DNA of 44,280 nt from Rhizomicrobium sp. Its GTDB lineage: Bacteria; Pseudomonadota; Alphaproteobacteria; Micropepsales; Micropepsaceae. The stretch covers positions 1 to 44,280 of the forward strand of contig JARLIR010000103.1 in NCBI GenBank assembly GCA_031291635.1, in the 5' to 3' direction. Positions 1-44,280 of the stretch are shown in pieces. The notes below the pieces were generated by a model. That model ran no database searches. It was not told where the DNA came from and worked only from the letters and a program-made list of their open reading frames with translations. A program made the position numbers and the translations under genes. The first letter of the stretch is position 1, and every line of letters begins with the position of its first letter.

Positions 1-16
1 TGAGAAGGAAACAGCC

Positions 17-436
17 ATGAGCGAAGCAGAGCGGATCATTGCGGCCCTGGGACTGGAGCCCCATCCTGAGGGCGGCCATTATCGTCAAATCTTCAAAGAC
101 GAAGCCGGGCCGGACGGTCGCGCCCGCTCGACGGCGATTTATTATCTGCTGCGTGCGGGTGAGGTGTCGCGGCCCCACCGCATCGATGCCGTCGAAATTT
201 GGCACTATTACCGCGGTGCGCCTCTGGAATTGGCGATCAAGCCGGAGGGTGGCGTGCTCGCCCATCACGTACTGGGCGCCTCGATCGAGTTTGGCGAAAG
301 GCCTCAACTGGTGGTGCCGCCGCATGGCTGGCAAGCGGCGCGCTCGCTTGGAGATTACACCCTGGTTGGCTGCACCGTGGCACCGGGTTTCCTGTTCGAG
401 ACCTTCGAGATGGCCCCTCCGGAATTTCAGCTTTAA
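17..436 (+). CDS. Cupin superfamily protein (DUF985-like)
   Basis: 139 aa ORF with EPHPEGGHYRQIF, IDAVEIWHYYRGAPLEL and GCTVAPGFLFETFEMA, typical of DUF985 cupins; RBS-like gaaggaaa upstream. Confidence 0.8.
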   Translation: MSEAERIIAALGLEPHPEGGHYRQIFKDEAGPDGRARSTAIYYLLRAGEVSRPHRIDAVEIWHYYRGAPLELAIKPEGGVLAHHVLGASIEFGERPQLVVPPHGWQAARSLGDYTLVGCTVAPGFLFETFEMAPPEFQL

Positions 437-447
437 GCACCAGCAGT

Positions 448-1062
448 CTAACTCTCGCCGTGCTCCTTAGAGACAGCCTGCTCGATGCGGCGATCGGGGA
501 TCAGCCACATCAAAGCTGCAGCGGCGTAAAGGACCTGCGACGCCCAGGGCACCCAGAACGCGAGACCAACGCCTGCGGCATAAACCGCCAAGGAGAGCTT
601 GCCCTTAATGTCCTTGCCGAGGGCCTGGGCGAGCAACGATGCCTTGCCGTCGGCGCGGATGATAGCCCACTCCAAGATCGAGTAGGCTGTCGCGGCCAAG
701 AGCAGCACGACGCCGTAAAGCGCCACCGGCATCGCCGCGCGATGGTTCTCGCCCATCCAACCCGTGACAAAGGGTAATAGGGAGAGCCAAAACAACAGGT
801 GCAAATTTGCCCACAAAATCCCGCCGCTGACGCGATGCACGGTGTGCAGCAGGTGGTGGTGGTTGTTCCAATAAATGCCGACGTAGAGAAAGCTGAGGCC
901 GTAATTCAGGAATATGGGCAAAAGGTCGTGGAGGGCAGCAAGCGTGTTGCCACGAGGCACATGCAGTTCCAGCACCATAATGGTGATGATGATCGCCAGA
1001 ACCCCGTCGCTGAAAGCCTCTAGACGTGATTTTCCCATGGGCCCTCCAGAGCGACTCCGCAC
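448..1062 (-). CDS. TMEM175/DUF1211 family integral membrane protein (putative potassium channel)
   Basis: RLEAFSDGVLAIIITIMVLEL matches the TMEM175 FSD signature; several hydrophobic helices; true start may be the internal MGKSRLEAF. Confidence 0.8.
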   Translation of the reverse strand: MRSRSGGPMGKSRLEAFSDGVLAIIITIMVLELHVPRGNTLAALHDLLPIFLNYGLSFLYVGIYWNNHHHLLHTVHRVSGGILWANLHLLFWLSLLPFVTGWMGENHRAAMPVALYGVVLLLAATAYSILEWAIIRADGKASLLAQALGKDIKGKLSLAVYAAGVGLAFWVPWASQVLYAAAALMWLIPDRRIEQAVSKEHGES

Positions 1063-1286
1063 CGTTAGACAAAATTAATCATCCCCTTGAGGCACAAGCA
1101 AGAAAACGAGGCCAAAGGGCCGTTGGCAGACCCCGTCTGAGTACTATCCGAGCCTAGCCAAGTGGGCGTGGATGTTCTCTTTGGACCGACGGATTCCGTG
1201 GCTTTGTTGCATTGGCCACTCCGCAAATCGTTTGTCCACCACCCCGCCGTGCACTGATGGGCGTTGCCACGGCAGAGAGAGTTTTT

Positions 1287-1655
1287 ATGGCAGTAGTTCT
1301 AGTTGTCGAAGATGACACCTTCATCTGCGAACTCACTGAGATGACCGTGCAGGATTGGGGTCATCAGACATTGGCGGCCAGCGATGTCGAAGAGGCACTC
1401 GAAATCCTGCGCTCGCCGCAGCACATCGACATCCTTTTTACCGATATCTATCTCAAGACTGCCGTTTCTGGCGGTTTCGACTTGGCGCGCCAAGCGGTCG
1501 TGCTGCGGCCGCAATTGCGTGTCCTCTATACGACAGGGAATTTCATAACCCGCGATATGCAGGCGCTGTTTCTCGAAAAAGCAGAATGCATCCGCAAACC
1601 CTACACACCACGCCAGCTGCGGACCTCTTTTGAGCACATGCTGGCGCATTCTTAA
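1287..1655 (+). CDS. Single-domain response regulator (receiver)
   Basis: VVLVVEDDTFICEL, phospho-acceptor context LFTDIYL, CIRKPYTPRQL with conserved Lys; ATG at 1287 preferred over the upstream ORF start. Confidence 0.8.
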   Translation: MAVVLVVEDDTFICELTEMTVQDWGHQTLAASDVEEALEILRSPQHIDILFTDIYLKTAVSGGFDLARQAVVLRPQLRVLYTTGNFITRDMQALFLEKAECIRKPYTPRQLRTSFEHMLAHS

Positions 1656-1681
1656 ATCGCAAATAGTAGGGGGCCGTAGCC

Positions 1682-3109
1682 GTGTCAGATAGCATCGGAA
1701 GAAAAGTGGTCCCTGATATTGCCGCCAGCGATATCGTCGAGACAGTGCCAAGCGCCTTGCTGGTGCTCGATCGGGATCTGCACATTACTTCGGCCAATCG
1801 CGCCTTCTACCAAACCTTCCGCACCAGTGCCGACGAGACCGAAGGAAGTCATATATACGAATTGGGCAATCGGCAGTGGGACATCCCCGCGCTACGCACC
1901 TTGCTCGAAAGCGTGATCCCCCATCGCGCTACTGTAGAGGGCTTCGAGGTCGAGCATGATTTTCCGACCATCGGCAGGCGCACCATGCTGGTCAATGCGC
2001 GCAAAATCTTCCGGCCCGGCGATCATGACGGCTTCATCCTGCTCGCCATCGAAGATGTGAGCGAGGAACGCGCCGCGCGTTCCGAGAGCAAGCGCAACTG
2101 GCTGCTCACCAAAAGCATTGTTGATACGATCCGAGACCCCTTGGTCGTGCTCGAAGACGACATGACGATTGTCACCGCCAGCAGAGCTTTTTTGACGATC
2201 TTCGGCACAACCGAAGAGGCGGCACATGGGCGGCGGGTGTTCGAATTGGGCCAGCACCAATGGGACGTGCCGGCGCTGCGCGATTTGCTCGAACGGGTCC
2301 TGCCCGAGAACAAACCGATTGAAAATTTTGAGATCGAAGATGATTTTCCCGGCCTGGGCCGCCGCGTCTTCAACCTGAATGCCCGAAAAATCTCTCAGCC
2401 CGGAAACCATACCAGCCGCATGCTGCTGGTCTTCGAGGACATTACCGACCGCAAACAGCGTGAGCGCGATGCCCTTGGCCTGACCAACGAAATTTCCCAC
2501 CGCATCAAGAACAATCTGCAGATCGTGGTCGGCCTGATCGCCTTCGAAGCCAAACGCACGGCCGCTCCCTGCGTGCTGGGCTATAGAGCAATGCAGGCCC
2601 GCATTTCAGCCATTGCCGAACTTTATGATCTGATCTCACATACCAGCCATGGGCGGACCATTGCCGTGGATGCCTATTTGCGCGAAATCGCCAAATCGAT
2701 GTCAGCGAGTCTGCTCGATCACGCCGCGGGTATCACCATCGAGGTGAAAGGCGAAGCTCTGGATATCGATCCGGATCGCGCGGTGCCCTTCGGTCTGCTG
2801 GTCAATGAGCTGGCGACCAATGCGATCAAACATGCCTTCCCGGATGGCAACGGACGCATCGTGCTGAGCGTTGAGCGAGTCGGCGATGAGATCGAACTCA
2901 CCGTTGCCGATGACGGCATCGGCATAACCAAACAAGCCATTTCTGCGAAAATCACGGAGCGGCGCGGCGCCGACTATGTGGCGATCTTCGTGCGCCAGTT
3001 GGGTGGCACGATCATACCGCCGTCAAGCGAAGGGCCCGGAACCACCATCCGCATACGCCTTCCCCTACTCCTGGTGCTGCCAGTCGGCAGCACACCCATC
3101 GCGGCGTGA
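1682..3109 (+). CDS. PAS-PAS sensor histidine kinase, HisKA_2/HWE-like
   Basis: Two PAS-like repeats (ELGNRQWDIPALRTLLE / ELGQHQWDVPALRDLLE), H-box ISHRIKNNLQIVVGLI, N-box ELATNAIKHAF, ADDGIGI. Confidence 0.8.
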   Translation: MSDSIGRKVVPDIAASDIVETVPSALLVLDRDLHITSANRAFYQTFRTSADETEGSHIYELGNRQWDIPALRTLLESVIPHRATVEGFEVEHDFPTIGRRTMLVNARKIFRPGDHDGFILLAIEDVSEERAARSESKRNWLLTKSIVDTIRDPLVVLEDDMTIVTASRAFLTIFGTTEEAAHGRRVFELGQHQWDVPALRDLLERVLPENKPIENFEIEDDFPGLGRRVFNLNARKISQPGNHTSRMLLVFEDITDRKQRERDALGLTNEISHRIKNNLQIVVGLIAFEAKRTAAPCVLGYRAMQARISAIAELYDLISHTSHGRTIAVDAYLREIAKSMSASLLDHAAGITIEVKGEALDIDPDRAVPFGLLVNELATNAIKHAFPDGNGRIVLSVERVGDEIELTVADDGIGITKQAISAKITERRGADYVAIFVRQLGGTIIPPSSEGPGTTIRIRLPLLLVLPVGSTPIAA

Positions 3110-3114
3110 CCCCT

Positions 3115-4467
3115 TCACGCGGCTATTTGTTGCGGCAGCGCGGGCAATGTGAAGCTGATGATTGTACCACCATCCGGACCGTTGCTGGCCGAGATTTGGC
3201 CACCATGGGAAATGATGATTGCTTTACAGATCATGAGACCGACCCCCATTCCGCCTGACTTCGTCGATATAAATGGCTTGAACAGGTTTTCTCGAATGCT
3301 CTTTGCCAAGCCGGGACCATTGTCCCGTACGTCAAAGCGCACCAGCGTGGCATTGATGGCCATCACAGAGAGCATCAACTCACTGCGTTTGCCGCCGCCC
3401 AGCGCTTCAATGCTGTTGCGGATGAGGTTGATGAGGACTTGCTGCAGTTGAATTCTGTCGACTGATACGCAAGGAAGGTCAGCTTCAATATTCGTCTCAA
3501 CCTTGATCGAACTATCGATCGTGCCGATCAAGGAGATTGCGTCCTCGATAATGATTCCGGGGCTCTCAATCGTGCGCTCCTCCTCGCTCTTGGCGATGAA
3601 GCCACGCAGACGTTTGATAATCTTACTGGCACGAAGAACTTGCTCTTGAGCATTTGTAGCGGCATCAATGATCTTGGTTGGCACGTTGGCATCTGGTGCT
3701 TTCGCCAGGCGAAGGGATGCTGCCAGATAATTGCCCGCTGCCGCGAGTGGCTGGTTGATCTCATGGGCCAACGCCATTGTCGTTAGGCTCATCATGTTGA
3801 GCCTTTGGATGCGCATTAACTCCAGTTCGGCAAAGCGGCGGTGTGCACTCTCCCTGGTCAGCAAATAGATTCCAAGCGAGCCCAACGCCAATGCCAAGAA
3901 CCCTGTGAGTGTGGCAAGAAAGAGCGAGGTAACCGTGGCATGCTCTTTGGCTGCTATACGGGTCTGCAGCAGTTGCCACTCAACAGTTCGCATGTCCTCG
4001 ATTTTGCTGCGGATATCAGACATGCGGTCAAATTCTGCGCCCTCGCGTTTGGGTGAAGCGATGGCTCGCGCTGCGATAACGGTCTGGAGGCGAAGGACGC
4101 GCTGTATCTGGTCTGGATTGTCGGCAACCAATACGGCCAGATGTTCCACATCGGTCTGTATCGAGGCATTGGTCATTCGGGTATTGAAGAAATTTAGACG
4201 TTCGCCGGAATAGGCCTGCGCCCGCATGGTTGAATCCGCAGATAGCAGATTTTTCTCGATTGTTGTCATTTGCAGGATGACACGATTGGTATGCTGTACC
4301 CAACCGAAAGCCGCATGCAGGTGATTGATGCTGGTATAGACAAAGCTAGCCGACAAGAGCGTAAGGCCGAGGGCGCTTAAAAGCGCAGCGGTACCGACGA
4401 GTTTGGAACGGTCCATGCGAAAAATGCGCAACTTCACGTTACCGAAAAATCGGAGAACCTTCGACAC
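3115..4467 (-). CDS. Membrane sensor histidine kinase (HisKA + HATPase_c)
   Basis: N-terminal TM, ~140 aa extracytoplasmic helical region, second TM, H-box MALAHEINQPLAAAGNYL, N-box LINLIRNSIEALGG, DNGPGL, GGMGVGLMICKAIIISHGG. Confidence 0.85.
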   Translation of the reverse strand: MSKVLRFFGNVKLRIFRMDRSKLVGTAALLSALGLTLLSASFVYTSINHLHAAFGWVQHTNRVILQMTTIEKNLLSADSTMRAQAYSGERLNFFNTRMTNASIQTDVEHLAVLVADNPDQIQRVLRLQTVIAARAIASPKREGAEFDRMSDIRSKIEDMRTVEWQLLQTRIAAKEHATVTSLFLATLTGFLALALGSLGIYLLTRESAHRRFAELELMRIQRLNMMSLTTMALAHEINQPLAAAGNYLAASLRLAKAPDANVPTKIIDAATNAQEQVLRASKIIKRLRGFIAKSEEERTIESPGIIIEDAISLIGTIDSSIKVETNIEADLPCVSVDRIQLQQVLINLIRNSIEALGGGKRSELMLSVMAINATLVRFDVRDNGPGLAKSIRENLFKPFISTKSGGMGVGLMICKAIIISHGGQISASNGPDGGTIISFTLPALPQQIAA

Positions 4468-4694
4468 CCAGCGACCTCAATTGCCGCGACATCCTTTGAT
4501 CAATAAACGCCTCAACCAAAGGTTATACAAGATAAACTTCTCTCGCCTCGCCCCACGCGTTGAAACAAGGTTATCCGTCGTCGCCGCCGCGCCGAGAAAG
4601 CCGCGCTAACACGTAGACCGGCGCGCAGGTTCTCGAAGCACGCGGCTCCCGCAGAACACCTCACGATGACGGTTCCGATTGAAAACCTGCGCCC

Positions 4695-5984
4695 TTAGAT
4701 CTCCAACACCAGGCGCTGCGGGTCTTCCAGGGTTTCTTTGACTCGCACCAGGAAGGTGACGGCGTCTTTGCCGTCGACGATGCGGTGGTCGTAGGACAGC
4801 GCCACATACATCATCGGGCGGATCACAATATTATTGCCGTCAGCAACCGGGCGCGGCTGGATCTTGTGCATGCCCAAAATGCCGGACTGGGGCGAGTTCA
4901 GGATCGGCGTTGACATCAAGCTGCCGAAGACGCCGCCATTGGTGATGGAGAAAGAACCGCCCTGCAGCTCCTCCAGCTTCAGCTTGTTGTCACGGGCGCG
5001 GGTGCCGAAATCGGTAATCGCCGCTTCGATCCCGGCGAGAGACAGACGGTCGGCATCGCGGATCACCGGCACCATCAGGCCGCGTTCGGTAGAAACCGCA
5101 ACACCCATATCGTAGTAGTTCTTGTAGACGATGTCGTCGCCTTCGATCTCGGCATTGACGTTGGGCAGTTCCTTCAGCGCCGCGATGCAGGCCTTGACGA
5201 AGAAGCCCATGAAGCCGAGGCGAACCTTGTGCTTCTTCTCGAAGACATCCTTGTACTGCGACCGCAGAGCCATGACATGGCTCATGTCGATTTCGTTGAA
5301 GGTGGTCAGCTGCGCCGCGGTGTTCTGCGATTCCTTGAGGCGCATGGCGATGGTCTTGCGCAAACGCGTCATGGTTACGCGCTCTTCGCGCGCCGCTTTG
5401 GGGCGCGGTCCCGAAGAAACCGGTATCACAGAAGGCTGGGTGCGTTCGCGGGCGCGCGCTTCCAATTCTGCCAGCACATCGCCCTTGGTGACACGACCAT
5501 CTTTGCCGGAGCCTTTGACGCTTTCCGCAGCGATCCCAGCATCCTCCGCCACACGGCGAGCCGCCGGCATAACGCCAACATTGGAGCCGATGGCGGCATG
5601 GGCCGCAGCCGCGATGCTAGTGGGCGCGGCCAAATTGGAAGCGGGCGGCGGGGTCGCTGGCACTTTCAGGGCCGGGCCTTCTTCTTGCTTGCCCACCACC
5701 ACCGCGTCGGGATTGGAGGAGGTGACCGGAGCATGACGGCCAGCGGCGCCTTCGGTCATCGAACCCAAAATGGCCCCGACTTGCACCGTGTCACCGGCTT
5801 TGACTGTGATCGATTCAATCGCACCATCCGCCGGCGCCGGTACTTCCACCGTGACCTTATCGGTCTCCAGCTCCAGCAGCGGCTCATCGCGATGGACCGC
5901 GTCGCCCTCTTTCTTGAACCAGCGGGCAACAGTCGCCTCGGTGACGGATTCGCCCATCGCCGGCACTTTGATCTCAATGGTCAT
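4695..5984 (-). CDS. sucB: 2-oxoglutarate dehydrogenase E2, dihydrolipoamide succinyltransferase
   Basis: Lipoyl domain [18 protein letters not shown]3-binding domain, catalytic domain with [23 protein letters not shown]; 4-nt ATGA overlap with sucA. Confidence 0.95.
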
Positions 5985-8908
5985 TGATCGTCCTCGGTGC
6001 GGATTTTGAGGTCGAAATGCATGGCCTCATCCATAATGTATTGCAGTTCGGCATTGTGCTGGCTCATCAAGCCGGCCGCAGTAGAAGCATATTCGGGACG
6101 CCCGATATAACGCGGGCGTACATGCCGCCCCAGCTTCTCCATAAGATATTCGATTCGCTGGCGGACGAAATACCACGCTCCCTGATTGCGCGGTTCTTCT
6201 TGCACCCAAACGATTTCGGCGTTGGGGAAGCGCTCCAGCTCCTGACCCAGGGGACCTTCCGGGAAGGGATAAAGCTGTTCTAGCCGCAGCATTTGCACAT
6301 GCGGTTCGTTATGCTTTTCCCGCGCTTCCATCAGATCGAAATAGACTTTGCCGGTGCAGAGGATGACGCGGCGAATCTGATCGTCCGGCGCCAACTCGAT
6401 GGTGGTGGCGCCGGGGACGCATTCGGCCTGATCGCGGAAGACGCGATGGAAGGAGGTGGCAGGTTCCAGATCCGACAAGAACGAGACGCAGCGCTTGTGG
6501 CGCAACAGCGATTTCGGCGTCATCAGGATCAACGGCTTGCGGAAGGTCCGCATCATCTGACGGCGCAGCACGTGGAAGTAATTGGCGGGGGTGGTGGGAT
6601 AACAGACCTGCCAATTGTCCTGGGCACAAAGCTGCAGATAGCGTTCCAGACGGGCCGAGGAATGCTCGGGGCCTTGGCCCTCATAGCCGTGCGGCAGTAG
6701 CATCACCAAACCGCACATCTTCAGCCATTTGTTTTCGCCCGAAGCGATGAACTGATCGATGATGACTTGGGCGCCGTTGGCGAAATCACCAAACTGGGCT
6801 TCCCAAAGCACCAGCGCCTTGGGTTCCGCGGTGGCATAGCCGTATTCGAAACCGAGGACCGCAGCTTCCGAGAGCAAGGAGTCGATGACTTCGAATTCGG
6901 CTTGGGCCTTGGAGATGGCATTGAGCGGAACGTGGCGGGCTTCGCTTTCCTGATCGACCAACACGGAATGGCGCTGCGAGAAGGTGCCGCGACCGCAATC
7001 CTGCCCCGACAGGCGCACCGGTGTGCCCTGTTGCACCAGGGTGCCAAAGGCGAGCGCCTCGGCGGTGGCCCAATCGATGCCCTCGCCGGTCTCGAACATG
7101 CGCGCCTTGTTCTGCATCTGGCGCACAATTGTCTTATGGGCGTTGAAGCCATCCGGAATGGTCGAAAGCGCCTTGCCCACTTCGAGCAGGGCCTCTTTTT
7201 CGACCCCGGTCTCGCCTCGGCGATCGCCAACCTGGGGCGCCATTTCAAAACCCATCCAGCGGCTTTCGAGCCAATCGGCGCGGTGCGGCTTGTGGGTTTT
7301 GGAGGCTTCGAATTCTTCGTCCAGACGGGCGTTGAAATCGCCCACCATGTGCTGGACTTCGCTTTCGGCCAGGGTGGATTCACTCACCAGCTTCTTGGCG
7401 TAGAGTTCGAGCGTGGTGGGATGATCCTTGATGGCGCGATACATCAAAGGCTGGGTGAAGGAAGGCTCGTCCGTCTCGTTGTGACCGAACCTGCGATAGC
7501 AGTACATGTCGATCACCACATCTTTGTGGAAGAGCTGGCGGAACTCTGTGGCGATGCGGGCGCAATGCACCACCGCTTCCGGATCATCACCATTCACATG
7601 GAAAATCGGCGCCTGCACCATCAGGGCGATGTCCGTGCAATAGGGTGAAGAGCGCGAATATTGCGGCGAGGTGGTGAAGCCGATCTGATTGTTGATGACG
7701 AAGTGGATGGTGCCGCCGGTGCGATAGCCGCGGGTGCCGGACATGGCAAAGCATTCCGCGACAATGCCCTGGCCCGCAAAGGCGGCATCGCCATGCAGGA
7801 TCAGCGGCAAGACACTCGAACGCGTGGCGGTGTCGCCATGCTGGAACTGCTTGGCGCGGGCTTTGCCCAAAACCACCGGATCAGCGGCTTCCAGATGCGA
7901 CGGGTTTGGCGTCAGCGAAAGATGGACGTGATTGCCGTCAAAGGCGCGATCGGCGGAAGCGCCGAGATGGTATTTCACGTCACCGCTGACGGTGATTTCG
8001 CTTGGGATCGCGCTGCCACCGCGGAATTCGTGGAAGATCTGGCGATAGGGCTTGGACAGAAGATTGGCGAGCACGTTGATACGGCCGCGATGGGCCATGC
8101 CAATGGTGAGCTCTTTGACGCCAAGCTGGCCGCCGCGTTTGATGATCTGCTCCAGCGCCGGCATCATGGCCTCGCCGCCATCCAGCCCGAAGCGCTTGGT
8201 TCCGAGGAAGCGTAAGGCGCAGAACTTCTCGAAGCCCTCGGCCTCGATCAGCTTGTTCAAAATTGCGCGCTTGCCGGCGGGGGTGAAGGTGATGTCCTTA
8301 TCGGGACCTTCGATGCGGCGCTGCAACCAATCCTTCTGCTCGGCATCGTTGATATGGGTGAACTCATAGCCGATGCGCCCGCAATAGGTGCGCTGGAGCA
8401 AATCCACCATCTGACGCGGTGTGGCCGTCTGCAGACCGAGGACGCCGTCGATGAAGACCGGTTTGTCCAGATCGGCCTCACCGAAACCGTAGAATTTGGG
8501 ATCGAGCTGGGGCACAGGTGGCTTGGGCGTCAGATGCAAAGGATCCAGATCAGCGGCGAAGTGGCCGATGACGCGATAAGCGCGCACCAACTGAATGGCG
8601 CGGATCGAGTGCTGAGCCGCGGCCAGGACATCGGCGGCGCTCGAAGGCGCCTCACCGGCGACGGTGCCCGCAGCGGTGGCCCGTTCTGCCCAGGAAGGGC
8701 CAGAGGTCGAAGCCGCCGAAGGGCCGTTCGGGCCTTCCAATTCGGCAAAATAGCGCGCCCAAGAGGGGTCGACCGAAGCCGGATTTTCCAAATACTGGGC
8801 GTAGAGCGATTCGACATAGTCCGCGTTGCCGCCGAATAGGAAGGCGGTTTCCTCGAAAATGGCGTTAGACGCCCGGGAGAGCCGTTCTGGGGAGTTTTGC
8901 TGGGTCAT
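5981..8908 (-). CDS. sucA: 2-oxoglutarate dehydrogenase E1 component
   Basis: [63 protein letters not shown]; start taken at [10 protein letters not shown] (8908), not the longer ORF start at 8992. Confidence 0.95.
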
Positions 8909-9051
8909 GTGGGGGAGCGCGATGATGAGTTTAGAATTGTTCGAATTGAACGATTTAGCGCAATTCGCGAGCGAAGACCACGATTGTTGCACAAGCTATA
9001 GTGGACAGCGGTAACAGGCCGTAAATTCTTCGTGTTGCGAGGGGGTTGCAG

Positions 9052-10218
9052 ATGAAACGCCTTTATTCTCTGGACGCCATCCGCGGGCTGGCCGCGCTGA
9101 CCATTGTGATCTGGCATTGGCAGCATTTTTTCGCCCTTTCCGGCCATTGGCAGGCGGTTTGGAGCCGCGATTGGCAGCCCTTTTATCAGCTTTTGAAGCC
9201 GCTTTATCTGGAAGCTTGGGCAGCGGTCGATTTGTTCTTCGCCCTCTCCGGCTTTGTCTTTTTCTGGCTGTACCGCGAGGCGATCCACCAAAAGAAGGTC
9301 AAAGCGGTCAATTTCGCTCTGCTGCGCTTCTCGCGGCTGTGGCCGCTGCACGCCTTGATGCTGCTGACCATCGCCCTGCTGCAGGCGGCGTTCTTCGCCA
9401 AAACGGGCAGCTATTTCATTTTCCCTGCCGGCGATTGGGACCGCTTTGTCGCTGGGCTCTTCGCTGTACAGCAATGGATTCCGCCCAATGCCGAGCAGAC
9501 CTTCAACGGCCCCGCCTGGACGGTGTCGGTGGAAGCCGGGCTGTATGTCCTGTTCTTTGTCTTGTGCCGCTTTGGCTTCAACGGTTGGCGCACGGCGCTG
9601 GTCGTGGCCTTGTGCGGCATTCCGCTGTTTCATTGGAATTGGTTCATCAGCCGCGGCTTGATGGGCTTTTTCCTCGGCGGCCTCGCCTATTTCGCGGTCG
9701 AGAAAATACGGCTGCTGCCAAACGCGCGCGCCTTTGCCAAGAGCATTGGTGTGCTGACCTTGGCGTTGTGGGCGTTCGTGGTGATCGAGATTCTCTATGG
9801 CCCGCTGCATTACGCGCTGTCGGCCCTGTCCGACGCCGTGCCGGATGCTTGGGATATCTATAGCGAAAACGTCGATGACATTTTTCACATCGCCTACATC
9901 TTCACCGTCGTCCCATTGACCGTGGTCGCGCTGGCCTTGAGCGAGGTGGTGCTCAATCTGTTCCCCCGCTTCTACAAGAAGACCACCTATCTCGGTGACA
10001 TCTCGTATGGCGTCTACATGCTGCATTTTCCACTGCAGACGGCCTGCGCGTTGTCGGCTTTGTATCTGGGACTGCAACCGGTGTTCTTTATGCAAGGTTG
10101 GGTGATGCTCGCCTTTTATGCGGTGCTATTAAGCCTCGCATCGCTGTCTTACTTCTATTACGAAAAACCCATGCAGGCCTTCATTCGCAAACTGCCGGAC
10201 CGCTTCGGGGCGAAGTGA
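9052..10218 (+). CDS. Acyltransferase family 3 membrane protein
   Basis: KRLYSLDAIRGLAALTIVIWHW, AVDLFFALSGFVFF, multiple TM helices, ISYGVYMLHFPLQ. Confidence 0.85.
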   Translation: MKRLYSLDAIRGLAALTIVIWHWQHFFALSGHWQAVWSRDWQPFYQLLKPLYLEAWAAVDLFFALSGFVFFWLYREAIHQKKVKAVNFALLRFSRLWPLHALMLLTIALLQAAFFAKTGSYFIFPAGDWDRFVAGLFAVQQWIPPNAEQTFNGPAWTVSVEAGLYVLFFVLCRFGFNGWRTALVVALCGIPLFHWNWFISRGLMGFFLGGLAYFAVEKIRLLPNARAFAKSIGVLTLALWAFVVIEILYGPLHYALSALSDAVPDAWDIYSENVDDIFHIAYIFTVVPLTVVALALSEVVLNLFPRFYKKTTYLGDISYGVYMLHFPLQTACALSALYLGLQPVFFMQGWVMLAFYAVLLSLASLSYFYYEKPMQAFIRKLPDRFGAK

Positions 10219-10230
10219 CCGACATCGTAT

Positions 10231-10656
10231 TTAGGAACTCCGCAAGATTTCCTGGCCCGTTTTCGGATCGACCAGGGTGACGTTTTCCGCAGCCTGAATG
10301 CGCCAGACGCCGTCCTTGCGCGTTACCACAGCGAGGATCAGCGTATCCACTTGGTGCGGGCCGGCGGGATGGGCGACGCCTGTCGTCAGTCGCGTCCAAA
10401 AATGCAAGATGGCCGCATCATCGCTGATGCTATCGACATCGGGCGGATCAATCTTCAGCGTGGAATCGCGATAGACCGTTTCGTGGATGAAGCGATGCCC
10501 CGCGATGATCGGTTCTGCGCCGCGCCAGTAGGTGGCGAAGCGATTCACAAAGCTGGCATCGTCATGAAAGAGCCGGCCAAAAGCCTCCATGTCATGGGCG
10601 TTCCAGGCCGCCTCGAAGAGTGGCGGAATCGATGCAGGACCGCGTTGCGCCTCCAT
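10231..10656 (-). CDS. SnoaL/NTF2-like (SgcJ/DUF4440-type) protein
   Basis: FEAAWNAHDMEAFGRLFHDDASFVNRFATYWRG and a WRIQAAENVTLV tail typical of NTF2-like DUF4440 proteins. Confidence 0.7.
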   Translation of the reverse strand: MEAQRGPASIPPLFEAAWNAHDMEAFGRLFHDDASFVNRFATYWRGAEPIIAGHRFIHETVYRDSTLKIDPPDVDSISDDAAILHFWTRLTTGVAHPAGPHQVDTLILAVVTRKDGVWRIQAAENVTLVDPKTGQEILRSS

Positions 10657-11534
10657 CAGTTGCCCTTGAGCAATTCGACCAAAGTGGTCCCAAGCGCGGC
10701 GGGATTAGGCGAGACGCGGATACCAGCCGCTTCCATCGCCGCGATCTTGGAGGCCGCATCGCCCTTGCCGCCCGAGATGATGGCACCGGCGTGGCCCATG
10801 CGACGGCCCGGAGGCGCGGTGACACCCGCGATGAAGCCAACCATGGGCTTTTTGACATTGGAATGCAGGATGAAGTCGGCCGCGTCTTCTTCCGCCGAAC
10901 CGCCGATTTCGCCGATCATGACAATGCTCAGGGTTTCGGGATCGGCCAGCAGCATCTCCAAGACTTCGATGTGCTCGGTGCCTTTGACGGGGTCACCGCC
11001 AATGCCGACACAAGTCGATTGGCCAAGGCCGACCGCCGTCGTCTGTGCCACGGCTTCGTAGGTCAGTGTGCCGGATCGTGAAACGATGCCGACCGAACCG
11101 CGGCGATGAATATGCCCTGGCATGATGCCGATTTTGCATTCGCCAGGCGTGATCACACCCGGACAATTGGGGCCGATCAGGCGCGACTTGGAACCCGCCA
11201 GCACGCGCTTGACCTTGACCATGTCCAGCACCGGGATGCCTTCGGTGATGCAAACGATCAGCGGAATTTCCGCATCAATCGCTTCCAGGATGGCATCGGC
11301 GGCAAACGGCGGCGGCACATAAATCACTGAGGCGTCAGCGCCGGTGGCTTCTCTGGCCTGCACCACGGTGTCGAACACCGGCAAGCCCAAATGGGTTGAG
11401 CCGCCTTTGCCCGGCGTGGTGCCACCGACCATTTTGGTGCCGTAAGCAATCGCCTGCTCGGAATGGAAGGTGCCCTGATTGCCGGTGAAGCCCTGGCAAA
11501 TGACCTTGGTGTGCTTATCGACGAGAATGGACAT
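10656..11534 (-). CDS. sucD: Succinyl-CoA ligase alpha subunit
   Basis: [77 protein letters not shown]. Confidence 0.97.
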
Positions 11535-11556
11535 GCGCGGTGGGCTCCGATGTGGA

Positions 11557-12120
11557 CTAAGGAGAGGCCTTGACGAGGGTCTGAGACTGAGTCGCGAACA
11601 TGATCATCGCGATTTTTTCGGTGTTATGGGTGACGATCACATTGAAGTTGTGCACTTCGACGGCCGCTTTGACGTCGGTGACGGCAAGCCTGATGTGCTT
11701 GCCTGCCTCTTCGCGCCAAAAGAAAAGACCGTTGCCCGAATCACCAAACTTCTCGACGCTAGAAATCTCGGCCGCGGCCGGATTGAAACCGTCGGCAGAG
11801 GGCGGCGCCGCGCCCACGCCACAAATCTGCAAATCTTCACCAGGCATCGCCATCGGCTTACCGTGGCCAACGATCAGAAATAGAATGGCGTCTTTGCCGG
11901 AGCGCATGCGAGCGTCGGGGTCTTTGAATTCGCCAGCAGGAAACTTGTCCATCATGGCTTTGGGTATTGGCATCCAGCCGGCCTTGTCGGCAGCGGCCAG
12001 CGCCAAGGCGCGGTCTGCCCTTGTCGCCATGCAAAACTGCTGAAATTCGTCCACGCCAACCTGCGCTTTCGCACTCGTGCACAACACTGCCGCCATCGCT
12101 GCGGCCAACACCAAACGCAT
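11557..12120 (-). CDS. Secreted hypothetical protein
   Basis: Signal peptide [19 protein letters not shown], then two cysteines ([15 protein letters not shown]); GAGGGGG SD upstream of ATG. Confidence 0.6.
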
Positions 12121-12211
12121 CTCATTCCCCCTCGCTGTGACGCCAGCCTTCCTTGGCCGGCAACTTCACCTTACCCGATCTCAACCTGAGATCGAAGCGT
12201 GGCTCCGAGGA

Positions 12212-13381
12212 TTAGGCTCTATTTGCCACCGCTTTGACGATCTTCTCGGCGCCATCCGCGAGGTTGTCGCCAGAGATAATGGGCAGACCGGATTCAGCGA
12301 GGATTTTCTTGCCGAGTTCGACATTGGTGCCTTCGAGACGCACCACCAGCGGCACAGAGAGATGAACCTCCCGCGCGGCAGCAACGATGCCTTCCGCGAT
12401 GATGTCACATTTCATAATACCGCCGAAGATGTTGACCAAAATGCCCTTCACATTGGCATCGGACAGAATGATCTTGAACGCCGCCGTCACCTTTTCCTTG
12501 GTAGCGCCGCCGCCGACATCGAGGAAGTTTGCCGGCTCAGCGCCAAACAGCTTGATGATGTCCATCGTCGCCATGGCAAGGCCGGCGCCGTTGACCATAC
12601 AGCCAATCGTGCCGTCGAGCTTGATATAAGACAGATCGTAACGCGAGGCTTCGATTTCGGTCGGCTCTTCTTCGCCGAAGTCGCGCAACTCTTGAATGTC
12701 TTTGTGACGGTAAAGGGCGTTGTCGTCGAAATTGATCTTGGCATCGAGGCAGACGAGCTTGCCGTCTTTGGTGACGACGAGCGGATTGATTTCCAGCAGC
12801 GCCATATCCTTGGCGACGAAGGCATCATAGATGGACTTGACCAACGCCACGCAAGGCTTGATCTGCGCCGCGGTGAGTTTCAGGGCGGTGGCAATCTCTA
12901 CGCCGAGATAAGAGGAATAACCTGCGGCGGGATCGACGGTGAAAGTGTGGATCTTCTCCGGCGTGTTGTGCGCCACCTCTTCGATGTCCATGCCGCCTTC
13001 GGTGGAGACAATGAAAGAAATCCGCGCCGTGGTGCGATCCACCACAACAGAGAGATAAAGTTCGCGCTCAATGGCCGAGCCATCTTCGACATAAAGCCGT
13101 TTGACTTCGCGCCCGGCCGGGCCGGTTTGGTGGGTAACAAGCGTCATGCCCAGCATGCGGCGGGCTTCGGTCTCGACGGCCTCGATAGATTTGACCACCT
13201 TGACACCGCCGCCCTTGCCTCTGCCACCGGCGTGGATCTGGGCTTTGACCACCCAGACCGGACCGGGAAGCGCTTTGGCGGCGGTCACAGCGTCTTCGAC
13301 ACTGAACGCAGCTTTCCCTTGGGGAACTGGAGCGCCGAAGCTGTGCAGGATTTCTTTAGCCTGATATTCGTGGATGTTCAT
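12212..13381 (-). CDS. sucC: Succinyl-CoA ligase beta subunit (ADP-forming)
   Basis: [62 protein letters not shown]; start set at 13381. Confidence 0.97.
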
Positions 13382-13463
13382 GGAAGTCCCTTGGCAATGC
13401 CGCGCGCGGAAACGCCGCGACACAATAGCAGCACGATTACGCAGCGCAACAATTTGGAGCGAT

Positions 13464-14669
13464 TCAAAAAGCGGATCGTGCTCGCCGCAGCAGTAACAAG
13501 AGCGCGACGAGCATGAGGAGAGGGGCCACGGCCAGATGCGTAACGCTCGCAAGCGGACGGGCCAGGATCGGGACACACCAGAGCGCCGCCAGAAGAAGAT
13601 GTTCGCCCGCGCGGAAGCCGCGCGCGCGCCCTTCAACCGCCATGAGGAGGATTACCGGAGCCAGTAAAACCAGGTCGTAATCGAGGCTATAGGGCGTTGA
13701 CAGCGTTGTCGCCAAACACAGCGCGGCACCCTTGAGCATCGCTGAAGCCGGGCTGCGCCACACCATGACCAGCGCTGTCAGAGCGGTGATCGTGACGACA
13801 AATTGCGCCCCATAAGCGGCGCGGAGCGGAGCCCCCAACAAGCGCAGGGCGGCAAAAGCACTCTGAATTTTCTCAAAGCCCGTACCTCCCGCTTCGAGGA
13901 CCACGGTTTGGCTCAAATGCAGAGAAGCAAAAAAGGCGGGCCAGATCGCTGCGCCGAAGGACAGTGTCGCCAAAGCACAGAGCAAGAGAATCATAACAGC
14001 TGCGGTGCCCAGCGCCTTCCACTGCCGCCCTGCAACTAGGGCAAAGGGCAGCGCTGCCGCGAACTGAGGCTTGTAAGCCAGCAAGCCAAAGACAAGCCCC
14101 GCCAGCAGCGGTCGCGGTTTGAGCAGGGCAAGACCGCCTGCGACGATCGCCGTGGTCAGAAAACCATTCTGGCCATGGGTGAGATTGACGAACACCGCAG
14201 GGAAAGCCAGCACCAGGGCCAGCCACAGGGGATCGCGCGCCAACGCGGGCGCCGGACTCGCTTTGGTTAGCGCGCGTAAGGCAAGTGCGTAAAACAGCAG
14301 CGTCAGCCCCTGCCAGAGCAGCAGAGCGGGAATATAGGGCAGCTGCGCCAAGGCCTCGGCGGCCACCAGAAAGAACGGCGGATAATGCCAGCCATAAAAT
14401 GGCGTCGTCTTGCCGAATATCGCTTGCTCTTTTTGATAGTGACGGGGCCAATCGTAAGCCGCAGCCGCGTGACCCTCGCCCGCCAAAGCACCGGCAGCAT
14501 AGACATCGGAAAAATCGGTGCCCAAGGGACGGCCACGATAGTCGTTGAGGCCATGGGCCGTGATATCGAGCCAGACGATGGCAATCAGCATCGCCGCGAG
14601 AAGGGCGAGCGACCACAGCCGCACGCGCTCGCGCGTCAGAAATCCGCCTTCCCACAACAACGCCCGCAC
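13464..14669 (-). CDS. GT87/DUF2029-type polytopic membrane glycosyltransferase-like protein
   Basis: Many TM helices; [17 protein letters not shown] and [22 protein letters not shown] are typical of the family. Confidence 0.75.
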
Positions 14670-14743
14670 GGCTAGCCCTCGGAGTGATGCGGCAGTGTGC
14701 GGCAGACAGCTTTAAGGAACGCTTGCTGCCGCATCCGGCTTGG

Positions 14744-15280
14744 TCAATTGCGGCGCCGCTTTACAAAATGGCCAAGCACAGCGGCCAGCGTGAGGAGAAC
14801 ACCTACCGCAATTCCCAGCCACTTGCCGGCGGTGGCTTCCAGAGCGAAGGAAGCCAGAAGATTGCTCGGCGATTGGTTCAGCATCGAGAGCGACAATGCA
14901 TTCTCGATGGCATCACACAGAGCCGCGCCAATGGGAAAGAGCGTCAGACGGCTCAGCAGCGCCCGCAAGCTGCCACGCGCCGGGGCGAAGCGGTCGATCG
15001 CCGCCAGGGAACCGAAGAACAGGGCCGCGCCATAGAGCGGCATGAAAAGGTAATCGAGGCCCAGGATAAAGCCAGCCAGGGCCGCTTTGGGCTGGCTCAA
15101 CCAGTGATCGATGATCACCCGCAAACCGTAGCCCGTGCTCACGAACTGCAAATCAGCGGTGGCGAAGCCCGTACGCGCCTTGAGCACACTCTCCAAAATG
15201 AGCATAACGATCAGCATCAGGACGGCGCCCGCGCTCGTCCACGCCCAATAAGCATTCAGGGATTTTCTGCTAAGCTGCAT
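14744..15280 (-). CDS. Integral membrane hypothetical protein
   Basis: MQLSRKSLNAYWAWTSAGAVLMLIVMLIL; about four hydrophobic segments; GGAGGG SD upstream of ATG at 15280. Confidence 0.6.
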   Translation of the reverse strand: MQLSRKSLNAYWAWTSAGAVLMLIVMLILESVLKARTGFATADLQFVSTGYGLRVIIDHWLSQPKAALAGFILGLDYLFMPLYGAALFFGSLAAIDRFAPARGSLRALLSRLTLFPIGAALCDAIENALSLSMLNQSPSNLLASFALEATAGKWLGIAVGVLLTLAAVLGHFVKRRRN

Positions 15281-15305
15281 GACGATTTCCCTCCGGCACA
15301 GGTCT

Positions 15306-15926
15306 ATGCGCACGTTTCTTGATCGCTTGTACAACTTTCATTGGCTTTGCGAAGGCGACGCGGCACGTTCGTCGCAGGCTTTTTTCGGCGGGTTGGAGCT
15401 TTTGCTGCGCCGCCACGGTCTCAAAGCTATCGTCAATCTGCGCGGCGAGAACGCCGATCTGTCCTGGTGGCGCTACGAGCGCGCGGTTTGCGCCCGCCTC
15501 GGGGCCCGGCACATCGACGCCATGATGGATTCGCGCCATCTTCCGACCCGCGCCATGCTGACGACGCTGTTGGACGCCTTCGAGACTGCACCACGGCCGT
15601 TCTTGCTCAAATGCTCAGGCGGCCATGACCGCACAGCTTTAGCAGCGGCGCTCTTTATCATTGCGCGTGATGGCTGGAGAGCGCTGGAAAGCGCCGAGCA
15701 ACAGTTCGATGCGGCGATCTATGGTCATAAACCCAAGCGGTATCAGCATTGGCTGAAACCCTTCCTGCGGTTCGCGGCCGAAGATGCCAAAGGCGTGAAG
15801 CTCAGCGATTGGATTCGCGATTGCTACGATCCGAACCTGTTTGCGGCTTGGCTTGAGGACCACGACCTCAACGAAAGCCACAAAGGCATCTTCACAAAAC
15901 CAACGCGCAGTCCGTTTCAACTTTAG
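15306..15926 (+). CDS. Protein-tyrosine/dual-specificity phosphatase-like protein
   Basis: CX5R P-loop LLKCSGGHDRTALAAALFII and upstream KAIVNLRGENADLSWW; alternative upstream start at 15279. Confidence 0.7.
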   Translation: MRTFLDRLYNFHWLCEGDAARSSQAFFGGLELLLRRHGLKAIVNLRGENADLSWWRYERAVCARLGARHIDAMMDSRHLPTRAMLTTLLDAFETAPRPFLLKCSGGHDRTALAAALFIIARDGWRALESAEQQFDAAIYGHKPKRYQHWLKPFLRFAAEDAKGVKLSDWIRDCYDPNLFAAWLEDHDLNESHKGIFTKPTRSPFQL

Positions 15927-15940
15927 AAATTCCACTCTGT

Positions 15941-15979
15941 AGAAAAACAGACGCCCGGCTGGGGGGCCAACCGGGCGTC
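15941..15979 (-). terminator. Intrinsic terminator (minus-strand orientation)
   Basis: Minus strand GACGCCCGGTT-GGCCCCCC-AGCCGGGCGTC followed by TGTTTTTCT. Confidence 0.75.
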
Positions 15980-16090
15980 GTTTGCGCCGTTACGCGCGAG
16001 TGCCGGGAGGGGATGACCGACACTGCTTGTGAAGAGGTGTCCAGCTTGCGAGCGGGGGGCAGTGCGTGCCGGACGACGTCTCTTCACAAC
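15941..16090 (-). ncRNA. Candidate small RNA of about 150 nt with C-rich loops
   Basis: Minus strand: TTGAAA-N17-TATCTT promoter, predicted TSS near 16087-16090, 10-bp hairpin TTGTGAAGAG/CTCTTCACAA, C-rich tracts, then the intrinsic terminator. No convincing coding potential. Confidence 0.5.
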
Positions 16091-16093
16091 AAG

Positions 16094-16122
16094 AAGATAT
16101 GCAAATTGGCCACAGTTTTCAA
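16094..16122 (-). promoter_or_regulatory. Sigma70-like promoter for the candidate sRNA
   Basis: -35 TTGAAA (16117-16122), exact 17-nt spacer, -10 TATCTT (16094-16099) on the minus strand. Confidence 0.45.
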
Positions 16123-16193
16123 GTATTTTCTGTGCAGAGCATCTGTATAACAATTTATGAATGGACAGTGTCCATTACGCCACGATGCCATAA

Positions 16194-16847
16194 TCAGCGG
16201 TTTACTGCGCCCAATCGCCGATCAACTTGATGTTGCCATGCCTCTGACAATGCAGGCGTCTGCTTAATTCGTTGCAACAATGCGCGATCAGCTGTTTTGG
16301 CGAAGACAGCACTGAAGGCTTCTTGGACTGAAGGCGCATCAGCGCGAACGATACGCGTGAGCGCACCTGTTGTTGGCGCAGTACCCTCTTTCACAACACG
16401 GAAATACCAACCACAGCGCCCCGAGAGTGTCATGGCCAGTGGAAGATCGGCTCTACCGGTGTAGATCGCGAGTTTAAAGCACGGTGCGCGCGGCTGGCAG
16501 ACTTCAACAATGACGTCGCCCCATGCAAAGCGGTCGCCGATATACACATTTGCTTCATCGAGATCGCCGAGCGTCAGATTCTCGCCAAACAAACCGGCAC
16601 GGCAAAGGAGTTGTTTTTCTTTTTCCCACCACGGCCAGTTGCGCGCAGGATAGGCATAGACGGCCTTGTCGACACCGCCATGGTTTTCGAGATCGGCTTG
16701 GCCATCGCCGTGAATGCCGGTAGCAGTGACGATGACCGTCTTGCTGATCACGGGCTGTTTGTCGAAGCCGGAGAGCACTGCTGCGCCATGCCATTTGCCG
16801 ATGATCTTGGGCATCCCGACATTGAGGGAAAGCAGCGTCGCCGTCAT
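16194..16847 (-). CDS. MOSC domain protein (YiiM-like)
   Basis: GIHGDGQADLENHGGVDKAVYAYP, AGLFGENLTLGDLDEANVYIGDRFAWGDVIVEVCQPRAPCFKL. Confidence 0.9.
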   Translation of the reverse strand: MTATLLSLNVGMPKIIGKWHGAAVLSGFDKQPVISKTVIVTATGIHGDGQADLENHGGVDKAVYAYPARNWPWWEKEKQLLCRAGLFGENLTLGDLDEANVYIGDRFAWGDVIVEVCQPRAPCFKLAIYTGRADLPLAMTLSGRCGWYFRVVKEGTAPTTGALTRIVRADAPSVQEAFSAVFAKTADRALLQRIKQTPALSEAWQHQVDRRLGAVNR

Positions 16848-17593
16848 GCCAGCCTCCGCTTAGCAAGGGCTGCAGCAAAGGCCTGCCAAATCGCGCGCGA
16901 GACGAGATCCTCGCTCCAGTGCCATTCGGGATGCCATTGCAGTCCAAGCAAGAAGCCCTTGGGCTCGATGAGCGAAACCGCTTCGATCTGACCGTCCGTG
17001 GCATGAGCTTCGACACGCAAAGACGGCGCTAAGCGATCGATGCCTTGGCCGTGCAGCGAATTGACGGTGAACCGCGTCTTACCTGTCAGCTCAGCCAGCA
17101 GGCCGCCAGGGGTCACGATCACGTCATGCGCCAGGCTCCATTGCACCTCGCGTGGGGCATTCGCCTTTTCACGATGATCAATACGGCCAGGCAGTTCCTG
17201 CACATGCTGATGCAGCGTGCCGCCCAGCGCGACGTTCAGTTCCTGCATGCCGCGGCAGACGCAAACCGTGGGCAGGCCCGCCGCCACGGCGGCCTTGATG
17301 AGCGGAATGCACAGCGCATCGCGGTCACGGTCTTCCCACTTGGGTTCTCGTGCGGGCGCTCCACCATAAAGCTCGGGATGCACATTGGAAGGCGAGCCGG
17401 TGAACAACAGTCCGTCCATGGCCGAGAGGATATCAGTGCAATCCAGCGGCGGATCGAGCACCGGGATCAAAAGCGGCAAGGCCTCGATGCCATCGCGCAC
17501 CACCGAGACGTATTGCTGCAAGACCAGATGAGCAGAGTCTTCCTCAATAACACGGCGGTCACAGACAAGGCCGACAACGGGACGCTGGTGCAT
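16844..17593 (-). CDS. Class I glutamine amidotransferase, gamma-glutamyl-GABA hydrolase-like
   Basis: GLLFTGSPSNVHPELYG, nucleophile VCVCRGMQELNVALGGTLHQHVQEL, GLQWHPEW; ATGA overlap with the MOSC gene. Confidence 0.88.
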   Translation of the reverse strand: MHQRPVVGLVCDRRVIEEDSAHLVLQQYVSVVRDGIEALPLLIPVLDPPLDCTDILSAMDGLLFTGSPSNVHPELYGGAPAREPKWEDRDRDALCIPLIKAAVAAGLPTVCVCRGMQELNVALGGTLHQHVQELPGRIDHREKANAPREVQWSLAHDVIVTPGGLLAELTGKTRFTVNSLHGQGIDRLAPSLRVEAHATDGQIEAVSLIEPKGFLLGLQWHPEWHWSEDLVSRAIWQAFAAALAKRRLA

Positions 17594-17598
17594 GGCCG

Positions 17599-18246
17599 TC
17601 AGTTCCTTGACTTGGTACCAACCGCTGCTTTGGTCTCGCGCAGCACGAACAGCGCCTCGCTTATAGCTGTGCCGGATTGCAGGTTGCGCATCGCCACGGT
17701 GGTGGGCAGACCTTGATCATCGATAATCGTCCACTGCCGCAGTTCGAGTGGGCTATCGGAAAAGGTGATGATGATATTGGGCTTGAGGCGGTTCTTGGCG
17801 GTACGAGCCTCGACCACAATGGTGCCTGCGGTATGCTGCACGCTGAGGATGGCGCTGTTGTGCAAGAGATCGATCTTATCGCCCAAGATAAGGTCGAGTG
17901 GCGTGTCGGTCAGCGGGTAGCGGTCCACTGTTTTCATCTTGCTGTTGAAAACCGCCACGATGTGTCCGTCGGAGACGACCAGAAGCGGGCTCGGCGGTTG
18001 GTATTCGAAGCGCAAGCGGCCAGGCTTCAGAAGAAAGAAACGGCCCTGGTCGAGCTGACCACTGGGCCCGATCTGGCTGAAATCGCCTTCCAACGAGCGC
18101 AACCCGTTCAAATAGGTTCCGACCTTTGCGAGCGCCACGCGGCCTTCTTGGGAAAACTCGATTTGACGGGCAGGCGGCGCCTGACCAGCCCCTAAAGCAG
18201 CGGCGGTAACGGCAACCAGAACCAGAATTTTGGCGATGCGGCGCAT
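17599..18246 (-). CDS. Outer-membrane lipoprotein carrier LolA-like protein
   Basis: Signal peptide, then YLNGLRSLEGDFSQIGPSGQLDQGRFFLLKPGRLRFEYQPPSPLLVVSDGHIVAVFNSKMKTVDRYPL. Confidence 0.85.
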   Translation of the reverse strand: MRRIAKILVLVAVTAAALGAGQAPPARQIEFSQEGRVALAKVGTYLNGLRSLEGDFSQIGPSGQLDQGRFFLLKPGRLRFEYQPPSPLLVVSDGHIVAVFNSKMKTVDRYPLTDTPLDLILGDKIDLLHNSAILSVQHTAGTIVVEARTAKNRLKPNIIITFSDSPLELRQWTIIDDQGLPTTVAMRNLQSGTAISEALFVLRETKAAVGTKSRN

Positions 18247-18357
18247 CCCTTGGTCATAGCCTTCGAAAGTGGCGGAAGGAAGAGGCAGGCGATAATCTGG
18301 TAGGGCAAAGCGCAGCCGCGGCGATAAACTGCCGCGACTCATCCTCAAGGATCCCCC

Positions 18358-19362
18358 ATGTCCACGTCCCTCAGCTATGACACCATCGGCGTGATTGGAG
18401 CTGGCGCCTGGGGAACCTCGCTGGCGCTGACGGCCGCCCGTGCCGGGCGCAACGTCAAGCTGTGGGCGCGCGAGACCGAGGTGGTCGACGCCATCGCCGC
18501 GCGCCGCCAAAACAGCCTTTTCCTGCCTGGTGTCGCCCTGCCCGAAACCATCAAGGCGACAAGCGATCTGGGTGCGGTGGTAGCTGGCGCAGGAGCATTG
18601 CTAATTGTCCCCCCAGCGCAACATTTGCGCTCCACCTTGCTGGCCGTTGCGGCGGTGGCGGCAAAGGGCACGCCCCTGGTGGTTTGCGCCAAAGGCATTG
18701 AGCGCGGCACCGGGAAGCTTGTCACCGAGGTTCTTGCCGAAGCCGCGGACGGCTTTGCGCCTGCCATCCTCTCGGGCCCCTCCTTCGCACGCGATTCTGC
18801 TTTGGGCCTGCCCACGGCCGTGACCATAGCCGCAGAGATGGATATTGCCCTGCGTTTGCAGGCGAGCCTCAGCCATTCGACCTTCCGCCCCTATGCCAGC
18901 GATGATCTGGTCGGCGTAGCGCTGGGAGGCGCGGCCAAGAACGTCTATGCCATCGCTTGCGGTATCGTGGACGGCATGGGGCTCGGCGAAAGCGCCCGCG
19001 CGGCGCTGCTTGCCCGCAGCTTTGCCGAACTCTCGCGCCTTGGGGGGGCGCTGGGCGCCCGCGCCGAAACGCTCATGGGGCTAGCAGGTCTGGGCGATCT
19101 GGTGCTGACGGCAACCAGCCCCACCTCGCGCAATTTCCATTTCGGCCAAGAGGTGGGACGGGGTAAAGCGCTTGCCGCGCTGCGCGTGCCTGGACAACCC
19201 CTCGCCGAAGGTGTCGAAACGGCACCGGCCCTGGTAACACGCGCCCGGGCCGAACACATTGAACTGCCGATCGCCGAAACGATGGCGGCGGTCCTGGATG
19301 GAAGCCTGCCGCTGGACGGCGCCATAATGCGGCTGATGAGCCGTCCCCTCAAACCCGAATAA
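18358..19362 (+). CDS. gpsA: Glycerol-3-phosphate dehydrogenase [NAD(P)+]
   Basis: IGVIGAGAWGTSLALTAARAGRNVKLWARE, AKGIERGTGKLVTEVL, SGPSFARDSALGLPTAVTIA, GLAGLGDLVLTATSPTSRNFHFG. Confidence 0.96.
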   Translation: MSTSLSYDTIGVIGAGAWGTSLALTAARAGRNVKLWARETEVVDAIAARRQNSLFLPGVALPETIKATSDLGAVVAGAGALLIVPPAQHLRSTLLAVAAVAAKGTPLVVCAKGIERGTGKLVTEVLAEAADGFAPAILSGPSFARDSALGLPTAVTIAAEMDIALRLQASLSHSTFRPYASDDLVGVALGGAAKNVYAIACGIVDGMGLGESARAALLARSFAELSRLGGALGARAETLMGLAGLGDLVLTATSPTSRNFHFGQEVGRGKALAALRVPGQPLAEGVETAPALVTRARAEHIELPIAETMAAVLDGSLPLDGAIMRLMSRPLKPE

Positions 19363-19396
19363 CGTCCGCATTCGGACAATGCGTTAGGAGTACAAA

Positions 19397-19690
19397 ATGC
19401 CTCTCTTCATGTTCATTGCCTTCGACAAAAAGATTGGCGGCGCCGCTTTGCGTGCTGTAACGCGTCCCCATCATGTCGAATACACAAAGTCGAACGGCAA
19501 AGTGAAATTCGGTGGGCCCTTCACGGCCAGCGATGACAGCATGATCGGCAGTTTTTCGATCATCGAAGCCGCCGATTACGACGAAGCCCAAGCCTATGTG
19601 AAGAATGACCCCTACGTTCTCGCTGGCCTGTTCGAGCGTCAGGAACTGCATCCCTGGAAGTTGTCGATCAACAGCTTCGAAAAAGTCTAA
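19397..19690 (+). CDS. YciI family protein (copy 1)
   Basis: RPHHVEYTKSNGKVKFGGPFTASDDSMIGSFSIIEAADYDEAQAYVKNDPYVLAGLFERQELHPWK. Confidence 0.85.
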   Translation: MPLFMFIAFDKKIGGAALRAVTRPHHVEYTKSNGKVKFGGPFTASDDSMIGSFSIIEAADYDEAQAYVKNDPYVLAGLFERQELHPWKLSINSFEKV

Positions 19691-19694
19691 AACG

Positions 19695-19743
19695 CAACCC
19701 ATGGCTTGCGTGGCGCAACACTGCGTCACTCAAGCCATGGTTG
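19695..19743. repeat. Long imperfect hairpin / inverted repeat
   Basis: CAA(c)CCATGGCTTG-c-GTGGCGCA-acac-TGCGTCAC-t-CAAGCCATGGTTG; about 21 pairs with one bulge, one mismatch and one GU. Confidence 0.8.
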
Positions 19744-19843
19744 ATCTCTTTCAAATGATTGAGGTTGCTGCCTACACTCGGCCATCAAAGCGCGGTGGCG
19801 TTTGCCCGTGGGGGCGCGGGGTCACTGCGAGATTGGGGGGCGT

Positions 19844-20440
19844 ATGCACGCGTTCAGCGGCGGCAATTCGCACGTCGGCACGCATGTCTGCTTGGGCGGG
19901 ATCGCCTTCGGCCTGGACATCCTGCTCATCCATCAGCTTACGCCACTGCTGATGAATGCCCGTCTCTATGACCTTCTCGCCCTCGCAGCCATTTTCTGCA
20001 TTCTTCTGTTTTTCGGTCTCGAATTTGCCTACGCGACTGCGCTTTGGAGCTTGCTGAAATCGTGGGACAAATATCAGTTTTCCGGCACCTATGAAGAATG
20101 CTCGGCGAGCGGCCAGGTCACGGATGTCCCTGCCACGCTGAAGATCTGGCAGCACTGGAATACGATCGAGATCAACTTCAAGAGCTGCGATGGTATCTTC
20201 AAATCGATAACGGCCGCGATTGTCAAAAACCGACTCGAAAGAGGCGATATCGAACTCGTCTTCAGTTTCCAGTCCAGCGGCTCCCATCTCGGCGTGGAAC
20301 GCGAGGGAGCCTATTTGGGCACCTTCATCCTGAAACGCAGTGCGGACGACGACACGGCCGAGGCCATCTATTTCACGGAATCAAGGCTCAATAATTTCCG
20401 CCACCTCTATATGAAGCGGAAGCCGAGCTATCCGGCATAA
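19844..20440 (+). CDS. Hypothetical protein with membrane-spanning N-terminus
   Basis: ORF with hydrophobic LYDLLALAAIFCILLFFGLEFAYATALWSLL then a soluble domain; GGGGGG SD precedes ATG 19844; alternative ATG at 19952. Confidence 0.55.
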   Translation: MHAFSGGNSHVGTHVCLGGIAFGLDILLIHQLTPLLMNARLYDLLALAAIFCILLFFGLEFAYATALWSLLKSWDKYQFSGTYEECSASGQVTDVPATLKIWQHWNTIEINFKSCDGIFKSITAAIVKNRLERGDIELVFSFQSSGSHLGVEREGAYLGTFILKRSADDDTAEAIYFTESRLNNFRHLYMKRKPSYPA

Positions 20441-20480
20441 CCCCTGGCAAAGTGGCGCGGGTTCTGGATAGACTGGCGGC

Positions 20481-20771
20481 ATGCTCTTTGTGATTACCGC
20501 CCTCGACAAACACGATTCGCTCGCCTTGCGCCTTTCGGTGCGCGAGGCCCATTTGGCCTATGCGCGCGAGACCGGGCGCATGAAACTGGGCGGCCCCCTC
20601 TTAGACGAGGTAGGCGATATGGCGGGCAGTCTGATGATCGTGGAGGCGCCGGACCGCGCCACAGTCGAAGCTTGGCATGCTGGCGATCCTTATGCCCAAG
20701 CCGGTTTGTTTGCGTCCTCCGAGATCCGTCCGTGGAAACCGACCTTCAATCCCTCCGGGGCAACCTTCTGA
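20481..20771 (+). CDS. YciI family protein (copy 2)
   Basis: LSVREAHLAYARETGRMKLGGPLLDEVGDMAGSLMIVEAPDRATVEAWHAGDPYAQAGLFASSEIRPWKP. Confidence 0.88.
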   Translation: MLFVITALDKHDSLALRLSVREAHLAYARETGRMKLGGPLLDEVGDMAGSLMIVEAPDRATVEAWHAGDPYAQAGLFASSEIRPWKPTFNPSGATF

Positions 20772-21187
20772 TGGCCTACTGGCTGTTCAAAACCGAACCT
20801 TCCGCTTGGTCGTGGGAACAGCAGAAGAAAAAGGGCGCCAAAGGCGAAGCCTGGAGCGGTGTGCGCAATTACCAAGCCGCCAATAATATGAAGGCGATGG
20901 TGAAGGGCGATCTTGGCTTCTTCTATCACTCGGTGGATGAGAAGCGGATCGTCGGCATCGTCGAGGTGAGCGGGCTTTATCGGCTGGATCCGACGGACGA
21001 GAAGGGCAAATTCGGCTTGGTCGAAGTCAAAGCCGTATGCGATCTGCCCCAGCCAGTGACTCTGGCGGCCATCAAGGCCGAAGCCAGACTGGCGGAGATG
21101 GTGCTGGTGAAGAACTCACGCCTATCCGTGCAACCGGTGACGCCCGCCGAATGGCAGATTATCTCTACTATGGGCGGGCTCACATAA
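20771..21187 (+). CDS. EVE domain-containing protein
   Basis: MAYWLFKTEPSAWSWEQQ, WSGVRNYQAANNMKAMVKGDLGFFYHS; start overlaps the YciI stop (TGATG). Confidence 0.92.
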   Translation: MAYWLFKTEPSAWSWEQQKKKGAKGEAWSGVRNYQAANNMKAMVKGDLGFFYHSVDEKRIVGIVEVSGLYRLDPTDEKGKFGLVEVKAVCDLPQPVTLAAIKAEARLAEMVLVKNSRLSVQPVTPAEWQIISTMGGLT

Positions 21188-21203
21188 AGGTTTTTTTGAC
21201 GGC

Positions 21204-21899
21204 TTACTGTTGCGGCGCGCGTTGCGCCGGAGCGGTGTTATCGACTGCCGTATCGGTGTCGAGACTGCCGCCGTCGTTCTGGGCCGCAGGCGCGGCCTGC
21301 CCCGGTGCAGCAGCCTGATCGGGAGCGGCTGGCGGCGGCGGCGGCGAATTGGCGGCTAGCGCCTCATCAGTTTCACCGGGCGGGATTTCGCGGACCTGAT
21401 AGGTCGTCATGCCGTCGGTGCGCGCCACGCTGTAAAGCGCCACGCAGCTATTCTGCTTCTTCAGGTCCTTGCACTTCTTATGGGCCGCATCTTCGGTCTT
21501 AAGATCGACCAGAAGGGTGTAGGTTTCGCCGCCTGCACTCGCGGTGCAAGATTTGCGGCCCTTCACATCGGTCGATTTGGCGGCGGTGCTGGACAATTCC
21601 GCCGAGGGGGAGATGACACCGAAATCGCGCGCCTGGGACAGGCTGGCGAGGCAAATGTCGCGGCCGCTCGGGCCAAAGACACCGCCGAAATAAAGTCCAG
21701 CGGCAATCGCTACCACGGCCAAGGCGCTGCCGCCGCTGATCCAATAGGTCTTATGGGTCTGGATGGTGGCCAGAATGGCATCGACCTTGGAGGGCGGGGT
21801 GGGCGTTGTTTCGGACACCGGTGAAATGACCTTCTGCTGGACCGCCCAGGGCGGCACATGGAAATTCGCTGGCGCCGACAGACGCCTGGACTTGTTCAT
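21204..21899 (-). CDS. Single-pass membrane protein with Cys-containing periplasmic domain and Pro/Ala/Gln-rich C-terminus
   Basis: TM YWISGGSALAVVAIAAGLYFGGVFG, four downstream cysteines, tail SPPPPPAAPDQAAAPGQAAPAAQ. Confidence 0.6.
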   Translation of the reverse strand: MNKSRRLSAPANFHVPPWAVQQKVISPVSETTPTPPSKVDAILATIQTHKTYWISGGSALAVVAIAAGLYFGGVFGPSGRDICLASLSQARDFGVISPSAELSSTAAKSTDVKGRKSCTASAGGETYTLLVDLKTEDAAHKKCKDLKKQNSCVALYSVARTDGMTTYQVREIPPGETDEALAANSPPPPPAAPDQAAAPGQAAPAAQNDGGSLDTDTAVDNTAPAQRAPQQ

Positions 21900-22008
21900 A
21901 TCGCCAAATCGGGCGCGCTTCTAGCCTCCCTGTGCGGACAGAGTGGCACCCTAAGCGATTAATGCCGCAAAGATTTCCAGTTTGTAAGCTTACGAGGCCA
22001 AAGACCGC

Positions 22009-22479
22009 CTACAGGGTCTTGCGGCGGGCGACCGTGTAGGGCGCATAACCAGCCTTTTCGTAGATGTTCGCTGCCAGATCGTTGCGGGCTAGGTGACCGA
22101 TGCGGATGATTTTATGGCCTTTGGCCCGCCCCCAATCCTCGCAAGCGGCCAAAAGCGCCTTGCCTGCCCCCTGCCCGCGCGCGCCTTCCTCGACATAAAG
22201 CTCACAGATTTGGGCAGCGCGGCGCTCCTCTGCGATGACATAGGCAGGAGATTCGCTCTCGATCACCACTACCCAGCCGATCAGGCCGGTTTCAGCCTCG
22301 GCGACGAAGATGGCGCCTTTTTCGGCTTCTGCCATCATCGCCTCAAACTGGTCTTCGCCATAAGCCGGATCCAGGCGGCGGTCGTATTCGAAACCCGCCT
22401 CATAGCGCTGCAACCCCCAGATGAAGTCCAGAATGGCGGGCTTGTCTTCAGGCAGACGGGCGGTGCGCACGGTGATCAT
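22009..22479 (-). CDS. GNAT family N-acetyltransferase (copy 1)
   Basis: ICELYVEEGARGQGAGKALLAACEDWGRAKGHKIIRIGHLARNDLAANIYEKAGY. Confidence 0.88.
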   Translation of the reverse strand: MITVRTARLPEDKPAILDFIWGLQRYEAGFEYDRRLDPAYGEDQFEAMMAEAEKGAIFVAEAETGLIGWVVVIESESPAYVIAEERRAAQICELYVEEGARGQGAGKALLAACEDWGRAKGHKIIRIGHLARNDLAANIYEKAGYAPYTVARRKTL

Positions 22480-22480
22480 G

Positions 22481-22831
22481 TCAGAATTTCTCCTCGCCTT
22501 CCCGGCGCTGCGGATCGGGGAAGTCGCGATATAGGGCAAAGGTCAAGTTGGAGGCAAAGCGGTTGACGTCGAAATGCAGACTTTCGATGGGCTCACTGCG
22601 GGAGGAGACTTGCGCAAAGGCGCGCTCCAGCTGGGCGAGGTCTTGAGTCTGCATGACACAGTGAAATTCGCCCAACTCACGCGGGCCAAGCCCGAGCTTG
22701 CGACGGGTCAGCTGCCAGCCTTCGAGCAGACCTTCCGCTTTCAGGTGGTCCAGGAAATGGCCAAGGTTGCGGGCAAAGTCGAGATCTTTGGTCCCCGGCT
22801 TCAAATCAAAAAAAGCGTGGTAGTGGTCCAT
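22481..22831 (-). CDS. Hypothetical protein (DUF6614-like)
   Basis: MDHYHAFFDLKPGTKDLDFARNLGHFLDHLKAEGLLEGWQLTRRKLGLGP...FHCVMQTQDLAQLERAF; start set at MDHYHAFF. Confidence 0.6.
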   Translation of the reverse strand: MDHYHAFFDLKPGTKDLDFARNLGHFLDHLKAEGLLEGWQLTRRKLGLGPRELGEFHCVMQTQDLAQLERAFAQVSSRSEPIESLHFDVNRFASNLTFALYRDFPDPQRREGEEKF

Positions 22832-22842
22832 GGCACACATCC

Positions 22843-22878
22843 AAACAAAACCCCGCCGCCAGTCTCCCGGCGGCGGGG
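22843..22878 (-). terminator. Intrinsic terminator downstream of GNAT copy 2
   Basis: CCCCGCCGCC-AGTCTCCC-GGCGGCGGGG with TTTTGTTTGG on the minus strand. Confidence 0.8.
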
Positions 22879-22894
22879 CCTTTCGTCTAGTGTC

Positions 22895-23455
22895 TTAGGC
22901 GGCCGAAAGCGGGAGGCGCTTGGCGCGGACGGGGTGCAGCGGAATGACATTCAGCTCTTCCGCCGTCTCTTCCCGGGCGGGCAAGAGCCGCTTTTTCACC
23001 TCGTGGCAATAGGGCAGATAACCCGCCTTGGCGTAGGCGCGCGCGGCACCAGCGTTGCGGGTCAAAAGGTCGATGCGCATGGTGGCATAGCCATTGGCCA
23101 TCGCCCACTCTTCGCAAGCCTTGATGAGTTTCTGGCCGGAACCAGAGCCACGTCCATTCTCGCTGAGAAAAAGCTCTGCGAGATAGGCAAAGCGGCGCTC
23201 ATCGGTGCGGATAAAGGCTTCGCTTTGTTCTTCGTAGACGACAGCCCAGCCAATTGGGCGGTGCGCATCGTCTTCGGCCATGAAGATGGCACCCTTTTGA
23301 GTGCGCTCAAGGAGATAAGCGAAATACTCCTCGGCCATGGCGTGATCGATAAGGTGGTTGGGTTCGAGGAACGATTCGTAGCGTTGAAGCGCCACGATGT
23401 AGTCGAGGATCACCGGCCTGTCGTTCGGCAGCCGCGCCTCTCTGATGGTACACAC
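22895..23455 (-). CDS. GNAT family N-acetyltransferase (copy 2)
   Basis: AELFLSENGRGSGSGQKLIKACEEWAMANGYATMRIDLLTRNAGAARAYAKAGYLPY; likely GTG start. Confidence 0.88.
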   Translation of the reverse strand: MCTIREARLPNDRPVILDYIVALQRYESFLEPNHLIDHAMAEEYFAYLLERTQKGAIFMAEDDAHRPIGWAVVYEEQSEAFIRTDERRFAYLAELFLSENGRGSGSGQKLIKACEEWAMANGYATMRIDLLTRNAGAARAYAKAGYLPYCHEVKKRLLPAREETAEELNVIPLHPVRAKRLPLSAA

Positions 23456-23712
23456 GATTGCAAGCTTGTCCCTGAGCCATCTCGGCGGACGGGTACCTGG
23501 AAACGCGGCAAAATCGGGCGAAATCCAGGCTCGTCACTTTGCTGATTACAGTGGCTCTGTTGTACCGGGGCGTGCGTAGAGGCGGCAAGGTCGAAAGAAA
23601 TATAAATTGACCGAAATTATGAAGTGATCCTAGGGAGACCGACAAGCACCTGGAACTGTATGACAAATACGATCATGAATGTTCTGTGTCGAAACATTCA
23701 CGTCTTGAAATC

Positions 23713-23750
23713 ACCAAACAAAAACCCCGTCGGTTGCCCGACGGGGTTTG
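23713..23750 (-). terminator. Intrinsic terminator downstream of pntB
   Basis: AAACCCCGTCGG-GCAA-CCGACGGGGTTTTTGTTTGG on the minus strand. Confidence 0.85.
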
Positions 23751-23771
23751 TCATTACAAGAGACGAAACGC

Positions 23772-25223
23772 TTAGGCTTTGAGGGCCGTCAGCACTTCGT
23801 CCAGCATCTTCTTGGCATCGCCGAACAGCATCCGGTTGTTCTCTTTGTAGAACAGCGGATTGTCGACGCCGGCGTAACCCGATGCCATAGAGCGCTTCAT
23901 GACGATCGAGGTCTTGGCCTTCCACACTTCGAGCACCGGCATGCCGGCGATCGGAGAGCTGGGGTCTTCTTGGGCAGCCGGATTGACGATGTCATTGGCA
24001 CCAATGACCATCGACACGTCGGTCTCCGGGAAGTCCTCGTTAAGCTCGTCCATTTCCATCACGATGTCATAAGGCACCTTGGCTTCAGCGAGCAGCACGT
24101 TCATGTGCCCCGGCATACGACCCGCAACCGGGTGAATGCCGAAACGCACGGTCTTGCCCATCTCGCGCAGAACCTTGGTGATTTCGTAGACTGTGTGCTG
24201 GGCTTGGGCGACGGCCATGCCGTAACCCGGAACGATGATGATGGACTTGGATTCCTTCAGCAGTTCCGCCGTATCCAGCGCACTGATCGGGGTCACCTCA
24301 CCCACCGGACCGGCATCGCCGTCCTTCTTCACGACCGTGCCACCACCGGTGCCAAAGCCGCCAGCGATCACCGACAGGAAGTGCCGGTTCATCGCCTTAC
24401 ACATGATGTAGGACAGGATCGCACCCGAGGAACCGACCAATGCGCCGACCACGATGAGCAAGTCATTGGACAGCATGAAGCCCGTCGCCGCCGCGGCCCA
24501 ACCCGAATAGGAGTTGAGCATCGACACCACCACCGGCATATCCGCACCGCCAATCGCCATCACCATATGGATGCCGAAGATCAGCGACAGCACGGTCATG
24601 ACGATGAGCGCCAGCCAGGACTGGTTCGGATCGGTCGCGGTGACGAAGACGTAACCGAAATAGATCACCGTCAGAAGGATGGCGAGGTTGAAGACATGGC
24701 GACCCGGAATGAGAACCGGCTTGCCTGTGATCTTGCCCGACAACTTGCCGAAGGCGATGACCGAGCCCGAGAAGGTCACGGCACCGATCAAGATACCGAT
24801 ATAGATTTCCATCACATGGATGGCGTGCTCGGCCCCCGTGAACTGGATCGAGGTATCGATGAAGCTGGCGTAACCGATGGTGCAAGCTGCCAAACCCACC
24901 AAGCTGTGCATGATGGCGACGAGTTCCGGCATTTGCGTCATCTTGATCACGCGCGCTGCGATGATGCCGATGGTGCCGCCGACCGCCATGGCCGCGATGA
25001 TGAAGATAAGACCGTCCGGCATCACCAGCTTCCATTCTTCATGGCCGCCGGGGATTTCCACCAAGCGGCTGCCGAAGATGGTCGCCAGCACGGCAATGGT
25101 CATGCCGATAATGCCGAACCAGTTGCCTTTGCGCGAGGATTCCGGATTGGAAAGCCCGCCAAGGCTAAGGACGAAGAGAATGATGGCTCCGATATAGGAA
25201 ACCGTCGTCAGAGTTCCAGACAT
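23772..25223 (-). CDS. pntB: NAD(P) transhydrogenase beta subunit
   Basis: Polytopic membrane region plus [86 protein letters not shown]. Confidence 0.97.
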
Positions 25224-25235
25224 ATGTGCGGCCTC

Positions 25236-26801
25236 CTATTTGCGGAACATCATCAGCATGCGCCGCGTTACCGCGAAGCCGCCGAACATATTGATCGAAG
25301 TAAGCGCGATACCGACGATGGCGATCCAACGGATCAATTCGTCAGGACGTGCCGTTCCAGGCGCCACTTGCGGGGCGATCTGGATCAGTGCGCCAATCGT
25401 GATGATGCTCGAGATGGCGTTGGTGACGCTCATCAGCGGCGTATGCAGTGCCGGTGTGACGTTCCAAACCACCATGTAGCCGACGAACACCGCCAGCACG
25501 AACACCGTGAAGTGCCCGATAAAGGCTGGTGGCGCGTAGAGGCCAATCAACGCAAACAGTGCTGCCGCAAAGATGGGCATCGTCAGGGCCGAGACGAGCT
25601 TGGAGAAGGCGCTCTTTTCTTTGACCACAACAGGCGCGGCCACTGCCTTTGGGGCGGGCGGGGCAGGAAGCTTGAGCGGCGGCGCCGGCCAAGTGACGGC
25701 ACCATCCTTGATCACGGTGAAGCCGCGGATGGCATCATCGTCCATATTGACGAAGATCTGCCCGTCCTTGGTCTTGCACAGTTCTTCGGTGAGGCGCAGC
25801 AGGTTCGTCGCGTACATGGTCGACGACTGTTTGGCCAGACGCGACGGCAGATCGGTGTAGCCGATGATGGTGACACCATGCTTGACCACAGCCTTACCGG
25901 GCTCTGTCAATTCGCAGTTACCACCCTGTTCGCCAGCCATATCAACGATGACACTGCCGGGCTTCATCGAGGCGACCATTGCGGCCGTGATGAGCTTGGG
26001 GGCAGGCTTGCCCGGGATGAGGGCCGTCGTGATGATGATATCGACGTCCTTAGCCTGCTTGGCATACATCTCACGCTGGGCCTGCTGGAAGCCTTCGCTC
26101 ATCACTTTGGCATAACCGCCGCCGCCCGAGCCTTCTTCCTCGTACTCCACTTTGACGAACTCGGCGCCCATCGATTTGACCTGATCGGCGACTTCGGCGC
26201 GCGTATCGTTGGCGCGGACAATAGCGCCGAGGGCAACGGAGGTTCCGATTGCCGCAAGACCGGCAACGCCGGCACCAGCGACGAACACTTTGGCCGGCAG
26301 GACCTTACCTGCAGCTGTGATTTGGCCATTGAAATAACGGCCAAAGGCGTTGGCCGCTTCGATGACGGCGCGATAACCGCTGATGCTCGCCGTCGAGGTC
26401 AGCGCATCCATTTTTTGCGCGCGCGACAACAGGCGCGGCACGGCATCCATCGCCAGGACCGTGATCTTTCGGGCCGCCAGTGCCGTCATCAGGTCCGGGT
26501 TCTGCGCCGGCCAGATGAAGCTGATCAGCGTGGTGCCTTCCTTCAGCTTCGCGACTTCGCTGAGGTCTGGGGCGCGGACTTTGAAAATGATGTCGGAAGA
26601 AGCCCAGACGTCTGTGCCGCTTACGACTTTGGCTCCGGCATTTGTGAAGGCTTCATCGAAAAAGCTGGCACCCTCTCCGGCGCCGCTTTCGACCGTCACG
26701 GAAAATCCAAGTTTTATGAGTTTTTCGACAATGTCCGGAGCGGTTGCGACCCGCTTTTCACCGGCATAGGTCTCTTTCGGGATTCCGATGGTTTGAGGCA
26801 T
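25236..26801 (-). CDS. pntA: NAD(P) transhydrogenase alpha subunit (fused single-chain form)
   Basis: IGIPKETYAGEKRVATAPDIVEKLIKLG, FVAGAGVAGLAAIGTSVALGAIVRANDTRAEVADQV, C-terminal TM region NVTPALHTPLMSVTNAISSI. Confidence 0.96.
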   Translation of the reverse strand: MPQTIGIPKETYAGEKRVATAPDIVEKLIKLGFSVTVESGAGEGASFFDEAFTNAGAKVVSGTDVWASSDIIFKVRAPDLSEVAKLKEGTTLISFIWPAQNPDLMTALAARKITVLAMDAVPRLLSRAQKMDALTSTASISGYRAVIEAANAFGRYFNGQITAAGKVLPAKVFVAGAGVAGLAAIGTSVALGAIVRANDTRAEVADQVKSMGAEFVKVEYEEEGSGGGGYAKVMSEGFQQAQREMYAKQAKDVDIIITTALIPGKPAPKLITAAMVASMKPGSVIVDMAGEQGGNCELTEPGKAVVKHGVTIIGYTDLPSRLAKQSSTMYATNLLRLTEELCKTKDGQIFVNMDDDAIRGFTVIKDGAVTWPAPPLKLPAPPAPKAVAAPVVVKEKSAFSKLVSALTMPIFAAALFALIGLYAPPAFIGHFTVFVLAVFVGYMVVWNVTPALHTPLMSVTNAISSIITIGALIQIAPQVAPGTARPDELIRWIAIVGIALTSINMFGGFAVTRRMLMMFRK

Positions 26802-27086
26802 GGTTCACGCATCTCGTTGGTTGATCGAGGGCAACGGATCCCTCATACGGGCCACGGATCTGGAGGCGGAAATTTGGCTGTAAAACGCAAGCACACCAGT
26901 CGATAAAGACAGCCGAAGCCAGCCCCCAAATTTAGCCGCGGTCGGCATAACCCAAAGATTCTTCATGGGCAACGCGTCTAGATGCGGCATTACACCCTTA
27001 AAGTGTGCATTTCTGCGGCATGTTTTGGTTTGCCGGGCTTACAGTTGTGAGAAACAGGTGCACGAAAAGGGAATTGACGAGCGCTG

Positions 27087-27236
27087 TCAGGTGCGAAACA
27101 GCAGCAGCCCGAGCAAGAGCAGGCCCAGCGCTGCCATGTTCCATTTGAGCAGCGACACAAAAAGACGCCAGGTGCGCAGATGCTCACCCATCTCCAGGGT
27201 GACAGGCCGTTCCGGATTCTCGTCGAGATCGTCCAT
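27087..27236 (-). CDS. Small membrane protein resembling aa3-type cytochrome c oxidase subunit IV
   Basis: 49 aa MDDLDENPERPVTLEMGEHLRTWRLFVSLLKWNMAALGLLLLGLLLFRT; the EMxxHxxTWxxF..LxKW plus single TM layout resembles the bacterial COX IV family. Confidence 0.5.
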   Translation of the reverse strand: MDDLDENPERPVTLEMGEHLRTWRLFVSLLKWNMAALGLLLLGLLLFRT

Positions 27237-27413
27237 GGCGAGACTCCTAACGCACCGGACCGCAGAAGACCGGAGCGAACTGCAAAGATCAATGGCGAAG
27301 CGCATAGGACAGGATCTGGCCTCAGCACGGCACCGGCTGCAATTATGTCGCGGCTTGGCTTGGCAAGCAAAACTTCCCCCAGTAAGGTTTCCCCTGGTCC
27401 AACGGGGGTGGGG

Positions 27414-27998
27414 ATGCGCGCTAAGTTCTTGGCCAGCGTCTTTCTGGGCGGAATATTTCTATTGAATCAGGCCTCTGCAGCAGATCTCCCGTGGGCGGTC
27501 TCGCTCTATGTCGGGCCCTATTCACAAAAATATTTCGGCGCTGTCTTGCAGGATTTCAACTTACAGTCGCGCAACGTCGTTGTTGGCGTGGCGCTGGACC
27601 GCAAACTCATCCGCCTCGGCTACGACATCTATGTTGCGGGCGAATTGCAGGTAACCCAGACCTTTGCAGGCCATTCCGACACCACGGGCGCGGTGGAATT
27701 GGGTCTGGAGTTCGATAAGCTGTTTGGCTACGAGCGCACCAGTTTTGCGGTCTATACTGGCCCCTCTTACGCGCTCAATCCCGATTATTACTCGGTCGGT
27801 TACAAGCACCGGACCTATGCCTCCTCACGCACAAAGTTTCTCAACGCTGTCTCGCTCGAATTTGCGTCGGGGTTGCCCTTTTCGCAAAATTGGGACTGGA
27901 CGGCACGGCTTTATCATCGCTCCGGCGTCTTTGGCCTTTATTCCATTGGGGATGATGACGGCTTGGCTGTGGGCTTAGGGCTGAAATACCACTTTTAG
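27414..27998 (+). CDS. Outer-membrane beta-barrel protein, possible PagL-like lipid A deacylase
   Basis: Signal peptide MRAKFLASVFLGGIFLLNQASAAD, alternating strands, C-terminal GLGLKYHF, HRS motif near the C-terminus. Confidence 0.55.
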   Translation: MRAKFLASVFLGGIFLLNQASAADLPWAVSLYVGPYSQKYFGAVLQDFNLQSRNVVVGVALDRKLIRLGYDIYVAGELQVTQTFAGHSDTTGAVELGLEFDKLFGYERTSFAVYTGPSYALNPDYYSVGYKHRTYASSRTKFLNAVSLEFASGLPFSQNWDWTARLYHRSGVFGLYSIGDDDGLAVGLGLKYHF

Positions 27999-28019
27999 AC
28001 AGATGCCAGCTCGCAAACC

Positions 28020-29000
28020 TTAATCCAGATCCGGCTCATCCGGCGAGCGTGACGGGTCGGAATGCTCCCAATCGGCCAAAACGGCGCGCAGAGCGGCAAC
28101 CAAGGCCAACGGCTGATCCAGCATCATGTGATGTTGCGCTTGTGGAATCTCCACAACCGGCGCCGAGCGGCCCAGCAGATTGAACATGAATTCACCAATG
28201 GCAGGCGGCATCAAAATCGAGTGTTCGCCTCGGAAAATGGCGATTCGGCATTTGGTATCGCGCAATCGCGCAGCCATGTCGCCGATCGAGAAATTGCGCC
28301 AAATCTGGGGATCGAACTTCCAGGTGAAGCCGCTGCCGACCTGGCGCAAGGAATGGCGCGCGACGTAATCGAGCAGATAGAGATTCTCGCAGACCTGCGG
28401 CGGCAAGAGGCGAAAGCGCGCCAAAGCGGCAGCGATGTCGGGATAAATATTATGCGGCCGGAATGCCGGCGGGCCGGGGCGCGGGCGGTCAGGCGGATTG
28501 ACCGGCGAATCGAGAATGATCGTCCCCGCCAACCGCTCGCCATAAAGAGCGCCAGCCAGAATGGTGACGAAGCCGCCGAAGCTGTGGCCGATGATGACCG
28601 GCGGCTCGTCAAGGGCAAGCATACCCGAATGCTCGCACACCGCTAGCACCTCAGAGGCAAAACACTCCATCGAGTACCCGGCGGGGCGCCATTCGCTGTC
28701 GCCCATGCCGGAGAGATCGATCGCCACCACGTGGTAGTCCCGCGACAGAAAGGGGGCGATGACACTCCACCAATAGGCATGGGCTGCATTGCCGTGCACC
28801 AGGAGCAAGCCGGGCTTGGAACGGTCGCCCCAGCGCAAATAATGGACGCGCGCCCCCTCCACCATGACATGCTCATGCTGGGGAACGACGGCGACCACCT
28901 CCCGGAACCACTGCGGCGCTTCGGGCGGGCGGCCAGCCAATGCGGCCAAAGGCGTCTCCAACTCGGGAAAATCGACCTTGCTGACGGTTTCGTCACTCAT
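28020..29000 (-). CDS. Alpha/beta hydrolase
   Basis: LLLVHGNAAHAYWWSVIAPFL, IDLSGMGDSEWR, nucleophile elbow VIIGHSFGGFVTIL; start at MSDETVSK. Confidence 0.88.
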   Translation of the reverse strand: MSDETVSKVDFPELETPLAALAGRPPEAPQWFREVVAVVPQHEHVMVEGARVHYLRWGDRSKPGLLLVHGNAAHAYWWSVIAPFLSRDYHVVAIDLSGMGDSEWRPAGYSMECFASEVLAVCEHSGMLALDEPPVIIGHSFGGFVTILAGALYGERLAGTIILDSPVNPPDRPRPGPPAFRPHNIYPDIAAALARFRLLPPQVCENLYLLDYVARHSLRQVGSGFTWKFDPQIWRNFSIGDMAARLRDTKCRIAIFRGEHSILMPPAIGEFMFNLLGRSAPVVEIPQAQHHMMLDQPLALVAALRAVLADWEHSDPSRSPDEPDLD

Positions 29001-29188
29001 CCACAAAAGCTCGCATATAGAAGCCGTTATCTCAAGCCGCACGCGGCAAGCCGAATGTTCATCAGCCGGATCAATTGGGGCAAATTTACGATTGGTTTAC
29101 CGTAGCGCTGCTGTGCCACGAAAAGACACATCTTAAACAGACCTTTACCCAGACCTGAGCACCATGGGCCCTAACACTCGAGGACTCG

Positions 29189-30685
29189 ATGGCCCAGACC
29201 ATACTCATTGTCGATGACGATCCCGTGCAGCGTCGGCTGCTGGAAGCAGCCATCAGCCGCTCCGGCATGACCGTCGTGACGGCTCCCGGTGGCGGGCCTG
29301 CGCTCGATCTCATCAACGGGCCCAAGGGCGAACAGATTGCGCTCGTTCTCCTCGACCTCATCATGCCCGATATTGATGGCCTCGAAGTACTGTCCAAAGT
29401 TCGCGTCAGCCATCCCGACCTGCCGGTCATCGTGCTCACGGCCAAAGGCGGCATCGATTCTGCCGTTGAAGCCATGCGGGCGGGTGCCAATGATTTTCTG
29501 GTCAAACCAGCCAGTCCCGAACGCATTGCAGTTTCGATCCGCAACCAGCTCAAGATCGGTACGCTGTCCGGCGAGATCACGCGGCTGAAGAAAAAGAGCG
29601 ACAACCGGCTCTCTTTCGACGACCTGATCGCCAAATCCGATGAGATGAAGCAAGTGGCACGGCTGGGCGTGCGCGCGGCGCAATCCACCATTCCGATTTT
29701 GATCGAAGGCGAAAGCGGCGTCGGCAAAGAGCTGGTAGCACGCGCCATTCAGGGATCCTCCGATCGCTCCGGCAAACCCTTCGTGGCCGTCAACTGCGGT
29801 GCCATTCCGGAAAATCTGATCGAATCCATTCTGTTCGGGCATGAAAAAGGCTCGTTCACCGGCGCCAATGAACGCCATCTCGGCAAATTCCAGGAAGCCG
29901 ATGGCGGCACTCTGTTCCTTGATGAAGTGGGCGAGTTGCGCCTCGATATGCAGGTGAAGATCCTGCGCGCCTTGCAGGAAGGCGAAGTCGATCCGGTCGG
30001 CGCCAAACGGCCGGTGAAGATCGATGCGCGCATCATTTCGGCAACCAATCGCGATCTGGCAGAGCTGACCAAAGATGGGCGCTTCCGCGAAGATCTGTTC
30101 TATCGCCTCAACGTCTTTCCGATTTTCGTGCCGCCCTTGCGCGAGCGCAAAGCCGATGTCCCAGCGCTGACCCGCCATTTCATCACCCGCTTCGCCATCG
30201 AAGAACACAAGCCAGTGGCTGGGCTGACGCCGGACGCCGCCGATCTGTTGGAACGCTATTCCTGGCCGGGCAATGTGCGCCAGCTGGAGAACACGATTTT
30301 CCGCGCTGTGGTGCTTTGTGATGGCGCCCAACTCGACACTTGCGATTTTCCGCAAATTGCCTCTGCCATGGGCGTGGAAAACCGCCCACGCCGCGCCAGC
30401 ACGGTGGCGGATGCGCAAGCCATGCAAGCGGGCAATTTTGCGCCCGCTTTGCCAAGCTCGCCCTACGCCATGTCGCTGGTCGATGGCGCCGGGCATATGC
30501 GCAAGATGGACGAGATGGAATCCGACATCATCCGCACCGCGATCTCGCGCTATGACGGGCATATGTCCGAAGTGGCGCGGCGGCTGGGGATCGGCCGCTC
30601 GACCCTGTACCGCAAGTTGAAGGAATTCGGCTTGGAAGAGGGCTTGCCCGCCGATCAGGAGCCGCCGCAGCAAGCAACTGGCTGA
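29189..30685 (+). CDS. Sigma54-dependent response regulator (receiver-AAA+-Fis HTH)
   Basis: TILIVDDDPVQRRLLEAAI, LVLLDLIMPDIDG, Walker A GESGVGKE, GSFTGA loop, LFLDEVGEL, HTH HMSEVARRLGIGRSTLYRKLKEFGL. Confidence 0.95.
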   Translation: MAQTILIVDDDPVQRRLLEAAISRSGMTVVTAPGGGPALDLINGPKGEQIALVLLDLIMPDIDGLEVLSKVRVSHPDLPVIVLTAKGGIDSAVEAMRAGANDFLVKPASPERIAVSIRNQLKIGTLSGEITRLKKKSDNRLSFDDLIAKSDEMKQVARLGVRAAQSTIPILIEGESGVGKELVARAIQGSSDRSGKPFVAVNCGAIPENLIESILFGHEKGSFTGANERHLGKFQEADGGTLFLDEVGELRLDMQVKILRALQEGEVDPVGAKRPVKIDARIISATNRDLAELTKDGRFREDLFYRLNVFPIFVPPLRERKADVPALTRHFITRFAIEEHKPVAGLTPDAADLLERYSWPGNVRQLENTIFRAVVLCDGAQLDTCDFPQIASAMGVENRPRRASTVADAQAMQAGNFAPALPSSPYAMSLVDGAGHMRKMDEMESDIIRTAISRYDGHMSEVARRLGIGRSTLYRKLKEFGLEEGLPADQEPPQQATG

Positions 30686-30730
30686 GCAATCGCGGCATTG
30701 TGTACCGTGGCGGCGGGCACCGGCGCTAAT

Positions 30731-30761
30731 CTTCCCCCCGGAAACGGCGCTTCGGGGGAGG
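30731..30761 (+). promoter_or_regulatory. Possible SD-masking hairpin in a 5' leader
   Basis: CUUCCCCC (30731-30738) can pair with the SD GGGGGAGG (30754-30761) just before ATG 30764. Confidence 0.35.
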
Positions 30762-30763
30762 CT

Positions 30764-31639
30764 ATGAGACAGGTCTTTTTCGCGATTATTGCTTTGCTGG
30801 CGTCGGTGGGGGCTCACGCTGCGAACGAGCAGGTGATTGCCGTCTGGAATGGCGTGGCGCCGGGATCGGAAAACTGGGCGTACACGGAAGAAAATAACAT
30901 CTCCGAGCGCGATAAGACGCTCAATTTCCGCAACATCGTGACGCCGACCATCACCGTCTATCGCGCGATCAAGCCGAACGGCACCGGCATGCTCGTCATT
31001 CCGGGCGGCGGCTTCGTCAATCTCGGCTATGGCTGGGAAGGTGAGCGCGTCGCCCAATGGCTGAATGGCCTCGGCGTCACGGCCTTCGTGCTCAAATACC
31101 GCTTGGCAAAAACCGGCGACGACGACGCGCATGACCCGGTCAAGCAGAACGCCCGCATCAATGCCGTCATTCCAATGGCCGTGGCGGATGCCAAACAGGC
31201 CCTGCACGTCGTAAAGACCCGCGCCACCGAATGGGGCCTGACCTCGGGCCGCATCGGCGTTATCGGCTTTTCGGCGGGCGGTTATCTGACCTGGAATACA
31301 GGCCTGCAAAGTGATCCAGCAGGACGCCCCGATTTCGTCGTTCCGGTCTATGCCGGGGCGCCCCAGCCCTTCACGGTCCCGTCAGGAGCGCCGCCCGCTT
31401 TCCTGGTGCTGGCCGATGACGACCGCTACGGCACCGATGGTTCCTTGCGAATCTACAAGGCCTGGCATGATGCGCATGTGCCCGTGGAGATGCACATCTA
31501 CGCCAAGGGCAATCACGCCTTTGCTCTGGGCAAATCCGGCATCCCGACAGATAGCTGGCCGGAACGGCTGAAAGAATGGATGGCGATGATGGGCTTTTTG
31601 CCCGCAGACGCTGGTCCTACCGCATCCCGAGCGCGCTGA
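30764..31639 (+). CDS. Secreted alpha/beta hydrolase / acetylxylan-esterase-like protein
   Basis: Signal peptide [73 protein letters not shown]. Confidence 0.85.
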
Positions 31640-31859
31640 GGTAAAGGTCCAGCATGGCTTCGGCTTCTTGGAAGTCGGCCTTGTCCAGTTTGCGCAAGCG
31701 GATCACCTGACGCAGGGTTTTGACGTCGAAGCCTTCGCCTTTGGCTTCGGCGTAGACTTCTTTGATGTCATCCGCGAGGGCCTTCTTTTCCTCTTCGAGA
31801 CGCTCTACGCGCTCGACGAACCCACGCAGACGATCTTTCGCGAAGCTGGCTTTGACCAT
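31617..31859 (-). CDS. gapR: DUF2312 family protein (GapR-type nucleoid-associated protein)
   Basis: [70 protein letters not shown]. Confidence 0.93.
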
Positions 31860-31931
31860 GACGGGCCTCAAAAACTCAGGGGGCGCGGAACCTAGCCCCC
31901 ACCTCCCCCGGGCGCAATGTGAAACCGCCGA

Positions 31932-32702
31932 CTAATTGTGGGTCGTTTGGTCCAGGGCGTCAGATCCCATATCGCTGAGGGCTTGTTCCAGGATCGGGGC
32001 GAGGCGGGCGGCCAAAGCCCCAGCCGCCGTGGGCGCCGCGATCAAATCCTGGCGGATCTCAATCAGGACATGGGGCAAGCCTAGCTGGGTACCGTGGCGG
32101 TTCAGGGTGTCGTTTTCGAGGGCGCCATTGTATGGCTCGTTGTCGCCGGTGATGAAGCCCGCCTCGGACAGACGCTTGATCAAAGGCTGGGCTAGGCGCC
32201 CATCGCGGTCCCACAAGATGCCGAGTTCCCAGGGCCGCGGGCAGCCCTTCCAGACAGGTGTGAAGCTATGGATCGATAACAGAACAGGCAGCATGCCTGT
32301 TTTGCGCACAGCGGCGATCTCTGCCGCGATGGCCGCGTGATAGGGCGCGTGATAGGCCGCGATCCGGCGGGCAATCTCTTCGGGGCCAATATCGCGGTTG
32401 CCGGGAATAAGGCTGCCATCCGACAGTTGCATCACCAGGGTGGGATCGTCTTCACCGCGGTTGAGATCGATCAGTAGCCGCGACCAGCTGGCAAGAAAGG
32501 CCACAGCGGCGAAACGAGCGGCCAAAGCGCGCACAATCTCGGCGGCACCGATGTCGTAGGCGATATGGGTTGCCAACAATCGGGCGGGCAATCCCAAGCT
32601 GCCATAACCCTCCGGTAACTCCGGAGAGGCATGATCACAGAGGAAAATCAGCCCGGATTGAGCTTGGGCTGGGCGGATGGCGACAAAAGGTGTGGCTGTC
32701 AT
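31932..32702 (-). CDS. N-formylglutamate amidohydrolase family protein
   Basis: LIFLCDHASPELPEGYGSLGL, HIAYDIGAAEIVRALAARF, SWSRLLIDLNRGEDDPTLV, LSIHSFTPVW, VLIEIRQDLI. Confidence 0.92.
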   Translation of the reverse strand: MTATPFVAIRPAQAQSGLIFLCDHASPELPEGYGSLGLPARLLATHIAYDIGAAEIVRALAARFAAVAFLASWSRLLIDLNRGEDDPTLVMQLSDGSLIPGNRDIGPEEIARRIAAYHAPYHAAIAAEIAAVRKTGMLPVLLSIHSFTPVWKGCPRPWELGILWDRDGRLAQPLIKRLSEAGFITGDNEPYNGALENDTLNRHGTQLGLPHVLIEIRQDLIAAPTAAGALAARLAPILEQALSDMGSDALDQTTHN

Positions 32703-32798
32703 CAAGCCGTAATCATTGGCATAATGGGCCCCCACCGCAAGACTGAAACAGAGGAGCGTTGACGCCGCCCCCCGTTTGCGCGACATCCTGACAACGCT

Positions 32799-33185
32799 AT
32801 GCGCCTCGTAATTGCCCTGATTCTCGTCTCTACGGTGTCTGCTCGCGCGGACTTTGTTCTATGCAACAAAGCCAACGTGGCGGCCAAGGTCGCTCTTGGG
32901 CAGTACAATGGTATTTCTTGGGAAAGCCGAGGCTGGTGGACAATTCCGTCGCGAAAGTGCGAGACGCTCAAGCCCGGACGACTCACGGCTCGTTACTATT
33001 ACCTATATGCAACAGACGGAGAGTCGGGCACGTGGAACGGAGGTACCTATTTTTGCACCTCCCCCCAGCAGGACTTCACAATCGCCGGGCGGGGTAGCTG
33101 CGCGGCACGAGGATTTGACCGCAAAGGTTTCTTTGCCGTCGATACGGGCAACAGCCCAAATTGGAAGCAATCACTGTCGAATTAG
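32799..33185 (+). CDS. DUF1036 family secreted protein
   Basis: Signal peptide, then FVLCNKANVAAKVALGQYNGISWESRGWWTIPSRKCETL...RYYYLYATDG. Confidence 0.85.
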   Translation: MRLVIALILVSTVSARADFVLCNKANVAAKVALGQYNGISWESRGWWTIPSRKCETLKPGRLTARYYYLYATDGESGTWNGGTYFCTSPQQDFTIAGRGSCAARGFDRKGFFAVDTGNSPNWKQSLSN

Positions 33186-33202
33186 GACGCGGAACACGAT
33201 TC

Positions 33203-34627
33203 ATGAGGCGCAGACGTAAAACGAAAATTCTGGCGACACTTGGTCCAGCCAGCTCGACCCCCGAACGCATCAGGGCGCTTTTCGAAGCGGGCGCCGACGT
33301 GTTCCGCATCAACATGAGCCATACGCCCCATGCGCAGCTTGCGGAATACTACCGCATGCTCCGCGATCTGGAAGAAATGGTCGGCCGTCCGATCGGCATT
33401 CTCGCCGATTTGCAGGGCCCCAAGATCCGTCTGGGCACGCTGCCTGGCGGTCAGCGCGAAGTGCATCGGGGCGACAAGCTCCATCTCGTGCTGAAGTCTG
33501 CGGTGGAAAGCGGTGACGACATTCCCGTTCCGCATCCGGAAATTTTCGCGGCCATTCAGCCGGGCGAAAACATCCTGGTGGATGACGGCAAGATCCGCCT
33601 GACCATCGTCGATGTCGATAAGAATTCGGCCATTGCCGAAGTGCAAAATGACGGTTGGCTGAAGAACAAGAAGGGCGTCAATCTGCCCGATACGGTTCTG
33701 CCGATCCCGGCGATGACGCCGAAGGATCGCAGCGATCTCGATGCGGCACTCGCCGTAGGCGTGGATTGGATCGCGCTCAGCTTCGTGCAGCGCCCGGACG
33801 ATGTTGCCGACCTCAAGAAGATCGTCAATGGTCGCGCCGGTTGCCTTGCCAAAATCGAAAAGCCGCGTGCCATTGAATGGCTGCCGGAAATTCTCGATGT
33901 CTCCGATGCGCTGATGGTGGCGCGCGGCGATCTCGGTGTCGAATTGCCGATGCAGGAAGTGCCTGGTAAGCAGAAGTACATCACCAAGCTCGCCCGCAAG
34001 GCAGGTAAACCCGTGGTGGTGGCGACCCAGATGCTGGAATCGATGATCACTGCGCCGGTTCCGACCCGCGCCGAAGTCACCGACGTTGCCAACGCCGTTT
34101 ATGATGGCGCCGACGCAGTGATGCTCTCGGCCGAGTCTGCTGCTGGTCAGTATCCGATCGAAGCCGTCTCGATGATGGACAAGATCTGCTCGACCGTTGA
34201 AGGCGATCCGCAATACCTCACCTTCATGGAAAGCCAGCGTAACGAGCCGGAATCGACGACGCCGGACGCGATCATGGCCGCCGTGCATGAGATCACCCAG
34301 ACCATCCAGGCCCGTGCCATCGTCTGTTGGACCAATTCCGGTTCGACAGCGCTGCGCGCCTCCCGCGAGCGCTCTGATGCTCCCATCATTGCACTGACGC
34401 CGAAGATCGAAGTCTCCCGGCGCCTGTCCCTCGTCTGGGGTCTGCATTGCATCTACACCGAAGATGCGCAGGATCTTGACGATATGGTCGAGCGCGCGAC
34501 GCGCTTTGCCTATCTGGAAGGCTTCGCCAAGCCAGGCGAGCGCATCGTGGTGACAGCGGGCGTGCCGCTGCGCACCTCCGGCGCCACCAACATGCTGCGC
34601 GTCGCCTTCGTCGGGCCGCAGAAGTAA
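33203..34627 (+). CDS. pyk: Pyruvate kinase
   Basis: KTKILATLGPASSTPERIRALFEAGADVFRINMSH, LADLQGPKIRLG, MVARGDLGVELPMQEVPGKQK, VATQMLESMITAPVPTRAEVTDVANAVYDGADAVMLSAESA. Confidence 0.97.
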   Translation: MRRRRKTKILATLGPASSTPERIRALFEAGADVFRINMSHTPHAQLAEYYRMLRDLEEMVGRPIGILADLQGPKIRLGTLPGGQREVHRGDKLHLVLKSAVESGDDIPVPHPEIFAAIQPGENILVDDGKIRLTIVDVDKNSAIAEVQNDGWLKNKKGVNLPDTVLPIPAMTPKDRSDLDAALAVGVDWIALSFVQRPDDVADLKKIVNGRAGCLAKIEKPRAIEWLPEILDVSDALMVARGDLGVELPMQEVPGKQKYITKLARKAGKPVVVATQMLESMITAPVPTRAEVTDVANAVYDGADAVMLSAESAAGQYPIEAVSMMDKICSTVEGDPQYLTFMESQRNEPESTTPDAIMAAVHEITQTIQARAIVCWTNSGSTALRASRERSDAPIIALTPKIEVSRRLSLVWGLHCIYTEDAQDLDDMVERATRFAYLEGFAKPGERIVVTAGVPLRTSGATNMLRVAFVGPQK

Positions 34628-34647
34628 ATTTCGCAATTTGCGAATAG

Positions 34648-34690
34648 CGAAAAGGGCGTGGTGTTCAGCACCGCGCCCTTTTTGTTTAAA
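34648..34690 (+). terminator. Intrinsic terminator downstream of pyk
   Basis: aaaagGGCGtGGTGttcaGCACCGCGCCCtttttgttt hairpin with T-rich tail. Confidence 0.8.
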
Positions 34691-34796
34691 CAAAAGCCTC
34701 GGAGTCGCCGAATAAATCCACTTATGGTGGCAAATACCCTACTATGGCACCTTCGCTTTTCGACCTAAGCGATGGGCCAGCAACGACGACGCGCCA

Positions 34797-35588
34797 ATGA
34801 CGGACGTAACGACCAAGTCAGCTTCCGGCGACGATGCTCATAGCCGATCGATCAGCCGCCAGCCGCCGCTAATTGTGACATTCAAAGATGGCGCACGCAT
34901 ACTGCGCTATCTCCCACAGGGTAAGATCACGCAACGCGTTGTGCTCTTCGCCAGAGTGAATTCCGCGGCGGATGACCCCTTTCTTTTGCGCCTCATCGAC
35001 CACTTCACAAAGCACGAAATCGGCTTTGATCTCTTTGAAAGTCCTCTCGAAAGAGCCTTCGGGCCGCTCATGCGCCAACCACACTTTCTCCGCTTGCCGT
35101 ACCTCTTACGGGTCATTGCGAAGGCGGTGGTGGTCGCAACAAACCCGTGGCTCTGGAAAGCGTTGCCCCCGCGACTTCAGGGGCAGTTACGCTATGCGAA
35201 GTTTCGCGTGGACAGTTTTGTGGCTGCGCTTCAGCAGCTGGACCCCAGACCCTCCATCGCCATCGGACGCTCGGCCGGGGCCATAGCCATTACGCGCAAT
35301 GCCCAAGCCCTCGGTCTAAAGGCGCTGGTCTGTATCGGGTATCCGTTTCGCCATCCGGAATCGGACGATGAGCCGTCACGCTATGCCCATCTGGCTACAC
35401 TACAGACGCCTTGCCTTATTATTCAGGGGGCGCGCGACCCTTACGGCGATAGTGTCTCCGCGCGGCGCTATGCGCTTTCCGCCACGACGTCGCTGAGTTT
35501 TATCGACGGCGACCACAACAGCGCTTATTCCGATGAGACGCTACGGATTCTGTTGGATCGTGTAACTGCCTTTATTCACAGCTATTGA
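34797..35588 (+). CDS. Alpha/beta-hydrolase-fold protein
   Basis: SIAIGRSAGAIAITRNAQALGLKALVCIGYPF, TPCLIIQGARDPYGD, FIDGDHNSAYSDE. Confidence 0.7.
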   Translation: MTDVTTKSASGDDAHSRSISRQPPLIVTFKDGARILRYLPQGKITQRVVLFARVNSAADDPFLLRLIDHFTKHEIGFDLFESPLERAFGPLMRQPHFLRLPYLLRVIAKAVVVATNPWLWKALPPRLQGQLRYAKFRVDSFVAALQQLDPRPSIAIGRSAGAIAITRNAQALGLKALVCIGYPFRHPESDDEPSRYAHLATLQTPCLIIQGARDPYGDSVSARRYALSATTSLSFIDGDHNSAYSDETLRILLDRVTAFIHSY

Positions 35589-35616
35589 TCCGCCGGCCCA
35601 ACATTTACTGGGTTTC

Positions 35617-36126
35617 TTAGCAGCGGGGCGCCAGCGCGCGAGTCAGATAGCGAACCACCTTCTCGGGCGGTATCCCAGCCTGCCCGGCTTCAGCGAATCC
35701 GAGCTTGGCGTGGAATGCGTCCGAGGCCAAATTGGGCGGCTGCAGGTTCACCTCGCAGCAAACCAGGGCGTGCCCCGCCGCAGCAGCTTGGGCGAATAAA
35801 GACGCATAGAGCGCGCCTGCTAGGCCTTGCCCGCGGGCCTTTTGCGCCACAACGATGCGGTCGATATAGACGAAATTGTCGTAGCGAGCGCGAAACCACT
35901 GATAATTACTGCCGTCATAAGCGGCTCTCTGATCGAAGGCCAACAGGAGCAGGGAATGCTCGGCATTGCTCCAGGCCGCCCAAGCCGCGCTGATGAGCTG
36001 CTGAAAGCGCGCCATCGTCAGCAGGGACAATTCCGTCGCATGGGCGTTGTTGAGCGCGAGCAGATCCTCGAGCGCGGCGGTTGACAGGGCTTTGAGGTCG
36101 CGAATAGCGGGCGCGCAGGAATTCAT
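35617..36126 (-). CDS. GNAT family N-acetyltransferase
   Basis: FVYIDRIVVAQKARGQGLAGALYASLFAQAAAAGHALVCCEVNLQPPNLASDAFHAKLGFAEAG. Confidence 0.88.
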   Translation of the reverse strand: MNSCAPAIRDLKALSTAALEDLLALNNAHATELSLLTMARFQQLISAAWAAWSNAEHSLLLLAFDQRAAYDGSNYQWFRARYDNFVYIDRIVVAQKARGQGLAGALYASLFAQAAAAGHALVCCEVNLQPPNLASDAFHAKLGFAEAGQAGIPPEKVVRYLTRALAPRC

Positions 36127-36169
36127 CGGCGGGGTCTAGCATTATAATGGTGTCGCAGCACGCCCCGGC

Positions 36170-36718
36170 CTAAATCCCCTGCCCCTCAACATTGCGCGAC
36201 AAAGCGTCGATGTGGTGCTGCAGGCCTTCGAACTGAGGGTCGAGGGCAATAGCACGGCGGTACATGGCCAGCGCGCCCGCCTTGTCGCCGTAATCTTCCA
36301 GCATCTCAGCCAGCTGGGCCATAGCCTGGAAATGGCGCGGATTAAGCTCCACGGCCTTCTGCAGGGAAATCATGGCGGCGCCGTCTTCCCCGCCCTCGGA
36401 CTGCATCAGCCCGCGGCGGTGCCAAGCTTCGGCATAGCGTGGTGCGATGGCGATGATGCTGTCGTAAAGCTTGCGAGCGACGTCTTTGTTGCCCACAGCC
36501 AAGGCCGCCCCGGCCCGGGTCATCAATAGATCGATGCTGGGACTGTCCGAATGCAGGAAGCTGCCCAGAATCTGGGCCTCGAGCGGTTTGGCGTCTTCAG
36601 CCGTCTCCGCCGTTTTCAATTGTGCAAACAGCTTATCCACAGGCGAAGGTTCTGCCGCAGCGGAAGCTGCGCAGCAGACCAAAAGCGTGAGGAAAACCAG
36701 TATCCGCATGGGGGGCAA
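36170..36718 (-). CDS. Secreted TPR-repeat protein
   Basis: Signal peptide, then TPR-like ARKLYDSIIAIAPRYAEAWHRRGLM and AMAQLAEMLEDYGDKAGALAMYRRAIALDPQFE. Confidence 0.8.
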   Translation of the reverse strand: MPPMRILVFLTLLVCCAASAAAEPSPVDKLFAQLKTAETAEDAKPLEAQILGSFLHSDSPSIDLLMTRAGAALAVGNKDVARKLYDSIIAIAPRYAEAWHRRGLMQSEGGEDGAAMISLQKAVELNPRHFQAMAQLAEMLEDYGDKAGALAMYRRAIALDPQFEGLQHHIDALSRNVEGQGI

Positions 36719-36784
36719 GGCTAGCGCAATGCCTGGGCGGCCAGAAGAAAAATCAGTCTAGAGTGATCTCCAGATGAGTCCGAT

Positions 36785-36910
36785 TTAACCTTGGCGCGCC
36801 TTGAAGCGGGGGTTCTTCTTGTTGATGACATAGGTGCGGCCGCGCCGACGGATCACGCGACAGTCCTTGTCGCGCTTCTTAAGCGAGCGGAGCGAGTTGC
36901 GGACTTTCAT
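36785..36910 (-). CDS. rpmJ: 50S ribosomal protein L36, non-zinc (C-) type
   Basis: 41 aa [41 protein letters not shown] read from the minus strand; too short for the ORF track. Confidence 0.92.
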
Positions 36911-37053
36911 GGCACGCCTTTTGTAATTCGAACGATTGCGAGCCAAACCGATACGCAGCTCGTCCCGCCAAGGAGGCGCGGTTCTAGTCGGCAGCGATTA
37001 GGGTGTCAACTGTGGGGATTCCGTCGCAAATCCGCGCCGCGGAGATGCTAGGA

Positions 37054-38352
37054 ATGAGTCCCAATGAGTCCGGGGGAGGCGCGAGAAAAGTGCGCGGAAT
37101 TGTTCTGTTTTTGGCCTATCTGCTGTCGCTGCTGTTAATTGCGGTGGCCTATGGGGCGCAAGGGGCCACACCCCCGATACCAACCCCCTCCCCGCTCGCC
37201 GAGGATGCCGCTTTTGCGGCCTTTCTCAAGGATTTCCGGGCAGAAGCCCTGAATGCCGGGATCAAGGCGGAGACATATGACGCGGCCACCAGCGGCATAG
37301 TGCGCAACCAGCGTGTGGCCGATCACAATCTGAATCAGCCCGAATTCGTCAAGCCGATCTGGGAGTATCTCGACAGCGCGGTTTCGCCCCGTCGAGTGGC
37401 CGACGGCCGGACAGTGATGATCGCCAACACGGAGATTCTGGCACAGGTCTCCGCCAAATATGGCACTCCGGGCGAGATTCTTGTCTCGATTTGGGGCAAT
37501 GAATCCGATTATGGCCGCGGCGGGGGCGGCTATAAGATGATCGAGGCGCTGGCGACACTGGCCTATTCCGGCCCGCGCAGCGATTACGCGAGGCCGCAGC
37601 TGATAGCCGCGCTCAAAATGATCGAGCGCGAGCATTATGACCCGGCCAGCATGACGAGCTCCTGGGCGGGGGCTTTCGGTCAGACCCAATTCGTACCCAC
37701 GACCTTCCTGGCCCAAGCCGTAGACGGCGATGGCGATGGCAAGATCGACCTGTGGCACGATGTGCCCGACGCGCTGGCCTCCACCGCCAATGTGCTGGCC
37801 ATGGCGGGCTGGGCGAAGGATAAGCCTTGGGGCTATGAAGTCGCGCTGCCGTCAGGCTTTGCCTATGACGACGCCGATCTCGACCTCACCAAATCCGTCG
37901 CCACCTGGAAAAAGGCCGGAGTGAAGACCGCCGCCGGAAACGAATTGCCCGCTTCGGGCGATCCGGCGTCGATCTTTCTTCCGGCAGGCGCGCAAGGCCC
38001 GGCCTTCCTCGTCTTCGCCAATTTCAAAACGATCCTCCGTTACAACAACGCCGCGTCTTACGCGCTCGCCGTGTGCCTGCTTGGCGATCAACTGAAAGGC
38101 GCGAGCCCGGTGCTGGCGGCTTGGCCCCGCAGCCTCAAACCCCTCAGCCGCGACGAGCGGCTGGCCTTACAGGATTCCCTGGTGCAGCTCGGCTTTGACA
38201 TTGGCAAGGTGGACGGGCTGATCGGCGCCAAATCGCGCGCCGCAGTGCGGGCCTGGCAAAAAGCCCATGCCGTGCCCGCCGATGGCTATGCCACGCTGGA
38301 GATCGCAAGCCGCATCGCCCTGGACGCGCGGGTCAAACTCGCGGTGCCGTGA
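37054..38352 (+). CDS. Lytic murein transglycosylase (MltB-like) with C-terminal peptidoglycan-binding domain
   Basis: ILVSIWGNESDYGRGGGGYKMIEALATLAYSGPRSDYARPQLIAALKMI, SSWAGAFGQTQFVPTTFLAQAVDGDGDGKIDLW, QDSLVQLGFDIGKVDGLIGAKSRAAVRAWQ. Confidence 0.93.
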   Translation: MSPNESGGGARKVRGIVLFLAYLLSLLLIAVAYGAQGATPPIPTPSPLAEDAAFAAFLKDFRAEALNAGIKAETYDAATSGIVRNQRVADHNLNQPEFVKPIWEYLDSAVSPRRVADGRTVMIANTEILAQVSAKYGTPGEILVSIWGNESDYGRGGGGYKMIEALATLAYSGPRSDYARPQLIAALKMIEREHYDPASMTSSWAGAFGQTQFVPTTFLAQAVDGDGDGKIDLWHDVPDALASTANVLAMAGWAKDKPWGYEVALPSGFAYDDADLDLTKSVATWKKAGVKTAAGNELPASGDPASIFLPAGAQGPAFLVFANFKTILRYNNAASYALAVCLLGDQLKGASPVLAAWPRSLKPLSRDERLALQDSLVQLGFDIGKVDGLIGAKSRAAVRAWQKAHAVPADGYATLEIASRIALDARVKLAVP

Positions 38353-38390
38353 TAACACTAGGGACGTGATCGCTGCTCTTTAGGTTCCAC

Positions 38391-38483
38391 CGTCGTGACC
38401 GGGCTTGACCCGGTCATCCATGTCTCCGTCTGTACAAGTGTTCCCACTAGATGGCCGGGTCGGAGCCCGGCCATGACGATGAC
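38391..38483. repeat. Composite palindromic (REP-like) intergenic element
   Basis: Unit GTCGTGACCGGGCTTGACCCGGTCATCCATG and an inverted related unit AGATGGCCGGGTCGGAGCCCGGCCATGACGATGAC flank a ~26-nt spacer. Confidence 0.75.
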
Positions 38484-38558
38484 AGGAAAGATTCACCGCA
38501 GAAGCTCATGCGTGAATGGCACGCTTGCGCCGCTAACTCCTCTCTGGAAAAAGAGGGG

Positions 38559-39347
38559 ATGGGTGATCCTTTTCAGCTTCTGGGTTTGTTCGTGCTGGCG
38601 TTGGTCGCGGGCACGATTGACGCAATGGCGGGTGGCGGCGGACTTTTGACAGTGCCCGGCCTGATGGCGACAGGCATTGCTCCGATCTCGGCCTTGGCCA
38701 CCAACAAGATGTCGGCGATTTTCTCGCCGCTCAGCGCCACGTTTCATTTCTGGCGCAGCGGTCGGATTAATATTCGCAAGCTGTGGTTACCAGCGCTGCT
38801 GGCCTTGATTGGTGCCGCGTGCGGCGCGGCAAGCCTCTCCTTCATCGATCCCAGTGTGCTGAAGAAACTGGTGCCCTTTTTGCTGATCGCGATCTGCGGC
38901 TGGTTGCTGCTCAGCGAGGATCTTGGCAAAGCGCCCGGTAAGCCGCGTTTCTCTTTCGCCCTGATCAGCGTGACCCTGATACCGATCGTGGCGGCCTATG
39001 ACGGCTTTTTCGGGCCCGGCACAGGCACATTCTTCGCGCTGGGCATGGTGGGGCTAGCGGGCTTCTCGTTGGATCAGGCGACCATCGAGGCCAAGCTCTA
39101 CAATCTGATGAGCAACCTTGGCGCGCTGCTGTTCTTCCTGGTCAAAGGCCATATCGTCTGGCCGTTTGCGATCGTCATGGCTTGCGGCATGGTGGCGGGC
39201 GGATCGATTGGCGCGCGACTGGTCATCCGTCACGGCACCAGCCTGATCAAACCACTGCTGATCGTGATGAGTTTGGCGATGAGCCTGCGCCTGCTCTGGC
39301 AGAACGGCACGCTGGCACAGTGGTGGGCGGTGCTGGCGGGACATTGA
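38559..39347 (+). CDS. TSUP (TauE/SafE) family membrane transporter
   Basis: LVAGTIDAMAGGGGLLTVPGLMATGIAPISALATNKMSAIFSPLSATFHFWRSG, AAYDGFFGPGTGTFFALGMV; start at MGDPFQLLG. Confidence 0.92.
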   Translation: MGDPFQLLGLFVLALVAGTIDAMAGGGGLLTVPGLMATGIAPISALATNKMSAIFSPLSATFHFWRSGRINIRKLWLPALLALIGAACGAASLSFIDPSVLKKLVPFLLIAICGWLLLSEDLGKAPGKPRFSFALISVTLIPIVAAYDGFFGPGTGTFFALGMVGLAGFSLDQATIEAKLYNLMSNLGALLFFLVKGHIVWPFAIVMACGMVAGGSIGARLVIRHGTSLIKPLLIVMSLAMSLRLLWQNGTLAQWWAVLAGH

Positions 39348-39368
39348 CTCCCACCAGCCTCAACCAGA

Positions 39369-40394
39369 TTACTTCGTAGGCGGAATAAGCGCGCCCAGGA
39401 TCGGTTTGACCCAGCCGGGCTTGGAGAAGTCGTAGAGCAGAAAATCGGAATCGAACTGCCAGTAAGCCCAGGCAAAGCCGTACTTCTCGGCATTGCGTGC
39501 GACAGCGGCCGTCCATTGGGCACGGCTTTCCATTGGGCCTTTGTCATAGGCGCCAAACTCACCAAGGAAGATCGGGCGGTTGTTGGCATCGCTCCAAGTC
39601 TTGGCGACATAGAGCTCCTCCTCCATCACTTGACGTTCCGACTCGGTACCCCAGGTCACGCCGAGGTCCGTGTTCACCGGGTCCCAAGCGGCCCCCTGAT
39701 GGGTGAAAGGCCGCGGCAAATAGTAGTGGAGCACCGCGATGAGGTGGCGATCCTCTTCCGGTAGCTTCAGCCAAGGCAGACCTTCCAGATTGTTCCAGTA
39801 GGGCCCGCCGATCAGGACATTGCGGGTTGGATTGGTCTGACGCACAACGGCGAGAAATTCCCGCGACAAGACCTGCCAAACTTGTGGTGTGATGGCGCCG
39901 TTCGGCTCGTTGAGAAGCTCGAACAGAACCTTATTGGGCGCGTCTTTGAAATGCGGAGCCAGTTGGCCCCACACCGCCTTGACCTTGGTGCGGCAGCCTT
40001 CGGCCGATTTGGCACAGAGTTCGTAATCATGCTCGTCGAGCACCACGGTAAGGCCCTGCTCCAGCGCCGCATTCACCATCGTGTCGAGCGTCTTTAACCA
40101 CACCGGATCGAGTTTATTATTGGCATCCAGACGCGCAAAGGTCTGCAGCACGATGCGCACGTTGGAAAATCCGGCGTCGTGAATCGTCTTGAACATCGCT
40201 GGCGTGAAACGGCCCTTAGCAGGATCGCTCCACACCGGATCGTAACCGAGCACGTTGACGCCACGCCCCATCTCAGCGGTCTGCGCAAAGGGGTCGATGG
40301 GGACAAAAGCCGCTCCGGCTTTCGGCGCGGCTAGGCCGGCCGAAAACAGGAACAGAAAGGCGCCGGTTGCTGCGAGAATTTTTGAGAGTTTCAT
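39369..40394 (-). CDS. Secreted glycoside hydrolase family 5-like protein (copy 1)
   Basis: Signal peptide; NVLGYDPVW, VLFELLNEPNGAI (acid/base NEP), PIFLGEFGAYDKG (nucleophile), WAYWQFDSDFLLYD. Confidence 0.88.
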   Translation of the reverse strand: MKLSKILAATGAFLFLFSAGLAAPKAGAAFVPIDPFAQTAEMGRGVNVLGYDPVWSDPAKGRFTPAMFKTIHDAGFSNVRIVLQTFARLDANNKLDPVWLKTLDTMVNAALEQGLTVVLDEHDYELCAKSAEGCRTKVKAVWGQLAPHFKDAPNKVLFELLNEPNGAITPQVWQVLSREFLAVVRQTNPTRNVLIGGPYWNNLEGLPWLKLPEEDRHLIAVLHYYLPRPFTHQGAAWDPVNTDLGVTWGTESERQVMEEELYVAKTWSDANNRPIFLGEFGAYDKGPMESRAQWTAAVARNAEKYGFAWAYWQFDSDFLLYDFSKPGWVKPILGALIPPTK

Positions 40395-40408
40395 CCGACG
40401 CCTCCCGA

Positions 40409-41476
40409 TCAGTTTTTGGTTTGTGGTGGAATTAGTGCGTCGAGGATCGGCTTCACCCAGCCAGATTTGGCGAAATCGTAGAGCACAAAATCGGGATCAA
40501 GCTGCCAATAGGCCCAAGAGAAGCCACGGGCTTCAGCGGCACGGGCGATAGCACCGTCCCAGGTGGCACGGTCGGCCATCGCCGCTTTGTCATAAGCGCC
40601 AAATTCGTTGAGGTAGATCGGGCGATTGTTCGCCACCGACCACGCCTTGATGACATCAAACTCCTTGTTGAGAAGCGCGTAGTCGGCCGCCGAGCCCCAG
40701 CTGACGCCGAGCTTGTTGGTATAGGCCGGAACCCAGGCAGCGCCCTGATGGGTGAATTCCATTGGATGGTAATAGTGGACGACCACGATGATGTGCTGAT
40801 CGTCCTTGGGCAGTTCCAGATAAGGCAATTGCTCAAGACCGTTCCAGGCACCGGGTCCAATCACGATATTGCGCGTCGGGTTGGAAGCGCGGATGATCGC
40901 AAGCTCTTCCTTCAACTGTGCATTCCACAGCGGTACAGTCATCTCCCCATGCGGTTCGTTCAAGATCTCAAACAAAACGCGATTGGGCGCATCCTTAAAG
41001 TGCGGCGCGACCTGGGTCCAGAACGCCTTCAGCTTGGTGCGGCAGGTGTCGATGTCCTTGCCGCAGAGCTCGTAATCGTGCTCGTCAAGAGTAACGGTGA
41101 GGCCTTGGTCAAGCGCGGCTTTGACCATCACATCCAGCGTGGCCAACCATTTGGGATCGAGCTTGCCGCTGGCGTCGATGAAATCGAAAGACTGCATCAC
41201 GAGGCGGATGTTGGAAAAGCCCGCCTGCCGAATGATGCGGAAATGGTCGGTGGTAAAACGCGCCTTGAAGGCATCTTTCCACAACGGATCGTAGCCCAAC
41301 ACATTCACACCGCGCGCCATGGCCGTATTCTGGGTCGCAGCATCGATCGGGGTGAAAGCCTCGCCGAAAGTGGGAGTGGGCGGCGCCACAGCCGTTGGCG
41401 CGGTTTGACAACCTGCCAGTCCGAGCAAAACGCCGGCAACGGCCACGCCTCGAAACATTGCGGAAACACGGTGCAT
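40409..41476 (-). CDS. Glycoside hydrolase family 5-like lipoprotein (copy 2)
   Basis: Lipobox VLLGLAGCQTA; NVLGYDPLW, VLFEILNEPHGEM, PIYLNEFGAYDKA, WAYWQLDPDFVLYD; start set at 41476. Confidence 0.88.
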   Translation of the reverse strand: MHRVSAMFRGVAVAGVLLGLAGCQTAPTAVAPPTPTFGEAFTPIDAATQNTAMARGVNVLGYDPLWKDAFKARFTTDHFRIIRQAGFSNIRLVMQSFDFIDASGKLDPKWLATLDVMVKAALDQGLTVTLDEHDYELCGKDIDTCRTKLKAFWTQVAPHFKDAPNRVLFEILNEPHGEMTVPLWNAQLKEELAIIRASNPTRNIVIGPGAWNGLEQLPYLELPKDDQHIIVVVHYYHPMEFTHQGAAWVPAYTNKLGVSWGSAADYALLNKEFDVIKAWSVANNRPIYLNEFGAYDKAAMADRATWDGAIARAAEARGFSWAYWQLDPDFVLYDFAKSGWVKPILDALIPPQTKN

Positions 41477-41576
41477 GAATTCCTCCCTGTGGCGGCGGTG
41501 TTCCGCCTTCCAGCCCATCGTGTGACAGCGCTTACTCAGCGTCAAGTCACAAGCTGGAGAGGGTTCGGCCGGCAGT

Positions 41577-43658
41577 CTATTTCTCGCGTGTGAAACGCAC
41601 TTGGGAGGTGTCACTGCGGCCCTCGGAATCAACCACGGTGATGCGGGCATTGCCCTCGCCTTGTGGTAGATAAAGAGCAGGCTGGAAGCGATCATAGCTG
41701 CCAATCAAAAGCCCATTCACGAGCCAGGTGAGTGGGGCTTTACCGCCATCGGCTTTGAGCAAAATGGTCTTGTCGGCGTCTTTCAGCCCTGGCAGCGGGA
41801 TCACTGTGCCATTGGGCGGATAAGCGATGGCCGGTGGCGGCACGGTGGCGGCACGGGCCATCTCTAGCGCTGTGGCTCGGGTGAAGACACGCAACGACGG
41901 CGGCAGCGCGTCGGTGGTCTCGACCAAGATGGCGCCTGTCGGTATCGGCGGCGCCGGTTCTTTATCGGCAGGCAGCAGCCCGAAGACTTTGAGCAGCACC
42001 GGGGCCGCTGAATCCACGCCAACATGACCGGGACGCGAAGAACCATCGGCGCGGCCGACCCACACACCCACGGTATAATCATTGGAAAAGCCGACGCTCC
42101 ACGCATCACGGAAACCGGCGGAGGTCCCCGTCTTGAAGGCGATGCTGCGGCCGCGGTTCAATCCCTCACCCATCGCCCAGCCTTCCGGCAGTGAAACGCC
42201 GACCAAAATCTGCCGCAGGTAATAAGCGGCGACGGGACCAAAGAGACGATGGCTGGGCGCATCGGGCGCCCCTTGCACGAGACGTAGACCACGGGCCTCA
42301 CCGCCATTGGCGATGCCCGCGTAGAGCATGGTGATATCGAGCGGCGAGATGCCAAGGCCGCCAAGGGCAAAGGCGGCATTAGGCGCGGTATCAACGGTGG
42401 GAAAGGCCAGATGGGCTCCGGCATTTTGCAGCACCAGCGTGAAGGCCAGCGGCCCTACCTTTTCCAGCACCGCCACCGCAGGCACGTTGAGCGACATGCG
42501 CAAGGCATCCCGCGCGGTCACTTCGCCTTTGAAATCGCCGGAAAAATCGCGCGGTGCGAAATCGCCGAAATTCATTGGCGCATCGTCCATCATGGTGGAG
42601 GGATGCAAGATGAGATCGTCGAAGGCGAGGCCATAGATAAAGGGCTTCAAAGCCGAGCCGGGCGAACGCGGCCGACGCGCCAGATCGATCTGTCCCGCCT
42701 TACCCCAATAATTGGTACCGCCGAGATACGCCACCACGTTGCGCGTTTTGTTTTCCACCACGACGATGGCCATGGTGGCGCCATCGCCAGTGTAGCGCAC
42801 TTCCTGGGCTGCAAGTTGTTCCACCGCAGTCTGAATATCGCCATCCAGTGTGGTGACGATGCGGCTCTGCGGGTGGCTGCGCGCGAGTTTCTCGCTTAAG
42901 TGTGGTGCGATCAGCGGCATGGTTTGGCGGGCGAAAGGCACACCTTCACGCCGTGCCAGGGCGGCATCGGACGCCGTTACAACGCCTTCCTGCACCATGC
43001 GCGTGAGAACCTTGTCCCGGCCTTTCAGCGCCGCAATGGCGTGGCGATCGGGGCGTTGTTTGACCGGCGATTGCGGCAGCGCCACCAGCAGCGCGGCTTG
43101 GGCCAGATCAATCTGATTGGCAGGCTTGCCGAAATAGGAGAGCGAAGCCGCTTTGACGCCTTCCAGATTGCCGCCAAAGGGCGCCAACGTCAGATAGAAG
43201 GAGAGGATTTCGTCTTTGGAATAACGCTCCTCCAACTGCACGGCGCGCATCATCTGAAACAATTTTGTCAGAACGCTGCGGCGCTTGGGTGGCTCCAAGA
43301 GACGCGCAACCTGCATGGTCAACGTCGAGCCGCCCGACACCACATGGCCGGCGCTCACCCATTGCAACGCCGCGCGCGCCATCGAACCCGGATCGATACC
43401 CGCATGAGTGTCGAAATGCTTATCCTCATAGGCTTTCAGGATGGCGAGGTAGCGCGGCGAGACCTCGCGTACCTCAGTGCGCATGCGCCAATAACCGTCG
43501 CGGGTGAGGAAGGCCCGCAGCAGCACGCCGTTCTTATCCACGACTTCCGGCGAGGCATGAGCGATTTTGGCAAGATCCGGCGGGTTGGCGACATCGGCAG
43601 CCGCTAGGCCCGCGACAAGGCCAAGCGCACCGAATAATGCCATCCGTCCTTCACGCAT
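41577..43658 (-). CDS. pbpC: Penicillin-binding protein 1C
   Basis: Transglycosylase KAYEDKHFDTHAGIDPGSMARAALQW and GGSTLTMQVARLLEP; transpeptidase RSPGSALKPFIYGLAFDD, FKTGTSAGFRDAWSVGF; C-terminal BiPBP_C-like domain. Confidence 0.95.
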   Translation of the reverse strand: MREGRMALFGALGLVAGLAAADVANPPDLAKIAHASPEVVDKNGVLLRAFLTRDGYWRMRTEVREVSPRYLAILKAYEDKHFDTHAGIDPGSMARAALQWVSAGHVVSGGSTLTMQVARLLEPPKRRSVLTKLFQMMRAVQLEERYSKDEILSFYLTLAPFGGNLEGVKAASLSYFGKPANQIDLAQAALLVALPQSPVKQRPDRHAIAALKGRDKVLTRMVQEGVVTASDAALARREGVPFARQTMPLIAPHLSEKLARSHPQSRIVTTLDGDIQTAVEQLAAQEVRYTGDGATMAIVVVENKTRNVVAYLGGTNYWGKAGQIDLARRPRSPGSALKPFIYGLAFDDLILHPSTMMDDAPMNFGDFAPRDFSGDFKGEVTARDALRMSLNVPAVAVLEKVGPLAFTLVLQNAGAHLAFPTVDTAPNAAFALGGLGISPLDITMLYAGIANGGEARGLRLVQGAPDAPSHRLFGPVAAYYLRQILVGVSLPEGWAMGEGLNRGRSIAFKTGTSAGFRDAWSVGFSNDYTVGVWVGRADGSSRPGHVGVDSAAPVLLKVFGLLPADKEPAPPIPTGAILVETTDALPPSLRVFTRATALEMARAATVPPPAIAYPPNGTVIPLPGLKDADKTILLKADGGKAPLTWLVNGLLIGSYDRFQPALYLPQGEGNARITVVDSEGRSDTSQVRFTREK

Positions 43659-43662
43659 GCTG

Positions 43663-43857
43663 TCACTTAGACCGGGCGAAATAGACGATCACAAAACCAC
43701 CGAGCACCGCAACGAAAACTGCGCCAATGACAAAGGGAACGGACTCCGATACCACACCCCAGAAGAAATGCGCGATCCCAACCAGCGCCGCGACGAGCAG
43801 CCAGAACACCGCCCCAAGCCGGAAAAATCGCGCACTTCCATTCTGTTTATCCGCCAT
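43663..43857 (-). CDS. Small membrane protein with two predicted TM helices
   Basis: 64 aa RFFRLGAVFWLLVAALVGIAHFFWGVVSESVPFVIGAVFVAVLGGFVIVYFARSK, in tight order with pbpC. Confidence 0.6.
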   Translation of the reverse strand: MADKQNGSARFFRLGAVFWLLVAALVGIAHFFWGVVSESVPFVIGAVFVAVLGGFVIVYFARSK

Positions 43858-43873
43858 CCATGCCCTTGATCCG

Positions 43874-44280
43874 TTACGGCTTAATCGTCACCGTAGCCAT
43901 TGCCGTGCGCGCCATCACGCCCGGTGCATACATATCTTCGGCGATAGCCGCTGGCGCCACAAAGCTACCGATGCCAACCGCCCGCACCACATAAGCGGCC
44001 CGGAAACTGGGTTGCACCTCCAGTCCCTTTTTATCGCCATAGCTATAACGCGAACCGAGCGTAAAGGCTGCCACGAAACGGTCGTCGCGTTTGTCGGCCA
44101 GCGACAGTTCCGTGAGCGTGCCATTGAGATTGTAGGGCTTGCCCTCGTCGCCTTTCAGCACTTGTTCGATCTCAAAGCCCGCGGGCAGAAGATCAATCAG
44201 CCCCACTTGCCGCGCATAGTTGTTGGGCAAGCGCCCCGTCAGCTCGATCACCAAGCGATCATTCTGATGGATGTTGGCAA
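43874..44280 (-). CDS. Alpha-2-macroglobulin family protein, C-terminal part (continues past the window edge)
   Basis: Open to the edge: ANIHQNDRLVIELTGRLPNNYARQVGLIDLLPAGFEIEQ...YVVRAVGIGSFVAPAAIAEDMYAPGVMART. Confidence 0.85.
   Translation of the reverse strand, partial: ANIHQNDRLVIELTGRLPNNYARQVGLIDLLPAGFEIEQVLKGDEGKPYNLNGTLTELSLADKRDDRFVAAFTLGSRYSYGDKKGLEVQPSFRAAYVVRAVGIGSFVAPAAIAEDMYAPGVMARTAMATVTIKP

Follow-up and report, generated by a model that had tools for sequence, protein, structure and literature searches.

The 44,280-nucleotide stretch of Rhizomicrobium sp. DNA analyzed here (the window) carries on its minus strand a small RNA (sRNA) gene that is probably a stand-alone, trans-acting regulator orthologous to Caulobacter RusT. 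Comparative sequence analysis confirmed that the gene is real and strongly conserved, with C-rich loops. An earlier note on this DNA had called it a candidate new sRNA; it is indeed absent from Rfam, but its gene order and a reciprocal match between covariance models point to likely membership in the RusT family. The RNA is not wholly new, and probably belongs to the family of a known sRNA that was apparently unrecognized outside its first family and that is present here as a two-loop variant.

RusT (CCNA_R0199) of C. crescentus is a 118-nt RNA with four stem-loops, encoded between lolA and xth (PMC11005374). The seed, located in stem-loop 2, spans nt 45-57 and has C53 as its key position, and the RNA is Hfq-dependent, with Hfq bound at stem-loop 3 (PMC11005374). 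RusT is repressed by NtrX, induced by iron starvation, and represses TonB-dependent receptors and ompW, while homologs have been reported from Caulobacteraceae only (PMC11005374).

The sRNA Gene and Its Promoter

Features in the window, with the evidence for each in brackets:

15941..16087, minus strand: RusT-like sRNA gene, ~147 nt (R1 match, fold z score, covariation; start inferred from the -10 box)
16027..16089, minus strand: hairpin 1, the long 5' hairpin (fold, alignment, covariation)
16048..16065, minus strand: loop of hairpin 1, GCACUGCCCCCCGCUCGC, near-invariant (loops of relatives)
15996..16026, minus strand: hairpin 2, counterpart of RusT stem-loop 2 (fold, covariation, lolA-xth RNAs)
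16006..16014, minus strand: loop of hairpin 2, AUCCCCUCC, proposed seed, complement of GGAGGGGAU (near-invariant in the families read)
15984..15997, minus strand: hairpin 3, GCGCGUAACGGCGC, GCGC-N-GCGC, at the position of the Hfq-binding stem-loop of RusT (alignment, covariation)
15941..15979, minus strand: intrinsic terminator with C-rich loop and U tract (terminator stem 15979-15950, covariation)
16094..16122, minus strand: promoter TTGAAA-N17-TATCTT (TTGAAA 16122-16117, TATCTT 16099-16094)
16161..16169, minus strand: upstream element ACTGTCCAT, candidate regulator site, ~40-45 nt 5' of the -35 box (alignment)
16194-16847: MOSC gene, directly upstream of the RNA, between it and lolA
16844-17593: C26 peptidase gene, between lolA and the RNA
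17599..18510, minus strand: lolA (PF03548), syntenic marker, two genes upstream of the RNA
15279-15926, plus strand: phosphatase-like gene, convergent with the RNA (PTP-NADK match weak, below cut-off)

Covariance model R1 matches the window at 15941-16093 with 153 bits. The RNA folds at -75.8 kcal/mol compared to -50.7 +/- 3.7 for shuffled sequences (z -6.8) into four stem-loops, the last of which is the intrinsic terminator; in this fold the loop of hairpin 2 reads UCAUCCCCUCC. The promoter, C-tract and terminator elements described in the earlier note were all found where it had placed them. Conservation and covariation lend strong support to its view of a stand-alone sRNA gene that has a promoter and terminator of its own and whose loops are C-rich and anti-Shine-Dalgarno-like. 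The stems and C tracts, on whose presence in relatives that note had staked its proposal, are clearly conserved. The three C tracts are not equal. CCCCCC at 16059-16054 lies in a hairpin loop, as described, and is conserved; CCCCUCCC at 16012-16005 is also correctly located and conserved, but sits in the loop of hairpin 2 and not in a linker; CCCCCC at 15966-15961 is in the terminator loop but varies among relatives, so that only the first two tracts are near-invariant. A protein-coding reading was rejected: the spacings from loop to loop take all three values modulo 3, the runs of C6, C7 or C8 shift the frame, and an ORF common to the relatives is absent.

Within 1.3 kb, TTGAAA-N17-TATCTT is the only sigma-70-like site (shuffled sequences average 0.5). 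It is preceded immediately by an A-rich tract, and the alignment shows conserved blocks at TGTGGC (16114-16109) and TGCATA (16103-16098). The pattern TTGMAA...TGTKGC-N5-TGCATA occurs in 6 of 21 genomes, once per genome and solely at the RNA locus. The promoter may also be read as sigma-32-like. Read-through from the MOSC gene is unlikely to be the sole source of the RNA, since relatives keep the dedicated promoter but differ in the gene that lies upstream. The upstream element reads ACTGTCAT in most relatives, and this block, conserved in the genus, may be a regulator site, with NtrX as one candidate. In Parvularculaceae, GTCACAGGCAAGCTTTTTTT is found at a similar position. A Pho-box reading of the CTGTCAT element is not supported, because the second half-site, where visible, lies 14 nt away and not 11.

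Conservation and Covariation

Among 61 relatives, a DNA search recovered the RNA in 32, and R1 detected one strong copy each in 59 of the 60 genus genomes as well as full-length matches with the same loops in many other families, at least seven. Named carriers include Rhizomicrobium electricum, whose RNA shares 89.5% identity with the window RNA, Marinicaulis flavus and other Parvularculaceae. Throughout the alignment the stems vary and the loops are constant. Double changes occur at 17 of 33 base pairs within the genus, and at 26 of 33 as compensatory changes among 43 sequences, in which 96.8% of cells are paired. Double-compensated cells number 235 in these sequences versus 63 in shuffles, in an alignment that was fitted to R1 and so leans towards the structure; neither any of the 500 shuffles nor any slid register approaches the observed covariation.

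Outside the genus both loops are kept with few exceptions, loop 1 as GC-N2-UGCCCCCC(C)(C)GCU-N-GC and loop 2 as AUCCCCUCC. The C run of loop 1 is C7 in 88, C6 in 21 and C8 in 10 of 119 sequences, the window having C6. Shorter RNAs with a UCCCCUG-like loop, several of them lolA-linked, were seen at five loci (L058, L062, L064, L067, L257); they contain a GGCUCC/GGAGC mini-hairpin and a C6 loop in the terminator, and probably belong to the same family as divergent members.

Linkage to lolA and Probable Relationship to RusT

The genes upstream of the RNA differ within the genus (MOSC, C26 peptidase, aminotransferase or lolA), and those downstream are convergent (phosphatase-like or AlkB). In many relatives the RNA and the phosphatase-like gene are separated by an AlkB gene. 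Across families, 72 of 126 loci, many of them with short flanks, have lolA upstream of the RNA and on its strand; in others an aminotransferase gene separates lolA from the RNA, or lolA lies beyond the sequenced stretch examined. All but one of the lolA matches near the RNA are upstream on its strand. Class-wide matches of less than 50 bits show the same linkage, a pattern noticed in the lists before counting: among the matches listed, and with genomes without a listed lolA left out, 20 of 33 are downstream of lolA on the same strand within 10 kb, with a chance expectation of ~0.001 each.

RusT was compared through its published description and through family f63 as a proxy, whose identification as Caulobacteraceae rests on gene order. 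In this sample of 60 genomes from 22 genera, more than 20 have the order lolA-RNA-xth, which is the published position of RusT. The lolA-xth RNAs have CGG...AUCCCC(U)CC in stem-loop 2 in common; in one of them (L340) the shared motif falls at ~nt 42-55, counted by hand from the likely start, which fits the RusT seed. One (L350) folds into four stem-loops, and three others do so less clearly. Model R3, built from the lolA-xth RNAs alone, finds the window RNA with 44.2 bits (E 4e-10; next best 17.2) and also recognizes most other members of the family. In the opposite direction, model R2 scores most f63 lolA-xth RNAs at only 24-43 bits, partly via the GC-rich terminator and in a range that overlaps the background outside the class (up to 34 bits).

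Like RusT, the window RNA is encoded downstream of lolA on the same strand, has four stem-loops of which the last is an intrinsic terminator, and has in stem-loop 2 a conserved seed loop, AUCCCCUCC, that it shares with the lolA-xth RNAs; homology in sequence was found with the lolA-RNA-xth family as proxy. Unlike RusT, it measures ~147 and not 118 nt and is separated from lolA by two other genes; its hairpin 1 is long and bears a C6-8 loop that is not conserved in the lolA-xth group.

Alternatively, an unrelated C-rich sRNA might occupy a similar place, its anti-Shine-Dalgarno loop and GC-rich terminator being convergent with those of RusT. C-rich seeds have arisen several times (GsrN, 6C/B11, aR8), and hairpin 1 is not conserved between the two groups. 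However, both groups lie on the same strand and the same side of lolA, the order lolA-RNA-DUFx-xth at locus L302 is intermediate between the two arrangements, and R2 and R3 each recognize the RNAs of the other with the loop aligned. We regard convergence as unlikely and orthology to RusT as the better reading.

In other families, a conserved protein of ~200 aa without a Pfam match (LDALGFP...ESLDW...RLFExGRWPxGxxGxxFNIF; L166, L045, L049, L066, L302) is encoded 3' of the RNA on the same strand at 60 loci. That the RNA is a cis-acting leader or attenuator of this gene would suit the position of the gene, which in all 60 placed cases is downstream and has the same orientation, and the terminator in which the RNA ends, as attenuators do. 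Yet the protein was not found in the three genus genomes tested, including that of the window (82% complete), and the next gene is convergent in the window (phosphatase-like or AlkB in the genus), which leaves no downstream ORF to control although loops and stems are kept. An attenuator is therefore very improbable, and a trans-acting RNA of the RusT family remains preferred.

Proposed Mechanism and Significance

As an ortholog of RusT, the RNA would be transcribed from ~16087 and would bind Hfq by means of hairpin 3 together with the U tail, whereas AUCCCCUCC of hairpin 2 and UGCCCCCC of hairpin 1, being exposed, would pair with the G-rich Shine-Dalgarno or start regions of mRNAs. The targets would probably be outer-membrane transporter mRNAs, the translation of which would be blocked. 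Control by iron and NtrX is predicted by analogy with RusT. An hfq gene is present in the genus, although none was found in the assembly that contains the window (82% complete). Among 294 start regions predicted from crude gene calls, complements of loop 2 of at least 6 nt are 3.4-fold commoner than in gene bodies; permuted C-rich loops match start regions equally well, and the data therefore fit a generic anti-Shine-Dalgarno seed without proving it or its specificity.

In the window's branch, the C-rich loop of hairpin 1 equals the seed in conservation, but in the lolA-xth branch it is not conserved. This pattern suggests that the loop is an additional interaction site specific to the lineage, much as mycobacterial B11 has two loops. 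More broadly, and as a proposal of somewhat less than even probability, the lolA-linked RNA could be an ancient, class-wide core sRNA of the Alphaproteobacteria, with RusT as one member. In the Rhizomicrobium-like and Parvularculaceae-like branches it would then carry two C-rich seeds, independent of each other and both near-invariant, and would act as a two-seed regulator whose second regulon is unstudied. Alternatively, the RNA might sequester a protein that binds C tracts or structure and not pair with mRNAs. Loop 1 is conserved far outside its C tract (GC..UGCCCCCC.GCU.GC), beyond the needs of a generic anti-Shine-Dalgarno seed, but no riboregulator of the C-tract-binding kind is known to us from these bacteria and the characterized counterpart, RusT, pairs with mRNAs via stem-loop 2. 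Sequestration is very improbable.

RusT is not in Rfam, and is linked here to a covarying family across many alphaproteobacterial families, with AUCCCCUCC as the general loop and the C7 loop as the lineage-specific one. A broadly conserved envelope or iron sRNA thereby becomes testable in other organisms, and the alignments supplied can be used for building a family model.

Comparison With Other Known sRNAs

A literature search for sRNAs in Rhizomicrobium found nothing relevant. The Rfam search recommended in the earlier note gave no match to the window RNA at the gathering threshold, with P15, 6C and aR14 below it. Like the window RNA, 6C/B11 (RF01066; 20.4 bits, gathering 47) has two hairpins with C-rich loops, but it comes from Actinobacteria, another phylum, and differs in architecture; repression by the B11 loops depends on a G tract in the leader of a target (PMC10470900). 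aR14 (RF02344; 16.6 bits, gathering 58.8) is alphaproteobacterial and has C-rich anti-Shine-Dalgarno loops, including one in the terminator hairpin, but its loop is CCUCCUCCC in place of AUCCCCUCC. Membership in either family was rejected. The Caulobacter sRNAs aR8/SisA-D (PMC12559287) are also alphaproteobacterial, and aR8 has an anti-Shine-Dalgarno 10-mer; unlike the window RNA, its seed UUUCCUCCCU is single-stranded and the gene is linked to a formylglutamate amidohydrolase gene, not to lolA. The exposed C-rich loop of Caulobacter GsrN pairs with G-rich mRNA leaders (PMC5869019), but GsrN has a sigma-EcfG promoter and is linked to genes of the general stress response, whereas a search for such a promoter (GGAAC-N16/17-CGTT) found no GGAAC within 273 nt upstream of the window RNA.

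P15 of Pseudomonas (RF00627) gave the best sub-threshold score (22.7 bits, gathering 70) and was rejected, the resemblance being traced mainly to the terminator. Outside the class, R2 matches reached at most 34 bits, and five of the six that were read are P15 in Pseudomonas-like genomes. Pseudomonas P15 (L260-L264) and the family of the window RNA have a very similar terminator hairpin (CCCCCGGYCGGCC-CCCGRCCGGGGG), which leads to false resemblance in covariance searches.
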